From positions 1-64,000 of the forward strand of contig CALKGQ010000024.1 of NCBI GenBank assembly GCA_938085425.1: a stretch of 64,000 nucleotides of DNA. Direction: 5' to 3'. Positions within the stretch are counted from its first letter, which is position 1. Each line of letters begins with the position of its first letter. A program made the position numbers and the translations under genes. The stretch comes from an uncultured Flavobacteriales bacterium (GTDB taxonomy: Bacteria > Bacteroidota > Bacteroidia > Flavobacteriales_D > Sanyastnellaceae). Shown piece after piece: positions 1 to 64,000 of this stretch. The notes beneath the pieces were generated by a model. The model was not told the DNA's origin. It saw nothing but the letters and a program-made list of their open reading frames with translations, and made no database searches.

Positions 1-314
1 GCCGTTTCGTCGCCTTGCACATTGATGGGCTTGACCTCCCATTGAACCACCCTGGCGCTGAACGTCAATTCCCCTTGGTCCATCAAACGCAGGGTGCTTT
101 GCCTTTGCACGCGGTCCCGAAGTGCCTCCGACAAAGATTGCGCTGCGGTGGCCGACACCAAGGGGTGGGCTGGCTCAAAATCTTCCACGCTGAAGGTGGA
201 GGCACCCGAGGTTTGGGCGCCATAGGGCGAGTACACCCCACACCCAGACAAGAGCCACACAACTGCCAAGCCCCAAACGGTCGGCAAACTCTTCAACATT
301 GGCCTGGTGCTCAT
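1..314 (-). CDS. lptE: LptE-family lipoprotein, LPS assembly (3' end outside window)
   Basis: The visible 104 codons encode a lipoprotein: a short basic N-terminus, a hydrophobic stretch, then a lipobox LSGC with the acylated Cys at residue 25. The mature part has the pattern of Bacteroidota LptE-related proteins: YSPYGA, an FSVEDFEPAHPLV strand, an LSEALRDRV helix and an end motif reading VKPINVQGDETA. LptE plugs the LptD barrel in the outer membrane and helps deliver lipopolysaccharide to the surface. The ATG at 314 overlaps the stop of the sigma-54 regulator (ATGA), so translation is probably coupled. A second in-frame ATG lies at 299. The order miaB, sigma-54 regulator, lptE is, to my knowledge, common in this phylum. 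The C-terminus is missing. Confidence 0.85.
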   Translation of the reverse strand, partial: MSTRPMLKSLPTVWGLAVVWLLSGCGVYSPYGAQTSGASTFSVEDFEPAHPLVSATAAQSLSEALRDRVQRQSTLRLMDQGELTFSARVVQWEVKPINVQGDET

Positions 315-1561
315 TTCAAGTCGTATTCCTTGATTTTACGGTACAGGGTCCGCTCTGAAATCCCGAGTTCCTCTGCGGCATACTTCCGTTTGTTGCGATG
401 CTTTTCAAGGGCCCGTCGGATGAGTTCCTTTTCCGAGTCTTGTAGCGACAAAATCACCTCCTCGACAGGTTGGTGGGCCACATCCTCCGCGCCAGCATGA
501 GGGCCTTCTGAAGATGGTCCCGCGAATTGCGGCAAAGCGGCCTGTGCAAGTCCGGATTCCCCTGCTCGGAGGTCCTCTTTGAACACGCGTTTGACCAACT
601 CCCCATCCTCTGCCCCAAGCTTGACCCCTCCTTGCTTGATGCCCGACAGGACCAATTGCTTCAAATCGTTGAGCTCTGCCTTCATGTCAAACAACACCTT
701 GTACAGGATTTCTCGCTCGTCCATGCCTTCTGCCGAAGTGGAGCCAGGGCCATCCACAGAACTTGGAAGGCGGCTGCGATGGGTTTCAGGCAAGTAGCCG
801 AGCAAGGTGTCTGCATCGATGCGGCGCACCGTTTCAAGTATGCTCATTTGCTCGGTGACATTCTTCAATTGGCGGATGTTTCCGGGCCATGGATAATGCT
901 CCAAGATCTCAATCGCCTCATCGTCCAAACTCAGTGGTGGCATCCTGTACTGCTCGCTGAAGTCAGTGGTGAACTTTCGAAACAACAGGTGCACGTCCGC
1001 CGACCGCTGGCGCAATGGGGGCAACTGGATCGGAACTTGGCTCAATCGGTAGTACAAATCCTCGCGGAACCGACCCCGAGAAATGGCTGCATCAAAATCT
1101 ACATTGGTGGCCGCCACAACTCGGACATCTGTCTTTTGGACTTTGGAGGAACCCACTTTCATGAATTCTCCTGTTTCCAAAACACGCAGCAACCTGACCT
1201 GGGTCGTCAGCGGCAACTCCGCCACTTCGTCCAAGAAAATGGTCCCTCCATTGGCCTCCTCGAAGTAGCCCTTGCGGGTGTCTGTGGCACCTGTGAAGGC
1301 CCCTTTTTCATGGCCAAACAATTCCGAATCAATGGTGCCCTCAGGGATGGCCCCACAGTTCACCGCCACGTACGAGCCGTGCTTTCTGGTGCTGAATTGG
1401 TGGACAATGCGCGGCATCACCTCCTTTCCCGTTCCACTTTCTCCCAACACCAAAACACTGATGTCCGTGCTGGCCACTTGGGCTGCCACCATCAACGCGC
1501 GTTCCAAGGCGGGCGAACTGCCCACCACCCCAAACCGTCGTTTCAAAGCCCCCAAATCCAT
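311..1561 (-). CDS. sigma-54 interacting AAA+ transcriptional activator without a receiver domain
   Basis: This 416-residue bacterial enhancer-binding protein starts almost directly with the AAA+ domain. Walker A GESGTGKE is at about residues 40-47, the sigma-54 contact loop GAFTGA at 87-92, and Walker B (TIFLDEV) near 107-113. A Fis-type helix-turn-helix fills the last 35 residues (AAEELGISERTLYRKIKEY). With GAFTGA intact it should remodel RpoN holoenzyme. No N-terminal response-regulator or GAF domain is present, so its input is unknown; the acidic linker at about 280-375 is a candidate. It lies 3 bp downstream of miaB and overlaps lptE by 4 bp. Its targets cannot be read from the window; control of envelope functions is only an inference from the company it keeps. 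Confidence 0.92.
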   Translation of the reverse strand: MDLGALKRRFGVVGSSPALERALMVAAQVASTDISVLVLGESGTGKEVMPRIVHQFSTRKHGSYVAVNCGAIPEGTIDSELFGHEKGAFTGATDTRKGYFEEANGGTIFLDEVAELPLTTQVRLLRVLETGEFMKVGSSKVQKTDVRVVAATNVDFDAAISRGRFREDLYYRLSQVPIQLPPLRQRSADVHLLFRKFTTDFSEQYRMPPLSLDDEAIEILEHYPWPGNIRQLKNVTEQMSILETVRRIDADTLLGYLPETHRSRLPSSVDGPGSTSAEGMDEREILYKVLFDMKAELNDLKQLVLSGIKQGGVKLGAEDGELVKRVFKEDLRAGESGLAQAALPQFAGPSSEGPHAGAEDVAHQPVEEVILSLQDSEKELIRRALEKHRNKRKYAAEELGISERTLYRKIKEYDLK

Positions 1562-1564
1562 GCC

Positions 1565-3004
1565 TTACGCTTCTGCGGGTTCGTGGGTGACCTCGCCCAT
1601 CAAGGTGACAGGGGTGCTGTCAAACGTCTTGACATTCGCATAATCGCCAGGCTTCAAATCGCCTTTGGGAAACACCACCACCGTGTTGTGGGTCGTGCGT
1701 CCAAAGAATTGATCGTCGCGTTTTTTGCTGGTGCCTTCCACCAAAACCCTGAGGGTCTTGCCCATGAAGGCTTGGGTCCTCTCTTTTCCGTGGACCATTT
1801 GGCGGGAGATCACCTCCTGCAATCGGGCCCCTTTGACCTCTTCAGGGACGTCGTCGTCAAATTTGCGTTCGGCCAAGGTTTTGGGGCGCTCGCTGTATTT
1901 GAACATGAAGGCCATGTCGTAGCGAACTTCGTCCATGAGGGACAAAGTGGCCTCGTGCTCCTCCTGGGTTTCCCCACAGAACCCCGAGATGACATCGGTG
2001 CTGATGGCGCAATCTGGCATGATGCGCCGAATGGCGTCGATGCGGTTCAGGTACCACTCGCGTGTGTAGCCTCGGTTCATGCGTTTCAGCACATCGCTGT
2101 GGCCGCTCTGAACTGGCAAATGAATGTACTTGCAAATGTTGTCGTGCTTGGACATGGCATGCAAGACGTCGTCGGTCATGTCCTTCGGATGGGAAGTGCT
2201 GAAACGAATCCGCAAATCTGGGTTCACCATGGCCACCTTTTCCAAGAGCTCGGCGAAGCGCACCACAGGTTCATCCTCGTTCTTCACCACGCCCTTGTTG
2301 TCAATGTTCCACTTGTAGGAATCTACGTTTTGCCCCAACAAGGTCACCTCGCGGTAGCCCTGATCAAAGAGCTCCTGGGCCTCCCTGACAATGCTCTGTG
2401 GATCTCGGCTTCTCTCGCGGCCTCTTGTGAAGGGGACCACACAGAAAGAACACATGTTGTCGCAGCCACGCATGATGCTGATGAAGGCCGTCACTCCGCC
2501 TTTGTCCAAGCGGACCGGGCTGATTTCTGCATACGTTTCTTCTCTGGACAAAAGGACATTCACCGCCTTTTGACCTCCTTCCACCTGGTCCACGAGATTG
2601 GGCAGATCGCGGTAAGCGTCGGGGCCCACCACCAAGTCCACCAACTTCTCCTCTTCCAACAATTGCTCTCGCAAGCGCTCCGCCATGCAACCCAACACCC
2701 CCACCACCAAACTTGGATTCCGCTTTTTGTTGCCCTTGAAATGAACCAAGCGCCTTCTCACTCGCTGCTCCGCATTGTCTCGGATGGCACAAGTGTTCAA
2801 CAACACCAAATCGGCATCGTCGGCGTCCCTTGTCGTCTGGTAGCCGGCATCCGCCAAGATGCTGGCCACAATTTCACTGTCGCTGAAATTCATTTGGCAG
2901 CCGTAGCTCTCCAGGTACAGTTTTCTTCCTGTGGAGCCTGGTCCTTTCACGACTGTTGCCTCTCCTTGACGGGTCTCCTCCAAGGGCGTTTGTCCTTCTC
3001 GCAT
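1565..3004 (-). CDS. miaB: tRNA-2-methylthio-N6-dimethylallyladenosine synthase MiaB
   Basis: A 479-residue radical-SAM methylthiotransferase that adds the 2-methylthio group to i6A37 in tRNAs reading UNN codons. The N-terminal UPF0004 domain carries cluster cysteines at about 36 (ESYGCQMN), 72 (LLNTCAI) and 106 (GVLGCMAE). The radical-SAM CxxxCxxC motif is at 181-188 ([10 protein letters not shown]). A TRAM-like domain ends the protein. I place the start at the ATG at 3004. The frame extends a few codons upstream to a TTG, but a -7 promoter box sits directly before the ATG, which makes 3004 the likely start. First gene of a miaB, regulator, lptE operon diverging from topA. Confidence 0.95.
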
Positions 3005-3008
3005 GTTG

Positions 3009-3016
3009 CAAATGTA
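3009..3016 (-). promoter_or_regulatory. -7 promoter box of miaB, four bases before the ATG
   Basis: Read on the minus strand, TACATTTG matches the Bacteroidota -7 consensus TAnnTTTG exactly and is followed by CAAC and then the ATG at 3004. Transcription would start at or within a base or two of the ATG, giving a leaderless mRNA. No TTG is at the usual -33 spacing. Confidence 0.6.
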
Positions 3017-3022
3017 CGCCAC

Positions 3023-3048
3023 TGACAAATTGTCACCCCTTTAGGGGT
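3023..3048. promoter_or_regulatory. Two abutting palindromes between miaB and topA
   Basis: TGACAAATTGTCA (3023-3035, six-base arms around one base) is followed, sharing its last A, by ACCCCTTTAGGGGT (3035-3048, six-base arms around TT). GGGGTATCCCC continues the pattern to about 3054. The first palindrome begins 7 bp upstream of the miaB -7 box. No gene ends here, so operator function is more likely than termination. This is inference; no known regulator site was recognised. Confidence 0.45.
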
Positions 3049-3107
3049 ATCCCCCAAGTTCTGGTTTTTGTTGCCCCCCATTCAACAAAAGTCTGCCCGA
3101 GATGTCT

Positions 3108-3115
3108 TTATTTTG
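3108..3115 (+). promoter_or_regulatory. Probable topA -7 box
   Basis: TTATTTTG followed by C resembles TAnnTTTG with one deviation, and lies 20 bp before the topA ATG. The same octamer stands before dtd. No TTG at -33 spacing was found, so support is modest. Confidence 0.4.
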
Positions 3116-3135
3116 CCCGCCCTAACCCCTTTCCC

Positions 3136-5454
3136 ATGGCCAAGAATCTTGTCATCGTTGAGTCGCCTGCAAAGGCCAAAACCATCGAGGGTTACCTCGG
3201 GAAGGACTTTGTGGTCAAATCTTCCATGGGCCACATCCGCGACCTCGCCAAAGGCAATGAGAGTGTGGACATTGAAAACGATTTTGCCCCCAAATACGTC
3301 ATCAGTCCGTCGAGCACCAAGGTGGTGACGGAACTCAAGAAACTGGCCAAGAAGGCTGAAGTGGTTTGGCTGGCGACGGATGAGGACCGAGAGGGAGAGG
3401 CCATCAGCTGGCACTTGATGGAGGCCCTTGGATTGACTGCTGATCAGACCAAACGCATTGTGTTCTCGGAGATCACAAAACCCGCCATCCTCAAAGCCAT
3501 TGAGTCCCCTCGAACGGTGGACACTGATTTGGTCAACGCCCAGCAAGCCAGACGCATTTTGGACCGCCTGGTTGGGTTTGAATTGAGCCCCGTTCTTTGG
3601 AAGAAGATCAGGCCCGGACTCAGTGCAGGAAGGGTCCAAAGTGTGGGGGTGCGGATCATTGTCGACCGCGAACGGGAAATCGATGCCCACAATGCGGAGA
3701 CTTCCTTCCGCGTGGTAGGGCACTTTGGCACGGGCAAAGCCATGGTCAAGGCCGCGTGCAACAAGTCCTTCAAAACGGAAAGTGATGCGCAGGGGTTCTT
3801 GGATGCATGCGCCGGAGCCACGCACACCGTGTCCTCGGTGGAAACAAAGCCCTCGACAAAAAAACCCGCTGCCCCGTTCACCACCTCCACCTTGCAACAA
3901 GAAGCTTCACGGAAGCTGGGGTTCAGCGTGAAAAGAACGATGGGCGTGGCCCAACGATTGTACGAAGCAGGCCGCATCACGTACATGCGAACAGACTCGA
4001 CGAACCTTAGTGATTTGGCCTTGGAGTCTGCACAAAAGCAAATCACCTCGGCCTACGGCGCGGAGTACGCAGAAACACGTTCCTACGCCTCCAAGTCCAA
4101 AGGGGCACAGGAGGCCCACGAAGCCATCCGCCCCACGGACCTTTCCCAAAATTCCGTGGAAGCCTCTGCAGAAGAACAAAGGCTCTACGACCTCATCTAC
4201 AAGCGCACCCTCGCATCCCAAATGGCCAACGCCAAGTTGGACAAAACCGTCGCCAAAATTTCTGTTTCTGGCCGCTCGGAGGAATTTGTGGCCCGGGGTG
4301 AAGTCATCACCTTTGAAGGCTTCCTCAAACTCTACCTGGAGGGCACCGACGACGAAGACGGGGTGGATGAAACCACCAAGGACATGCTCCCCGCCATGAC
4401 GGAAGGCCAATCCATGGACCGGGAGACAGTGGTGGCCACACAACGGTTCACCAAACACCCCGCGAGGTACACGGAAGCCAGTTTGGTCAAGCGCTTGGAG
4501 GAACTCGGCATTGGCCGACCTTCGACATATGCCTCGACCATTGATGTGATGCAAAAGCGCGGCTATGTGGTCAAGGAGGACCGCGACGGCGTGAAGAGAG
4601 CGTACCGCGTCTTGACGCTGTCGGGAAAGGAGGTGAAGGCGGCCACAGAGACTGAAAATGCCGGGCAAGAGCGCGGCAAGCTGTTCCCCACCGACATTGG
4701 TTTGGTGGTGAATGACTTTTTGCTGGAGCACTTCAGCGACATCCTGAACTACAATTTCACTGCAGATGTCGAAGCGCAATTCGACGTCATCGCCGAGGGA
4801 AACATGGACTGGAGGGCCATGCTGAAAAGCTTCTACACCCCCTTCAATGCCACCGTGGAGACCACCCTCGAGCATGCTGAACGCGCCTCGGGCGAGCGCA
4901 TTTTGGGGGTACACCCTGAATCTGGCGCCCAAATGCTCTGCCGCATCGGTCGGTACGGGCCCATGGCACAGATTGGTGGACCTGACGACGAAGAAAAAAA
5001 GTACGCCTCGTTGTTGCCGGGACAGTCGATTGAAACCCTGACCTTGGAAGAAGCCCTTGACCTGTTCAAGCTCCCGAGAACACTCGGGGAACACGAAGGC
5101 AAAAAAGTCAGCGCTGCCATTGGGCGATTTGGGCCCTACGTGCGCTACGACGGCAAGTTCGTATCGCTCAAGCGCGACGATGGAGATGACCCCTACACCG
5201 TCACTTTGGAGCGGGCCTTGGAATTGATCAAGGCCAAAATGGAAGCCGATGCCAAAGCCCTGATCAAGGTGTTTGAAGAAGATGACACCGTCCGGGTCCT
5301 CAACGGTCGCTACGGGCCCTATATCAAAGCTGGCAAGCTCAACGCCACCATCCCCAAGGACGAAGTTCCTGCGGACCTGACTTGGGACCGCGCCCAAGAA
5401 CTTATCGAAGAGGCCAAAAAACGGCCGAAACGGGGACGTAAAAAGAAGTCCTAA
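3136..5454 (+). CDS. topA: DNA topoisomerase I (type IA)
   Basis: A 772-residue type IA topoisomerase that relaxes negative supercoils by transient 5'-phosphotyrosine cleavage. The Toprim domain opens the protein (LVIVESPAKAKTI) with the acidic triad DEDREGE at 82-88. The nucleophile is Tyr283 in GRITYMRTDST. The C-terminal region has no zinc-finger cysteines. It carries three short repeats beginning GRYGPM, GRFGPY and GRYGPY and ends in a basic tail (RPKRGRKKKS), a layout usual in Bacteroidota. The start is the ATG at 3136; longer in-frame extensions run into miaB promoter DNA and lack family similarity. It diverges from miaB and is followed by the arginase-like gene. Confidence 0.97.
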   Translation: MAKNLVIVESPAKAKTIEGYLGKDFVVKSSMGHIRDLAKGNESVDIENDFAPKYVISPSSTKVVTELKKLAKKAEVVWLATDEDREGEAISWHLMEALGLTADQTKRIVFSEITKPAILKAIESPRTVDTDLVNAQQARRILDRLVGFELSPVLWKKIRPGLSAGRVQSVGVRIIVDREREIDAHNAETSFRVVGHFGTGKAMVKAACNKSFKTESDAQGFLDACAGATHTVSSVETKPSTKKPAAPFTTSTLQQEASRKLGFSVKRTMGVAQRLYEAGRITYMRTDSTNLSDLALESAQKQITSAYGAEYAETRSYASKSKGAQEAHEAIRPTDLSQNSVEASAEEQRLYDLIYKRTLASQMANAKLDKTVAKISVSGRSEEFVARGEVITFEGFLKLYLEGTDDEDGVDETTKDMLPAMTEGQSMDRETVVATQRFTKHPARYTEASLVKRLEELGIGRPSTYASTIDVMQKRGYVVKEDRDGVKRAYRVLTLSGKEVKAATETENAGQERGKLFPTDIGLVVNDFLLEHFSDILNYNFTADVEAQFDVIAEGNMDWRAMLKSFYTPFNATVETTLEHAERASGERILGVHPESGAQMLCRIGRYGPMAQIGGPDDEEKKYASLLPGQSIETLTLEEALDLFKLPRTLGEHEGKKVSAAIGRFGPYVRYDGKFVSLKRDDGDDPYTVTLERALELIKAKMEADAKALIKVFEEDDTVRVLNGRYGPYIKAGKLNATIPKDEVPADLTWDRAQELIEEAKKRPKRGRKKKS

Positions 5455-5559
5455 CGCGCTTGTTTCCAGGGTGATTGACCCCTGCATCCACATTCGTTTG
5501 TGAATGCTTGAGGGGGCCAGGCGTTTTCGCAGCCCTTCCCTACGTCGACCTTGCGGTCC

Positions 5560-6732
5560 ATGCAAGACGGCTTCCTCGACTTGTTCGAACCTGTGAACGT
5601 GCCCCACTTCTCCAATGCGGAGGGAGTGGCGCGCATCGCCGATCGAATGGAAACGCATCGGTTCGATGCCCGCCCCATGCTCGAAGGAGCCAGGGTCGCC
5701 ATTTTTGGGGTCAACGATGGCCGTCGATCCGGGGACAATGAAGGCTGCGCAGGGGCACCAGACGCCGTGCGTCAATGGCTCTACCCATTGGTCCCGCATG
5801 CCCAGTGGAAACCCACCGTCGATTTGGGCAACATCCGACCCGGAGCCTCTGAGGAGGATACCCATGCCGCTGTACGTTCCGTGATCTCGGAACTGGTGGA
5901 GATGGGCATCCTGCCCATTGTATTGGGAGGAGGACACGATTTGACCATCCCGATGTTCCAGGCGTTGGAATCCGCAGGCCGCCCCATGAATGTGGTCACC
6001 GTCGATCCCCGTTTGGATTTTGGGGGTGACCCCAGTTTGGTCTCGGCCCGGAACCACATGAACGCCATTGTCATGCACGAGCCCAATTACCTGTTTGATT
6101 ACAGCAATTTGGGCCATCAAGGCTACCTGACTGACCCCGACACGCTTGAGCTCTTGCAGCGTCTTCAATTCGAAGCGACCCGTTTGGGGGTGTTGCTCCA
6201 AGACATCAAGTCGGTCGAGCCCACCGTGCGCAATGCAGACATGGTCTCCATCGACATGGCCGCCGTCCGCGCCTCCGACCACCCCGCTTCAAGCCACGCC
6301 GGACCCAATGGCATGACGGCGGAGCACCTTTGCCAATTGTCTCGCTACATCGGAATGAGCGACAGGCTCTTGGCCACTGGTTTTTTCGAACACAACCCCG
6401 ATCTGGACGACCGCGGTCGCGGGGCGCATCTGGTGGCCCAAGCCGTTTGGCACGTCTTGGATGGAGTCTTCAACCAAGCGGGGGATCACCCCAAATGCAC
6501 CACTGAAGATTACTTGAAGTACGTTGTGGACATGCCTGGGGAGTCCCATGAAATTGCCTTCTTCAAAAGTCCCAAAAGCGACCGATGGTGGATGGACATT
6601 CCGATGCCCACGAAAGAAAAGAACAACCTTTTGCCCAGTTTGCTCGTACCCTGTTCCTATGAAGAGTACATCGAAGCCTCGGAAGGGTCTCTGCCCGACC
6701 GCTGGTGGCGGACGTACCAAAAACTCGCATAA
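5560..6732 (+). CDS. Arginase/formimidoylglutamase-fold protein with degenerate metal site
   Basis: A 390-residue ureohydrolase-fold protein, usually labelled formimidoylglutamase. Motif positions of the arginase family are recognisable, but two of the six canonical manganese ligands are replaced. The GGGHD loop (His126) is present. DAHxD reads D149-P-R-L-D153, so the His has become Arg. SxDxD reads S-I-D232-M-A234, so the second Asp has become Ala. A hydrolase with a complete binuclear Mn site is therefore doubtful. It may be catalytically dead or bind a different metal. The start is the ATG at 5560; a TTG lies three codons upstream. It stands between topA and porP-gldKLMN, and I recall related genes near T9SS genes in other flavobacteria, which hints at a structural role rather than histidine breakdown. 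Confidence 0.75.
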   Translation: MQDGFLDLFEPVNVPHFSNAEGVARIADRMETHRFDARPMLEGARVAIFGVNDGRRSGDNEGCAGAPDAVRQWLYPLVPHAQWKPTVDLGNIRPGASEEDTHAAVRSVISELVEMGILPIVLGGGHDLTIPMFQALESAGRPMNVVTVDPRLDFGGDPSLVSARNHMNAIVMHEPNYLFDYSNLGHQGYLTDPDTLELLQRLQFEATRLGVLLQDIKSVEPTVRNADMVSIDMAAVRASDHPASSHAGPNGMTAEHLCQLSRYIGMSDRLLATGFFEHNPDLDDRGRGAHLVAQAVWHVLDGVFNQAGDHPKCTTEDYLKYVVDMPGESHEIAFFKSPKSDRWWMDIPMPTKEKNNLLPSLLVPCSYEEYIEASEGSLPDRWWRTYQKLA

Positions 6733-6868
6733 CAGGATGAACAGTTCCATCTCCCCCGGCAACCCACAAAGCTGCACCGCACGACGGGTGCATAGCAAAA
6801 TTCCCTATCTTAGCGAGCCTCTGGGCGGTCGCAACGGGGCGCAACCTGCTGAAAATCAACGAAATAAG

Positions 6869-7834
6869 ATGATTCGCAACGTCATACTTGGATGGGGTTT
6901 GATCACCCTTGGTTTGGGACAACTTTCTGCCCAACAGGATCCCCAATTGACCCAATGGTTCAATGATCCCGCCGCTTTCAACATCGGTGCAGCCGGAGAA
7001 TCCGACCTCACCCATGTCAATGCATGGTACCGCAACCAATGGATGGGTGTGAACGGAGCTCCCGTCACCACCATGCTCAATGTGCACTCCAACGTCGACT
7101 TCATTCCTGGCGCCCTCGGTGTCCAGGTTTACCAAGACGAAATTGGGCAGGAGTCGAACACCATGGTGAAGTTGGGCTATGCGTACCATCTTTCGCCTCT
7201 GAGCAATGGAGCCCACGTGGGTGTTGGGTTGAACGTCTCTCTGTTCAGCAAAAGTTTCGACGCGGACTGGATTGTGTCCACGGGCACCCCAGCAGAGGAT
7301 CCTGCCATCCCGACCAACGGTGCTTCTGGAACTTCCACGGACATCGATTTTGGGGTCTTTTTGAGGAAGGGTAAAGATTACTATGCCGGTTTGTCCATGA
7401 CCCACCTTGCGGAAGTGCAGATGTCCTCATTGAACATCGTCCCGACACGTCACTACTACTTCATGGGGGGATACAACTACGCCCTCAACGGGGAGGAGTT
7501 GGTGTTGCGCAGCAACCTGATGGCCAAATCTGACTTGAACGCCACCTCTGTGGATGTCAATGTCAATGTCCTCTACAACGATTTCGTTTGGGGCGGTTTG
7601 AGCTACCGGCACGGCGACGCCATCGCCCCAATGGCCGGCGTTCAATATGAAGTCAAGAACAAGGAGGGCATCAGCTCGAGCACACAAGTGTTCAAGCTTG
7701 GCTACTCCTTTGATGCCACGACAAGTGAACTGCGCAGCTACAGCACTGGCTCACACGAGTTGTTCTTGTCCTACTGCTTCAAGTTCATTACGACACCTGT
7801 CGAAAACAAATATGCCAACCCTCGGATTCTGTAA
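6869..7834 (+). CDS. porP: PorP/SprF-family T9SS outer-membrane protein
   Basis: A 321-residue outer-membrane beta-barrel with a signal peptide (cleavage near QLSA-QQDPQ). The mature start QQDPQLTQWFNDPAAFNIGAAG is the family hallmark, where most members read YMFNxxxxNPAYAG, followed by the YRNQW motif. The C-terminus, NKYANPRIL, is short and polar. PorP/SprF proteins belong to the type IX secretion machinery, and one family member is commonly the first gene of the porP-porK-porL-porM-porN operon. That is exactly the order here, with gldK 63 bp downstream. The ATG at 6869 directly precedes the signal peptide. A weak -7-like TATCTTAG is at 6806-6813. Confidence 0.9.
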   Translation: MIRNVILGWGLITLGLGQLSAQQDPQLTQWFNDPAAFNIGAAGESDLTHVNAWYRNQWMGVNGAPVTTMLNVHSNVDFIPGALGVQVYQDEIGQESNTMVKLGYAYHLSPLSNGAHVGVGLNVSLFSKSFDADWIVSTGTPAEDPAIPTNGASGTSTDIDFGVFLRKGKDYYAGLSMTHLAEVQMSSLNIVPTRHYYFMGGYNYALNGEELVLRSNLMAKSDLNATSVDVNVNVLYNDFVWGGLSYRHGDAIAPMAGVQYEVKNKEGISSSTQVFKLGYSFDATTSELRSYSTGSHELFLSYCFKFITTPVENKYANPRIL

Positions 7835-7897
7835 GGCATACGAAACCATGTCCTCCGAGCGTTGTTGTTCTCCTAACCTCTGCAAGAAAATCAATCC

Positions 7898-9265
7898 ATG
7901 AAAAAGCTCCTGATGATCCTTTTGGCACCCGTCATGCTGTCGGCGTGCTACATGGGACCCCAGGGCGAGCTGGTGGGTGTTCATCCCCGTCAATACTGGG
8001 AACAGTCCAATCCATACGGCATGAACTACATCCACTTTGGATCCTACACCATGGGACCAAGTGACCAAGATGTTCCCTTCGCCCTCAACACTAGGTCCAA
8101 AACGGTGACCATCCCTCCGTTCTACATGGACGTGCATGAAATCACCAACAACGAGTACCGTCAATTCGTCGACTACGTTCGCGATTCTCTGTTTCTCCAG
8201 ACCCTCGCCGACAACGACGACGACCGCTATTACATCGCGGAAAATGACCGCGGACAAGAATTGGACCGTTTCATCGACAAAGGATTCCTCTTGAATTGGG
8301 AGGAAACCATCGACTGGGAGGATGAGGATGTTTTTGACCTTCTTTACGACGAGTTCTACCTCCAAGGTTCTGACCAGTTCTACAACCGCAGAGAGTTGGA
8401 CACGCGAAAGTTGAACTACCGTTATTACTGGGTCAACTTGGATGCTGCTGCCCAAAAGAGCGGTCGAGATGAGGAGTATGGAGAGGTGAATGAGATGAAT
8501 CAGCTTCACTCCACACGCCGCCACAGTGACAGAGCGCAATTTGTGGTGGAGGAAATCATCAACGTGTACCCAGACACTTTGGTTTGGATCCACGATGCAA
8601 CCTACGCCTACAACGAACCCTACGCAGAAATGTACTTCTGGCACCCTGCTTTCGACGATTACCCAGTTGTCGGCGTCACATGGGGACAGGCCAAAGCGTT
8701 CAATGCATGGCGGACACAAATCATGAACGAGTGGAAGCAGAAGAACAACGAAACTTTCGTCCAGAGATTCCGTCTTCCTTCTGAAGCAGAATGGGAGTTC
8801 GCAGCCCGTGGAGGCCGCGATCTCGCCCCGTTCCCCTGGGGTGGGCCTTATGCCAGGAACCAACAAGGATGCGTATTGGCCAACTTCAAGCCCATGCGCG
8901 GAGACTATGTCGAAGACGCCAACGCCTACACGGCACCCGTCGAGTCTTACAGCCCCAACGATTACGGACTGTACAACATGAGCGGTAACGTGGCGGAGTG
9001 GACCAACACGGCCTACGATGAAACGGTGTACGACTTCTCTTGGGACTTGGCTCCTGACTACGTGTACCACGCCAAAGTAGATGACCCGCCCGCACTGAAG
9101 CGCAAGGTCATCCGTGGAGGGTCTTGGAAAGACATCGGATATTACTGCCAGACAGGAACACGCACTTTCGAGTACAGCGACACTGCCAAAGCCTCTGTGG
9201 GCTTCAGGTCGGTGATGTCTTACCTCGGACGGGGCAAGTCTGGATTGCCCGAAGAATGGAACTGA
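7898..9265 (+). CDS. gldK: Gliding motility/T9SS lipoprotein GldK (PorK)
   Basis: A 455-residue outer-membrane lipoprotein. The lipobox LSAC has its Cys at residue 17. The body is a formylglycine-generating-enzyme/sulfatase-modifying fold, shown by DVHEITNNEYRQF, RLPSEAEWEFAARGG, NMSGNVAEWT and IRGGSWKD. In GldK this fold is structural and not an enzyme: GldK and GldN form the periplasmic ring attached to the outer membrane of the type IX secretion system. An insertion rich in Asp and Glu at about 100-190 follows the first conserved block. It is second in the porP-gldKLMN operon. A hairpin plus T-run follows its stop codon and may reduce read-through into gldL. Confidence 0.96.
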   Translation: MKKLLMILLAPVMLSACYMGPQGELVGVHPRQYWEQSNPYGMNYIHFGSYTMGPSDQDVPFALNTRSKTVTIPPFYMDVHEITNNEYRQFVDYVRDSLFLQTLADNDDDRYYIAENDRGQELDRFIDKGFLLNWEETIDWEDEDVFDLLYDEFYLQGSDQFYNRRELDTRKLNYRYYWVNLDAAAQKSGRDEEYGEVNEMNQLHSTRRHSDRAQFVVEEIINVYPDTLVWIHDATYAYNEPYAEMYFWHPAFDDYPVVGVTWGQAKAFNAWRTQIMNEWKQKNNETFVQRFRLPSEAEWEFAARGGRDLAPFPWGGPYARNQQGCVLANFKPMRGDYVEDANAYTAPVESYSPNDYGLYNMSGNVAEWTNTAYDETVYDFSWDLAPDYVYHAKVDDPPALKRKVIRGGSWKDIGYYCQTGTRTFEYSDTAKASVGFRSVMSYLGRGKSGLPEEWN

Positions 9266-9271
9266 TCCGCG

Positions 9272-9300
9272 AGGTGTGACTTGAAACCACACACCTTTTT
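9272..9300 (+). terminator. Intercistronic terminator-like hairpin between gldK and gldL
   Basis: AGGTGTG (9272-9278) pairs with CACACCT (9290-9296) across an 11-nt loop and is followed by TTTTT. The seven-pair stem is modest. Because gldLMN follow on the same strand, it more likely acts as an attenuator or processing site than as a full operon end. Confidence 0.45.
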
Positions 9301-9361
9301 GAACAACAAAACCTACCTGCACAGCGTTAGCTGAATTGAAACCAACACCAAAACCGAAACC

Positions 9362-10117
9362 ATGAAACCAGGAAGCAAGCAGTGGAAGAACTTTATGGCC
9401 AAGCTCTATGGATGGGGCGCAGCAATCGTCATCATCGGAGCCCTTTTCAAAATCCAACACTGGGAAGGTGCCTCTCTCATGCTCATCATTGGATTGGGCA
9501 CAGAGGCGTTCATCTTTTTCATGTCGGCCTTTGAGAAGCCACATGAAGAGCCAGATTGGTCGTTGGTCTACCCACAACTCGCTACCGGTGAAGGTGCCGA
9601 CAAAACCCCTACGCAGCAGCTTGACGACATGTTGGCCAAAGCCAACATTGAAGCTTCCACCATTGAAAAGCTGGGAGACGGCATGCGCCATTTGGGAGAG
9701 CAGGCTTCCAAGATGGGCGAGGTCGCGGATGCATCCGTGGCAACCAAAGGCTACAGCGATGCTCTGGTGAAGGCCACGAACCGCGTGGACGATTTGAGCA
9801 CCACCTATGAAGATGTCAGCCAAGGTTTGACTGGCCTCGTCAAGGCAAGCACAGAAGGAGCAGGTGCAGGAGATGGTTTGGCCAGAATGGGCGAGAACCT
9901 CAATGCTTTGAACAGCATGTACGAAGGTCAACTCTCCCAACTGGAGCAAAACAAGCAAGCTTTTGAGAGCATGGGAGATCTTGTCAAGAACCTCAATGAC
10001 AGCATTGAAGACACCAAGGTGTACAAGGAAAACATCTCAGAGTTGGCCAAGAACCTTGCCTCCCTCAATACCGTTTACGGCAACATGTTGAACGCCATGG
10101 GTGGCGGTCGCAGCTAA
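9362..10117 (+). CDS. gldL: Gliding motility/T9SS inner-membrane motor protein GldL (PorL)
   Basis: A 251-residue inner-membrane protein. Two transmembrane helices lie near the N-terminus (about residues 18-30 and 38-58: AAIVIIGALFKI and LIIGLGTEAFIFFM). GldL family residues are present in the first (KIQHWEGA) and second (GLGTEAFIFF, with a buried Glu). A long cytoplasmic coiled-coil tail follows. GldL pentamers surround a GldM dimer and use proton flow to drive rotation for type IX secretion and gliding; the membrane Glu is the expected proton-path residue. gldM starts 11 bp downstream. The ATG at 9362 gives the standard N-terminus MKPGSKQWKNFMAKLYGWG. Confidence 0.97.
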   Translation: MKPGSKQWKNFMAKLYGWGAAIVIIGALFKIQHWEGASLMLIIGLGTEAFIFFMSAFEKPHEEPDWSLVYPQLATGEGADKTPTQQLDDMLAKANIEASTIEKLGDGMRHLGEQASKMGEVADASVATKGYSDALVKATNRVDDLSTTYEDVSQGLTGLVKASTEGAGAGDGLARMGENLNALNSMYEGQLSQLEQNKQAFESMGDLVKNLNDSIEDTKVYKENISELAKNLASLNTVYGNMLNAMGGGRS

Positions 10118-10128
10118 GCACCTGAACC

Positions 10129-11865
10129 ATGGCCGGAGGAAAAGAAACACCGCGTCAAAAGATGATCGGGATGATGTATCTCGTTCTAACTGCACTTTTG
10201 GCATTGAACATCTCCAAAGAAGTCCTCAACGGATTCGTCAAAGTGGAGAACAGTCTGCAGAACACGCAGAAAACATTGAAAGGAAAGGTCTCGGAGACCT
10301 TGACGACCCTCGAGGTCAAGTACGCCCAGAACAAAGAAAAGGTCGGTCCCTTCATGGACAAGGCCCGGGAGGTTCGTGGCGAAAGCGACCAACTGGTCAA
10401 CTACATCACCCAACTCAAGGGAAGATGCATGGCGACATCGGAAGGAAAATACGATGACGCAGTGGAAAACGACTTCCTCGACTTCATCGGCAAAGACGAT
10501 TCGGGGATGGACACCACCATGAGTCTCGCCGACATCCAAAAGAAAGACGAGTACCAGGAATTGACGGCCTTCATGGTCGGGTCAGAACCACAAAGCCCCA
10601 AGTTTGACGAAAATGACCCTTGGTCGGCAAGTGCATTGAAGCAAAATCTCGAGGCTTACCGGGACTACCTCAAGGAAATCCGACTTGTCGATTCACAAGG
10701 CAATTCCCGGGAATTGCCCGAATACATCAAGGTGCAACTCGACGACCGATTCTCTTTCCCCAACGAAATGGAAGACGGGAAAGAGGTGCTTTGGGAAGCT
10801 GCAAACTTCTTCGACGTTCCTCTGGCCGCGGTGATGCCGCTGATGTCCAAGATGATCATCGACGTCCAAGACGCACAAGAAGATGTGCTGTCGTGGTTGC
10901 TGGGTGGCATCGAGGCGAAATCCTACAAATTCACTGATCTGAAGCCACTCGTGGTCCCGGAATCCAACTACATCCTGAGAGGAGATTCTTTCCGTGCTGA
11001 TGTGCTGTTGGCCGCATACGATGCTACGAACGCTCCAGACATTTTCATCGACGACCAGAAATGGGATGGTCGAGACAGTGCGATGTTGGCCTACGAAGGC
11101 ATGGAAGGCATGACGATCGGCTCGGATGGGATGGGGAAATTGCGCATTCCCACACGTGGCATGAGTCTGGGCGAGATGAATTTCAAAGGCCTGATTCGTT
11201 TCCAAGGTCCAGACGGCAATGTCGAACCCTATCCTTTCTTCACCCCCACCATCACGGTGGCCGAGCCTGCTTTGGTCGTGTCTCCTACCAAAATGAATGT
11301 GTTTTACCGCGGGGTCCCCAACCCTGTGGAGGTTTCTGTGCCTGGTGTCCCTCAAGACAAAATTGACGTTCGAATCGACGGAGGACACAGCATCAAGCGA
11401 CAATCGGACGGCAGCTACATCGTGGAGCCCGCCAACAACAGCTCGGTACGAGAAGCCAACATCACGGTCTCAGCGGAACTGCCCGATGGCACGAAGAAAA
11501 CGTTGCCGTCGAAGAACTTCCGCGTGAAGCGGATTCCAGATCCTGTCGCTTTTTGGACCGGGAAAAAGCCATCGGACAAAGGCATCACGAAAGCTGAAGT
11601 CCTCTCTTTCGCGCCTGTCGCAGCAAGAATGGAAGGTTTTGACTTTGATGTGAAGGTCCGTGTCAAAAGCTTCACCATGCGTATTTCCAAAGACGGCTCC
11701 TTCTCGGATTTGGCGTCAGGAAACAACCGCATCACTTCAGACCAAAAAGAAGCATTGAAGCGTCTTCGCCGTGGAAACATCATTTATTTGGAAGACATCC
11801 TGGTGTCCATGCCCGACGGGTCAGAGCGCGATCTGCCCCCGATGAAGCTAAAGATCACCGGATAA
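10129..11865 (+). CDS. gldM: Gliding motility/T9SS motor protein GldM (PorM)
   Basis: A 578-residue protein with one N-terminal transmembrane helix (MIGMMYLVLTALLALNIS, about residues 13-30) and a large periplasmic part. The opening MAGGKETPRQKMIGMMYLVL is highly typical of GldM. The periplasmic region is a helical D1 domain followed by beta-rich D2-D4 domains, with VVSPTKMNVFYRGVPNPVEVS marking the start of the D3 domain. GldM dimers turn inside the GldL pentamer and cross the periplasm to the GldK/GldN ring. The length is slightly above the usual 510-530 residues. gldN follows after 10 bp. Confidence 0.97.
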   Translation: MAGGKETPRQKMIGMMYLVLTALLALNISKEVLNGFVKVENSLQNTQKTLKGKVSETLTTLEVKYAQNKEKVGPFMDKAREVRGESDQLVNYITQLKGRCMATSEGKYDDAVENDFLDFIGKDDSGMDTTMSLADIQKKDEYQELTAFMVGSEPQSPKFDENDPWSASALKQNLEAYRDYLKEIRLVDSQGNSRELPEYIKVQLDDRFSFPNEMEDGKEVLWEAANFFDVPLAAVMPLMSKMIIDVQDAQEDVLSWLLGGIEAKSYKFTDLKPLVVPESNYILRGDSFRADVLLAAYDATNAPDIFIDDQKWDGRDSAMLAYEGMEGMTIGSDGMGKLRIPTRGMSLGEMNFKGLIRFQGPDGNVEPYPFFTPTITVAEPALVVSPTKMNVFYRGVPNPVEVSVPGVPQDKIDVRIDGGHSIKRQSDGSYIVEPANNSSVREANITVSAELPDGTKKTLPSKNFRVKRIPDPVAFWTGKKPSDKGITKAEVLSFAPVAARMEGFDFDVKVRVKSFTMRISKDGSFSDLASGNNRITSDQKEALKRLRRGNIIYLEDILVSMPDGSERDLPPMKLKITG

Positions 11866-11875
11866 ACGAACTGCC

Positions 11876-12736
11876 ATGAAACAATTTCTGTCCATTTGTT
11901 TGACGTTTGTGGTGCTCCTTGGAGCGTCCGTGAGCCAAGGTTTGGCACAAACCCCCAATGTTCTTGACGGGGCATACGTCAAAGAGACCAACCTCACCAA
12001 GCGCGTCATTCCTTACCCTCATCTGAGGGAGGCGGATGTGATGTACAAGCGTCGCATCTGGCAAGAAATCGACATGCGCCAGAAGTTCAACCACCCCTTC
12101 TACTTCCCATTGGACCCCATCCAGGACAGGAAGAACCTTTTCGACGTGGTGCGTGAAGCTTTGCTGGTGGAAGGTTCCCTCGTGGCGTACAGCGCAGGAC
12201 CACTTGGGGACGATGACGAGTTCACCTCTCCCCTCTCGGCGGACAGCATTCGAAAAATCTTGAATCCTGTCACATTGGTCAAAGAGTACGACGAATACGG
12301 GGAGGTCATCGGGACCCTCAAGCAGAGCAACGAGCTCTCCTCTGACAAAATCACGAGGTACCGCATCAAGGAAGATTGGATTTGGGACCGTCAGCGCAGC
12401 GAACGCTATGTCCGAATTTTGGGCATTGCGCCAATGTTGGAAGATTTTGACATCGATGGAAACAGCGTCGGCTTCAGGCCTCTCTTCTGGCTGTACTACC
12501 CCGAATGTCGCTATGTCTTCGCCAACAGCGAGGTCTACAACATGTTCAACGACGCCCAGCGTCGCACCTACGAGGACTTGTTCCAGAAGCGCTATTTCTC
12601 GAGCTACATTGTCAAGGAAGACAATGCTTTCAACCGAAAAATTGTCTCCTATGCGCGAGGCTTGGATGCTTTGGCAGAGTCCGAACGCATCCAGCATGAA
12701 CTGTTCAACATTGAACATGACATCTGGCATTACTGA
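11876..12736 (+). CDS. gldN: Gliding motility/T9SS periplasmic ring protein GldN (PorN)
   Basis: A 286-residue exported protein with a signal peptide (cleavage after GLAQ, about residue 25). Family features include YVKETNLTKRVIPYPHLREADVMYKRRIWQEIDMRQKFN and the later IRKILNPV and FRPLFWLYYPECRY segments. GldN binds GldK to form the ring that links the rotary GldLM motor to the outer-membrane translocon. It is the last gene of porP-gldKLMN; a strong intrinsic terminator starts 20 bp after the stop codon. Confidence 0.96.
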   Translation: MKQFLSICLTFVVLLGASVSQGLAQTPNVLDGAYVKETNLTKRVIPYPHLREADVMYKRRIWQEIDMRQKFNHPFYFPLDPIQDRKNLFDVVREALLVEGSLVAYSAGPLGDDDEFTSPLSADSIRKILNPVTLVKEYDEYGEVIGTLKQSNELSSDKITRYRIKEDWIWDRQRSERYVRILGIAPMLEDFDIDGNSVGFRPLFWLYYPECRYVFANSEVYNMFNDAQRRTYEDLFQKRYFSSYIVKEDNAFNRKIVSYARGLDALAESERIQHELFNIEHDIWHY

Positions 12737-12755
12737 TGCACATCCCCTCCTTGTC

Positions 12756-12788
12756 AAAAAGGGCCACTCTTCGGAGTGGCCCTTTTTT
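12756..12788 (+). terminator. Strong intrinsic terminator with UUCG tetraloop after gldN
   Basis: GGGCCACTC (12761-12769), loop TTCG, GAGTGGCCC (12774-12782), with an A-run before and TTTTTT after. This is a nine-pair stem closed by a stable C-UUCG-G tetraloop. The flanking A and T runs extend the stem and make it usable in both directions. It separates the T9SS operon from the ABC-F gene. Confidence 0.93.
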
Positions 12789-12823
12789 GTTTCCCGGCCA
12801 CGGAAGGACGAACTTGCGGCCCC

Positions 12824-14794
12824 ATGCTCCATCTCTTGTCCGTCGGGGTTCACTTTGGTGAACGCACATTGTTTGAAGGCCTCGATCTCGCGATCGGCAA
12901 CAAGGACCGGATAGGCCTCGTGGGCCGCAATGGAGCTGGAAAGTCCACCCTGCTCAAAGTGATTGCAGGCCACCAGAAGGCCTCAGAAGGGAGTGTCAGT
13001 GCACCCAAGGAGTACCGCATTGGCTACCTGCCACAAGAAATGGAACACGAGGAATCGGCCTCTGTGCTGGAGGTGGCCATGCAAGCCTTTGAGGAAGTCC
13101 AACAACTGGAATCGCGCCTGGCCGTCCTGACCGTGGAAGTGGCAGAGCGAACCGACTATGAGAGCGATTCTTACTCCGACCTCATCCAAGAACTCAGCGA
13201 CGCCAACGAACGCCTCGATGCCATCGGTGCATCGAGCACAGAGGAACAGGCACACCGAATCCTGCAAGGACTGGGGTTTGGACTTGAAGACATGTCACGC
13301 ACCATGTCGGAGTACAGTGGAGGGTGGAAGATGAGGGTGGAACTGGCCAAGCTCTTGTTGATGAAACCAGATCTTTTGCTGCTTGACGAGCCCACCAACC
13401 ACCTGGACATCGAAAGCATCGAATGGTTGGAATCGTTTTTGACCCATCACCCGGGGGCCATTTTGCTCATTTCCCACGACAGGGTGTTCTTGGACACCCT
13501 CACCAAGCGCACCGTTGAAATTGGAGGGGCCAAGCTGTACGACTTCAAAGGCCCTTACTCCAAGTACCAAGTTTGGCGTGAAGAAGAGCGAGAGAGGCAA
13601 ACGCAAGCGGCCAAAAATCAGCAGAAGTACATCCAAGAGACGGAGCAACTCATCAACAAGTTCCGCGCCAAAAAGAACAAAGCGGCTTTCGCCCAGAGTC
13701 TGATCAAAAAGCTAGACAAGCTGGAGCGGTTGGAAGTCGATGCCGCTGAAAACGCCCAAATCCGATTTCGCTTTCCTCCAGCGCCAAGAACCGGAAAGGT
13801 CATCTTCGAGGCCAAGACGCTCAAAAAGCAGTTTGGGGACTTGACCGTCTTTGACAACCTGGATTTCATCATGGCCAGGCAAGAAAAAGTGGCCCTGGTG
13901 GGGAAAAATGGTGCGGGAAAAACCACCCTTACAAGGCTGCTCCTGAAACAAGAGCCCTGCACCTCTGGTGAGCTGACCATTGGGCACAACGTGGACATTG
14001 GGTACTACGCCCAAAACCAAACGGACGAGCTCAACGGCGACTTGACCGTCCTTCAAACGCTGGAAGAAGTCGCCGTGGGTGATGTCCGAAAGCAACTGCG
14101 TGGACTCCTGGGGTCCTTCCTCTTTTCCGGCGAAGACGTGGACAAAAAGGTCAAAGTCCTCTCAGGAGGCGAGAAGGCAAGGCTCGCCCTGTGCAAGCTT
14201 CTGCTCCACCCCTACAATGTCTTGATCCTTGACGAGCCCACCAACCACTTGGACCTGAAGAGCAAGACAGTCTTGAAGCAAGCGCTGAAAGGATTCGACG
14301 GCTCTCTGGTGGTCGTGTCCCACGACAGGGATTTTTTGAGCGACATGACCCAACTTGTTTACGAGGTCACCCCCCAAGGGTTGAAGCAATACATCGGAGA
14401 CATCAAGCAGTTTCTTCATGAGAAGCACGCTGCTTCCATCTCAGCCTACGAAGCCAACAAGGCGGTCAAGGTGTCCAAGACCACGAAGGAAAAAAGCAGC
14501 AACAAGTCTGCGCCTCCGCAAGAAGATTACAAAGCCCGCAAGGCCCGCGACAAAGCCATCCGGAAGGAACGCAATGCTGTGGAGAGGTTGGAGAAGAAGG
14601 TGGTTGCCCTTGAAGAAAAGATCAGCGTCCACAACGAGGCCATGGCAGCTGTGGACCCAAGTGACCGTACCAAAGTGACGGAGTTGGCTTACGCATTCGA
14701 GGCCGTACAAAAAGAAATGCAAGAGGTCGTCAACCAATGGGAACGCGCTGTCGAAGAACTGGAACGCCTTCAGACGGAGGCGGCTTCCACGTAG
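12824..14794 (+). CDS. ABC-F family ATPase (Uup/EttA-like)
   Basis: A 656-residue soluble protein with two ABC cassettes and no membrane domain. Cassette 1 has Walker A GRNGAGKST, signature SGGWKMR and LLLDEPTNHLD. Cassette 2 has GKNGAGKTT, LSGGEKARL and LILDEPTNHLD. Between them is the linker with ERERQTQAAKNQQKYIQETE typical of ABC-F proteins. A lysine-rich coiled-coil C-terminal domain (about 550-656) points to the Uup subgroup. These proteins bind the ribosomal E site and relieve stalls or help assembly. The ATG at 12824 is preferred because upstream in-frame codons lie in the gldN terminator. Its last 25 bp overlap the 3' end of rluD tail to tail. Confidence 0.93.
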   Translation: MLHLLSVGVHFGERTLFEGLDLAIGNKDRIGLVGRNGAGKSTLLKVIAGHQKASEGSVSAPKEYRIGYLPQEMEHEESASVLEVAMQAFEEVQQLESRLAVLTVEVAERTDYESDSYSDLIQELSDANERLDAIGASSTEEQAHRILQGLGFGLEDMSRTMSEYSGGWKMRVELAKLLLMKPDLLLLDEPTNHLDIESIEWLESFLTHHPGAILLISHDRVFLDTLTKRTVEIGGAKLYDFKGPYSKYQVWREEERERQTQAAKNQQKYIQETEQLINKFRAKKNKAAFAQSLIKKLDKLERLEVDAAENAQIRFRFPPAPRTGKVIFEAKTLKKQFGDLTVFDNLDFIMARQEKVALVGKNGAGKTTLTRLLLKQEPCTSGELTIGHNVDIGYYAQNQTDELNGDLTVLQTLEEVAVGDVRKQLRGLLGSFLFSGEDVDKKVKVLSGGEKARLALCKLLLHPYNVLILDEPTNHLDLKSKTVLKQALKGFDGSLVVVSHDRDFLSDMTQLVYEVTPQGLKQYIGDIKQFLHEKHAASISAYEANKAVKVSKTTKEKSSNKSAPPQEDYKARKARDKAIRKERNAVERLEKKVVALEEKISVHNEAMAAVDPSDRTKVTELAYAFEAVQKEMQEVVNQWERAVEELERLQTEAAST

Positions 14795-15810
14795 GTGCGC
14801 CACTTCGACAAGACACCAGCCATGTCTTCAGGCAACTCCGATTGAAAATCCATGCGCTTGCCTGAAGTGGGGTGAGTGAAGCCCAAGGTTTTGGCATGCA
14901 AAGCCTGTCGAGGCAACGCGGCAAACATGTTCCGCAAAAAGGCGTTGTACTTGCCGCCAGGAGCGCCCTTGACAGCCACATTGCCTCCGTAGGTGGGGTC
15001 CCCAAACAAAGGATGTCCTATGGACTGCATGTGCACCCTGATTTGGTGGGTCCGGCCTGTCTCCAACTTGCATTCCACCAAAGTCACAGGTCCCAAACGC
15101 TCCACCACACGGTAGTGTGTCACCGCATGCTTGCCTTCGCTGCCATCGGCATAGACTTGCTGGACACGGCGATCTCGCACCGAACGCCCCACGTGACCAG
15201 TCACCGTGCCATCTTCCAGCACATCTCCCCACACCAGCGCCCAATACCTTCTGTTGACCGTTCGCTCGAAGAACTGGCCACTCAAGTCTGTGAGGGCACG
15301 TTCCGTTTTGCCCAGCACCATGAGCCCTGTCGTGTCTTTGTCGAGGCGATGCACCAACCCCGGGCGCTGTTCAGGGCTGCCAGGAAGACTCGGCAATCCT
15401 TGGATGTGATGAAGCACGCCATTCACCAACGTGCCAGAAAAATTGCCGTGGCCCGGGTGAACGACCAAATTCATGGGCTTGTTCAAGACCAAAAGGTCAT
15501 CATCCTCGTGAACGATGTCCAAATCCATCGGTTCTGGCAGCAACTCAAATTCAAACACGGGCTGCGGCAACTCCACCGTCACCACATCCGCTGGCTTGAC
15601 CTTGTGGTTGCTCTTGACCGATTCTCCATTGACCCGGACATAGCCCGCCTTGGCCGCCATCTGAAGCTTGCTTCGGGACAAGTGGGCCACCAAATTGATG
15701 ATGAATTTGTCCACCCGAAGGGGCGTTTGACCTGGATCCGCCACCAACCGATGGTGCTCGAACAACTCTTCCGAGTGGCCGTCTTCGACGGGGCCGTCTG
15801 TCGCAGTCAT
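14770..15810 (-). CDS. rluD: RluD-type 23S rRNA pseudouridine synthase
   Basis: A 346-residue RluA/RluD-family pseudouridine synthase. An N-terminal S4 RNA-binding domain (RVDKFIINLVAHLSRSKLQMAAKAGYVRVNGESV) leads into the catalytic domain. HRLDKDTTGLMVLG carries the catalytic Asp. GRTHQIRVHM and HPLFGDPTYGG are the other family motifs. RluD modifies uridines in helix 69 of 23S rRNA. The ATG at 15810 overlaps the stop of the upstream T9SS cargo gene by 4 bp. Longer in-frame starts have no family similarity. Last gene of the purL, PASTA, cargo, rluD chain. Confidence 0.94.
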   Translation of the reverse strand: MTATDGPVEDGHSEELFEHHRLVADPGQTPLRVDKFIINLVAHLSRSKLQMAAKAGYVRVNGESVKSNHKVKPADVVTVELPQPVFEFELLPEPMDLDIVHEDDDLLVLNKPMNLVVHPGHGNFSGTLVNGVLHHIQGLPSLPGSPEQRPGLVHRLDKDTTGLMVLGKTERALTDLSGQFFERTVNRRYWALVWGDVLEDGTVTGHVGRSVRDRRVQQVYADGSEGKHAVTHYRVVERLGPVTLVECKLETGRTHQIRVHMQSIGHPLFGDPTYGGNVAVKGAPGGKYNAFLRNMFAALPRQALHAKTLGFTHPTSGKRMDFQSELPEDMAGVLSKWRTYVEAASV

Positions 15811-17741
15811 TGTGACACCCAACGTTGGATCCAACGCTGACCGCTTGGCTCCGTGCCCACCAACAGGAACATGCCCGTTTGGTCGGTTTCCCATGCATGG
15901 AGACCAGGAGCGAGCTGGGGCCAAAAAGCCACTTCACGTCCCGACATGTCGAAGACTTGGAGGTCTGTTGGCACCTCCAATGTCCATTGGCACAAGCCGG
16001 CACCAGGATTGGGATGGAGCAAGGGCGCTTCTCGGACAGATCCCCACTCACCCACTTGTGTGACGGGATCCTTTCCGGCACGCAAAACGGGACGAATCAT
16101 CAACGAGCCTTCGATGCCCGAAGGTTGCCATGGTGTCGTAGGGAACGTGTACCAAACAAACTCTTCGTTCGTGTTGGTGTTCTTGTCCAATCCAACGTGG
16201 ATGCGTTCCTCGCCCTGTTGCACGAACCCCACGAAGATGGTGCCTTCTACCGCGACAGGGACATTCAGAGGGAAGTAGGCAAAGCCGTCGTAAGTGCCCA
16301 AGCTGTAATCCGGTTCGTAAATCGCGAATTGATCCGCAATGGTCTCTCCCGGCTGTCCCGGATTGGCCTCATCCTCGGCACGAATCTTCAAGGTGAAGGT
16401 CTCTCCCGAAGCATCGTCAAAGAAGGGTGTGAAGTGCACCCAGAGACCTTCCAGCGTGTCCGGCTGCTGAATGTCGTGCCTCACCACGACCTCTCCTCCT
16501 TGGCCTTCCAAGGCATACGCCTTTTCCGAAGTGCCGTCGTCGTACGCATAGTAATCTCTGAACGTCTGGACATGCACCAAGCTGTCGTTGTCTGGGATGC
16601 CCGTTTGGTTGGTGCCATTCGCAGCGCCCACCTCGTCTTCCCACAAACTCACATGAAAGACTGCAAAGGTGTCGCTCACCGCAGGGTTGAAGAGGTAGGT
16701 GAAAATCTGCAGGTCTTCGACATAGTCGGTCTCGAACAAGCCTTGTACACTCGTATTGACAATGGATCCAGCTGTAGGGGCATAGTTGTTCACGTTGCCG
16801 CCCTCAATGTCCACCCGTTGCACCTTGAGACCCACATTTTCCTGGCTGTTCGCATTGGCGCCAAAACTTCGGTGCAACGTGGGGACCGAATTGGCGACGT
16901 AGAGACCTGGTGAGAACTGGAAATGGGGCCATGGCATGGCCGTCCAAGGTTCCTTCAAAAAACTACTTGGCGGGGACACAAACGCCACTTCTTCAAAATC
17001 CGGCGCTGGGACCATCGCATCCTCGTCCACCCTGACATAGTCGATGTGCCATGTGTCTACATTCCCCTCCAGCGAGCCGTAGTTTCTGAATCGAAATTGA
17101 AAGTCGTCATGGAAATACTCCGGAGCGTCGATGTGCAAAACGACAGGATGAAAAACAGAGTCTTCGTCAATGCCCTCTGTCGACCAGACCCAACGCCACG
17201 GATCGCCATCCACCACACTCGTTCGGAATTCGACCACCAACGAATCCTCTCCTGCATCAGCGCCGTTGGCCCTGCCACCGCTCTGGTACCAAAACGACAA
17301 CGCCACGCTGTCTGCTGCGGCATATCCTCCTTGTCCAAGAAGAAGCCGTCTCGACGTCAAAGCGTCTGCGTAACCTACGGGGTTGGTGGGGTTGAGTGCG
17401 TACGGATTCCCCGACGCATCCATTCCGTCAAGTGTGGCGCAGCCCACGGTCGGTGGCCGATACGCAAGCGTGGTGGTTCTTCTCACGGGACTGGATTCCC
17501 AACGCTTGACATTGACAGGTCCTTCTTCGTCGTAAAGGCTTGGCCAAGCGAAGTCATCCACAAAAGGCAGGCCCACTGGGAACAACAAGTCCCCTCCTCG
17601 GGACGCCAAGGCACGCTTCGTCTCTTGGGCCTGCACAGGGACATGCTGAAGGTCCAGCTCAAGTTCCTGACCGTGTGACACCATGGACCAAGCCATGAGA
17701 CACAGCACCATGCCCATTCCTCTCCGTTGGATTGTCTTCAT
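15807..17741 (-). CDS. Secreted protein with T9SS type A sorting domain, function unknown
   Basis: About 644 residues with a signal peptide (MKTIQRR, hydrophobic core, cut near MVSHGQ). The mature region is beta-rich and Trp/Asp-rich. One segment resembles a concanavalin-like/MAM jelly roll (SVALSFWYQSGGR, FQFRFRNYGS, WHIDYVRVD). The last 75 residues form a T9SS type A C-terminal domain: LHPNPGAG, LQVFDMSGREV and GMFLLVG. The protein should therefore be exported across the outer membrane and anchored or released by the sortase PorU. I chose the ATG at 17741; ATGs at 17768 and 17783 would lengthen the signal peptide. The PASTA gene ends 52 bp upstream, and the stop overlaps rluD. No enzyme motif was seen. 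Confidence 0.8.
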   Translation of the reverse strand: MKTIQRRGMGMVLCLMAWSMVSHGQELELDLQHVPVQAQETKRALASRGGDLLFPVGLPFVDDFAWPSLYDEEGPVNVKRWESSPVRRTTTLAYRPPTVGCATLDGMDASGNPYALNPTNPVGYADALTSRRLLLGQGGYAAADSVALSFWYQSGGRANGADAGEDSLVVEFRTSVVDGDPWRWVWSTEGIDEDSVFHPVVLHIDAPEYFHDDFQFRFRNYGSLEGNVDTWHIDYVRVDEDAMVPAPDFEEVAFVSPPSSFLKEPWTAMPWPHFQFSPGLYVANSVPTLHRSFGANANSQENVGLKVQRVDIEGGNVNNYAPTAGSIVNTSVQGLFETDYVEDLQIFTYLFNPAVSDTFAVFHVSLWEDEVGAANGTNQTGIPDNDSLVHVQTFRDYYAYDDGTSEKAYALEGQGGEVVVRHDIQQPDTLEGLWVHFTPFFDDASGETFTLKIRAEDEANPGQPGETIADQFAIYEPDYSLGTYDGFAYFPLNVPVAVEGTIFVGFVQQGEERIHVGLDKNTNTNEEFVWYTFPTTPWQPSGIEGSLMIRPVLRAGKDPVTQVGEWGSVREAPLLHPNPGAGLCQWTLEVPTDLQVFDMSGREVAFWPQLAPGLHAWETDQTGMFLLVGTEPSGQRWIQRWVSQ

Positions 17742-17793
17742 CGGGAATGTCAACGTCTGAACATTCATTTTCGTGCGCGTCATGAAAGGTGTT

Positions 17794-18543
17794 TCAATGT
17801 TTTCCAAGATAAAGGTCCACCGCAGTTCCTTCTTCCAGTCTCGGTGTTTTTGCCGGACTCGCGTCCTGGGAGACAACAACGGCCAAAGAAGAGTCCAATG
17901 CGGTCTGTATGTCAGCCTCGTACCCCACATGTCCCAAAGCCAATTTCCGTCGCCCCAAGACCGCTTCCGCATCCTCGAGGGACAGCCCCACCAACCACGG
18001 CACCCGAACGTCACGGGCGCCCACCACGCCCACCACAAGTTCCAACACGGACCCTCGGGGCAACCGGGTCTGATTTGCCAATGGCCGGCCTTTGTGCCTC
18101 ACCCGAATGACCTTTCCTGCCAGGAGTTTGTTGGGCTCTTCGACCAATACCACCTCAAACCCTCGGGTGGCCAGAATCCGCTCCGCAAGCCTTGCGTCTT
18201 GGCCCTCCTCAATGTCCACCCTTTCGTCGGGTGGCGTGATGCGATACGACGTCAGCAAAATGTTTCTTCCTGCCTTGACAGCACTCCCTGCAGGGGGGTG
18301 TTGCTCGACAATGGATCCGGGACGCCCCCCCGCTGCATAGATGGAATCTTGCCAAATGGGGTTCAGCCCCAAGAGCAGAAGGGTGTCCTGGGCCTGTTGT
18401 CGCAACATTCCGGTCAATGCGGGCACCTCACGCTGCGAAGAAGGCTGGCTGTAACTGCGCAACAGCCATAGGGTGCAGGCCAGGACCACGATCCATGTCA
18501 AGACAATCCCTCCAAGGTGCCGGCCCAGCGTCTTCCACATCAT
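17794..18543 (-). CDS. Membrane-anchored PASTA-domain protein
   Basis: A 249-residue protein with one N-terminal transmembrane helix (GGIVLTWIVVLACTLWLL) and a periplasmic part of about three PASTA units. Typical PASTA phrases are VPALTGMLRQQAQDTLLLLGL, GSIVEQHPPAGSAVKAGRNI and VPWLVGLSLEDAEAVL. PASTA domains commonly bind or sense peptidoglycan fragments. No Ser/Thr kinase domain is attached, so this is the stand-alone Bacteroidota form, possibly a cell-wall adaptor. Its ATG overlaps the purL stop (ATGA), which suggests coupled translation. Confidence 0.88.
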   Translation of the reverse strand: MMWKTLGRHLGGIVLTWIVVLACTLWLLRSYSQPSSQREVPALTGMLRQQAQDTLLLLGLNPIWQDSIYAAGGRPGSIVEQHPPAGSAVKAGRNILLTSYRITPPDERVDIEEGQDARLAERILATRGFEVVLVEEPNKLLAGKVIRVRHKGRPLANQTRLPRGSVLELVVGVVGARDVRVPWLVGLSLEDAEAVLGRRKLALGHVGYEADIQTALDSSLAVVVSQDASPAKTPRLEEGTAVDLYLGKH

Positions 18544-20786
18544 TCGTCCGTCAGCATTTCTTCCAAGGCGTTGTCGAAGTAAGCCCTCAGCTCTTCACAA
18601 AAACCAAAGTGCTTGTCGTCCACCACCACCTTGCCCTTGGTGACATGGCCCAAAAGCGTGGGCTTCAAACCATGCGACCCGCAGATGTCGAAAAAGTCGT
18701 CTTGATCCGAATCCTTCAATGACACCACCGCACGGCCCTGGCCTTCGCCGAACAAAAAGGCGTCCAATCGTACTTCATCGTCCGAGACGAGGTCAAAGCC
18801 CAGGCCACGTGGCATGGCCATTTCCAAAAGGGTCACAAACAATCCTCCGTCGGCAACGTCGTGGGACGCCTGCGCAAGTTCTTTTTGGGCCAACTCCTGC
18901 AAGCAAGCGTGCAAATGGCCCTCTGCTTCCAAATCGAAGTAAGGCGCGGGAGATTTGTCAATGCCCACAATGCTTGCGAGGTATTCTGAAGCATGGATGC
19001 AATCCGTGGAAGGCCCCAATTGGAAAATCAGCTCCCCCTTTTCCTTGAAGTCCAAACCTGTGTGATGGGCACGGTCTTCCATGACACCCACCATCCCAAT
19101 GGTCGGGGTGGGAAAGACTGCCTGGGCGGTGCCGTCTGGCTTGGCCGTTTGGTTGTAAAAGCTCACGTTGCCGCCTGTCACAGGAGTCTTCAAATGTCGG
19201 CAGGCCCTGCCCATTCCTTGGATGGCGCCGACAAACTGCCAATACACCTCAGGGTTGTAAGGATTGCCAAAATTCAGGCAATTCGTGATGGCAGAAGGCA
19301 CGGCGCCCGTGCAACTGATGTTGCGGGCAGCCTCGGCCACCGCAATGGCGGTCCCAATTTCAGGATCTGCCTGGACGTAACGGGCATTGCAGTCCACTGT
19401 CAAGGCCAAAGCCTTGTCGGTGCCACGGACCGAGACCACACCTGCATCCGACGGACGGTTGGTGGTGCGGTTGATCGTGCCCACCATGCTGTCGTACTGC
19501 TCCCAAACCCATCGTTTCGAAGCGATGTTGGGCAAGCAAATCATGCGGTGGGCAATGTCCACGCATTCGTCCAAACTAGGCACGGGGACAGTGGTGTGGT
19601 CGAAGGCCTGGGCCTCCGCGTACCACGCGGGCTCCTTGTATTCGCGTTCGTAGACAGGCGCGCCACCCCCAAGCACAAGTGTGGATCCAGGCACATCGCC
19701 CACGAGTTCACCGTGCATGTAGTAACGGATTTGGTCCCCTTCGGTGACTTCGCCGATGTGTTCGGCGTGCAAATCCCATTTGTCAAAAATGGCCTTGACC
19801 TCTTCCTCTTGGCCCTTGCGCACGACCACGAGCATCCGCTCTTGGGATTCGCTCAACAAGATTTCAAAAGGCTCCATGTCCTGCTGACGCAGCGGCACCC
19901 GGTCCAAGTGGATCTCCATGCCCACTTCCCCGGCGGCACTCATTTCTGACGTTGAACAGGTGATGCCTGCAGCCCCCATGTCCTGCATGCCCACAACAGC
20001 GGTGGTGGTGGACAATTCGAGGGAGGCCTCGAGCAAGAGTTTTTCTTGGAATGGGTCTCCCACCTGCACAGAAGGCAGGTCGTCTGCACTCTCTTCGGTG
20101 ATGTCCTTGGACGCGAAAGAAGCTCCTTGGATCCCGTCCTTGCCTGTGGAAGAACCCACGATGTAAACTGGGTTTCCTGGGCCGGAGGCCGTCGCTGAGA
20201 TGATTTTGTCCGCTTCCAAGATGCCCACAGACATGGCATTGACAAGCGGGTTCACTTGATAGCTTGAATCGAAGAAGAGTTCGCCGCCTACAATGGGCAC
20301 ACCAAAGCTGTTTCCGTAATCCCCAATGCCCTTGACCACTCCCTCCAGCAACCACTTCGTGCGCGGGTTGCTGAGATCCCCAAAACGCAAGCTGTTGAGC
20401 TGGGCAATGGGGCGGGCCCCCATGGTGAAGATGTCGCGGTTGATTCCGCCTACACCCGTTGCAGCACCTTGGTAAGGCTCAATGGCAGAAGGATGGTTGT
20501 GGCTCTCGATTTTGAAAGCACACCCCAAACCATCTCCAATGTCCACAATTCCGGCGTTTTCTTCACCGGCCTTGACCAACATGTGCGGACCATCCTTGGG
20601 AAGCGTTTTCAACCACTTGATGGAATTCTTGTACGAGCAGTGTTCGCTCCACATGACGGAGTACACGCACATCTCAGTGAAGTTGGGGGTGCGCCCAAGA
20701 ATGGTCTTGATCTGATCAAACTCCTCCGGGCGCAAGCCCATCTCTTGAGCTTGGTCGAGGGTTGCTGGAGCAATGGAAGCCTTCAT
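18540..20786 (-). CDS. purL: Phosphoribosylformylglycinamidine synthase subunit PurL
   Basis: A 748-residue PurL of the small, multi-subunit type (large fused PurL is about 1,300 residues). It makes FGAM from FGAR, ATP and glutamine-derived ammonia in purine synthesis. Signatures are SVMWSEHCSYKNS, FKIESHNHPSAIEP, the ATGVGGINRD loop, DMGAAGITCSTSEM and DVADGGLFVTLLEM. A small PurL normally needs separate PurQ and PurS; neither is in the window. The start is the ATG at 20786 (MKASIAPATL); earlier in-frame codons lie in the promoter region. A good -7 box is found 45 bp upstream. First gene of the purL, PASTA, cargo, rluD chain. Confidence 0.96.
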   Translation of the reverse strand: MKASIAPATLDQAQEMGLRPEEFDQIKTILGRTPNFTEMCVYSVMWSEHCSYKNSIKWLKTLPKDGPHMLVKAGEENAGIVDIGDGLGCAFKIESHNHPSAIEPYQGAATGVGGINRDIFTMGARPIAQLNSLRFGDLSNPRTKWLLEGVVKGIGDYGNSFGVPIVGGELFFDSSYQVNPLVNAMSVGILEADKIISATASGPGNPVYIVGSSTGKDGIQGASFASKDITEESADDLPSVQVGDPFQEKLLLEASLELSTTTAVVGMQDMGAAGITCSTSEMSAAGEVGMEIHLDRVPLRQQDMEPFEILLSESQERMLVVVRKGQEEEVKAIFDKWDLHAEHIGEVTEGDQIRYYMHGELVGDVPGSTLVLGGGAPVYEREYKEPAWYAEAQAFDHTTVPVPSLDECVDIAHRMICLPNIASKRWVWEQYDSMVGTINRTTNRPSDAGVVSVRGTDKALALTVDCNARYVQADPEIGTAIAVAEAARNISCTGAVPSAITNCLNFGNPYNPEVYWQFVGAIQGMGRACRHLKTPVTGGNVSFYNQTAKPDGTAQAVFPTPTIGMVGVMEDRAHHTGLDFKEKGELIFQLGPSTDCIHASEYLASIVGIDKSPAPYFDLEAEGHLHACLQELAQKELAQASHDVADGGLFVTLLEMAMPRGLGFDLVSDDEVRLDAFLFGEGQGRAVVSLKDSDQDDFFDICGSHGLKPTLLGHVTKGKVVVDDKHFGFCEELRAYFDNALEEMLTDE

Positions 20787-20830
20787 GAATCGGGACGGTG
20801 AGGTTGTGGGTTTGGGACAACAATCAAGCC

Positions 20831-20858
20831 CAAAAATAAGGAGAGGCCACGGGTCAAA
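20831..20858 (-). promoter_or_regulatory. purL promoter
   Basis: On the minus strand TTG (20856-20858) and TATTTTTG (20831-20838) match the Bacteroidota TTG / TAnnTTTG pattern. The 17-nt gap is at the short end of the known range. The predicted leader is about 40 nt. Confidence 0.5.
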
Positions 20859-20925
20859 AACGCAGATGAAAGGCCTTTCTCGGCATCTTTTCCACGACAT
20901 GTCCCCATGGGAGAAAAAGCGGTGG

Positions 20926-20933
20926 TTATTTTG
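20926..20933 (+). promoter_or_regulatory. dtd -7 box, four bases before the ATG
   Basis: TTATTTTG, then CACC, then the ATG at 20938. This is the same spacing and nearly the same bases as upstream of gldC and miaB. It deviates from TAnnTTTG at one position. It implies a leaderless or nearly leaderless transcript. Confidence 0.45.
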
Positions 20934-20937
20934 CACC

Positions 20938-21390
20938 ATGCGCGCAGTCATCCAAAGGGTCCGCAAGGCCCAAGTCCGAGTCCGAGGAGAACAGCACGGG
21001 GCCATCGACCATGGCCTCATGGTCCTCGTGGGCATTGAAACGGCGGACACCCGTCAAGATGCCGAATGGCTGGCCGCCAAACTCGTCAAGCTCCGCATTT
21101 TCAGTGACGTCGAAGGGAAAATGAATGCGGACTTGGTCCAAGTGGGCGGCGGGATGCTGGTGGTGAGTCAATTCACCCTGCATGCAAAAACCAAAAAAGG
21201 CACCCGCCCCTCCTTCATTCATGCCGCGCATCCAGACGTGGCCATTCCACTCTACGAGCATTTTGTCCAATCGTGCGAACAAGAGCTGGGCAAACCCGTG
21301 GCCACGGGAGAGTTTGGGGCGGACATGGAAGTTGAACTGACCAACGATGGTCCGGTGACGATCTGGATCGACACCCAAAACAAAGAATGA
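20938..21390 (+). CDS. dtd: D-aminoacyl-tRNA deacylase
   Basis: A 150-residue DTD enzyme that hydrolyses D-aminoacyl-tRNA (and glycyl-tRNA-Ala) to keep D-residues out of proteins. Both signatures are present: SQFTL with the following HAKTKKGTRPSF segment, and near the C-terminus NDGPVTIWIDT in place of the usual NGPVT, so the Gly-cisPro pair is kept. The first residues, MRAVIQRVRKAQV, are canonical and fix the start at 20938. The stop overlaps the MazG-like gene by 4 bp. Confidence 0.95.
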   Translation: MRAVIQRVRKAQVRVRGEQHGAIDHGLMVLVGIETADTRQDAEWLAAKLVKLRIFSDVEGKMNADLVQVGGGMLVVSQFTLHAKTKKGTRPSFIHAAHPDVAIPLYEHFVQSCEQELGKPVATGEFGADMEVELTNDGPVTIWIDTQNKE

Positions 21391-21755
21391 TGGAGAACCT
21401 TGATTTTTCCCAAGCCCAACACCCCGACCTCACCCTCAGGGAAGCCCAAGCAAAAGTGCACTCCTGGATCCAAACCGTGGGCGTGCGTTATTTCAACGAG
21501 CTGACCAACTTGGCCATCTTGACAGAAGAAGTTGGGGAACTGGCGCGCATCGTGGCACGCCGCTACGGCGAGCAGAGTGAAAAGCCAAGCGACGAAGGGC
21601 GTGACTTGGGAGACGAGATGGCAGATGTCCTTTGGGTGCTCATGGCGTTGGCCAACCAAACAGGAATCGATTTGACCGACGCCTTGGCCGCCAACATCTC
21701 TAAGAAAACCGACCGCGACCGCGACCGACACCAGAACAACCCCAAGCTGCAATGA
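21387..21755 (+). CDS. MazG-like nucleotide pyrophosphohydrolase
   Basis: A 122-residue all-alpha NTP pyrophosphohydrolase. The metal-binding helices read LTEEVGELARIV and DLGDEMADVLW, the ExxE and ExxD pattern of the MazG family, preceded by FNELTNLAILTEE. Such short MazG-like enzymes hydrolyse non-canonical or excess NTPs to NMP and PPi. The ATG at 21387 overlaps the dtd stop. A second ATG follows directly. Its own stop overlaps the next gene by 4 bp, so dtd, this gene and the propeller gene form one operon. Confidence 0.9.
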   Translation: MMENLDFSQAQHPDLTLREAQAKVHSWIQTVGVRYFNELTNLAILTEEVGELARIVARRYGEQSEKPSDEGRDLGDEMADVLWVLMALANQTGIDLTDALAANISKKTDRDRDRHQNNPKLQ

Positions 21756-24712
21756 TTTATGCCATCTTCCACCTTTCTTCTCAAAGCAGATTTGGCTTGC
21801 TGGCCCTTGGCCTTTGGTCTTTCAGCATGAACATGTGGGGACAACAATGGGGGGCCTCCCCTGCTGACATGCGGCAATCCGTCGCCGACCAACGCGCGCT
21901 TCTCGCACAAAACGCTTGGACCGATGGGCTGGCCTTGGACAACATTGGTCCCGGCGTCATGGGCGGCCGGGTGGTCGACTTGGCCACGGTAGGAGACACC
22001 GTGTATGTGGCCTACGCCACTGGCGGCCTCTGGAAAAGTGTGAACCACGGAACGACCTTCACCCCATTGCTCCAGGCCACCACGTTGCTGGGGGCTGTGG
22101 CAGCCCACCCAAGTGGCCGTGTGGTCGTGGGCTCCGGAGAGGTGAATTCCTCAAGGAGTTCCTATGCGGGAGATGGGGTGTACATCAGCGACGATTTTGG
22201 CCAAACATGGCGTCATGCCGGGCTCGCACAAACCCATCACATTGGACGCATTGTCATCGACCCGACCGACCCTGACCGCATGTGGGTGGCCGCCCTGGGA
22301 GAATTGTATTCCGACAACTTTGGAGGTGGTGTCTACCACTCCAAGGATGGCGGCAACTCCTGGGACCGCGTCTTGAAGGTCCCGGGCGGGACGAAAGGAA
22401 CCGTGGTGGGTGCTGTGGATTTGGTCATGGAAGAAGGACAGCCCAACCATCTGTACGCCGCCACCTGGGACCGCACCCGACGGGCGCATGACTTCACCGA
22501 ATCAGGGGCTGGTTCTGGCGTCTGGGAATCGGTGGATGGTGGCGGAAATTGGGCGCGCATCACATCTTCCAATGCCTTTCCCGAAGGCCCCGACGCTGGA
22601 CGCATTGGACTGGGCCTTCACTCAGGGTCTGGCACACTGTATGCCCTTTTAGACAACCAGGCGAGGCGCCCTTCCGATGCCGGAGACAAAGCGACGGCCA
22701 CCGCCAAAGATGGGCTGAACAAAGAAGACTTCCTGGACATGGACAGGAACACCTTTCTTCAGCTGGACCCCTCGACGCTGCAGGACTTTCTCGATGCAAA
22801 TGACTTCGCTGCCTCCGACAGCGCACAGTCCGTTCTCCAAAGGGTCGCCCAAAAGGAACTGGCTCCGCGCGCCTTGTACGACCACTTGACGGATGGCAAT
22901 GCCGCGTTGTTCGACACCGAAATCATTGGCCCCGAACTCTATGTGTACCAGGACCAAAAATGGACGCGCACCCATGAGGAGTGGTTGGACAACGTTTGCT
23001 ACACCTACGGCTACTACTTCGGCGTGGTGTCCGTCGACCCCACGGACGCTCAGACCGTGTACATCGCCGGCGTTCCGCTTCTCAAGTCCACAGATGGAGG
23101 ACGTACCTTTTCTTCCATTGGGGCCGAGAATGTGCACGTGGACCACCACAAACTTTGGATCGACCCCAACAACCCCTCACACTTGATGAATGGAAACGAT
23201 GGGGGGCTCAACGTCTCTTGGGACGGTGGCGAATCATGGGTCAAGTGCAACAGCCCCTCAGTGGGACAGTTCTACGCGGTCGCAGTGGACCAGCAATCCC
23301 CCTACAACGTTTATGGTGGCCTCCAGGACAACGGCACTTGGGTAGGGCCGCACACCCATCGTGAAAGCAAGCGATGGCTTCAAACAGGTCACCATCCCTA
23401 CGTCTCCTTGGGCGGCGGGGATGGCATGCAAATCGCGGTGGATTCGAGGCAGCCCGAAGTGGTGTACACAGGCTATCAATTTGGCTGGTACCAGCGGACC
23501 AACCGCACGACAGGCGAGAGAACGGGGCTTCATCCAAAGCACGCTCTCGGGGACCCTCCCCTGCGCTGGAATTGGCAAACCCCCATTTTGCTCAGTCAGC
23601 ATCAAGAAGACGTGCTGTACATGGGCTCCAACAAGTTGCACCGCTCGCTCAACCGCGGAGACAATTGGGAAACCATGGGGCCAGACCTCACACGGGGACC
23701 CCTGGAAGGCAATGTCCCCTTTGGAACGTTGACCACCCTTGCGGAGCATCCCAAACGCTTTGGGCAACTTGCCGCAGGAAGCGACGACGGCCTCGTGCAC
23801 ATCACCAAGGATGGAGGCCACAACTGGACCCGCTTGGACCTTCCCATCCCCACCTCCATCGGCAAAGGGGACGACAAAAAGCATCTATGGGTCACTGAAG
23901 TCAGCTGGTCCCATCACGATGCCAATCTTTTGGTCGTTGCCCTGAACGGCTACCGTCACGATGCCATGGATGCTTGGGTGTTCGCCACCCGGGACGAAGG
24001 CAAGTCGTGGGAAAGGTGGGGGACAGACTTGCCAGCTGAACCGGTGAACGCACTTGTGGAAAGTGCCGACATGCCTGGGTGGTGGGTCGTCGGCACAGAT
24101 GGAGGCGCGTATTTGACCCTCGATGCAGGAGGACACTTCGCTCCAGTGCACAAGGACCTTCCCCGTGTCCCCGTGCACGATCTGGTGATTCAAGAGGAAG
24201 AGGACGATTTGATTCTCGGGACCCATGGACGCGGGATCTATCGCCTCGACCTGTCTCCCATCATGAACATCTCCGACTTCTCCGCTGCGCAAGAGGACCT
24301 GTTTTTTCAGAAATCTGAACACGAAATGACATGGAGCGAAGACTGGGGCAGCCAAGACTGGGGGTGGGGAGAGCCCTGGGAGCCCACTGCTGAAATGTGG
24401 CTGCACGCACCCTTCACAGGGCCTGCAAAATGGCAGCTGCGTCGTGTTCCTGCCCCACTGGTCCTTTCAGATTCCTCGGTGGCAGAAAGCGGAGGAGCTT
24501 CACGCATTTTGGACCAACTACAAACACGAGAAGATGCCTTCTGGGACTTGGGCACCCTCGAGCTCACCCAAGGACCTCAGGCCTTGAGGCTGGAAATGCG
24601 GCAAGAAGACGGTTTTCTCGAACCGGGGCGGTACAACGTGGTGGTCCATGTAGGGACGCCTTCAGACGCGGACTTCCAAGAAGCCACCACCACCCTGGTG
24701 ATTGCGGAGTAA
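21752..24712 (+). CDS. Large secreted Asp-box beta-propeller protein (VPS10/sortilin- or BNR-type)
   Basis: A 986-residue protein with an N-terminal signal region (cleavage near MWGQ-QWG). It has at least eight Asp-box motifs (SxDxGxxW/F): SDDFGQTW, SKDGGNSW, SVDGGGNW, STDGGRTF, SWDGGESW, SLNRGDNW, TKDGGHNW, TRDEGKSW. These mark a VPS10- or sialidase-like multi-bladed propeller. GTHGRGIYRLDLSP closes the propeller in many Bacteroidota homologues. The C-terminal 170 residues are a separate beta domain. No sialidase Arg triad or T9SS tail was recognised, so enzymatic activity is uncertain. It may bind proteins or glycans in the periplasm or outer membrane. It is translationally coupled to the MazG-like gene and converges on nadE with a 24-bp gap. 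Confidence 0.82.
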   Translation: MIYAIFHLSSQSRFGLLALGLWSFSMNMWGQQWGASPADMRQSVADQRALLAQNAWTDGLALDNIGPGVMGGRVVDLATVGDTVYVAYATGGLWKSVNHGTTFTPLLQATTLLGAVAAHPSGRVVVGSGEVNSSRSSYAGDGVYISDDFGQTWRHAGLAQTHHIGRIVIDPTDPDRMWVAALGELYSDNFGGGVYHSKDGGNSWDRVLKVPGGTKGTVVGAVDLVMEEGQPNHLYAATWDRTRRAHDFTESGAGSGVWESVDGGGNWARITSSNAFPEGPDAGRIGLGLHSGSGTLYALLDNQARRPSDAGDKATATAKDGLNKEDFLDMDRNTFLQLDPSTLQDFLDANDFAASDSAQSVLQRVAQKELAPRALYDHLTDGNAALFDTEIIGPELYVYQDQKWTRTHEEWLDNVCYTYGYYFGVVSVDPTDAQTVYIAGVPLLKSTDGGRTFSSIGAENVHVDHHKLWIDPNNPSHLMNGNDGGLNVSWDGGESWVKCNSPSVGQFYAVAVDQQSPYNVYGGLQDNGTWVGPHTHRESKRWLQTGHHPYVSLGGGDGMQIAVDSRQPEVVYTGYQFGWYQRTNRTTGERTGLHPKHALGDPPLRWNWQTPILLSQHQEDVLYMGSNKLHRSLNRGDNWETMGPDLTRGPLEGNVPFGTLTTLAEHPKRFGQLAAGSDDGLVHITKDGGHNWTRLDLPIPTSIGKGDDKKHLWVTEVSWSHHDANLLVVALNGYRHDAMDAWVFATRDEGKSWERWGTDLPAEPVNALVESADMPGWWVVGTDGGAYLTLDAGGHFAPVHKDLPRVPVHDLVIQEEEDDLILGTHGRGIYRLDLSPIMNISDFSAAQEDLFFQKSEHEMTWSEDWGSQDWGWGEPWEPTAEMWLHAPFTGPAKWQLRRVPAPLVLSDSSVAESGGASRILDQLQTREDAFWDLGTLELTQGPQALRLEMRQEDGFLEPGRYNVVVHVGTPSDADFQEATTTLVIAE

Positions 24713-24736
24713 AAAACGAGGGCGATGCGGCACGGG

Positions 24737-25573
24737 TCACCCTGCAGAAACCCGGAGGTTCTCGGGGATCTGGCAGACGGGGATGGCCTGCATTTTGTGC
24801 AAATTGGCCCCGTGAAAGCGTCGGTAAATGGACAAGACCTCTTGCTGCCTCCCAGGCAATTCATGCAGCAACCGCTGCTTGACATCCTCCGTCATGGCGG
24901 CATGCTGGGCTTCCCAGGCCATGGCCCATTCCAACTCGGGATAGGTGGCCCCCAATTGATCTTCGTCGGTCCTGTCGTCTCCCCAAAGTCCATCTGTCGG
25001 GGCAGCATTCTGGATGTCTTGGAGCACGTTGAGATGTGCACCTAGGGAGAACACTTCTGTCTTGGTCAGGTCCGCAATGGGGGACAAATCCACACCACCG
25101 TCGCCGTATTTGGTGTAAAATCCGACCCCAAAGTCTTCGATTTTGTTCCCGGTGCCCACCACCAAATGACGTTCTCTTTGCGCCAAAGCGTAGAGCGTCG
25201 TCATCCGCAACCTTGCGCGTGAATTCGCCATGGCCAATCCCCCACTCTGGTCAGGTCCGTCAGGCAATGCCGCCGCCAGTTGGTCGTACACTTCAGTCAG
25301 GGAAACCGTGGAACGACGCACCCTGGGATGGGCTTTGCACAATGCCTCGATGTGTTGTGACGCCCGTGACACTTGATCCTGTGCCTGATGGATGGGCATT
25401 TCCACACAAAGCGTCGGAGCCCCTGTCAGCGCACAAAGGGTGGAGGTCACCGCAGAATCAATGCCGCCCGACACCCCCACCACCCAACCTTCCATGCCCG
25501 ACTTTTCCTGGTAAGAGGATAGCCAACCAAGGATATGTTGGACGACTTGGGCAGCTTGGAATGACGTTTTCAT
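24737..25573 (-). CDS. nadE: Ammonia-dependent NAD(+) synthetase
   Basis: A 278-residue NadE of the short, ammonia-using type without a glutaminase domain. It adenylates and amidates nicotinate adenine dinucleotide to NAD+. The PP-loop SGGIDSAV is near residue 35. NSRARLRMTTLYALAQ, VGTGNKIEDFGVGFYTKYGDGG, SPIADLTKTEV and APTDGLWGDDRTDEDQLG match the family. It lies 59 bp downstream of the beta-barrel gene on the same strand. From memory, nadE sits beside gldB/gldC in other flavobacteria too, so the neighbourhood is probably ancestral. Confidence 0.95.
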   Translation of the reverse strand: MKTSFQAAQVVQHILGWLSSYQEKSGMEGWVVGVSGGIDSAVTSTLCALTGAPTLCVEMPIHQAQDQVSRASQHIEALCKAHPRVRRSTVSLTEVYDQLAAALPDGPDQSGGLAMANSRARLRMTTLYALAQRERHLVVGTGNKIEDFGVGFYTKYGDGGVDLSPIADLTKTEVFSLGAHLNVLQDIQNAAPTDGLWGDDRTDEDQLGATYPELEWAMAWEAQHAAMTEDVKQRLLHELPGRQQEVLSIYRRFHGANLHKMQAIPVCQIPENLRVSAG

Positions 25574-25632
25574 GGTGAGATCTATGACGGGAGAAGTTCC
25601 AACATTTCAACCAAACAGAGGTTCATCTTGGC

Positions 25633-26415
25633 TCAAAACACGACGCCGACACTCAGCGCAAGAATGCTGTCTTGGCCCTTCATCTCCGTGACCAATACAT
25701 TGTCTTCCGCGAGCCCCCTTGGGACACCGGCCGCATCGACCTTGACCACCTCCACGTTTTTGTGGGTGTTGAACAAGGCGCTGTTGTATGTCACCCCGAC
25801 CACCAGCGATGAATTGCCCGCAATGCGTCGTTCCACCCCGAGGCCCACAATCATGGATGCCCTGAACAACTTGGTGTGGTCGCCAGCCTCCAGGTCCGGT
25901 GCTGGAATCGAAGGGTTGTCGACAGGTTGCCAGCCATCGGTTCTTTGGTACCCCACGTATCGGCTCTCGTCCACTTCTCTTCGGGTGTTCAATCCCAAGC
26001 CTGCCCCAAAGCGACCGAAGTATGTGCTGTACCCGATTTCCTTGGTGCGCATCTTGAACGTCAATGGCAGCTCGACGTACTGGTTGTTGAAGTCACGTGA
26101 CACCTTGCTGAGTGAGTCTTGGTTGGTCTGCTCCCAGTAGTCGACTTGGCTCCCGGTGCGAAACACATGCAACCCCGTGCCAATCGCGTAGGTCTCTGAG
26201 AACATGATGTCGGCCATGAATTGGTACCCAAAGTGGCCCCGCACCCCATCGGTGGTGTGTTCGTAATCTCTGGAGTTCATCCAAGCCATGTTGGGCTCCA
26301 GGGCAAGCCCCATCTTGAATCCTTGCGTTTGAGACCAACTGCAGATGCAGGCGCCCACAAGGAACATGACCGAGAGGAAGTGTTCCTTGCCCATCTTTGT
26401 GATTGCTTGCTTCAT
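25633..26415 (-). CDS. Outer-membrane beta-barrel protein, PorT-like superfamily
   Basis: A 260-residue protein with a signal peptide (cut near SWSQ-TQG) and a mature part of alternating amphipathic strands ending in a terminal Phe (ALSVGVVF), as expected of an 8- to 10-strand barrel of the Bacteroidota outer-membrane barrel family. Phrases such as GLALEPNMAW, YVELPLTFKMRT, GRFGAGLGLNTRR and VGVTYNSALFN fit the PorT-like group. PorT itself is a T9SS component, but I cannot tell a true PorT from a paralogue here. The ATG at 26415 has a TAGTTTTG box upstream. It diverges from gldB by 37 bp. Confidence 0.75.
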   Translation of the reverse strand: MKQAITKMGKEHFLSVMFLVGACICSWSQTQGFKMGLALEPNMAWMNSRDYEHTTDGVRGHFGYQFMADIMFSETYAIGTGLHVFRTGSQVDYWEQTNQDSLSKVSRDFNNQYVELPLTFKMRTKEIGYSTYFGRFGAGLGLNTRREVDESRYVGYQRTDGWQPVDNPSIPAPDLEAGDHTKLFRASMIVGLGVERRIAGNSSLVVGVTYNSALFNTHKNVEVVKVDAAGVPRGLAEDNVLVTEMKGQDSILALSVGVVF

Positions 26416-26433
26416 GGTCCTTTGTCGTTTGTC

Positions 26434-26441
26434 CAAAACTA
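26434..26441 (-). promoter_or_regulatory. -7 promoter box for the beta-barrel gene
   Basis: TAGTTTTG on the minus strand matches TAnnTTTG exactly, 18 bases before the ATG at 26415. The box lies in the 37-bp space shared with the divergent gldB, so the two promoters must overlap. No -33 TTG was found. Confidence 0.5.
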
Positions 26442-26452
26442 CCCCTTCCCGC

Positions 26453-27505
26453 ATGCATCATGTCTTTTCCATCCGCAATTTGTTCCACTTGCCAATGTGG
26501 GTATTGCTGGTGTGCAGCTGGGTGCAATGCGGACCGCCCACCCCACCAATCGAAACCGACGGGGTGACCCTTCCCACTTCTTTTCAGGAGGTGAATTGGA
26601 TGGAGGTTTTGGAAAACATGCCTTTGGATTCGGGACGCAACGTCACCCTTTCCCACCTGCAGGAAGCCCATCCCAGTTTTTGGAAAACTTGGTCGGAAGA
26701 AGTGCTCCAGCTGGGGCCGTCAGACGACACCCTCACCGTGGACATGACCCTCCGCTTTTTGGAAGAGATGGCGCCCATGATGGCCGCGATTGACACCACC
26801 TCAGGAGAGGAAGGCCACTTGGCGCAACAAAGTGAACAGTTGCAAGTAGCGTTGAAGCGCCATCTCGTTTTGTTCCCAGATGCGGAGGTTCCCGATGTCG
26901 TCTGGATGCCTTCCGGGTTCAATTTCGCACTGTACCCCACCCCTGAATGGGTGGGCATTGGACTCGATTGGTTCATGGAGCCCAACCATCCGCTCCACCA
27001 AGAACTGCCCTCCCATCGGTTTCCGCGCTACCGTCTCCAACGTATGCGCAGCGCATGGATGGCCACCGATGCCCTGCGTGGATGGTTGCTGGTCCAGCAC
27101 CAGAACCGCATCCCAAGCTCGCCACGCACCGTCGACATGTTGTTGTTTTGGGGGCAAATCATGGAACTCACTTCCATTTGCTTCCCACACACCTCACCTG
27201 CACAACTCATGAATTGGACAGAGGAGGAGTGGACCTGGGCCGAGGCCAATGAGCGGTCGATTTGGAGCGAAGTGCAGCCCCAAAGCGTGATGTTCAACAA
27301 ACAACCACGGGAAGTCATGAGGTGGTTCCAGGAAGGTCCCTTCACAAGGGCAGAAGGCCTCCCTCAATCCTGTCCAGACCGTTTGGGGGTGTACCTCGGG
27401 TGGAAAATGGTCCAAGCCAGGCGGGGGAATCATGCCGCCTTGGACATGGCATCGTGGTGGACCCCCACAGACCCCAATCCCTTCTTGCAGGCCTACCGGC
27501 CCTGA
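26453..27505 (+). CDS. gldB: Gliding motility protein GldB
   Basis: About 350 residues. The N-terminus is hydrophobic and ends in a cysteine at about residue 26 (VLLVCSWVQCGPP). GldB is normally a lipoprotein, but Gln before the Cys makes this lipobox atypical. The body has the GldB pattern: NWMEVLENMPL, FNFALYPTPEWVGIGLDWFMEPNHPLHQELPSHRFPRYRLQRM and late NEEEW-like and PREVMRWF motifs. GldB is required for gliding in Flavobacterium and stabilises other Gld proteins; its biochemical role is unknown. I use the ATG at 26453; an ATG at 26495 would shorten the signal. gldC follows after 15 bp with its own promoter. Confidence 0.85.
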   Translation: MHHVFSIRNLFHLPMWVLLVCSWVQCGPPTPPIETDGVTLPTSFQEVNWMEVLENMPLDSGRNVTLSHLQEAHPSFWKTWSEEVLQLGPSDDTLTVDMTLRFLEEMAPMMAAIDTTSGEEGHLAQQSEQLQVALKRHLVLFPDAEVPDVVWMPSGFNFALYPTPEWVGIGLDWFMEPNHPLHQELPSHRFPRYRLQRMRSAWMATDALRGWLLVQHQNRIPSSPRTVDMLLFWGQIMELTSICFPHTSPAQLMNWTEEEWTWAEANERSIWSEVQPQSVMFNKQPREVMRWFQEGPFTRAEGLPQSCPDRLGVYLGWKMVQARRGNHAALDMASWWTPTDPNPFLQAYRP

Positions 27506-27516
27506 ACCTACTTTTG
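27485..27516 (+). promoter_or_regulatory. gldC promoter, leaderless type
   Basis: TTG (27485-27487), a 21-nt spacer and TACTTTTG (27509-27516) form a full Bacteroidota promoter. CACC and the gldC ATG at 27521 follow. The expected start of transcription falls on or next to the ATG. The -33 element lies inside the 3' end of gldB. Confidence 0.65.
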
Positions 27517-27520
27517 CACC

Positions 27521-27850
27521 ATGGCCAAATCACGCATCACCATCGACGTCACCACAGACGAGAACCACGTCCCCGTCGCCATGGAATGGACCGCAGAAGA
27601 CGGTGGCATTGCCCAACAACCGGCCTCTGCCATGGCCCTTTCCATGTGGAATGCGAAGGAATACGCGGCCATGCGCATGGACCTTTGGACCCAGGACATG
27701 AGTGTGGAGGAGATGCGCTCCTTTGTGGTCCAAACCATGATGACCTTGGCCGACACCTATGAGAAGGCCACCTCAGACAAGGAGCACGCCACGGCGATCC
27801 GGGGATTCACCCAAGAACTTGCCAAGCGCGTGGGTGCGATCGACGAATGA
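27521..27850 (+). CDS. gldC: Gliding motility protein GldC
   Basis: A 109-residue acidic cytoplasmic protein. The opening KSRITIDVTTDENHVPVAMEWTAEDGG and the block MALSMWNAKEYAAMRMDLWTQDMSVEEMRSFVVQTMMTLADTYEKAT are characteristic of GldC, in which a beta strand pair is followed by helices. In Flavobacterium, loss of GldC only weakens gliding, so it is an accessory factor of unknown mechanism. It lies just downstream of gldB but has its own predicted leaderless promoter. It converges on engB with a 7-bp gap. Confidence 0.92.
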   Translation: MAKSRITIDVTTDENHVPVAMEWTAEDGGIAQQPASAMALSMWNAKEYAAMRMDLWTQDMSVEEMRSFVVQTMMTLADTYEKATSDKEHATAIRGFTQELAKRVGAIDE

Positions 27851-27857
27851 CGCCCGA

Positions 27858-28484
27858 TCAGTCGGGGTAGAGCACGTTGGTCGCCGCCACGAAGCGCAAG
27901 ACTTCTTCACGCCCCTCCCCTGTGTTTCCACTCGTCACAAACAAGGGAGGCATTTTGTGCCATTGTTCCAACATCTTCTCTTCATAGGCAGGCAAGAAGG
28001 CCTCCCTCTCCGTTTTGTTCAGCTTGTCCACTTTGGTGAAGACCAGGACAAAGGGAAGTCCTGCTTCCCCCATCCAGGCCATGAATTCGAGGTCCACCTT
28101 TTGGGCTGGAATCCGCGAATCCACGAGCATCATCACACACATCAAATTGGTGCGGCTGCGCAAGTATTGCTGCGTGACCGTCATCCATTTGGACCGGTCC
28201 TTTTTGCTCACTTTGGCATACCCAAAGCCAGGCAAATCCACGAGGTACCATTTCCCGTCGACATCGAAGTGGTTGATGAGTTGGGTTTTCCCGGGGGTCC
28301 CTGACGTTTTGGCCAACTTGTTGCGGCCCGTCAGCATGTTCAACAACGAACTCTTGCCCACGTTGGAACGTCCAATGAAGGCGTATTCGGGCCGATCGGG
28401 ACGGGGACACTCCGATGGCAAGGCACTGCTCTTGACAAAGGTCGCTTCGCGCATTTCCCAGCGCGTGGTGTCAGAAGAGGCCAT
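27858..28484 (-). CDS. engB: Ribosome biogenesis GTPase EngB/YihA
   Basis: A 208-residue TRAFAC GTPase needed for late 50S assembly. G1 is GRSNVGKSSLLN, G3 is LVDLPGFGYAKV and G4 is VFTKVDKLNK. The segment SGTPGKTQLINHF after G1 is typical of EngB switch I. The ATG at 28484 shares a base with the stop of the alpha/beta hydrolase (TGATG), showing translational coupling. An upstream in-frame start exists but would overlap the hydrolase further. Confidence 0.95.
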   Translation of the reverse strand: MASSDTTRWEMREATFVKSSALPSECPRPDRPEYAFIGRSNVGKSSLLNMLTGRNKLAKTSGTPGKTQLINHFDVDGKWYLVDLPGFGYAKVSKKDRSKWMTVTQQYLRSRTNLMCVMMLVDSRIPAQKVDLEFMAWMGEAGLPFVLVFTKVDKLNKTEREAFLPAYEEKMLEQWHKMPPLFVTSGNTGEGREEVLRFVAATNVLYPD

Positions 28485-29248
28485 CAACGGATGCCTCGGG
28501 AGGCGTACCAATCAGAAAGGATCTGATTGAAGGTCTCTGGATGCTCCATCATCGGGGCGTGGCCACATGCGTCGATCCAAAACAACTCCGCATCGGGGAA
28601 ACCCGCCAGGAAATCCTCGGCCACCTCGGGTGGTGTGATGATGTCGTTTTTGCCCCAAATCAAACAGACGGGAAGGTCCATCGCAGGCAAGTCCTTGGAC
28701 ATGTTGTGCCGGATGGCCGACTTGGCGATGCTCAAGATGCGCAACACCTTGTTGCGGTCGTTCACCGCCTCGAAGCATTCATCGACCAACTCTGGAGTGG
28801 CGTGCTTGGGGTCGTGGAAGGTGACGGCCACCTTCTCCTTGATGTACGACTTGTCCTCCCGTCGGGGGAAACTGGAGCCAAAAGCGTTTTCATAGAGTCC
28901 ACTGCTGGCCGTCAATGAAAGGGAGGCGACTTTGTCCATGTTGTCTCGGGTGTAGATCAAACCCACGTGCCCTCCAAGACTGTTGCCGAGCAAATGCACC
29001 TTGTCCAACCCCAATTCGTCAATGAAGCCAGCGATGTGCTTGGCCATGTTTTTCGCATTGGTCTCCAGCATGGGCAATTCGTAAATCGGCAACATCGGGG
29101 TGATCACCCGAAAGTGCTGGCTGAAGTGTGCCCGAACGTCTTCAAAGTTGCTCAACGCACCAAAGAGACCGTGCAACAATACGAGAGGTGTGCCCTCTCC
29201 TTCTTCGACGTAGCGGTATTGACCGCGTTCCACAATGTTGGATTCCAT
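28484..29248 (-). CDS. Alpha/beta hydrolase
   Basis: A 254-residue alpha/beta-fold hydrolase. The oxyanion motif LLHGLFGALSNF, the nucleophile elbow GNSLGGH (Ser), the acid in WGKNDIITPP and the His in CGHAPMMEHP form a complete catalytic set. A short cap domain lies between (about residues 120-180). The substrate cannot be told. The gene leads an operon with engB and diverges from mraZ. Its upstream DNA carries minus-strand MraZ-box-like repeats, so it may belong to the division/cell-wall regulon. Confidence 0.9.
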   Translation of the reverse strand: MESNIVERGQYRYVEEGEGTPLVLLHGLFGALSNFEDVRAHFSQHFRVITPMLPIYELPMLETNAKNMAKHIAGFIDELGLDKVHLLGNSLGGHVGLIYTRDNMDKVASLSLTASSGLYENAFGSSFPRREDKSYIKEKVAVTFHDPKHATPELVDECFEAVNDRNKVLRILSIAKSAIRHNMSKDLPAMDLPVCLIWGKNDIITPPEVAEDFLAGFPDAELFWIDACGHAPMMEHPETFNQILSDWYASRGIR

Positions 29249-29252
29249 GGGG

Positions 29253-29260
29253 CAAAAGTG
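29253..29260 (-). promoter_or_regulatory. Possible -7 box of the hydrolase-engB operon
   Basis: CACTTTTG on the minus strand, followed by CCCC and the ATG at 29248. The spacing is the same four bases seen at gldC, miaB and dtd, but the first base departs from TAnnTTTG. Confidence 0.35.
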
Positions 29261-29312
29261 GGCCCCAAGGCCACGCGTTTGGGGGCCTGGAACGGGTGGG
29301 CATCCACGCTCC

Positions 29313-29347
29313 GTTGTTCACATCATATGTGGACAACGTGTGAATAG
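29313..29347. promoter_or_regulatory. Inverted repeat made of DnaA-box-like 9-mers
   Basis: GTTGTTCACAT (29313-29323) faces ATGTGGACAAC (29327-29337) across three bases; 10 of 11 arm positions pair. Each arm holds a 9-mer one base from the DnaA consensus TTATNCACA: TTGTTCACA (29314-29322, plus) and TTGTCCACA (29328-29336, minus). CTATTCACA (29339-29347, minus) adds a third with one mismatch. Binding by DnaA is inferred; another dimeric regulator is possible. Confidence 0.5.
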
Positions 29348-29355
29348 CGAAATCC

Positions 29356-29370
29356 CTCCACTTTCTCCCA
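29356..29370 (-). promoter_or_regulatory. Minus-strand MraZ-box-like repeats facing the hydrolase-engB operon
   Basis: On the minus strand TGGGA (29366-29370), spacer GAAAG, then TGGAG (29356-29360). The spacer equals the one in the plus-strand MraZ boxes and the period is again 10 bp. Only one unit is perfect, so this is a weaker site than the mraZ one. Confidence 0.45.
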
Positions 29371-29422
29371 CTTCTCAAACCCCCCGAAAACACTGCCTTT
29401 TTTCCTGATGAATCGCCTAGAT

Positions 29423-29431
29423 TTATCCACA
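29423..29431 (+). promoter_or_regulatory. Perfect DnaA box TTATCCACA
   Basis: This matches the strongest Escherichia coli DnaA box exactly. It ends directly before the first AAAGTGGGAG repeat of the MraZ site and lies 75 bp upstream of mraZ. TAGATTTA (29418-29425), a possible -7 box, overlaps it. Confidence 0.55.
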
Positions 29432-29434
29432 AAG

Positions 29435-29469
29435 TGGGAGAAAGTGTCAATGAGTGGGAGAAAGTGGGA
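29435..29469 (+). promoter_or_regulatory. MraZ-box array upstream of mraZ (dcw operator)
   Basis: Four five-base units at exact 10-bp spacing: TGGGA (29435), TGTCA (29445), TGGGA (29455), TGGGA (29465), separated by GAAAG, ATGAG and GAAAG. MraZ is known to bind direct TGGGN repeats with 5-nt spacers upstream of its own operon and to repress it. The array covers the -33 region of the predicted mraZ promoter, which suits repression. Confidence 0.8.
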
Positions 29470-29478
29470 GATTAACTG

Positions 29479-29486
29479 TACTTTTA
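29479..29486 (+). promoter_or_regulatory. Probable dcw (mraZ) -7 box
   Basis: TACTTTTA fits TAnnTTTG except for the last base and lies 19 bp before the mraZ ATG. The MraZ boxes end 9 bp upstream of it. No -33 TTG was found. Confidence 0.45.
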
Positions 29487-29505
29487 CGGTGGCTGATTTT
29501 ACCCC

Positions 29506-29991
29506 ATGCTCAACCTGCTCGGAGAACACCCCTGTCGCATCGACGCCAAAGGCCGTCTGATGTTTCCCGCCAAACTGCGCAAGCAGCTTGATGGCGTGAT
29601 GCATCATGGACTCGTGGTGAACCGTGACATCTTCGAAGGCTGTTTGGTGCTGTACCCCAAACCAGAGTGGGACAAGGTGAATGCGGAAATGGCAAGGCTG
29701 AGCCGCTACAACAAGAAGCACCAGCTGTTTCAGAGGAAATTCATGAAGGGGGCCACCCACGTGGAGGTGGACAGCTCGGGCAGGATCAACCTCCCCTCTG
29801 CCCTTTTGGCCTACGCAGGCATTGACCCCAAAGACGCGAAGGAGGTCATCGTCTCTGGCCTGGGGGAGAAAGTGGAAATCTGGAACCAAGAAGCCCACCA
29901 CAAGCAAGTCATCCAAGACGCAGATTCTCTCGACTTCGGCGACCTCGCCGAGGACGTACGCAAAGACCTCGACGGCACCCCTGAAGAATGA
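29506..29991 (+). CDS. mraZ: Transcriptional regulator MraZ
   Basis: A 161-residue protein with two AbrB-like swapped-hairpin halves. The DxxGR motifs are RIDAKGRLMFPAKLR near residue 14 and VEVDSSGRINLPSALL near residue 87. MraZ forms ring oligomers and represses the dcw cluster through TGGGN repeats; such an array is present just upstream, so autoregulation is expected. It heads a plus-strand run of 14 genes. Its stop overlaps rsmH by 4 bp. Confidence 0.96.
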   Translation: MLNLLGEHPCRIDAKGRLMFPAKLRKQLDGVMHHGLVVNRDIFEGCLVLYPKPEWDKVNAEMARLSRYNKKHQLFQRKFMKGATHVEVDSSGRINLPSALLAYAGIDPKDAKEVIVSGLGEKVEIWNQEAHHKQVIQDADSLDFGDLAEDVRKDLDGTPEE

Positions 29992-30917
29992 CCTCCACCT
30001 ACCACGTTCCCGTCATGCTGAACGCCTCCCTCGAGGCGCTCCACATCGACGGCGACGGGGCAAGAACGGGGCAATGGATGGACGCGACGTTTGGTGGAGG
30101 AGGGCACAGCCATGCCATCCTCGAGCGTCTCGGTCCCGAGGCGAGGCTGTTTGGCTTTGACCAAGATCCGGACGCCGCCAAAAATGCCCTTGACGATGCC
30201 CGCTTCACCCTGGTGGCTGCGAATTTTCGATTCGCCCCTCAATTCTTGCGTGCGCACGGCGCCCTTCCTCTGACGGGCATCCTTGCCGATCTCGGCGTGA
30301 GCTCGCACCAGTTTGACACCCCAGAACGCGGGTTCTCGCTGCGGCACGACGGCCCATTGGACATGCGCATGAATGTTCAATCCGGACAGCCTGCCCATGC
30401 ATGGCTCGCCACTGTGGAGGTGCGTGAACTCACCCAAGTGCTTCGAAAATACGGGGAACTTACAAGACCCGATCGCTTGGCCCACCGCATTGTCGCGGCA
30501 AGGGAAGAACGCCCCATTCTCACCACCCATGATTTGATCCGGGTGCTTTCCCCAACGGCACCCCGCGGGAAGGAAAACAAGCATTACGCCAAAATTTTCC
30601 AGGCCATCCGCATCCATCTCAACGATGAGTTGGGCGCCCTCGAGGACCTGCTGACGCACGCCATTTCCATGCTTGCCCCTGGAGGGCGATTGGTGGTGAT
30701 GAGCTACCACAGCTTGGAAGACCGACTGGTCAAACACTTCATGCGCTCGGGCAATTTTGAAGACGATGTCCAAAAGGACATGAAGGGGCGGGTGCTTGCT
30801 CCCTTCCACCCGCTTGTGAGAAAGGCCATTGTGGCCCAAGATGAGGAGATGGATGCCAACCCTCGCGCGAGAAGCGCGCGCCTTCGCGTGGCGGAACGAA
30901 CCGAGTGGATGCCATGA
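29988..30917 (+). CDS. rsmH: 16S rRNA m4C1402 methyltransferase RsmH
   Basis: A 309-residue SAM-dependent N4-methyltransferase acting on C1402 of 16S rRNA. Key motifs are the opening HVPVMLNASLEAL, the SAM-binding GQWMDATFGGGGHS, ADLGVSSHQFDTPERGFS and VMSYHSLEDRLVK. It ends with basic residues (RSARLRVAERTEWMP). Translationally coupled to mraZ and ftsL through ATGA overlaps, as in most dcw clusters. Confidence 0.97.
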   Translation: MTSTYHVPVMLNASLEALHIDGDGARTGQWMDATFGGGGHSHAILERLGPEARLFGFDQDPDAAKNALDDARFTLVAANFRFAPQFLRAHGALPLTGILADLGVSSHQFDTPERGFSLRHDGPLDMRMNVQSGQPAHAWLATVEVRELTQVLRKYGELTRPDRLAHRIVAAREERPILTTHDLIRVLSPTAPRGKENKHYAKIFQAIRIHLNDELGALEDLLTHAISMLAPGGRLVVMSYHSLEDRLVKHFMRSGNFEDDVQKDMKGRVLAPFHPLVRKAIVAQDEEMDANPRARSARLRVAERTEWMP

Positions 30918-31453
30918 ACATTCTTGGGCTTTTCCGACGGACCAAATCCGAAACCACCTCGAGCAAGGGCAACCGAACCCTGACCCAGGCAGAGATGCTT
31001 GCCCGTGTGGCCCAGAATGAGGCAAAAGAGCAAAGCGAAGCAAAGCGTCAAACATCGAACAACCCCAACCGTTTGCGCACCTCGGACGAATTCCGAGAAG
31101 AGCAGCGTGAAAAAAGAAAACGCCGCCGCAAAGAGAACCAGATCGGTGGCTTGATCCGAGAAGTCCTCAGTGGGGACATCCTCGCGAGAGAAGCCCTGGT
31201 GAAGCAGGTGCCTTTCCTGCTCTATTTGTCCTTGCTCACCCTCCTGTATTTGGGCATGGGATACCAAACCGAGCGCGTGCTCCGAGAGAAGCAACGCACA
31301 CTGGACCTGCTGGAAGAGGCGACTGCAGAGGAAAAAACATTGCGGTCGGATTTCGAAGCGCAGCTGCAGCAAAGCAGCCTCGCCAAGTCCACCTCGGCTC
31401 TGGGCCTTGAGCAACCTACTTCCCCACCCATTCTGCTGCCTGCAAACCCATGA
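30914..31453 (+). CDS. ftsL: FtsL-like cell division protein
   Basis: A 179-residue single-pass membrane protein. A long basic and charged cytoplasmic region (about 1-92, with EEQREKRKRRRKEN) precedes one helix (PFLLYLSLLTLLYLGMGY). A short periplasmic leucine-zipper-like coiled coil (LREKQRTLDLLEEATAEEKTL) follows. FtsL joins FtsB and FtsQ at the divisome to activate FtsW/FtsI. The cytoplasmic part is longer than in proteobacterial FtsL, as is usual in Bacteroidota. Assignment rests mainly on topology and on the place between rsmH and ftsI. The ATG at 30914 overlaps the rsmH stop. Confidence 0.82.
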   Translation: MNILGLFRRTKSETTSSKGNRTLTQAEMLARVAQNEAKEQSEAKRQTSNNPNRLRTSDEFREEQREKRKRRRKENQIGGLIREVLSGDILAREALVKQVPFLLYLSLLTLLYLGMGYQTERVLREKQRTLDLLEEATAEEKTLRSDFEAQLQQSSLAKSTSALGLEQPTSPPILLPANP

Positions 31454-33567
31454 AGCACGCTGCACACTCCGGACGCATTTGGCTCGTTTTTGTGGGCCTC
31501 GCCTTGGTGGGGTTTGGCGTTGTGGGGCGCATCCTCTACATCCAAAACATCGAGGGCGACAAATGGGTGAAGCGGGGAGAACAATTCTCCACAAGCGTCC
31601 GCACCATCGAGCCTGCCCGAGGCCAAATCCTCGCCCAAGACGGGAGCCTCCTGGCCACAAGCGTCCCAGTGTACGACTTGCGGTGGGATGCCAAATGCGA
31701 AGGCATGCGTTGGGACTTGTACGACAGCTCCATCGACACGTTGTGCCAATTGATCGCCTCGGCCACGGACAAATCGGTTCCCTATCTGCGCGGGAGGTTC
31801 AACAATGCCCAGAACCGGGGACACAGAGGCGCGCTGATTGCGCGCAACATTCCCTTCACGGACTACCAAGAATTGCGCAACCTGCCCTTCGTTCAATTGG
31901 GGAGGTACAAAAGCGGGCTTGTCTTTGAACGTCGAGAGAACAGGCGACGTCCCTTTGGCAAGCTCGCAGCGCGCACGGTAGGCATTGACCGTGAACACGA
32001 ACGCGTGGGTCTGGAGCGCGCGTGGAACGATGAACTGTCAGGAGTGGAAGGCCAGCAATTGTCGCGCCGCGTGGCAGGCAACCAATGGATGCCGGTGACC
32101 GACGATTACCTGGTCGATCCTGTGGAAGGCATGGATGTGCTGACCACGCTTGATTTGCACTTGCAGGATGTCGCAAGCCATGCCTTGGAACGTCAACTCA
32201 GGAAGCACGAGGCCGCTTGGGGCACCGTGGTTGTTTGCGAAGTGGCCACAGGCAACATTCGGGCCATCGCCAACCTCAGCCGCCACGAGGTCGGCCAAGA
32301 CAAAGTGGAATATTGGGAGGACTTCAACCACGCCATCGGCACCGCTGTGGAACCCGGATCCACCTTCAAGCTGGCATCCCTCATCGCATGCATGGAGGCG
32401 GGAATGTTGCCCTCAGACACGGTGGATACAGGGGAAGGCGAAATCTTCTTCAGCGGCAGAAGAATGAGGGACAGCAACCACAAAGACGGAGGTCATGGAG
32501 AAATCAACCTGACCAAGGCCTTTGAAGTCAGCTCCAACATCGGGTCTGCCTTGGCCGTGAAACAAACATTTGGCGACAACCCACAGGCATTTGTGGACGG
32601 CCTCACCAAGTTGGGGGTGACAGAAAAAACGGGGATTCGTTACGTCGGAGAGGCCCAACCCAAGGTGAAAACCAAAGTCAATGCCAGCGACTGGACAGGT
32701 GTCACCCTCACCCAGACGGCCATTGGCTATGAACTCACACAAACGCCCCTTCAAACCCTGGTTCTCTACAACGCCATCGCCAACAATGGCAAAATGATGA
32801 GGCCACAGCTGGTCCGCGAGTTGCGCGTGGGGTCAGAGACCCTCAAGAGCTACCAACCCTTTGTCCTTCAAAACCGCATCTGCAATGCCACCACCCTGGC
32901 GGCCTGCAGGTCCATGATGGAGGCGGTTTGCGACCCGGAAGGCCAAGGCACCGCCAAACATGTCTTCAAAGGGAGCCCGTACACCGTCGCCGGCAAAACA
33001 GGGACGGCACGCATCGCCACTGGCAATGGCTATGCAGTGGGACGCTACCGGGCCTCGTTTGCCGGTTACTTCCCGGCAGAACAACCCCGCTATTCATGTG
33101 TGGTCGTGATTGCCGACACCAAGAGTGGAAGCTATTACGGCAGCACCATTGCCGCGCCAGTGTTCAAAGATGTGGCCGATTTGATCTATGCCACGGACCC
33201 GGCCTTCCATACCATGACGCGTGGCCAACTTGCGGAAATCCCTGGTATGCCCGCATCCAACGATGGTGCCCGCCACGCCTTGACCACGATATACGAAGCC
33301 ATTGGCATGGGCCATACACAAGGCATTGACGCCGACTGGGTGACCGTGAAAACGGGCGACACAGAAGCCACCCTCACGGAAAGGTCCATCCTTGAATCCG
33401 CCATTCCCGATGTGCGCGGGATGGGGCTGCGAGACGCCCTGTATCTCTTGGAAAATGCCGGTCTGCATGTGAAGTACGATGGCCTTGGGACGGTCAAGTC
33501 CCAGTCCATTGCCCCTGGCACTCCCCTTCGAACTGAACTCACCACCATTCAACTACGTCTCTCGTGA
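31450..33567 (+). CDS. ftsI: Division transpeptidase FtsI (PBP3) with C-terminal PASTA domain
   Basis: A 705-residue class B penicillin-binding protein. An N-terminal membrane helix is followed by the pedestal domain (RGQILAQDGSLLATSVPVYDL). The transpeptidase domain has SxxK in EPGSTFKLAS (Ser near 303), SxN as SSNIG (about 360) and KTG in AGKTGTAR (about 516). A single PASTA unit ends the protein (IPDVRGMGLRDALYLLENAGL). It crosslinks septal peptidoglycan as the partner of FtsW. The start overlaps ftsL and the stop overlaps the GTG start of murE. Confidence 0.95.
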   Translation: MKHAAHSGRIWLVFVGLALVGFGVVGRILYIQNIEGDKWVKRGEQFSTSVRTIEPARGQILAQDGSLLATSVPVYDLRWDAKCEGMRWDLYDSSIDTLCQLIASATDKSVPYLRGRFNNAQNRGHRGALIARNIPFTDYQELRNLPFVQLGRYKSGLVFERRENRRRPFGKLAARTVGIDREHERVGLERAWNDELSGVEGQQLSRRVAGNQWMPVTDDYLVDPVEGMDVLTTLDLHLQDVASHALERQLRKHEAAWGTVVVCEVATGNIRAIANLSRHEVGQDKVEYWEDFNHAIGTAVEPGSTFKLASLIACMEAGMLPSDTVDTGEGEIFFSGRRMRDSNHKDGGHGEINLTKAFEVSSNIGSALAVKQTFGDNPQAFVDGLTKLGVTEKTGIRYVGEAQPKVKTKVNASDWTGVTLTQTAIGYELTQTPLQTLVLYNAIANNGKMMRPQLVRELRVGSETLKSYQPFVLQNRICNATTLAACRSMMEAVCDPEGQGTAKHVFKGSPYTVAGKTGTARIATGNGYAVGRYRASFAGYFPAEQPRYSCVVVIADTKSGSYYGSTIAAPVFKDVADLIYATDPAFHTMTRGQLAEIPGMPASNDGARHALTTIYEAIGMGHTQGIDADWVTVKTGDTEATLTERSILESAIPDVRGMGLRDALYLLENAGLHVKYDGLGTVKSQSIAPGTPLRTELTTIQLRLS

Positions 33568-35024
33568 AATTGCTTTCTGACCTTCTCTACGACGCACGCA
33601 TCCTCGAAGTCCGAGGCACCACGCACGCTGCTGTGGAGCACATCGCCGTGGACTCCCGACAGGTCCAAGCATTGGGGTTGTTCGTGGCAGTGCCAGGAAC
33701 GGTCACGGACGGCCACGACTTCATCCCTCAGGCCATTGCGGCTGGTGCGGCTTGCATCGTGTGTGAAACCATGCCCGAAGAAGCGCCCGACCACGTCACC
33801 TTGGTCCAAGTCAAATCGAGTGCGGCAGCCTTGGGCCACATTGCGGCGGCCTTTCACAACCATCCCTCCAAAGAAATGAAGGTGGTGGCTGTGACAGGCA
33901 CCAATGGCAAGACCACCACGGTGTCGTTGCTTCATCAATTGTACCGCTTGCTCGACCGGAAGGCGGGGATGCTGGGCACCGTGGAAAACAAGATTGTGGA
34001 CCGCGTCATTCCCGCCACCCACACCACCCCTGACGCCCTTCAACTGCAGGCGCTGTTCCGCGAAATGGCGGATGCAGGGTGCACCCATGTGTTCATGGAG
34101 GCGAGTTCGCATGCCATTGCGCAGGAGCGCACGACAGGGACCCAATTCGAAGGCGCGGTGTTCACCAACATCACCCATGACCATTTGGACTACCACGGGG
34201 ATTTCAATGCCTACATCAAGGCCAAAAAACAACTCTTTGACCGCCTTCCGTCTGGGGCCTTTGCCGCCATCAATGCGGACGATCCGCACGGCGAAGACAT
34301 GGTGGCTGACACCAAGGCCCGGGTCTGGACCATGGCCGTCCAAGGCATTGCCGAGGAACGCGCCCGGATCGTGGAAAATCAAATCACGGGCCTTGTGCTT
34401 CATCTGGACGGCCAAGAACTGTACTCCCAACTCGTCGGAGGCTTCAATGCTTCCAACCTCCTGGCCGTGTATGTCGTCGCCAAAATGCTTGGGTCTGACC
34501 CACTGCACACCTTGACCCAGATGTCCCTGCTGAAAGCCCCCGCAGGGAGGTTTGAACGCGTCCCCGCGCGGGACAACATCACTGCCCTTGTGGACTACGC
34601 CCACACTCCAGATGCACTCGACAATGTCCTGAAGACCATTGCCCATGTCAGAACGGGCGGTGAAAAGGTCATCACCGTGGTCGGTTGTGGGGGAGATCGC
34701 GATGCCGCCAAGCGCCCCGTCATGGCGAAGAGCGCCGCACAAGGGTCGGACCGGGTGATTTTGACCAGTGACAATCCCCGCACGGAAGAGCCGCAGGCCA
34801 TTCTGCACGACATGGAAGCTGGCTTGGACCCCATCGAGCGACGAAAATGCCTGACCATCGTCGACCGACGCGAAGCCATACGAACCGCAGCCGCGCTCGC
34901 TGAGCCTGGCGACATCGTCTTGGTGGCCGGCAAAGGGCACGAGACCTACCAAGACATAGGAGGAGAAAAACACCCCTTCGACGACCGACAAGAACTTCAA
35001 TTGGCCTTCGCCCCCACCACCTGA
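33564..35024 (+). CDS. murE: UDP-MurNAc-tripeptide ligase MurE
   Basis: A 486-residue Mur ligase that adds the third amino acid to UDP-MurNAc-L-Ala-D-Glu. The ATP loop is GTNGKTTTV near residue 113. Other signatures are TTPDALQLQ, EASSHAIAQERT, DYHGDFNAY and DYAHTPDALDN. TSDNPRTEEP contains the DNPR box that selects meso-diaminopimelate, so the peptidoglycan is predicted to be of the meso-DAP type. It starts with GTG overlapping the ftsI stop (GTGA), which may lower its translation relative to ATG-start neighbours. Confidence 0.96.
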   Translation: MKLLSDLLYDARILEVRGTTHAAVEHIAVDSRQVQALGLFVAVPGTVTDGHDFIPQAIAAGAACIVCETMPEEAPDHVTLVQVKSSAAALGHIAAAFHNHPSKEMKVVAVTGTNGKTTTVSLLHQLYRLLDRKAGMLGTVENKIVDRVIPATHTTPDALQLQALFREMADAGCTHVFMEASSHAIAQERTTGTQFEGAVFTNITHDHLDYHGDFNAYIKAKKQLFDRLPSGAFAAINADDPHGEDMVADTKARVWTMAVQGIAEERARIVENQITGLVLHLDGQELYSQLVGGFNASNLLAVYVVAKMLGSDPLHTLTQMSLLKAPAGRFERVPARDNITALVDYAHTPDALDNVLKTIAHVRTGGEKVITVVGCGGDRDAAKRPVMAKSAAQGSDRVILTSDNPRTEEPQAILHDMEAGLDPIERRKCLTIVDRREAIRTAAALAEPGDIVLVAGKGHETYQDIGGEKHPFDDRQELQLAFAPTT

Positions 35025-35043
35025 ACCGCCATTGACCTAAGCC

Positions 35044-36234
35044 ATGCTCTACCACCTGTTCACCACCCTCCGAGAGATGTACGACCTGCCAGGCGCCGGT
35101 CTGTTCAGCTTCGTCTCGTTCCGCGCCGCGATGAGTTTGCTCACGTCGCTTGTGGTGGGCATCGCTTTTGGCAAGCGCATCATTGAGTGGCTGCAACTCA
35201 AACAAGTTGGTGAAATCGTCCGTGACTTGGGCCTTGAAGGGCAAATGAACAAGCAAGGCACCCCCACCATGGGCGGGTTGATCATCCTTGGCGCCATCTT
35301 GATCCCCACCCTGCTGTTCGCGGATTTGACCAATGTCTACACCCAGTTGATGATCCTCAGCACCGTGTGGCTTGGCGCCATCGGGTTCATCGACGATTAC
35401 ATCAAGGTGTTCAAGAAGAACAAAGAAGGACTGGCCGGCCGCTTCAAGGTGATTGGGCAAGTGGGCATGGGACTGATTTTGGGTGCGGCCATGGTGTGGC
35501 ACCCCGACATCGCTGTGAAAGAACTGGCCGACGATGGCACCTGGGCCACAGTGCGCTCCACCGCCACCACCATTCCATTCATCAAGGACAACCACTTCGA
35601 CTACGCCTGGCTCCTTTCGTGGGCCATGGAAGATGCCGCCTCTTACGTTTGGATCGTTTTCATCCCTTTGGTCATCCTGGTGGTGACCGCCGTCAGCAAC
35701 GGGGCGAATTTGACGGACGGCATCGACGGATTGGCCACGGGGACGAGTGCCATCATCGGCATGGCCTTGGCCGTCCTCGCGTATGTCAGCTCCAATACGG
35801 TCATTGCGGACTACCTGAGCATCATGTACATCCCTGGCTCCGAAGAGTTGGTGGTGTTCATCGCCGCCTTTGTCGGTGCGTGCGTGGCCTTTCTGTGGTA
35901 CAACGCCTTCCCCGCTCAGGTCTTCATGGGGGACACAGGCTCCCTCGCGCTCGGTGGCATCATCGCGACGTTCGCCATCGCCATCCGCAAGGAATTGCTC
36001 ATCCCTGTCCTCTGCGGAATCTTCCTGATTGAAAACCTCAGTGTGGTCATTCAAGTGGCGTGGTTTCGTCACACCAAGAAAAAACATGGGGAGGGAAGGC
36101 GCGTGTTTCTTATGGCGCCCCTGCACCACCATTATCAAAAGCAAAACATGCCTGAATCCAAAATCACTGCAAGGTTTTGGATTGTTGGCATCCTCCTCGC
36201 TGTGGTCACCATTGTCACCCTCAAAGTCCGCTGA
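35044..36234 (+). CDS. mraY: Phospho-MurNAc-pentapeptide translocase MraY
   Basis: A 396-residue polytopic membrane enzyme (about ten helices) that transfers phospho-MurNAc-pentapeptide to undecaprenyl phosphate, giving lipid I. Motifs are [13 protein letters not shown], the catalytic Asp region [44 protein letters not shown] and HHHYQK near the end ([10 protein letters not shown]). An insertion of about 40 residues between helices 4 and 6 ([14 protein letters not shown]) is usual for Bacteroidota MraY. Confidence 0.97.
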
Positions 36235-36240
36235 TCTCCC

Positions 36241-37635
36241 ATGAACCTCCAGGACCCCATCCTCGTACTTGGCGCCGGCGAAAGCGGCGTAGGCTCCGCC
36301 CTTTTGGCGAGGTCGGTGGGGGCCCCTGTCTTGGTCAGTGATGCGGGCAATGGCCCGGGAGTGGCAGAACTCGAATCCGAAGGCATCGACCACGAAGCGG
36401 GTGGACACCGCATGGACGAATGGCCCACCGTTCACACCGTGGTCAAGAGCCCTGGCATCCCAGAAGACGCGGAGGTGGTCGTCGCTTGCAAGGACCGCGG
36501 ATGGGAAGTCATCAGCGACATCGAGTATGCCGCCCGAATCCACAAAGGATTGGGACATGACACCCCCGTGATTGGGGTGACAGGTGCCAATGGGAAGACC
36601 ACCACCACTGCCATGATCGACCACATGTTCCGAAAGGAAGGGTGGGACGTGGACTGCGTGGGCAACATCGGCACGAGCTGGGCGCGTCGCCTTTCTGAAA
36701 GGGTGGTGAACGGCCATGACCCTGCGCAGGCGACAGTGGTCGAGGTGAGCAGTTTCCAATTGGACGGAACCTCCACCTTCCGTCCAGATGTGGGGGTGCT
36801 GCTGAACATCACCCCCGACCATTTGGACCGCTACAACAACGACATGAACAACTACGCCGCTTCCAAGTGGCGCATCACGGCCGCCCAAACCTCTGGCGAC
36901 CATCTGATTTACAACGCGGACTGCACCTGGACCAAGCGCATGCTTGACCAGCATGGCACTTCCGCCCAACTCCTCCCCCTCAGTGCGGAGCGCCCTCTCC
37001 ACGAGGTCGCCACCGATGGCCGGGGAGGTGGTTTGGACCCCAACGACAATTCACAATTCATCCTCCAACATTTCAATTCATTCACAATGACCATTCAAAA
37101 ATTGGCCATGCAGGGGAAGCACAACCTCTTCAATTCCATGGCAGCGGGCATGACAGGCCGCATCTTGGACCTCAGGAAAGAAGGCATCCGCGAGAGCCTC
37201 CAAAGTTTCGAAGGCGTGGAACACCGTCTGGAATTCGTTTCAGAAGTCAACGGAATCACCTTCATCAACGACTCCAAGGCGACCAACGTCAACAGCGCCT
37301 GGTACGCCCTTGAATGTGCCACTTCTCCTGTCATTTGGATCGCAGGTGGCATCGACAAAGGGAACGACTACAGCACCTTGGTGCCGCTTGTCAAGGACAA
37401 AGTCAAGCACATGATTTGCATGGGCAAGAACAATGCGCCGCTTCACAAGGCCTTTGACGAACTCGTGGAAACGAGCCATGACGTGGCCTCGGCAGAAGAA
37501 GCTGTGGCCTTGGCCTACCAGTTGGGATTGCCCGGCGAAACGGCCCTGCTGTCTCCAGCATGCGCAAGTTTTGACTTGTTTGGCAGCTACGAACAGCGTG
37601 GACGCAGTTTCAAACAGGCCGTTCGCGCCCTCTGA
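36241..37635 (+). CDS. murD: UDP-MurNAc-L-alanine:D-glutamate ligase MurD
   Basis: A 464-residue Mur ligase. The N-terminal Rossmann domain begins ILVLGAGESGVGSALLA, the ATP loop is GVTGANGKTTTTAM, and EVSSFQLDGTSTFRPDVGVLLNITPDHLDRY, NDSKATNV and LLSPACASFDLFGSYEQRG follow. All are MurD hallmarks. It adds D-Glu to UDP-MurNAc-L-Ala. It starts 6 bp after mraY. Confidence 0.96.
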   Translation: MNLQDPILVLGAGESGVGSALLARSVGAPVLVSDAGNGPGVAELESEGIDHEAGGHRMDEWPTVHTVVKSPGIPEDAEVVVACKDRGWEVISDIEYAARIHKGLGHDTPVIGVTGANGKTTTTAMIDHMFRKEGWDVDCVGNIGTSWARRLSERVVNGHDPAQATVVEVSSFQLDGTSTFRPDVGVLLNITPDHLDRYNNDMNNYAASKWRITAAQTSGDHLIYNADCTWTKRMLDQHGTSAQLLPLSAERPLHEVATDGRGGGLDPNDNSQFILQHFNSFTMTIQKLAMQGKHNLFNSMAAGMTGRILDLRKEGIRESLQSFEGVEHRLEFVSEVNGITFINDSKATNVNSAWYALECATSPVIWIAGGIDKGNDYSTLVPLVKDKVKHMICMGKNNAPLHKAFDELVETSHDVASAEEAVALAYQLGLPGETALLSPACASFDLFGSYEQRGRSFKQAVRAL

Positions 37636-37658
37636 ATGAACGTCTCCTTGACGGTGTC

Positions 37659-38849
37659 ATGAACGAGATTCTCGCCAGCATACGAGAGCGGTTGGAAGGC
37701 GACCGCGTGCTTTGGGGCATCGCCCTCGTGCTCACTTTGGCCTCCTTGGTCACCGTGTACAGCGCGATCAGCACCCTTGCCTACAAAGCCGACGGCAACA
37801 GTGCCAAATTCCTCTTCAAGCAGATCGCGCTGCTTTCAGGGGGGTGGTTGGTCATGTTTGGCGTGCACAGAATCCACTTCAAATACTTCAGCAAACTGGC
37901 CAACATCCTGTTGGTGTTTGCGATCGCCGCCTTGGTCTTCACGCTGTTGTTTGGCACCGACATCAACGACGCCCGTCGTTGGATCAAAATCCCCTTCATT
38001 GGGTTGACGGTGCAAACGTCTGACTTTGCCAAGCTTGCCTTGGTCCTTTGGGTGGCCCGCCAGCTTCACGTCCGCAAGGAAGTCCTGCACGACTTTTGGC
38101 AAGGCACAGCCCCCATTCTCGCTGGAATCGCGCTGGTCTGTGGATTGATTGTGCCCTCTGACTTTTCGACGGCCGCCATGCTCGGGGCCATTTGTTTTGC
38201 CATGCTCTTCGTTGGAGGATTGCCATGGAAACAAGTGGTGCTGATGACAGGGCTTGCCTTTTCAGGTCTGTTGGGGCTTTACGGGGTGGGCAAGGCGGCG
38301 CCCGATGCCCTTCCGAGGTTTGCAACATGGGCCAACAGGATGGAGAGCTTCACAGGATTTGCCACAGGTCAACCTCAAGTCAGCAGCGACGAGGACTACC
38401 AAATCGAGTTGGCCCAAATCGCCATCCACAAGGGCGGGCTGTTCCCGCATGGCCCAGCATCTGGCACCTCACGGAACTTCCTCCCCCATCCCTATTCCGA
38501 CATGATCTTTGCCTTCATTGTGGAAGAGTGGGGGGCCATCTTGGGGGGACTCGGGCTGGTGCTTCTTTACCTCGCCCTCCTCTTTCGCGCCTCGCGAACG
38601 GCCATCAAGTGCGACCATCCATTTGGCCAAAACCTCGTCCTTGGCTTGGGGCTGATGATCACTGTCCAGGCTTTGGTCAACATGGGGGTGTCGGTGCGTT
38701 TGTTCCCCACCACCGGCCAGCCGTTGCCCCTGGTGAGCTATGGCGGAACCTCCCTTCTGTTCACCTGTTTGTCGATTGGCATGATGCTCGCCGTCTCCAG
38801 GGTGGTGTTGAATGGGAAGGGCGAAACGTCTGGAAACACCCTCAAATAG
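37659..38849 (+). CDS. ftsW: SEDS septal peptidoglycan polymerase FtsW
   Basis: A 396-residue protein with about ten membrane helices. SEDS motifs include NDARRWIKIPFIGLTVQTSDFAKLALV, PDFSTA-like VPSDFSTAAML, the catalytic-Asp loop LPHPYSDMIFAFIVEEWG, and the terminal PLPLVSYGGTSLLFTCLSIG. It polymerises lipid II at the septum together with FtsI. Its place between murD and murG, with no second SEDS gene nearby, favours FtsW over RodA. Confidence 0.95.
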   Translation: MNEILASIRERLEGDRVLWGIALVLTLASLVTVYSAISTLAYKADGNSAKFLFKQIALLSGGWLVMFGVHRIHFKYFSKLANILLVFAIAALVFTLLFGTDINDARRWIKIPFIGLTVQTSDFAKLALVLWVARQLHVRKEVLHDFWQGTAPILAGIALVCGLIVPSDFSTAAMLGAICFAMLFVGGLPWKQVVLMTGLAFSGLLGLYGVGKAAPDALPRFATWANRMESFTGFATGQPQVSSDEDYQIELAQIAIHKGGLFPHGPASGTSRNFLPHPYSDMIFAFIVEEWGAILGGLGLVLLYLALLFRASRTAIKCDHPFGQNLVLGLGLMITVQALVNMGVSVRLFPTTGQPLPLVSYGGTSLLFTCLSIGMMLAVSRVVLNGKGETSGNTLK

Positions 38850-38854
38850 ACGCC

Positions 38855-39982
38855 ATGTCCACACTGACAAAGGTTGTGATTTCAGGAGGAGGCACAGGCG
38901 GACACATCCACCCCGCATTGGCCATCGCCGATGAAGTCAAACGGCGAAATCCCCAAGCAAAAGTGCACTTTGTGGGCGCCTTGGGAAGGATGGAGATGGA
39001 CAAAGTCCCGGCGGCAGGGTACAGCATCGATGGGTTGTGGATCAGTGGACTGAACCGCCGTTGGACCAGCACCCAAAACCTCAGCTTCCCTTTCAAATTG
39101 CTCCACAGCCTTTGGGCAGCGAGGCGCATCCTGCGTGTTCAACAGCCTCAGGTGGTGGTAGGCGTCGGAGGTTTTGCGAGCGGACCCTTGTTGGACCAAG
39201 CCGTGCGCAAAGGCATCCCCACCCTCATCCAAGAGCAAAACAGCTTTCCTGGCATCACCAACCGATTGTTGGCCCAAAGGGTGGACCGGATTTGCGCAGG
39301 ACTCCCAGGACTGGACCGTTGGTTTCCGAAGGATCGCATCGTGCAAACAGGCAATCCACTTCGCGCCCACGTGCGGGAATTGATGGATGAAGCGTCGCCT
39401 GACCTCGAGGCCGCACGGGGCCATTGGGGGCTGCCCAATGAAGGACCCATGGTGTTCATCATGGGAGGCAGCTTGGGTGCCCAATCCATGAACGAAGCGG
39501 TGCAAAACATCTTGTCAAGGAAACCAAGGTTGTCCGAACGGGGCTACCAAATCTTGTGGCAATGCGGCGCGCGTTACCTCGATGCCTGCCAAGCTTGGCT
39601 GAATGCCCACCCCTGCGATGGAGTGGTCTGCAAAGGATTCATTGACCGAATGGACCTGGCCTACCAAGCTGCCGACCTCATTGCCTCCCGGGCGGGAGCG
39701 ATGTCCATTGCTGAACTTGCCTTGGTGGGAAAACCGAGCATTTTGGTCCCTTCTCCACATGTTGCGGAGGACCACCAAACCCACAATGCGCGGAGTCTTA
39801 CAGAGTTGGGCGGCGCCCTGCTCCTTCGCGACGACCAAGTACAAACCCAACTGGGCCATCACCTCCAGTCTTTGATCGCCGACCGCCCAAGGTGCGAAGC
39901 CATGGGGACAGCCATGCGGCAGGCGGCAAGGCCCCAAGCTGCGTCCGATGTGGTGGACGAATTGGAAAAGCTCGTTGCATGA
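38855..39982 (+). CDS. murG: Lipid II synthase (GlcNAc transferase) MurG
   Basis: A 375-residue GT28 glycosyltransferase. The N-terminal glycine loop is VVISGGGTGGHIHPALAIADE; GVGGFASGPLL, IQEQNSFPGITNRLLA, GGSLGAQSMNEAV and the donor-binding SRAGAMSIAEL follow. It adds GlcNAc to lipid I at the cytoplasmic face. The ATG at 38855 gives the standard start; a longer in-frame extension lies inside ftsW and is rejected. It overlaps murC by 4 bp. Confidence 0.96.
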   Translation: MSTLTKVVISGGGTGGHIHPALAIADEVKRRNPQAKVHFVGALGRMEMDKVPAAGYSIDGLWISGLNRRWTSTQNLSFPFKLLHSLWAARRILRVQQPQVVVGVGGFASGPLLDQAVRKGIPTLIQEQNSFPGITNRLLAQRVDRICAGLPGLDRWFPKDRIVQTGNPLRAHVRELMDEASPDLEAARGHWGLPNEGPMVFIMGGSLGAQSMNEAVQNILSRKPRLSERGYQILWQCGARYLDACQAWLNAHPCDGVVCKGFIDRMDLAYQAADLIASRAGAMSIAELALVGKPSILVPSPHVAEDHQTHNARSLTELGGALLLRDDQVQTQLGHHLQSLIADRPRCEAMGTAMRQAARPQAASDVVDELEKLVA

Positions 39983-41379
39983 CGAAACACGTGTTCTTCT
40001 TGGGCATGGGCGGCATTGGGATGAGTGCACTTGCCCGGCATCTTCACAGCCTTGGGCACGTGGTAGGAGGGTACGATGCCCAGCCTTCCCCTCTTCTCGA
40101 TGCACTGCAAGACGAGGGATTGTGGGTGACCCACCAAGATGACCCTGAGGTCCTTCCCCCTTGGGCACGTGAGGCTGGCCCTGACACTTTGACCGTCGTC
40201 TACACCCCCGCGATGCCGGCTCACCTGTCCCATTTGCTGCACTTCAAAGCGCAAGGACACGTGCCCATGAAGCGTGCCCAACTCTTGGGCCAATTGACCT
40301 CCCAAAAGCCCACCTTGGCGGTGGCTGGCACCCATGGAAAGACCACGACATCGAATTGGCTTGCCGCCATGCTCTGGGAAATGCCGGACCGATGCCACGC
40401 CTTTCTTGGGGGCATCGACCACTCGCATGGAACCAACCATTTGACCTCCCCGTCGGCCACTTGGCACGTGGTGGAAGCAGATGAATTTGACCGAAGCTTC
40501 CACCACCTGCATCCCACCCATGCAGCCATCACGACCCTTGACCCCGACCACCTCGATGTCTATGGAACGTCGTTGGCCCTGGAAGAGGCCTTTGCACAGT
40601 TTGGCCAGCAAACAAGAGAAGTGCTCCTCCTGCCCATGGACCTTGAATGGCCTCATGCCAAGGATGGCTCCGGCCCCAAGTTGGAGCGTTTTGCCCTGTG
40701 TGAAGCAGGCCAAGCCCCGCCAGCAGATGCCGACCATTTGGCGGTCCTCCACCCTGAGGGAACCATGGTAGAATTCCGCATTGGCTTCAAAGAAAAGGAC
40801 GGCGGCATCCACTTCCACGCCCGTCCCTCAATGCCCGGGAAACACAACGCAGCCAATGCATTGGTGGCCGCCTCCCTGGCACACCACGCCGGTGCCTCCC
40901 AAGAAGTCATTGCCCGTGTGGTGTCTGAATTTCAGGGGGTCCACCGGCGCATGGATGTGCATCTGGACACGCCCAATGCGGTGTACATCGACGACTATGC
41001 GCATCATCCAACGGAGTTGAGGGCACTGATTGACGCCGTCAAAGGGCGTTGGCCCCGACGACATCTCACCCTGGTGTTTCAACCCCATTTGTATTCGAGA
41101 ACCCGAGATTTTATGCAAGAATTCTCCGAAGTTCTTGCCTTGGCAGACCGCGTCCTTTTGCTGCCCATTTACCCTGCCCGTGAGGCGCCCATCCCCGGTG
41201 TTGATGCACAATGGCTGTTTGATAACATCTCGACACCCCACAAGCAACTCTGCACTTCAGATTCCATCTTCGGTTCCTTGAAGGCATGTCCCGTGGATGT
41301 GTTGGTGACGGCAGGGGCAGGCGACATCGATCGCTTGGTTCCCAAAGCCCTCCAGCACATGCAGGGCCGCCGGAACTGA
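39979..41379 (+). CDS. murC: UDP-MurNAc:L-alanine ligase MurC
   Basis: A 466-residue Mur ligase that attaches L-Ala to UDP-MurNAc. It begins HVFFLGMGGIGMSALARHL. The ATP loop is AVAGTHGKTTTSNWL; EADEFDRSFHHLHP, HRRMDVH and DDYAHHPTELRALI follow, with FQPHLYSRTRDF in the C-terminal domain. The start at 39979 overlaps the murG stop. I note MurC rather than Mpl because of its dcw position. Confidence 0.95.
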   Translation: MTKHVFFLGMGGIGMSALARHLHSLGHVVGGYDAQPSPLLDALQDEGLWVTHQDDPEVLPPWAREAGPDTLTVVYTPAMPAHLSHLLHFKAQGHVPMKRAQLLGQLTSQKPTLAVAGTHGKTTTSNWLAAMLWEMPDRCHAFLGGIDHSHGTNHLTSPSATWHVVEADEFDRSFHHLHPTHAAITTLDPDHLDVYGTSLALEEAFAQFGQQTREVLLLPMDLEWPHAKDGSGPKLERFALCEAGQAPPADADHLAVLHPEGTMVEFRIGFKEKDGGIHFHARPSMPGKHNAANALVAASLAHHAGASQEVIARVVSEFQGVHRRMDVHLDTPNAVYIDDYAHHPTELRALIDAVKGRWPRRHLTLVFQPHLYSRTRDFMQEFSEVLALADRVLLLPIYPAREAPIPGVDAQWLFDNISTPHKQLCTSDSIFGSLKACPVDVLVTAGAGDIDRLVPKALQHMQGRRN

Positions 41380-41383
41380 CGAC

Positions 41384-42100
41384 ATGATTGCACGCACCCT
41401 CAGCACCCTCCTCTCCCTCGCCGCTCTCTTCGCGGTGCTCGGATTCGCCGGCACACAAGCTGCCGAACGGCGTGTGCAATCCATCGAGGTGAATGTGAAA
41501 GATGCAGCCCAAGCCGAATTTCTCAATGGACGACGCATTGCCGAGCAACTTGGCACGACGAGACTCGAAGGAGAGTTGTTGGGCGATGTCGATCTCCAGT
41601 CCATGGTGGACCATTTGGAAACCATGGGCCCTTGTTCCCACGCTGAGGCCTACCCCACCATGGATGGAACCTTGCACATTGATGTTTGGCAAAGGACACC
41701 CCTTCTCCGGGTGCACGTCAACGGCGGCCGCGACTTTTACCTCGACGAGGAAGGCAAAACCATGGAGCTGGATGCCTACCACACCCCCCACATCCCCGTG
41801 ATGCATGTGGACCGTGAGACCCAAGCCACCATGGGCTACCGCTTCGTCAAGGCCACGGAAGGAGACCTCTTTTGGGATGCCCTGACCGACCAACTCTCCA
41901 TGAACGACCAAGGGGAGCTCGTGCTCCACCCTCGTCTTGCAGGCCACCACATTGTGCTTGGAAACGACAAGGAGGTCCAGCATAAAAAACGCAACCTCCT
42001 CGCCTTTTACCGCGCACACATCGAGCGCGGCAATCTGAGAACGTACCAACGCATTGACCTCACCTACCGCGATCAAGTGATTGCACAACGCTACCCATGA
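41384..42100 (+). CDS. ftsQ: Cell division protein FtsQ
   Basis: A 238-residue protein with a single N-terminal helix (LSTLLSLAALFAVLGFAGT) and a periplasmic part. It has the Bacteroidota FtsQ pattern: AERRVQSIEVNVKDAAQAEFLNGRRIAEQL, an acidic strand region, EAYPTMDGTLHIDVWQRTPLLRV and YLDEEGKTMELD. FtsQ is the divisome scaffold that binds FtsL and FtsB. Sequence similarity across phyla is low, so the call leans on the beta-domain motif WQRTPLLRV and on its position between murC and ftsA. Confidence 0.88.
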   Translation: MIARTLSTLLSLAALFAVLGFAGTQAAERRVQSIEVNVKDAAQAEFLNGRRIAEQLGTTRLEGELLGDVDLQSMVDHLETMGPCSHAEAYPTMDGTLHIDVWQRTPLLRVHVNGGRDFYLDEEGKTMELDAYHTPHIPVMHVDRETQATMGYRFVKATEGDLFWDALTDQLSMNDQGELVLHPRLAGHHIVLGNDKEVQHKKRNLLAFYRAHIERGNLRTYQRIDLTYRDQVIAQRYP

Positions 42101-43374
42101 TGGAGAACCAACCCAACACCAACACCAACGAAATCGTCGTCGGACTCGACATTGGAACGACCAAAATCGCTTGCTTCATTGGACGCAAGAACGAGTTTGG
42201 GAAAATTGAACTCTTGGGCTACGGCCGAAGTGAATCCGTGGGGGTCTCCAGAGGAGTAGTGGCCAACATTGACCGCACCGTCGCCTCCATCAAGCAGGCT
42301 GTGCAGGAGGCGGAGGAAAAGGTCGGCGCGCAAATCCAACTGGTCAATGTGGGCATTGCAGGACAGCACATCAAGAGCTTGCAACATCGAGGTTTGATCA
42401 CACGGGAAAACCTTGAAGCAGAGATTGGCTTGCAAGACATTGAGGCCTTGATCGAGGACATGCACAAACTGGTGATGCAACCTGGAGAGGAAATCCTTCA
42501 CGTCATTCCGCAAGAATTCACCGTGGACAACGAGCAAGGCATCAAGGACCCCATCGGGATGTCTGGCGTGAGGCTAGAAGCCAATTTCCACATCATCACA
42601 GGACAAATGGCCGCCGCACAGAACATCTACAAGTGCATCCGCAAAGCTGGCCTTGAGGTGGACCAACTCATCCTTGAGCCCCTGGCCTCTGCCGCTTCTG
42701 TGCTTTCTGAAGAGGAGAAAGAAGCTGGTGTCGCATTGGTCGACATCGGAGGTGGCACCACCGACATCGCGATTTTCCAAGATGGCATCATCCGCCACAC
42801 CGCTGTCATCCCCTTCGGTGGCAATGTCATCAGCGACGACATCCGACAGGGATGTCAGATCATGAAGCGCCAAGCAGAGCAACTCAAAAAGAAGTTTGGC
42901 TCGGCTTTGGCACAGGAAACCAAAGCGAATGAAATTGTCTGCATCCCTGGGCTTACAGGACGCAAGCCCAAGGAGATTGCCCTTCGCACGTTGTCGCAAA
43001 TCATTGAGGCTCGGATGACGGAAATCATTGAACATGTGCACTACGAGGTGCGCAGTTCAGGATTTGGGGACCAGCTCATTGGCGGAATTGTCTTGACAGG
43101 AGGCGGGTCCCAATTGAAGCATGTGACACAACTGTTCCAATTTGTGACAGGCCTCGATTGCCGTCTTGGTTTCCCAGGCGAGCACATCACCAATGCTCCG
43201 GAAGACACCTCCATTCCATCCTATTCCACCGGCGTAGGTTTGGTGATCAAAGGATACGATCGCATCCGCGCCAAATCCACAGACGACTCAACGGAGACGG
43301 CCAAGCCCAAACGAGACTTTGGAAAGGCCTTCATGAACAACATCAAGACCTGGTTCGAGACCGACGTCGCCTGA
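42097..43374 (+). CDS. ftsA: Cell division protein FtsA
   Basis: A 425-residue actin-fold ATPase that tethers FtsZ filaments to the membrane. Motifs are VVGLDIGTTKIACFIG (phosphate 1), GVALVDIGGGTTDIAIF (phosphate 2) and GIVLTGGGSQLKHVTQLF (adenosine), with the 1C domain between (HIIPQEF-like HVIPQEFTVDNEQGIKDPIGM). The C-terminal amphipathic membrane-targeting segment is GKAFMNNIKTWFE. The start overlaps the ftsQ stop by 4 bp; ftsZ begins 39 bp downstream. Confidence 0.97.
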   Translation: MMENQPNTNTNEIVVGLDIGTTKIACFIGRKNEFGKIELLGYGRSESVGVSRGVVANIDRTVASIKQAVQEAEEKVGAQIQLVNVGIAGQHIKSLQHRGLITRENLEAEIGLQDIEALIEDMHKLVMQPGEEILHVIPQEFTVDNEQGIKDPIGMSGVRLEANFHIITGQMAAAQNIYKCIRKAGLEVDQLILEPLASAASVLSEEEKEAGVALVDIGGGTTDIAIFQDGIIRHTAVIPFGGNVISDDIRQGCQIMKRQAEQLKKKFGSALAQETKANEIVCIPGLTGRKPKEIALRTLSQIIEARMTEIIEHVHYEVRSSGFGDQLIGGIVLTGGGSQLKHVTQLFQFVTGLDCRLGFPGEHITNAPEDTSIPSYSTGVGLVIKGYDRIRAKSTDDSTETAKPKRDFGKAFMNNIKTWFETDVA

Positions 43375-43413
43375 CCCTTCCTCCACCTCCCTTCCATCCG
43401 AAAACAACCTTCC

Positions 43414-45168
43414 ATGCATTTCAATCTCCCTCAATCGTCCAACTCTCCGATCAAAGTCATCGGTGTAGGTGGTGGCGGCTCCAATGCCGTGAACACCATG
43501 TTTGAACAAGGCATCAACGGCGTCGACTTCATCGTCTGCAACACCGATGCACAGGCCTTGGACATCAGCCCAGTGCCCAGAAAAATTCAGTTGGGGGCCA
43601 CCCTCACTGGAGGTCAAGGCGCAGGCTCTCTTCCCGAGGTGGGCAAAAATGCCGCGATTGAAAGCCTGGACGAATTGACCAACCTCTTGGGCACCGACAC
43701 CAGCATGGTCTTCATCACTGCCGGCATGGGCGGTGGCACGGGGACTGGCGCGGCACCTGTCATTGCACAAGCCTGCCGAGAGCGCGGCATCCTCACCGTC
43801 GGCATCGTCACCATCCCCTTTCAATTTGAAGGACGACGACGCAACACCCAAGCCTCAGAAGGGCTCGACGCCATGCGCGAAGCCGTGGACACCTTGCTCA
43901 TCATCCGCAACGACAAACTCAGGGAGCTGTTTGGCAACCAAACCATTCGCAGTGCCTTTGCCAATGCAGACCAGGTCCTCTGCACAGCGGCCAAAGGCAT
44001 TGCCGAAGTCATCACGTTGACGGGCGAAATCAACGTCGACATGAACGATGTGAACACCGTCATGCGCAACAGTGGACGGGCCATCATGGGCTCCGGAAGT
44101 GCCTCTGGACAGGGACGTGCGGTCAAGGCCGTCGGCGAAGCCCTTGAGAGCCCACTGCTCAATGACAGCGACATCACAGGTGCCAACTTCGTGTTGCTGA
44201 ACATCACGTTTGGTACGGAAGAGATCCTCATGGATGAAATCATGGAGATCACAGACCACATCCAAGCCTCAGCTGGACAAACTGCTGAGGTCATTTGGGG
44301 TTACGGCACCGATCCAAACCTTGGCGAAGACCTCTGTGTCACCGTCATCGCCACAGGATTTGAAGGCCAAAACCTCGACCAAACACAAGCCGTCTCTTCG
44401 CCCAAGAAACACTATCTCGAAAAGGAAGACTCTGTGGAGAACAATGTGCCACCTGCGGTGCCCACACCAGCCACTGAAGATTCTGAGCCGTTCTTGGTTC
44501 AACCCGACTCCTCAGAACCCCATGCTGACCTCGTGTCTGACAACTTGAAGTGGGACCTGCAGGCCCCACAAAAGGAATTGTTCCCATCGGCCGAGGAGGC
44601 ACCTCTCGCTGAGGTCCCCACGCCTGACGCCCAAGCCGACTTGCCCCAAGCAAGCTTGACCCACGAAGAGTCGACTGCCTTGGAAGGCCCAGAATTGGAC
44701 AGCACTGCCATGTCAAACGACACCATGGACACAGGGACCAATGAAGGGTTTGTCATTTACAACCTCGATGAAGTGCCAGAGCCAGAAGATCTGACGCCTG
44801 ACACCCCATCAGATGCCGCTCCGGCCGAAGCCACGCCAACAGAATCTGACTGGACCACAGACGAAGAAGATGCCACTCCCCAACCGCAACCTTCCGTCCA
44901 GCCTTCTCGAGAAGCATTTGCAGAGCGTCAGCGTCAAATCACGCGCAACCTCGCCGAATTCAAGAGCAAATTGAACCTTCCTGGCAGAATCGCGGACTTG
45001 GAAAACGAACCCGCCTACAAGCGCCGAAATGTCTCCATCGAAGACACACCGCACAGCTCGGAATCGTCCATGAGCAGATTCAGCCTGAACGAAGAGGTCG
45101 ATGCAGAAGGAAACCGCCGCACCGAACTCCGGGACGACAACTCCTTCCTTCATGACAACGTGGACTGA
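43414..45168 (+). CDS. ftsZ: Cell division GTPase FtsZ with long acidic tail
   Basis: A 584-residue tubulin homologue that forms the Z-ring. The N-terminal GTPase core (about 1-320) has VIGVGGGGSNAVN, the tubulin signature GMGGGTGTGAAPVIA near residue 105 and NVDMNDVNTVMRNSG. A disordered linker rich in Glu, Pro, Thr and Asp runs from about 330 to 500. A conserved tail region follows (RNLAEFKSKLNLPGRIADLE and later TPHSSESSMSRFSL). Long tails of this kind are usual in Bacteroidota. The stop shares a base with the next start (TGATG). Confidence 0.97.
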   Translation: MHFNLPQSSNSPIKVIGVGGGGSNAVNTMFEQGINGVDFIVCNTDAQALDISPVPRKIQLGATLTGGQGAGSLPEVGKNAAIESLDELTNLLGTDTSMVFITAGMGGGTGTGAAPVIAQACRERGILTVGIVTIPFQFEGRRRNTQASEGLDAMREAVDTLLIIRNDKLRELFGNQTIRSAFANADQVLCTAAKGIAEVITLTGEINVDMNDVNTVMRNSGRAIMGSGSASGQGRAVKAVGEALESPLLNDSDITGANFVLLNITFGTEEILMDEIMEITDHIQASAGQTAEVIWGYGTDPNLGEDLCVTVIATGFEGQNLDQTQAVSSPKKHYLEKEDSVENNVPPAVPTPATEDSEPFLVQPDSSEPHADLVSDNLKWDLQAPQKELFPSAEEAPLAEVPTPDAQADLPQASLTHEESTALEGPELDSTAMSNDTMDTGTNEGFVIYNLDEVPEPEDLTPDTPSDAAPAEATPTESDWTTDEEDATPQPQPSVQPSREAFAERQRQITRNLAEFKSKLNLPGRIADLENEPAYKRRNVSIEDTPHSSESSMSRFSLNEEVDAEGNRRTELRDDNSFLHDNVD

Positions 45169-45629
45169 TGGCCAATCTCGCTGACCAAATCACCCAAGGC
45201 ATCAAGGATGCCATGCGTGCAAAAGACAAGGTTCGCCTCGCCACCCTTCGGGACATCAAGAGCAAATTGCTCTTGGAGGCCACAAAGGAAGGCGCTGGTG
45301 ACACCATCGAGGACGCCACAACTTTGGCCATTTTGTCCAAACTTCTCAAGCAGAGAAACGAAACGGCCACACTCTATGCGGAGCAAGGGCGTGCCGACTT
45401 GGAGGAAGAAGAACGGAACCAGGCAGCGGTCATCTCCGAGTACCTCCCAAAGGCACTGAGTGAATCGGAAATCAAAGAGAAGGTCACCGCCATCATCGCC
45501 CAAACCGGGGCTTCCAGCATGGCGGACATGGGGAAAGTCATGGGCCAAGCTTCCGCCGCCATGGCGGGGCGGGCGGACGGAAAGGTCATCTCAGGCATTG
45601 TGCGCAGCATGCTTGGCGCGGGCGGGTGA
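45168..45629 (+). CDS. GatB/YqeY domain protein
   Basis: A 153-residue helical protein of the YqeY family, related to the tail domain of GatB. Family phrases are ADQITQGIKDAMRAKDKVRLATLRDIKS, SKLLKQRNETATLYAEQGRADL, ISEYLPKALSESEIKEKV and MGKVMGQASAAMAGRADGKVISGIVR. In GatB the domain binds tRNA; the role of free YqeY is unclear. It is coupled to ftsZ by a one-base overlap and closes the dcw run. It converges on the next gene with a 22-bp gap. Confidence 0.93.
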   Translation: MANLADQITQGIKDAMRAKDKVRLATLRDIKSKLLLEATKEGAGDTIEDATTLAILSKLLKQRNETATLYAEQGRADLEEEERNQAAVISEYLPKALSESEIKEKVTAIIAQTGASSMADMGKVMGQASAAMAGRADGKVISGIVRSMLGAGG

Positions 45630-45651
45630 CCGCAAGGCACCACTGGGAACC

Positions 45652-46659
45652 TCACTCGGGCAACACCAGCCTCACATCCAGGCCAGTGACGACTTGAGAT
45701 AGCCAATTGCGCGCCAATCCAGAATTCGACCCTGAGGTCCAAGTGTTCTCCGCCCAGGCTCCTCGGCCCATGGGACTCGACCAATACCAGCCCACATACC
45801 AACCGGGCTTCTCTTTTTTGGCCCGCCGCTGAATGCCGATTTCGGCCAAAACGGGCACCACCACATACCTGCTGCGTCCTTGGTAGGCTTGGACCACGCG
45901 ATCCGCTCCAGAAGTCTGATTGAATTCCGAAACAATGGTCTCAGACGTCTTCCATTCGACGCCCACACCCCCGCTTGCTTGCAATTCAGTCTCCTTCCAA
46001 CCCAATGGGATTCGGATGCCTCCAAGCAATGGCAAGCGGTACGACAAACTTCGCATCTGAGGCAACGTGTCCACCGTGGACAGCCCAAGAGAATCCCGTT
46101 CAAATTGCACCACAATGCGATGCTCTCTTCGCACCCACTCCAGCCCCCCTCCCAGCGTCCAACCATCGCGAAGACGACGATGGATTCTAAGACCCACCTC
46201 TGTGCCAAAACCAGGATCCCACGTGGCATTCACACCTTGTCCTTGCACCAACGTCGGCTCCATGCCCATGGCCTTGACTGGCAGGTGCATTCGCCCAACC
46301 ACATCAAGCTCCCAAGGCAAGCCCTGCGTTTGTCCATGTGCAGCGGTGGAGGTCAACCAGCCCCAAAGCGCCAAGGCCAAAATGATTCCAGTGAACACAA
46401 GCAACCCCCATCGCCAACCCTTGTGGGGAATGAACGGGTCGCGGAATTCCGCATGCACGAGATGGTTGATCCTCATGGCCTCTGCATCTCTCGACTTGGC
46501 AATGCCAAACATGACTTCTCCTCGTTCCTCATGCCGTTCAAAAGGAATGCCTTCCGCACCACATCGCTCCTCAAAACGATGCACGTAGCGGCTGTCGCGA
46601 AACACGAACACCCTGTATCGGTTGTCCCCTGGATGGCTGTAATGGTTGACCCAACGCAT
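45652..46659 (-). CDS. Fusion of a small cytoplasmic/membrane protein with an outer-membrane-type beta domain
   Basis: A 335-residue protein in two unlike parts. Residues 1-85 are soluble and charged (NRYRVFVFRDSRYVHRFEERC, EVMFGIAKSRDAEAMRINHL) and resemble small Bacteroidota proteins that end in a membrane helix. That helix (WGLLVFTGIILALALWGWL) is followed by TSTAAHGQ, which looks like a signal-peptidase site. Residues 115-335 are a beta-rich barrel-like domain (WTLGGGLEWVRREH, SYRLPLLGGIRIPLG, ASGGVGVEW). I know no named function for either part. Internal ATGs before FGIAK and RINHL could give a barrel with a long signal peptide. It starts 12 bp after the nitroreductase stop. Confidence 0.65.
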   Translation of the reverse strand: MRWVNHYSHPGDNRYRVFVFRDSRYVHRFEERCGAEGIPFERHEERGEVMFGIAKSRDAEAMRINHLVHAEFRDPFIPHKGWRWGLLVFTGIILALALWGWLTSTAAHGQTQGLPWELDVVGRMHLPVKAMGMEPTLVQGQGVNATWDPGFGTEVGLRIHRRLRDGWTLGGGLEWVRREHRIVVQFERDSLGLSTVDTLPQMRSLSYRLPLLGGIRIPLGWKETELQASGGVGVEWKTSETIVSEFNQTSGADRVVQAYQGRSRYVVVPVLAEIGIQRRAKKEKPGWYVGWYWSSPMGRGAWAENTWTSGSNSGLARNWLSQVVTGLDVRLVLPE

Positions 46660-46671
46660 GAATCAATGGGT

Positions 46672-47298
46672 TTACAGCGTGGGCTTCAATTGATGTCGAT
46701 CTGCTTCCTCATCTGAAGTGTGCCGCCATCGGGTGACAAACTCCAAAGGCCAGCGGTGGCTTGAAGGCCAATCGCCCTTGGGGTACCCAACGTAAAACAA
46801 CCCCATCACCCTGCCTTGTTCTGGCAAAAGCAGGGCCTGCTTGACCTCCGGCAACCCCATGAAACCGGGGGTCGTCCATTTGGCCCCAAGTCCATATGCC
46901 GTGCAGGTCAAATGCATGTTTTGAACGGCACCAGCAACGGCCCATGCCTCATCCTCTTCCGAAATCCGCCCAGCGGGGTCGTGCACCCTTCCCAAACCAA
47001 TGACACAATTGCAGGCATCCAATCGATGCTTCAATTTCTCCATTTTGATGGGGTTGACGGCTGCACCAGCAGACAATGCATGCCACTGGGGAAGTCCCTC
47101 TCGGAGAACCTCCAAACCTTCCCCCATGAACACCGTGAAACGCCAAGGCTGGGTCATGCCATGGTTGCCTGCCCAAGTGCCCGCGCGCAAGATTTCCTCG
47201 ACAATGTCCGGGTGCACCTTGCGGGAAGTCATTTGCTCAGGTGCAAAAGATCTCCGGTCGCGCATCAGCGCCCCAACATCACTCAAATTGTGTCGCAT
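46672..47298 (-). CDS. Nitroreductase-family FMN oxidoreductase
   Basis: A 208-residue nitroreductase of the YdjA-like group. RRSFAPEQM near the N-terminus is the FMN-phosphate-binding RRS motif. APNHG is seen here as AGNHGMTQPWRF, and VAGAVQNMHLTCTAYGLGAKW and GLFYVGYPKGDW complete the fold. It probably reduces nitro- or quinone-like substrates with NAD(P)H; the physiological substrate is unknown. The ATG at 47298 is preferred; a longer in-frame start overlaps the SDR gene. It lies 31 bp downstream of that gene in a probable operon. Confidence 0.9.
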   Translation of the reverse strand: MRHNLSDVGALMRDRRSFAPEQMTSRKVHPDIVEEILRAGTWAGNHGMTQPWRFTVFMGEGLEVLREGLPQWHALSAGAAVNPIKMEKLKHRLDACNCVIGLGRVHDPAGRISEEDEAWAVAGAVQNMHLTCTAYGLGAKWTTPGFMGLPEVKQALLLPEQGRVMGLFYVGYPKGDWPSSHRWPLEFVTRWRHTSDEEADRHQLKPTL

Positions 47299-47329
47299 GC
47301 CCAAAGGTAGCGCCGAAACCAAGCCAAGA

Positions 47330-48121
47330 CTACCCCATCCAGGAACCGCTGTTGACATCCAAGGCTTGACCTGTGAACGTGCCAACGCGTCTCTTGTCGA
47401 TTGCCTCGCCCAACCCGGAAAACAAAAAATCCACCCATTGCGCCATGTCCTCAGGGGAACTCATGGCACCTGATGGCAACAAGGCCTCTTGTTTGTCCTT
47501 CGATGCCTCAAAGGAAATGCCTTCTGCATCCGCCATCGCTTGAATGCTCGCTTGGGCCATCTCCGTGTCCACCCAACCTGGACAGAGCGCATTGACCATC
47601 ACACCTTCGCCAGACCACTCCATCGCCAGCGAGCGAACCAAACCGAGCAATCCGGTTTTGCTCGCCACATAGGCCGATTGTCCAGGCACCCCAAACCTGG
47701 CCAACACGCTGCTCGTCACCAGAACGTGCTTCACCCCTTGGGCTCGACGCAACCACGGATGACAGGCCTGGACGGTGTTGTAGGTCCCGGTCAAATTGAT
47801 GCGAATGATTTCCTCCCATCGATCGTCTTCCCCAAAGGTGTTGGGACCGCCTACCCCTGCGTTGGCAAAGACGGCCACCAAGGGGAAACGGGCCAAATCG
47901 GCCAGCGACGATCCAAGAAAATCCACCAAAGCGCGGGCATCGGACACATCAACAGATGCCGTCACGTGCTTGTCCGCATGCGACAATGAAGCACAGACTT
48001 CGTCCAGCGGCCCTTTCCTCCGTCCTACCAACAACAGGCGAATGCCTACTCTTTGGGACAACAACTTCGCTGTGGCGGCGCCAATGCCGGAGCCAGCTCC
48101 CGTGATCAGAATCGTTTCCAT
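47330..48121 (-). CDS. Short-chain dehydrogenase/reductase
   Basis: A 263-residue classical SDR. The cofactor loop is TGAGSGIG; GRRKGPL after beta-2 favours NADP(H). NAGVGGP is the NNAG-equivalent, and the catalytic residues are Ser in VTSSVLARFG and Tyr-Lys in YVASK. CPGWVDTEM after the active site is typical. The substrate is not evident. The ATG at 48121 is chosen over an upstream TTG. It follows the terminator of the Cys-repeat gene, so it needs its own promoter; TTTCTTTG at 48125-48132 (minus strand) is a weak candidate. Confidence 0.92.
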   Translation of the reverse strand: METILITGAGSGIGAATAKLLSQRVGIRLLLVGRRKGPLDEVCASLSHADKHVTASVDVSDARALVDFLGSSLADLARFPLVAVFANAGVGGPNTFGEDDRWEEIIRINLTGTYNTVQACHPWLRRAQGVKHVLVTSSVLARFGVPGQSAYVASKTGLLGLVRSLAMEWSGEGVMVNALCPGWVDTEMAQASIQAMADAEGISFEASKDKQEALLPSGAMSSPEDMAQWVDFLFSGLGEAIDKRRVGTFTGQALDVNSGSWMG

Positions 48122-48133
48122 GCCCAAAGAAAC

Positions 48134-48162
48134 AAAAAAGGCCCGGCTTGCGCCGGGCCTTC
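48134..48162 (-). terminator. Intrinsic terminator after the Cys-repeat gene
   Basis: GGCCCGGC (48140-48147), a four-base loop, and GCCGGGCC (48152-48159). On the minus strand the stem is followed by TTTTTTG. It begins 24 bp past the stop codon at 48184 and separates this gene from the SDR operon. Confidence 0.92.
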
Positions 48163-48183
48163 ATTGTATCCATCGGATTCAGA

Positions 48184-51100
48184 TCAGCAGATCTGTCCGA
48201 ATGCAGTCAAGAATTCGAGCAAGTCAGCTGTAGAAACGGAACCGTCTCCGTTCAAATCAGCAGGACAAGGGTTTGCAATGTCGAAATCACAAGAACCATC
48301 GTCAATCACTGCACCTTCGCTGTAGTTGGTTGCACTGTCGTACGTACAGCCAGAGCATCCGTCAAACACACAGAGTGTGATGTCTGGAATGTTCGTGTTT
48401 TCGTTGTAGTTGCAAGCCGAAGCGATGTCACATCCAACGACACAGGCGTCACCTGAGCCCACGTTGAACGAGACAGTCTCGCCAGCACCACCGGAAACAA
48501 TGCCTCCGAATGCGCCACCCACGTTCCAAGAAACCTCGGTGGGGTATGCCCCTTCAGTTACTGAAATGGTGTAGCACCCGTCTGCAAGGCAGTAGGTGTC
48601 TGAACCATTGCTACCAACTTCAATGGTGCCTGTTCCGAGAACGGTACCATCCACAGCGGAAAGCGTGTATGCCGCATCGTTCCAGCCGTCGCCGAAGCTG
48701 TCAATCATGTTCACTGTCACGCAGTTGTCAGAGCAGCAAGAGCCGTCGTCGATCAATGCATCTGCATCGTAGTTGCAAGCAGTGTTGTCCGTACATCCTG
48801 CACAAGACTCAAACTCACATGAACCATCTTCGTCGGTGGCATCGGCATCGTAGTTGCAAGCACCTGCGTCAGTACAGCCGCAAACAGCGCCACCAACAGA
48901 AATTGTGATGCCGTCGGTAGGTCCACCTGAAGCCAACACCTCGCCGTTCTGGTCAAGCGCCTGCCAAGAGACCTCTGAAGGCCAATCTCCATTTGAAACC
49001 GAAATGCTGTAGCAACCTGGTGCCAAGCAGAAGAAGTCTGATCCAAATTCAGGACCGGTGGAGTTGTCGGCATCCACGAATGTTGCAGCCTCATCGAGGT
49101 TACCAGTAGCCACGACGTTGCCGTCGAGGTCAGCCACTGTGTATGCAGATCCGTTCCAACCGTCACCAAATGAATCGTTCATGAAGAATTCAATGGGTGT
49201 ACCAGTCTCGTCTGCACAGAGGCAGCTGAAGAAATCGCAATCACCACTGTCGACGTTGGCGTCCACGTTGTAGTTGCAAGCTGCACTGTCCGTGCAACCC
49301 TCCACCACTGCGGCGCAATCGAACACGAGGTCGAATGCACCATTGTCGTCGGTCAACGGCGAACCGTCCACGTCAGAGGCACCCACGTAAACGTAGTAGG
49401 TCAATCCAGGGGTCGAGATGAACTCGAAGTTCACGTCGTCCGCGTCAAACAGATCACATGCACCAGTGCCATCAGAAGCCAACGCAGAAGCAGCACAAGT
49501 GAAATCACCAGCGATGTAAATCGGCTCAGTGCTGTAAGGTGCAATCGTGATGACCGCTGAACCTTCACCACCAGCATCCAATCCGGCAATGCCCATGAGG
49601 TCGCCCAGTCCGTCGGTGAAGGTGGCGCTGGCGCCATTCCATCCGTCAGCATAAGCATCCACCATCAACAAAGTGTAGTCACCGGCATCCAAACAAATGG
49701 AACCAGAGCTTGGAGCACCACCAGAAAGAACGGTGTCCCCATTGGCGTTGGTCAAATCCCAAGAGATTTCGCTGTCCCAAGTGCCTCCACCCACAGAGTA
49801 GGTCGTGGTCACTTGTGTGTCGCAAGGGTCAGCCGCAGGAGCGTCGATTCCGCCACCACCACATGCTTCAGTCGCAGTGTAGATGTTGATTTTGGAATCA
49901 ATGGCTGAACCACATGTGCTCAAGTTGATCAAGGAGCTGTCTCCCTCAAAGGTGTACCAAACACCAGCGCCAGGAGAAGCCTCACAACCGGCGACGTTCA
50001 ATGGAGCACCAATGCTCGTTGAACCACCTGTTGATCCGACAACAACAGTATTGCATTCCAACGCAATGGCATCGGCACACTCGTCGTTTGCCGGCGTCAC
50101 ACCAGTGAAGTCACAAGATCCATCGTCTTGGTTGGCAGCTGGGTTGTAGTTGTTCGCCTGTGCATCAGTGCAACCCAAGAGGATGCCCGTCGTCGTGAAT
50201 TCAAAGTCTCCACAAGTCGCCTGATCGTCGGTCCAAATCACGAAGTAGTAGTCCGTGTTGGGGTCCAGTTGTGGCAAGAAGCCTTCCACTGAACCTGCAC
50301 AAGTACCTGTAACAACGCAACCCACAAATGGGCCCAAGTCATCACAAGTGCTTCCAGTCAACATGGCGAATCCGATGGACTCGTTGGTCAAGTTGGTCGC
50401 ATTGAAGAAGAAGGTGTTGAAATCACCGCTGTTGAATGTGAAGTACACAGCGTATGGCGTTCCTGTTCCTTCCCAAACCAAGTTCAACTCTTCAGCATTG
50501 GCACCACAAAGGTTCCCCGTGAAAGTTTCGCCACTGACCTGAGTGATGGCTCCAGCGCAGTCGTCGTTGGATGGTGAAGTCGTCACTGCAGTATTGCAAG
50601 AGGCCGCCAACACGAAGTTGCTTCCGCCAGCGCCTTCAACACGCACGTAGTAGTCCATACCAGTCATGGCAGACCAAGTGATGGCACTGTGGAAACCAGT
50701 TGCACAACCATCGTTGTTGGTGGCGATGCAAGTCAAGGCACCGTCCAAATCTTGAGTGAAAATGGCGAGGTCCGTAGATGTCGCGTAGTCTGTGTCCACA
50801 TCGTTCAATGGGGTGTCACAGGTGCTCATGGTGATCTGTTGGTCCGCGTCAGAGTTGATCACGTACCACACACCAGCTGCACCCAACACGTCGTTTCCGT
50901 ACTCCAAACCGCTCAACGCTTCGTTGTCATTTGCGTACTGGATAGAACCAGAAACGCTACCTCCACAGAACATACCTTCTGCATTGGCCACATCGTCGTT
51001 TGCTGGAGGGAACTCACATGAACCATCGTCGACTGTCGCCGATGGGTCGTAGTTGTTCGCTGAAGTGTCAGAGCAACCTTCGAAGCCACACTGGCCTGTC

Positions 51101-52851
51101 AAAGTGAAGTCCAATCCATAGTCTTGACCCGCACCAACAGTTTGGTAAACCGTACCGAACTGGTCAGAAAGATCAATGCTCACCTCCCCTGGGAAGGAAT
51201 CATCGAGAACCTGGAAGTTGTAGCAACCTGGTGCCAAGCAAATCAAGTCTGAACCTGCAGTGAGGCCGTCACCTGTGAATGCCGTACCAAGAGATCCACT
51301 GTCCACCAATGCCCCTGAAGACAAGTCGTAGAGGTAGTACTCTGAACCTGACCATCCGTCGCCGAAGCTGTCAGCCATGTCCACGTTCAAGATGAACGTT
51401 CCTGGATCGCAGTAGATGCAAGCTCCGCTGTCGACCGTAGCGTTGGGGTCGTAGTTCGCTGCAGACGAATCGGTGCAACCGATGCAGCTGAAGTCACATG
51501 AACCGTCGTTGATGTCTGCTGTGGCGTCGTAGTTGCACGCACCGCTGTCGTTGCAACCTCCAACACATGAAGCTGAACCAAATGAACCTTCTGTTCCGTC
51601 ACCCGACAAGAGTTCCTCACCGGTGATGGCGTTGGTCAAAGACCATGAAGTCTCCCCTGGGTAGGCGTCAGGTGTCAAGCTCACCACAACACAAGCATCT
51701 GCATCTTCAGCACAGAAGAGTGTGGTTTCAGAGGCACCAAAGTCACCACCTGAGGCAACAACTTCTCCCGCCAAGGAAACAGAGTAAGAACCTTCTCCAT
51801 ATGCGCAGCAAATGCCGTCACCGAATTGATCGTTGATGGTGAAGTTGTAGTACACACCCTCACAGTAAACACACAAGTCGTTGTCGATGATGGTCGCGTC
51901 AGCGTCGTAGTTCAAGGCTGTTTCGTCACCGCAACCAATGCAGCTGTAATCACATGAACCATTGTCCAAAGTCGCTGTGTCGTCGTAGTTGCAAGACGCT
52001 GGGTCCGTGCAACCCGCGCAAGAGAGGTACTCACAAGAACCGTCATTGAAGTTGGAATTCTCGTCGTAGTTGCATGCAGAAGCGTCGTTGCATCCAGCAA
52101 CAACACAAGCATCTGAACCTGCAAAGAAGAAGAAGTCAGCATCAAAGGTTGTACCACCGCCACCAAAACCGCTTCCGGAGTTGATGACATTGCCTGCAGC
52201 ATCTACAGCTTCCCATGAAGCTTCTTGACCCCATGCTCCCATGGAAATCTGGGCTGTGTAGCAACCTTCGGGCAAACACAAGTCGAAAGACTGAGCCGCA
52301 CCAGTGATTTCTGTGGAGTCACCGTTGAGGATGAAACCACCCCAAGCGCCACCACTCGCGAATGACCATCCGTCACCGAATGAATCGAACGTGTTGATGG
52401 TGATGAGGTTGTCCAAGCAGCAGGATCCGTCGTCGACGGTTGCTCCTTCATCGTAGTTGGCTGCTGCAGGATCAGTGCAACCGGGAATGTCCGCGCTTAC
52501 AGCGAGAACAATGGAAGCAACATCAGTTGCAACCGTGACCTCAGTGGTCAATCCGTTCCAAGTGAAACTGGCGTTTTCGCCGTCCCATCCGTCTCCATAG
52601 GAATCGGAACCAATGAAGGTGTAGTCGCCAGCAGCGAGGCACCAGGTGCCAGCTTCACCAGCGAAACCAGAAAACAAGTTGTTTCCGGCAGCGTCATTGA
52701 GTTGCCAAGAAACTTCACTTGCGAAAGAAGTGGTTGGAATCACGTAGTCCACGGCAATTTCGCCGTCGGCACACTGAGCCCAAGCACCAGTTGAAAAGAG
52801 AAGCGCAAACGCTCCAAGAGCGGTCGCCATCTTTGTGTACATGTTGAACAT
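48184..52851 (-). CDS. Very large secreted cysteine-repeat protein with dockerin-like C-terminus
   Basis: A 1,555-residue exported protein (signal peptide MFNMYTKMATALGAFALLF, cut near AWAQ). It contains 13 copies of a 21- to 22-residue unit of the form GCxDxxAxNYDxxAxxDDGSC; the last three copies and the fourth deviate. These alternate with 90-residue beta modules marked by DSFGDGW, LAxGCYxIxV and PxEVSW. A central region (about 600-1,090) has other beta modules (VWYVINSDADQQITMSTC, VWYTFEGDSSLINLSTC). The end is CPADLNGDGSVSTADLLEFL, one calcium-loop dockerin-like repeat framed by cysteines. No T9SS type A or B domain is visible. Likely a disulfide- and calcium-stabilised surface or matrix protein. 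The start at 52851 fits a promoter at 52873-52900. Confidence 0.82.
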   Translation of the reverse strand: MFNMYTKMATALGAFALLFSTGAWAQCADGEIAVDYVIPTTSFASEVSWQLNDAAGNNLFSGFAGEAGTWCLAAGDYTFIGSDSYGDGWDGENASFTWNGLTTEVTVATDVASIVLAVSADIPGCTDPAAANYDEGATVDDGSCCLDNLITINTFDSFGDGWSFASGGAWGGFILNGDSTEITGAAQSFDLCLPEGCYTAQISMGAWGQEASWEAVDAAGNVINSGSGFGGGGTTFDADFFFFAGSDACVVAGCNDASACNYDENSNFNDGSCEYLSCAGCTDPASCNYDDTATLDNGSCDYSCIGCGDETALNYDADATIIDNDLCVYCEGVYYNFTINDQFGDGICCAYGEGSYSVSLAGEVVASGGDFGASETTLFCAEDADACVVVSLTPDAYPGETSWSLTNAITGEELLSGDGTEGSFGSASCVGGCNDSGACNYDATADINDGSCDFSCIGCTDSSAANYDPNATVDSGACIYCDPGTFILNVDMADSFGDGWSGSEYYLYDLSSGALVDSGSLGTAFTGDGLTAGSDLICLAPGCYNFQVLDDSFPGEVSIDLSDQFGTVYQTVGAGQDYGLDFTLTGQCGFEGCSDTSANNYDPSATVDDGSCEFPPANDDVANAEGMFCGGSVSGSIQYANDNEALSGLEYGNDVLGAAGVWYVINSDADQQITMSTCDTPLNDVDTDYATSTDLAIFTQDLDGALTCIATNNDGCATGFHSAITWSAMTGMDYYVRVEGAGGSNFVLAASCNTAVTTSPSNDDCAGAITQVSGETFTGNLCGANAEELNLVWEGTGTPYAVYFTFNSGDFNTFFFNATNLTNESIGFAMLTGSTCDDLGPFVGCVVTGTCAGSVEGFLPQLDPNTDYYFVIWTDDQATCGDFEFTTTGILLGCTDAQANNYNPAANQDDGSCDFTGVTPANDECADAIALECNTVVVGSTGGSTSIGAPLNVAGCEASPGAGVWYTFEGDSSLINLSTCGSAIDSKINIYTATEACGGGGIDAPAADPCDTQVTTTYSVGGGTWDSEISWDLTNANGDTVLSGGAPSSGSICLDAGDYTLLMVDAYADGWNGASATFTDGLGDLMGIAGLDAGGEGSAVITIAPYSTEPIYIAGDFTCAASALASDGTGACDLFDADDVNFEFISTPGLTYYVYVGASDVDGSPLTDDNGAFDLVFDCAAVVEGCTDSAACNYNVDANVDSGDCDFFSCLCADETGTPIEFFMNDSFGDGWNGSAYTVADLDGNVVATGNLDEAATFVDADNSTGPEFGSDFFCLAPGCYSISVSNGDWPSEVSWQALDQNGEVLASGGPTDGITISVGGAVCGCTDAGACNYDADATDEDGSCEFESCAGCTDNTACNYDADALIDDGSCCSDNCVTVNMIDSFGDGWNDAAYTLSAVDGTVLGTGTIEVGSNGSDTYCLADGCYTISVTEGAYPTEVSWNVGGAFGGIVSGGAGETVSFNVGSGDACVVGCDIASACNYNENTNIPDITLCVFDGCSGCTYDSATNYSEGAVIDDGSCDFDIANPCPADLNGDGSVSTADLLEFLTAFGQIC

Positions 52852-53179
52852 TAGAACAGGTTTTGGTTTAAACAAACAATTGAAATTTTCTCATTCTCAA
52901 CGCCTCTTTCCATCCGCATCCACTGAAGAAGGACGCACGGAACAAGGCGAGGTTGCCTCCAAGAGACTCGTTCCCAAGTCACTTTTCAACGGGCTAAATG
53001 TAGGAGAGTGCACCCGGAAAACCAACAATCGTTAAAGATTATTTGACGACGCTTCCATGCCGTTGGTCGGGAAAGGTCGTTGTTTGGTCGGTGATTCTTG
53101 CGCAACTTGCTGATTCACAACAGCGTGGGATTGAACAAAACGACCAGTGCATTTGTATCGCGTCAAAACGATGGTCGAT
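52852..53179. other. 328-bp non-coding region upstream of the Cys-repeat gene
   Basis: No gene or RNA was recognised. The left end holds the promoter of the Cys-repeat gene. Two direct copies of TTGGTCGG begin 21 bp apart (53063 and 53084), with GGTCGTTG between them. They could be binding sites on one face of the helix. Small open frames here are short and without similarity. Confidence 0.5.
52873..52900 (-). promoter_or_regulatory. Promoter of the Cys-repeat gene
   Basis: On the minus strand TTG (52898-52900), 17 nt, then ATTGTTTG (52873-52880). The -7 element departs from TAnnTTTG at its first two bases. The spacing fits, and the predicted leader to the ATG at 52851 is about 15 nt. Confidence 0.45.
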
Positions 53180-53695
53180 TCACCACATTTCAGCGTGCCA
53201 CGAATCGGCCACACGCTTGACGCCCTCGCGGCGCAAATCGCCCAATTGAGTGACCGTCGTGTCCACCACCTGCGCCGAAGCCGGATCCACGTTGCCGCAT
53301 TTGATTTGGGCCCAAAATTCATGGAGCCTCATCCGCGACCATTTTGCCCCAGCTCCTTCATTTCGATGCACCACCCAGGAGCGGTCGAAGAGGTCCAAGT
53401 CGGCCAACGAAGGAGTCGCACTGCCCAAGCCCTTGAGCGCGGCCACAGAAGCATCGATGCTGCACCCCGTGGCGGCCTGAATGGACTCGTCCACGGCCAA
53501 CACAACAAGTTGATCCAACACCACCGTGGCCTGAGCATGGAGCGGCTTGCCGTGGGCAGCCCATCCTTTGAGAAAAGCGCCAAGTGCCTCCTTCACCTCC
53601 TGACGCTCAGAGGCACTCAGGGTTCGGTTGCAGGTGTAGACCCAAACGCGTGAGGCATCGGGCAAGGTCAACTCGGTCAGGGGCAATTGTTCCAT
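53180..53695 (-). CDS. Conserved Bacteroidota protein of unknown function (often mislabelled ABC transporter ATPase)
   Basis: A 171-residue soluble protein. It has no Walker A or ABC signature, so the common database label cannot be right. Recognisable family blocks are RVWVYTCNRTLSASERQEV, FLKGWAAHGKPLHAQATVVLDQLVVLAVDES, ATGCSIDASVAALKGLG and LFDRSWVVHR. The GCSID block has a Cys next to a Ser and Asp. A good -7 box (TACCTTTG) lies 8 nt upstream of the ATG, so it can be transcribed apart from the exosortase genes that end 49 bp upstream. Confidence 0.75.
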   Translation of the reverse strand: MEQLPLTELTLPDASRVWVYTCNRTLSASERQEVKEALGAFLKGWAAHGKPLHAQATVVLDQLVVLAVDESIQAATGCSIDASVAALKGLGSATPSLADLDLFDRSWVVHRNEGAGAKWSRMRLHEFWAQIKCGNVDPASAQVVDTTVTQLGDLRREGVKRVADSWHAEMW

Positions 53696-53703
53696 GGTCG
53701 AGG

Positions 53704-53738
53704 CAAAGGTACTTTCAAGAGAAGTCGAGAGGCATCAA
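53704..53738 (-). promoter_or_regulatory. Promoter of the unknown-function gene at 53180-53695
   Basis: On the minus strand TTG (53736-53738), 24 nt, then TACCTTTG (53704-53711), an exact TAnnTTTG match. Eight bases separate the box from the ATG at 53695, so the leader would be very short. Confidence 0.5.
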
Positions 53739-53744
53739 GAAGGA

Positions 53745-54314
53745 TCAAGAAACAGAGGGAGGGTCCAAGGACTGCAGCATCCAAGGAATGGCCACCACCA
53801 TCAAGGAGGGCAGTGGCGACTGAAGGAACCCTAGCATGTCGCGGGCCAGCGCGTACCACGGCCATCCCGGCGAACTCAACGCCAGGCCCACCATGGGCAC
53901 CCCCGAGGTTACGTAGATCAGCAACAGCCAAGGCACGCGGTCAGGCACCCCCGCAGTGCGCAAAAACAAAACGTCGAGCATGAAAAACACCACCAAGATG
54001 ACGGCAGAAAGCCCCCACTTGAAGGCGACCAACTCCCCACGGTCCAGGCCGTGGAAGACGTTCCAAGTGGAACGGCTCACGTAAAAGTTGTGCCTGCCCA
54101 CCGGCGCGTGGTCCTTCCACCACGCCAAACGAGACCCCGCGTCGTCCTGCCAAAATTGCGCCTCGTCCCCCACCTTGAGGTAGTGGTTGACCTTGATTTT
54201 GGACTGCTCCTGCAAGAGCCCAAAGCCCAGCATCGCCAGGAGCACCAGCAACCACCATGGCCGGCGCCAGGGCAGCATCGGCGGGCGACCTTCCGACTTC
54301 GGACGCCCCGTCAT
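53745..54314 (-). CDS. Exosortase F-associated membrane protein
   Basis: A 189-residue protein with about five helices: WWLLVLLAMLGFGLL at the start, a soluble loop with NHYLKVGDEAQFWQDD and NFYVSRSTWNVFHGLDRG, then LSAVILVVFFMLDVLFLRTAG, VPWLLLIYVTSGVPMVGLALS and LPSLMVVAIPWM. This layout matches the small membrane protein found beside XrtF in flavobacteria. Its role is unknown; it is presumed to assist the exosortase. The ATG at 54314 overlaps the xrtF stop by 4 bp, which strongly supports pairing. Confidence 0.8.
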   Translation of the reverse strand: MTGRPKSEGRPPMLPWRRPWWLLVLLAMLGFGLLQEQSKIKVNHYLKVGDEAQFWQDDAGSRLAWWKDHAPVGRHNFYVSRSTWNVFHGLDRGELVAFKWGLSAVILVVFFMLDVLFLRTAGVPDRVPWLLLIYVTSGVPMVGLALSSPGWPWYALARDMLGFLQSPLPSLMVVAIPWMLQSLDPPSVS

Positions 54315-54868
54315 GACGCGCGTCGGGCCCGGCGGCCTTGAAGGGTCCACAAGTACCACAACCCAAAGACCCCTCCGTAAATGAGGACCGTGAAGGTGTA
54401 ATCGTGGTTGAACTCGAGCCACTCAGGGGCGGTGGCCTGCATCCGCGCAAGCACAATCACCCGCCCAATGTTGGCCGCATGAAGCACGACGATCCCCAGC
54501 GGAATGAACCAAAGCTTGGCGGTCCAAGGACCGGGAAAGGCCAAAATGAAAATGGAAAACAAGGCAAAGAGCGCCACGCCGTCGCATGAGGCACCGATTT
54601 GGACCCCGGCATGGCCTGCCACCCCCACGCGGTCCTTGTGCGTCGCCGGCTGGGGATAGGCGCCAGGCTCCCACCCCATCCACCCAAAGGCGGTCTCCGT
54701 GGCATCCACCATGTGCGCTATGACCACCTCGTCCAGCATGGTCCGGGGCTTGAGCACCTGCTCGTACGCCACACTCCAGACGATGTAGGCCAAAAAAGCC
54801 GACACAAAGAATCGAAACGTTGGGGTGTTCCGCAACTCCCGGAACGTGGACCGTGGTGTCGTAGGCAT
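54311..54868 (-). CDS. xrtF: Exosortase XrtF, transpeptidase-like sorting enzyme
   Basis: A 185-residue polytopic membrane protein of the exosortase/archaeosortase superfamily. The three catalytic residues are in place: Cys95 in GASCDGVALFALF, Arg136 in AANIGRVIVLA and His155 in EFNHDYTFTV. Enzymes of this group cleave short C-terminal sorting signals and pass the protein to a membrane or polysaccharide acceptor. The short length and neighbours indicate the flavobacterial XrtF type. The start is the ATG at 54868; upstream in-frame codons are not family-like. It lies 34 bp after a gene whose product has a matching tail. Confidence 0.88.
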   Translation of the reverse strand: MPTTPRSTFRELRNTPTFRFFVSAFLAYIVWSVAYEQVLKPRTMLDEVVIAHMVDATETAFGWMGWEPGAYPQPATHKDRVGVAGHAGVQIGASCDGVALFALFSIFILAFPGPWTAKLWFIPLGIVVLHAANIGRVIVLARMQATAPEWLEFNHDYTFTVLIYGGVFGLWYLWTLQGRRARRAS

Positions 54869-54902
54869 CACCAAATGCTTGTGTCCTCGACGGTGTTGAG
54901 AC

Positions 54903-55211
54903 TTAGGCCTCTTTCTCGAGCAACTCCTCCTCCCTCCGACGGCGCATCGCCGCCGTGGCAAGTCCTCCTCCCGCAATCGCCAACAAACTCAACCCACCGT
55001 CGAGTGGGATGGTGGTGCAATCATTGGGTTCGGAGTAATCCGAGCAATTTGGGTCACAAACCACATTGTCCGAATCAAAATATGTGCCGCCGCATGCCTG
55101 AGGGCTGCCGACCCCATCATCTGAATCTGGGTCACAACAAATTTGAGCCTGAACAAGAGTTGGCACCGCCAACAACAGAAATCCGAACACAATTTTGGAA
55201 AACGACTTCAT
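54903..55211 (-). CDS. Small secreted Cys-rich protein with PID-CTERM-like sorting tail
   Basis: A 102-residue protein. Signal peptide: MKSFSKIVFGFLLLAVPTLVQAQ. The mature stretch of about 45 residues has six cysteines and many Asp residues (DPDSDDGVG, CDPNCSDYSEPNDC). The C-terminus is tripartite: PLDGG at 69-73, a hydrophobic Gly/Ala-rich helix (74-88) and RRRR with a charged end. This matches the PID-CTERM signal (usually P-I-D-G-G) associated with XrtF, with Ile replaced by Leu. It is therefore the probable substrate of the adjacent exosortase. It diverges from the polysaccharide kinase gene by 40 bp. Confidence 0.85.
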   Translation of the reverse strand: MKSFSKIVFGFLLLAVPTLVQAQICCDPDSDDGVGSPQACGGTYFDSDNVVCDPNCSDYSEPNDCTTIPLDGGLSLLAIAGGGLATAAMRRRREEELLEKEA

Positions 55212-55237
55212 TAAAATGCAGGTAAAGGAGCGGGACA

Positions 55238-55245
55238 TACTTTTG
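55238..55245 (+). promoter_or_regulatory. -7 box of the polysaccharide copolymerase/kinase gene
   Basis: TACTTTTG matches TAnnTTTG exactly. Six bases separate it from the ATG at 55252, so the message would be leaderless or nearly so. This box also decides the start codon, since two upstream in-frame ATGs would lie before the transcription start. Confidence 0.6.
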
Positions 55246-55251
55246 CGCAAG

Positions 55252-57672
55252 ATGGCAAAGAACTCCCACACTCCGCTCGTCAGCTTCGAAGATTTGAGGC
55301 CGTACATCAAATTGCTCGGCAAAAATTGGTGGCTGTTGGCAGTGTTGGCGGTTGCCGGGTACAGTGGCGGGCGGCTTGTCACCCACCAAATGGTCGACGT
55401 CCACAACGCCACAGCGGAGATCCTTGTGAACCAAAAAGAGAGCAACGGCATCGACGCCATGCTCGGAGGGCGCGGAGGCTCCCGCGGGTTCAGCTACTAC
55501 AACGACGACGTCCAAAACCAACTGCGCGTGCTTCGCTCCTACGACCTCGTGGGCCGGGCCATCGACAAAATCAACGACCCCATCGACCACTATTACGTGG
55601 GCCGCATCAAAGAGACTCCTTCAGAACGATTTGGTTCTCTCGACATCGAGGTGGACATGGAGGAATGGGGTGCCGACATGGCCGGGGCGGCCATTGACCT
55701 CTTCGTTCTGGACACACAGCGGTACAAGATGGTGTTGCGCGCGACGCAGCCCCAAAGCGACCAAGTGGCTTTGGAAGCGGCGTTTGGGCAGCGGGTGCAG
55801 AAGGAAGGCATCGCCCTGACCGTTCGGTTGGACCCTGAACTGGCGCGCAGCGCAGAGCGACTAGAAGCTGCGTCTTTGCAGCATTTCCGGATCCGGGTCA
55901 AAACCCGAGACCAGCGGATTGGCCAATACCGCGGGTCCTTGCAAACCACCAATGTGGAGCGCACCAGCATCATCACGTTGACCTGCAGGGACGTCATCCC
56001 GGGTCGTGCCAAGCGGTTCCTCGACTCCTTGGCGGCCACCTACATCGATTACACCGCGGAAGCGCGCTTGGCCACGAGCCTTCAAACCGAGGTGTACATC
56101 GATGGGCAGCTCGACGAAATCAACGCTTTGACAGACACCCTTGAGCGTCAGGTGGATTTTTACCGGGCCCAAAACGAAGTGCTGGACCTCACTCGGGAAC
56201 AAAACGAATACTTCAACTCCTTGGTGGATCTCGAGCGTCAGCTGCGGGAAATGGACGTGCAGGCTGAATCCCTCGACGATCTCGGGGTCTTTTTGACGGC
56301 ACCGGGCGGCACCGCAGAATTGCCGCCTTCCAGCTATTTCATGCTGGACGACCCATGGATGGGCGAACAAATGGGGGCCTTGATGGAATTGGAGGCCAAG
56401 CGATCCGCCATGCTTCTCGACGTTCAACCGGGGTCGTACCAAGTGCGGCGCCTCGACTCCAGCGCGCAACACGTGCGCAGCAATGTGGTGAGCTACCTCG
56501 CTGACAAAATGGGCACCGTGGAACGACGACGCATCAACTTGCAATCCGACATCCGCGGACTGGAGTCCAGGCTGTCGGGGTTGCCCAAAACCCAACGCGA
56601 CATCCTGGCCATGGAGCGCAAGCTTGGGGTCAACGAAAAACTCGCTGTGTACCTGCTCGAGCGCAAGGCCGCGACAATCATTGCCCGCGCCAGCATCACG
56701 CCGGAAGCCTCGTTGATTGAGCGCGCGCGCTACGCAGGCATGGTGGGGCCTGACAAAAGGCGCACCATCCTGACCTACACCGCGGCAGGACTCCTGCTCG
56801 CCTTGGCCCTTGCAGTGGCCCGCATGCTGTTGTTCGAGCGACTCGAGACCATGTCGGAACTGCGAGAAGCCGTCGAGTCCCCTGTCATTGGAGGCATCCC
56901 TTTCTACCCTGAGATGGCGCAAGACCCCATCGCCTGCCGCGCCGACAGCCGCAGCGCAGTGACAGAGGCCTTCAGGGCCCTGCGCACCAATTTGCAGTAC
57001 CTGCTCGCCAAAGAAGGCGCCAACGTCATTTTGGTCTCTTCGTTGCACCCCCAAGAGGGGAAAAGCTTTGTGTCGAGCAACCTTGCGAGCATCTTGGCCA
57101 AAGCGGGCAAAAAAGTGGCCCTTGTCGACTTCGACATGCACAAACCAAGGATCCATCACTACTTGGGGATGTCCAACGACCGCGGGGCATCCACCGTGAT
57201 GATCGGCCAAGGCACCTTGTTGGACGTGACCCAAAAAGGCCCGTACGACGCACTCGATGTCATCACCGCAGGCCCTGTGCCGCCCAACGCGTCCGACTTG
57301 ATTTTGAGCGAACGGATGACCGAGAGCATCGCCACCTTGAAAAAGAAGTACGACTTTGTGATCCTCGACACCCCACCGATTTCACTGATCAGCGACGCCC
57401 TCGTGTTGATGCAACACGTCGACACCGCACTGCTCGTGACCAATGTGTCCAAATCGTCAAGGCGTGGCGTGCAACATCTCGAAGAGTTGTTGGAGCAAAA
57501 CAATTTGTCGCATGCCTCCTTTGTGCTCAACGGTGTAAGGTCCAAACGCTGGGCCCGGTATTACAACCGCTATGCCACGAAGTACGGGTATGCCGCCTAC
57601 GGCGCCGACTACGGCTACGGGTACGGGTACGGTGGGTCAGAGCGGTACAAGAACCCCGAGGCAGAAGCTTGA
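55252..57672 (+). CDS. Polysaccharide copolymerase with tyrosine autokinase domain (Wzc-like)
   Basis: An 806-residue inner-membrane protein. A Wzz domain with a first helix (WWLLAVLAVAGYSGG) and a long periplasmic coiled-coil part leads to a second helix near 520-540 (ILTYTAAGLLLALALAVARML). The cytoplasmic BY-kinase domain follows: Walker A HPQEGKSFVSSNLA near residue 600, A' VALVDFDMHKPR and Walker B FVILDTPPISL. The C-terminal 35 residues hold a tyrosine cluster alternating with Gly (YGYGYGYGG), the autophosphorylation site. Such proteins set chain length and export of capsule or exopolysaccharide. No glycosyltransferases are nearby, so the polymer is unknown. Divergent from the exosortase substrate gene. 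Confidence 0.92.
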   Translation: MAKNSHTPLVSFEDLRPYIKLLGKNWWLLAVLAVAGYSGGRLVTHQMVDVHNATAEILVNQKESNGIDAMLGGRGGSRGFSYYNDDVQNQLRVLRSYDLVGRAIDKINDPIDHYYVGRIKETPSERFGSLDIEVDMEEWGADMAGAAIDLFVLDTQRYKMVLRATQPQSDQVALEAAFGQRVQKEGIALTVRLDPELARSAERLEAASLQHFRIRVKTRDQRIGQYRGSLQTTNVERTSIITLTCRDVIPGRAKRFLDSLAATYIDYTAEARLATSLQTEVYIDGQLDEINALTDTLERQVDFYRAQNEVLDLTREQNEYFNSLVDLERQLREMDVQAESLDDLGVFLTAPGGTAELPPSSYFMLDDPWMGEQMGALMELEAKRSAMLLDVQPGSYQVRRLDSSAQHVRSNVVSYLADKMGTVERRRINLQSDIRGLESRLSGLPKTQRDILAMERKLGVNEKLAVYLLERKAATIIARASITPEASLIERARYAGMVGPDKRRTILTYTAAGLLLALALAVARMLLFERLETMSELREAVESPVIGGIPFYPEMAQDPIACRADSRSAVTEAFRALRTNLQYLLAKEGANVILVSSLHPQEGKSFVSSNLASILAKAGKKVALVDFDMHKPRIHHYLGMSNDRGASTVMIGQGTLLDVTQKGPYDALDVITAGPVPPNASDLILSERMTESIATLKKKYDFVILDTPPISLISDALVLMQHVDTALLVTNVSKSSRRGVQHLEELLEQNNLSHASFVLNGVRSKRWARYYNRYATKYGYAAYGADYGYGYGYGGSERYKNPEAEA

Positions 57673-57844
57673 GGGCCAGGGGCCATGCCGTCTGCGGCGT
57701 CGCCCACACTCCCATGTGAGCAACACGGGGGACGCAACCCATGTCCTTGGGCCGGCGTCCATACTTTAGCAAGGGAAACGCCGTTCTTCTACCCCGGCGT
57801 TCCACACTTCCATGACGGCCACCTTTCATACCAAGCCGCGTTCC

Positions 57845-60049
57845 ATGAAGCGGATGTTCCAGCGATGGAATGGCTGTGGTGTGTCTGTCCTGCTGTTGGG
57901 TGCCTCCTTCATTGGAGCCAGCAACCATGTGCACGCACAGTCGCCCCCCAACTTCACCCACATCGACAATGTCAATGCCGCGGGCAATGCGACGCTGTAT
58001 TGGGACGTGTTCTCTCCCGTGGGCACAGAAGAATTTGTCCAAAACGAGGTGAAGGTGTTCGACATGGACCTCAATCCACTGGGGACCCAATGGCACCTCA
58101 TTTCCTCGGAAATCGTCAATGGCAACTTGGTGCTTCCCACAGGATGGGTGATGCCGTCCTTTCTTTACGATGCCAACCAATTCGCCCATTGCTTTGTGGG
58201 GGTTCAGGTCACGGTGGAAGGCGGTGTGCAATCGGTGTCTGAGCAATCAGATTTTTTGTGCTCCATCCATTTGGACCTTCAGGAAGGGGCGTTGCCTGGA
58301 ACCTTTGACTTGACGTGGAACAGCCCCTATGTGCTGTCCCCAGGAAGCATTGGCGGCATGTTCCAACTCGAACGGCTCGACGGTGCGTCAGGTGAGTACG
58401 AATTGGTGGCTGAATTTCCTGACTCCCCATTTGGCGGTGGCGGCGGGTTCTACACCGACAACCCTGGACCCTGCGCACAGCAATTGATCTACAGGGTCCG
58501 GCAAATTGCAGAAAATGGCACCGACATCCATGTCAGCAACATCGTGGACTACCTCGTGGGGACAGTCGGTGGAGAGACGCCCACCGTCACCCACGTCGAT
58601 GTGGAGAATGGACAAGCGCATGTCTATTGGGACTTTGAGCCCGAGCCAGAAACGCTCGGTTACGTCATCTACAAATGCCTCGATTCCGGTGGGGGCGCCA
58701 TCGTTGCGACCTTGGACGACCCCAGCGTGGACAATTTGTCCATCGCCACGTCCATTGCAGGGACGGAGCCCGAGAGCTACCAAGTGGCCGCTTACGATTG
58801 CATCGACGACGACGGCACCCCCAATCCCTCGGGTGCGGGAGGCTGCGCGCGAACAGTGTTCCTGACCGCGGCCCAAATCCCTTGCACCGACCGTGCTCAA
58901 CTTGCATGGATCTATCCACAGGGCATCGCAGGCGAGGTGGTCGAGTTCATTCCCCAATACAGTGAAGATGGCGGGGCTTGGGTCAGCTTGGACACCCTGT
59001 CGGGCACCGGTCAATCGATGGTCCACGAAGGGGCCTCGCTCGAAGCCTCCGTGGCATACCGGTTGTTGGCCAACACCAGCGAACTTCACACCGCTGCGTC
59101 CAACGTGGTGGAAGTCTCTTTTGAATACCCCGACGCTCCGGCCTCACCTCAAATCCAGCGGGCGTCGGTGCTCGACCGTCAGCGCGTGGAGGTGGTGCTT
59201 TCAACGGACCCCACCGCCGAAGAGGTCTCGTTGTATGAGTTCCAAAAATGGAACGACAGCGACAGCTCTTGGATCCCCTTGACGCCGCGTTACCCATCGA
59301 GCTTGGGCTTTCCCGTCAGCCATGTGGACACCGAACTGAACACCGACGAATACGCCTACCGCTACCGCGCTGTGGCCTACAATGGATGCGAGGCCGTGGT
59401 GGCCCAATCCCAAGAAGCAGGAACCATGCTACTGAGAGGCTTCCAAAGCACCACGCCTGGTTTCTTTGAAAACAGCTTGGTGTGGACCCCTTACTCAGGG
59501 TTTGGCAACGGTTTGGAGCGCTACGAGGTTTTGCGCAAACAAACCAGCGACCTCGCGGTGCAAGGCACTCCACTTGCCACGGTGAGCGCATTGTCTGAAA
59601 CCCACGAAGATGAAGTGGGGGACGAATTCGATTCGCCCGGCATTTTTTGCTATCGAATCCTTGCCATGGGATTCCCGGACTCGACCGAAGTGCTGCCGGG
59701 GGCGGCCTCCAATTGGGTATGTCTGACGGAGGACCCCATTGTTTGGATCCCCACAGCCTTCAGCCCCAACGGCGATGACCTCAACGACTGGTTTCCATGG
59801 GCACCAGGGGAAGCCAACGTGGGCTTCCTGGGCGAACCGCAGGGCAGCAACCCCAACTTCAAGATGGACGTCATCACCCGGTGGGGCACCAAGATTTTTT
59901 CGACCGATTCTGTGGAGGAACCTTGGGACGGAAGGGTCGACGGCGATTTGGCCCCCACAGGGGTGTACGCCGTGGTCCTCCAATACTTGGATGGCGCCGG
60001 CGCTTGGCGCAGCCAGACACAACAACTTACTGTGCTTCCAAGCCAGTGA
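57845..60049 (+). CDS. Secreted protein with T9SS type B (gliding-associated) C-terminal domain
   Basis: About 734 residues with a signal peptide (MKRMFQRWNGCGVSVLLLGA, cut near VHAQ). The mature part has several fibronectin-III-like beta domains (ATLYWDVFSP, HVYWDFEPEPETLGYVIYK, NSLVWTPYSGFGNGLERYEVLR). The last 95 residues are the CHU_C/type B domain: WIPTAFSPNGDDLNDWF, MDVITRWGTKIFST, WDGRVDGDLAPTGVYAVVLQY. Type B domains send proteins through T9SS, often with SprF-type partners, in gliding or surface adhesion. An ATG at 57812 in the same frame is an alternative start. The 172-bp gap before it holds TACTTTAG (57762-57769), a weak -7 box. Confidence 0.88.
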   Translation: MKRMFQRWNGCGVSVLLLGASFIGASNHVHAQSPPNFTHIDNVNAAGNATLYWDVFSPVGTEEFVQNEVKVFDMDLNPLGTQWHLISSEIVNGNLVLPTGWVMPSFLYDANQFAHCFVGVQVTVEGGVQSVSEQSDFLCSIHLDLQEGALPGTFDLTWNSPYVLSPGSIGGMFQLERLDGASGEYELVAEFPDSPFGGGGGFYTDNPGPCAQQLIYRVRQIAENGTDIHVSNIVDYLVGTVGGETPTVTHVDVENGQAHVYWDFEPEPETLGYVIYKCLDSGGGAIVATLDDPSVDNLSIATSIAGTEPESYQVAAYDCIDDDGTPNPSGAGGCARTVFLTAAQIPCTDRAQLAWIYPQGIAGEVVEFIPQYSEDGGAWVSLDTLSGTGQSMVHEGASLEASVAYRLLANTSELHTAASNVVEVSFEYPDAPASPQIQRASVLDRQRVEVVLSTDPTAEEVSLYEFQKWNDSDSSWIPLTPRYPSSLGFPVSHVDTELNTDEYAYRYRAVAYNGCEAVVAQSQEAGTMLLRGFQSTTPGFFENSLVWTPYSGFGNGLERYEVLRKQTSDLAVQGTPLATVSALSETHEDEVGDEFDSPGIFCYRILAMGFPDSTEVLPGAASNWVCLTEDPIVWIPTAFSPNGDDLNDWFPWAPGEANVGFLGEPQGSNPNFKMDVITRWGTKIFSTDSVEEPWDGRVDGDLAPTGVYAVVLQYLDGAGAWRSQTQQLTVLPSQ

Positions 60050-60090
60050 GATTCATGCCCCTAGGCCGTGCAGGACAGGGCTTTCTGCAC

Positions 60091-60098
60091 TAAATTTG
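60091..60098 (+). promoter_or_regulatory. guaB -7 box
   Basis: TAAATTTG matches TAnnTTTG exactly and is followed by CC. It lies 57 bp upstream of the guaB ATG, leaving a leader of about 50 nt, in contrast to the leaderless genes of the window. No -33 TTG was found at suitable spacing. Confidence 0.5.
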
Positions 60099-60127
60099 CC
60101 CGAATCGCGGACCGAACTCCCTCGTAA

Positions 60128-63695
<3,568 letters not shown>

Positions 63696-63699
<4 letters not shown>

Positions 63700-64000
63700 A
63701 ACAAGCCCGGCCCTTGGTGGGGTGGATGATGGCCGTGATGTGGGTGGCGTGCAACAGCGCACCTGCCACCCAAAAAGCATCGTTTGGCAGGGATGTGGTG
63801 GCATCGGCGTATGGCGAAGCGCTCACATGGGACAGTTTGGCCCAAAGGATCCCCAACGATTTGTCCTTGGAAGACAGCGCGGCCTTTGCGGAGCGGGTCA
63901 TCGACCGTTGGATGCGTGAACACGTCATGCTCGCGCAGGCCAAGGCCAACCTCGAGCGCGAACGCGACCACTTGGAGCAAGCCCTGGAGGCCTACCGTCG
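63696..64000 (+). CDS. Lipoprotein of the SurA/parvulin neighbourhood (3' end outside window)
   Basis: The visible 101 codons encode a short hydrophobic N-terminus ending in MWVAC, a likely lipobox with Cys19. A charged region with VVASAYGEALTWDSLAQRIPNDLSLEDSAAFAERVIDRWMREHVMLAQAKANLE follows. This resembles the N-domain of SurA-like isomerases, in which a short motif is followed by helices. In related genomes a small protein of this kind sits between two parvulin genes after guaB; that is from memory. The ATG overlaps the isomerase stop. Function unproved; probably an outer-membrane folding accessory. Confidence 0.7.

Follow-up and report, generated by a model that had tools for sequence, protein, structure and literature searches.

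A Wzc-like kinase gene head-to-head with an exosortase X and PID-type microprotein locus in an uncultured Flavobacteriales bacterium

The window, a 64,000-nucleotide stretch of contig CALKGQ010000024.1 from an uncultured marine Flavobacteriales bacterium (Sanyastnellaceae), carries a compact group of five genes (Table 1). The associated-protein gene overlaps the exosortase gene by 4 bp, and 40 bp separate the kinase gene from the start codon of the substrate gene on the opposite strand, with an in-frame ATG at 55216 as a possible alternative start of the kinase. Open reading frames and profile scans bore out all five genes of an earlier note on this DNA, in position and strand and including the overlap and the gap. 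The three catalytic residues of the exosortase were likewise found as claimed, and they were invariant in 28 of 28 aligned exosortases. The arrangement goes beyond chance, since it recurs across the window's family. The locus is best explained as two modules, one of the kinase and DUF171 genes, and the other of the genes for the PID microprotein, XrtX and the associated protein.

Table 1. Genes of the locus and their positions in the window.
Feature	Coordinates	Strand	Remarks
PID-type microprotein gene, presumed XrtX substrate	54903..55211	-	102 aa
Exosortase X (XrtX) gene	54311..54868	-	185 aa; Cys95/Arg136/His155
Gene in place of XrtX-associated membrane protein	53745..54314	-	
'DUF171' gene, unknown function	53180..53695	-	171 aa
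Wzc-like polysaccharide copolymerase / BY-type tyrosine kinase gene	55252..57672	+	

The enzyme had been named XrtF, an identity that we reject. It scored 81 bits against the XrtF model TIGR04128, below the curated cut-off of 90, and 174.9 bits against the XrtX model NF046081, above the curated cut-off of 170, by which NCBIfam places it in XrtX. The Pfam EpsH model gave no match in a search of the window's own genome. XrtX appears to serve a single tiny exported peptide, which it would cut and mount. Our literature search found no paper naming 'PID-CTERM', and a search on XrtX, XrtY and 'exosortase X' yielded, by title, nothing on the XrtX/PID-CTERM topic.

The presumed substrate has a signal-peptide-like start, a PLDGG motif, a hydrophobic helix and an RRRR tail, and its predicted mature part comprises 49 residues with 6 Cys. 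A PID-type tail is present, in line with the PID-CTERM-like substrate of the earlier note; the match to the PID-CTERM model NF046080 (cut-off 26) was borderline, at 23.5 bits in the protein scan, 25.8 bits in the genome search and 26 with neighbors in frame. PID substrates are mostly microproteins, with mature parts of about 24 residues in the window's family and about 15 elsewhere, by our own rule for the signal-peptide cut; counter-examples among 148 PID matches are nine that fall in frames of 948-1008 aa and six in frames of 200-302 aa. A Cys-x6-8-Cys core was counted by eye in 31 of 38 peptides of the window's family, and an N-terminal Gln was predicted in most mature peptides. Outside this family, proline-rich peptide sequences look structural. 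Among the 114 genomes of the window's family, PID-CTERM was recognized in 70 (over cut-off in 57) and XrtX in 89; two genomes, G373 and G338, have XrtX without a PID match. Counts by eye in the phylum sample gave a PID-CTERM match in 36 of 37 genomes with XrtX over cut-off, and an exosortase match in 49 of 49 PID genomes.

The product of the gene overlapping xrtX had been taken for the exosortase-associated protein. Its position is conserved, but it scored 18.4 bits against the XrtX-associated model NF046082, far below the curated cut-off of 75; a relative at locus L084 reached 61.7 bits. Its structure model (mean pLDDT 92.6) consists of helices and two short strands and had no match in the PDB at E <= 0.001. 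For the 171-aa protein, labeled 'DUF171' in this analysis, neither Pfam nor NCBIfam offered a family at E up to 1; the earlier note had called it a family of unknown function. Its confident structure model (pLDDT 96.2) had no PDB match at E <= 0.001. The idea that DUF171 belongs specifically to the exosortase system was rejected, as it was found in 87 of 247 phylum genomes and, in the window's family, is a neighbor of the kinase that stays with it when XrtX lies elsewhere. No kinase was found within 1.5 kb at 28 DUF171 loci outside the window's family.

The kinase scored 158.6 bits against the polysaccharide tyrosine autokinase model TIGR01007 (cut-off 108.05) and shows kinase motifs by eye (EGKS at residue 602, VDFDMH at 625, LDTPP at 705 and a Tyr-rich tail), confirming the Wzc-like kinase of the earlier note. 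Against the Wzc equivalog PRK11519 it scored 221 bits, below the cut-off of 1068; judged by these scores, it is Wzc-like and not Wzc itself. Searched with the family kinase model at E <= 1e-20, the window's genome gave no match other than this gene, and our searches of it found a single Wza and a single Wzc. The kinase gene of full-size relatives stands at the head of a cluster of sugar genes, apparently for acidic amino sugars. The kinase of G341, for example, is followed by genes for a GT2, a cytidylyltransferase, a class III aminotransferase, NeuB and a WbuX amidotransferase, and the cluster of G045 is similar by eye. No polysaccharide genes were recognized beside the kinase in the window; its polymer genes must therefore lie elsewhere.

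Adjacency of kinase and exosortase genes across relatives, whose absence would by the earlier note have refuted its proposal, was conserved in the window's family, where the proposal thus survived, and rare outside it. XrtX and the kinase were head-to-head in 55 of the 84 window-family genomes having both genes, a count that leaves out weaker paralogous kinases, a few small fragments, and three genomes with partial or weak kinases only (G303, G365 and G405; G365 has XrtX, so 84 could be 85). The same arrangement was seen in 38 of 66 evaluable named loci, and in all 38 a PID-type micro-gene, recognized by our own PID pattern, lay between the two. Of the 29 window-family genomes that are not head-to-head, 19 keep DUF171 immediately beside the kinase, with XrtX elsewhere, eight have DUF171 otherwise placed (G305, G316, G325, G361, G366, G370, G390 and G391), and two are without it (G351 and G358); XrtX and the kinase lie on different contigs in these last 10, which have no direct DUF171-kinase pair. 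When the 61 loci evaluable on both sides were compared, all three of kinase, DUF171 and associated protein were present in 36, the associated protein alone in 19, and none of them in four; the remaining two were a coordinate artifact, in fact linked (L139), and a broken copy (L156). Kinase and DUF171 were both present or both absent at the locus. On the XrtX tree, where L173 is scored as linked by virtue of a kinase fragment of 30 bits and loci visible on just one side are included, the linked label needed 4 changes, as compared with a shuffled mean of 19.6, and 0 of 500 shuffles were as low. A clade of 15 XrtX rows, plus L140, keeps the enzyme away from the kinase. The cases in the family are not independent, because the linkage there is inherited.

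Outside the family, the kinase lay within a few kb of XrtX or PID genes in 3 of 47 PID-carrying genomes by eye (G091, G226 and G273), 35 of the 47 having a kinase match. In two loci, L099 and L180, PID and XrtX are followed by a gene standing where the associated protein would be, and this by Wza and Wzc, and L263 shows an XrtX-like gene (120.9 bits) followed by a gene in that place, Wza and Wzc; the associated-protein place was assigned by position only in all three, and the XrtX of L180 scored 165.5 bits, just under the cut-off. The layout of L262 is PID-Wza-Wzc, and in L261 PID is divergent from Wza-Wzc at a distance of 1.1 kb. None of the PID genes of family f23 was near a Wzc kinase when coordinates were compared by eye.

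In a mixed sample, a T9SS-CTD gene was directly upstream of 30 of 39 PID micro-genes; for the other genes of these loci the figure was 7 of 221. The pairing was found in three families (26/27 in f23, 2/2 in f9 and 2/2 in f50), and in 0 of 8 cases in five further ones (f4, f6, f21, f42 and f43). The 39 micro-ORFs came from 35 of 40 fetched loci; the other five, one of which (L263) had been fetched for XrtX, had no micro-ORF by our pattern. These loci had also supplied the sequences for the CTD model, which was checked with curated models, which confirmed the sorting domain in all of 8, 9 and 3 proteins tested (overlapping sets), and with a second sample, for which the best-matching locus was taken from each of 30 genomes out of 56 that carry PID. 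Two of these loci had no PID ORF by our pattern, and the pairing was present in 20 of the remaining 28, with L288, whose CTD gene was just outside the rule, counted as a miss; two loci of this sample's family had been in the CTD training set, neither among the 28. At L168, a Wzc kinase is divergent from T9SS cargo-PID-XrtX. The idea that the cargo bodies are mutually unrelated was not supported, as 29 compared formed one single-linkage group at E < 1e-5; 26 cargo loci form 17 neighborhood groups. T9SS cargo is thus the usual neighbor of PID genes in three families, a frequent pairing that the earlier note had not foreseen.

We propose that a signal peptide would direct export of the microprotein, that the PID-CTERM helix would keep it in the inner membrane, and that XrtX would cut it at the PID motif and hand the short peptide to an envelope acceptor. 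In the window's family, the product would serve a Wzc-dependent surface polymer; the peptide would decorate, prime or anchor the polymer made by the kinase-headed sugar cluster. We give this proposal an even chance of being right. The earlier note had suggested that the exosortase may couple the substrate to a surface polymer whose length the kinase would set. Our best reading of the wider data is that XrtX may mount a small peptide on an envelope acceptor, which in this family would serve a polymer that depends on Wzc and in some others T9SS cargo.

An alternative that we consider unlikely is that XrtX/PID mainly supports T9SS, the processed peptide anchoring the large T9SS protein of the gene immediately upstream, or adapting to it, in a cargo-specific way; the polysaccharide tie would reflect a shared surface glycan to which both attach. 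The cargo pairing in both samples, with its curated sorting domains, and the joint locus L168 argue for it, and the accessible part of an earlier paper speculates that the exosortase acceptor may resemble the T9SS linking sugar, suggesting such a link without gene pairs of this kind (PMC7468200). However, the pairing was absent from the five other families of the first sample. Within the window's family the PID gene adjoins the kinase gene, and neither Pfam nor NCBIfam gave a family for the large neighbor at 48184-52866.

Still less probable in our judgement is ordinary exosortase sorting of a small surface protein, with the kinase an inherited neighbor that has no functional tie. The clade that keeps XrtX away from the kinase is consistent with this, as is DUF171, which is equally conserved beside the kinase in the window's family yet has no kinase within 1.5 kb at the 28 outside loci; neighbors can therefore persist by descent. 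Against it stand the recurrence of Wza-Wzc adjacency in other families with other gene orders, and the presence of kinase and DUF171 together or not at all. A third alternative, with XrtX as the maturation protease of a peptide that is released as a signal or acts on membranes, seems highly improbable: the very short mature sequences, the predicted N-terminal Gln and the Cys core would fit, but the proline-rich sequences elsewhere look structural.

Alongside the preferred proposal of a peptide serving the Wzc-dependent polymer, a broader idea is that PID-CTERM/XrtX may be a peptide-handle system, in which a peptide loaded on an envelope glycan or lipid would anchor or mark a partner in trans; we hold this tentatively, as somewhat improbable. 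The substrates would mostly be a signal peptide and a sorting tail around a peptide of 10-50 residues, made next to its partner, which would be T9SS cargo in some cases and a Wza-Wzc polymer in others. Since similar tiny peptides lie beside secreted surface proteins in some other families, the target may be a peptide handle and not a protein. The substrate is so small that mass spectrometry could read its attached form directly, and the T9SS cargo and XrtX-Wza-Wzc pairings point to a shared surface-anchoring chemistry in Bacteroidota.

Among known systems, the XrtX/PID-CTERM system (NF046081, NF046080 and NF046082) is the closest in kind: the window's exosortase belongs to the same family above cut-off, the substrate has the PID-type tail, and the associated-protein gene lies downstream of the exosortase gene. 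The window differs in its borderline substrate score, an associated protein far under cut-off, the linkage to the kinase and DUF171, and a Cys-rich substrate, usually with one PID match recognized per window-family genome. The XrtF system of Flavobacterium (TIGR04128, Fjoh_1448/1449) likewise has a small, related exosortase and an adjacent associated-protein gene, but the window's enzyme falls below the XrtF cut-off. PEP-CTERM substrates are mostly full-size proteins. In Flavobacterium johnsoniae, deletion of the XrtF exosortase or its associated gene much reduced biofilm, as the accessible part of one report describes (PMC10936215). The XrtA/EpsH PEP-CTERM system, whose exosortase is of another family than the window's, is similarly linked to polysaccharide genes, which, in the accessible part of its description, include chain-length proteins (PMC1569441). 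Attachment of T9SS type A cargo by PorU is also a surface-anchoring route of Bacteroidota, and genes for such cargo sit beside PID micro-genes in three other families, whereas the window's substrate gene lies between xrtX and the kinase gene.

Re-examination of the sequence agreed with the layout of five genes that the earlier note had drawn at 53180-57672. The exosortase, named XrtF in that note, scored 81 bits against the XrtF model (cut-off 90), which rules out this identity; it is instead NCBIfam XrtX, at 174.9 bits against a cut-off of 170. Its Cys95, Arg136 and His155, described there as intact, were invariant among 28 aligned relatives. The presumed substrate scored borderline against the PID-CTERM model, and the associated protein, a membrane protein encoded after XrtX, was far under the cut-off of its model. 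The Wzc-like kinase exceeded the cut-off of TIGR01007 (polysaccharide tyrosine autokinase), lay below that of Wzc itself, and carries a Tyr-rich tail and motifs that we take to be nucleotide-binding. The TACTTTTG in front of the kinase resembles what we take to be the Bacteroidetes -7 promoter element. DUF171, our working name for a 171-aa protein of unknown function, has relatives in 87 of 247 sampled phylum genomes; its predicted structure was confident, and a PDB comparison gave no significant match. No family was found in Pfam or NCBIfam for the very large protein. At many family loci among those examined, an ORF of similar large size adjoins DUF171.

Features at and around the XrtX locus of the window
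Feature	Positions	Strand	Remarks
Very large secreted-looking protein, many Cys-rich repeats, dockerin-like end	48184-52875	-	by eye
DUF171	53180-53695	-	
PID-CTERM gene	54903-55211	-	presumed XrtX substrate
TACTTTTG	55238-55245	+	6 bp ahead of kinase ATG at 55252
Wzc-like kinase	55252-57672	+	
745-aa protein, CHU_C/T9SS type B sorting domain	57812-60049	+	adjoins kinase; above Pfam cut-off, below NCBIfam cut-off

The expectation that the linkage of kinase and exosortase is conserved in relatives was borne out, with XrtX in place of XrtF, within one family, that of the window: the two genes are head-to-head in 55 of the 84 genomes holding both (84 of 114 family genomes, per our compiled coordinate table). 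Among 79 named loci, 66 reached 1 kb or more upstream of XrtX and were evaluable for the kinase side; 38 of these were head-to-head, all 38 with a PID-type micro-gene between, as recognised by our own sequence pattern. Of the 54 head-to-head genomes with DUF171, 53 carry it after XrtX. In 19 of the 29 family genomes with another arrangement, XrtX is found elsewhere and DUF171 is the immediate neighbour of the kinase, at a distance of 118-309 bp; in the remaining 10 XrtX and the kinase are on different contigs. We found that G373, from the same genus as the window, has flanks like those of the window, which in both we take to comprise a dehydrogenase-like gene, a large secreted-looking protein, DUF171, the kinase, a second large protein and an IMP-dehydrogenase-like gene; the PID-XrtX-associated module is absent from its DUF171-kinase gap. 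The module therefore behaves as a unit able to sit inside or outside this gap. On the XrtX tree the linked label needs only 4 changes, as compared with a shuffled mean of 19.6, in part because of relatedness. Damaged copies of the locus also occur, with stop codons (G298:C19) or frame breaks (L156) in the kinase and DUF171.

After the kinase, the full-size relative G341 encodes a GT2 glycosyltransferase, a cytidylyltransferase, a class III aminotransferase, NeuB, a WbuX amidotransferase and further genes, and the cluster of G045 is similar by eye. The asparagine-synthase protein of G341 also matches the XrtA/PEP-CTERM amidotransferase model, at 289 bits, under the cut-off of 816.9. In place of such a sugar cluster, the window holds the CHU_C-domain protein and the IMP-dehydrogenase-like gene; its genome has one Wza and one kinase of the Wzc-like kind.

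XrtX matched at E <= 0.001 in 91 of 296 phylum genomes, 37 of them over the cut-off. As compared by eye, PID-CTERM matches occurred in 36 of these 37 (the exception being G147), and exosortase matches in all 49 PID-carrying phylum genomes. Within the window's family, the exosortase was present in all 21 genera and in 89 of 114 genomes, and PID-CTERM was recognised in only 70 of the 114 (57 over the cut-off). Named records with an XrtX alignment were mostly uncultured Flavobacteriales, going by their titles. Outside the family, PID-Wzc proximity was seen in 3 of 47 PID-carrying genomes, 35 of the 47 having a kinase match (by eye), and no kinase was found within 1.5 kb of DUF171 at the 28 loci examined. 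Loci L099 and L180 (its XrtX slightly under the cut-off) read, in one direction, PID, XrtX, a gene positioned like that of the associated protein, Wza and Wzc. In genome G091, an XrtX-like gene that scores 120.9 bits, below the cut-off, is followed by a gene at the position of the associated protein and then by Wza and Wzc (L263); PID-Wza-Wzc stands at a separate locus (L262). In G226 (L261), PID and Wza-Wzc point away from each other across 1.1 kb, and a Wzc-like gene, in L173 a weak fragment only, is divergent from the PID-XrtX side in L168 and L173.

Mature substrates were predicted by our own rule, from the signal-peptide cut to the PID motif. In 38 family loci the stretch had a median of 24 residues (range 16-56), always with at least two Cys, and 31 of the 38 share, by eye, a core like PPCGGPFGPACPID; that of the window has 49 residues and 6 Cys. 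The 39 micro-ORFs of other families gave a median of 15 residues (range 14-38), none with two Cys. Unlike the usual micro-ORFs, 9 of 148 PID-CTERM matches in family f9 sit in frames of 948-1008 aa.

A T9SS sorting-domain gene stands directly upstream, on the same strand, of 30 of 39 PID micro-ORFs (35 loci), as against 7 among the 221 remaining genes of these loci (Fisher p ~ 9e-25, computed ignoring relatedness). The gap is at most 113 bp in 28 of the 30 pairs, and curated models confirmed the sorting domain in the proteins tested (overlapping sets of 8, 9 and 3). Pairing reached 26/27 in family f23, 2/2 in f9 and 2/2 in f50, and was found in 0/8 across f4, f6, f21, f42 and f43 together; a second sample of f9 gave 20/28. 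The PID gene beside XrtX itself follows a T9SS type A gene in L159, L162, L101 (exosortase under the XrtX cut-off), L167 and L168, and does not in L099 or L170. The micro-substrates, with their T9SS cargo partners in three other families, make up a broader and less expected pattern.

Taken together, the gene pattern fits an XrtX-processed peptide acting in trans for a partner encoded next door. Judging from sequence, XrtX would process the small peptide, whose partner may be a Wzc-dependent polymer in the window's family and T9SS cargo in some other families. Functional coupling of the XrtX system and the kinase is plausible. In Flavobacterium johnsoniae, deletion of xrtF or its neighbour leaves much less biofilm (PMC10936215). 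A publication about the linking sugars of T9SS puts forward, as speculation, that amino-acid-modified sugars may serve as acceptors for exosortases too (PMC7468200), which would link the polymer and T9SS roles.
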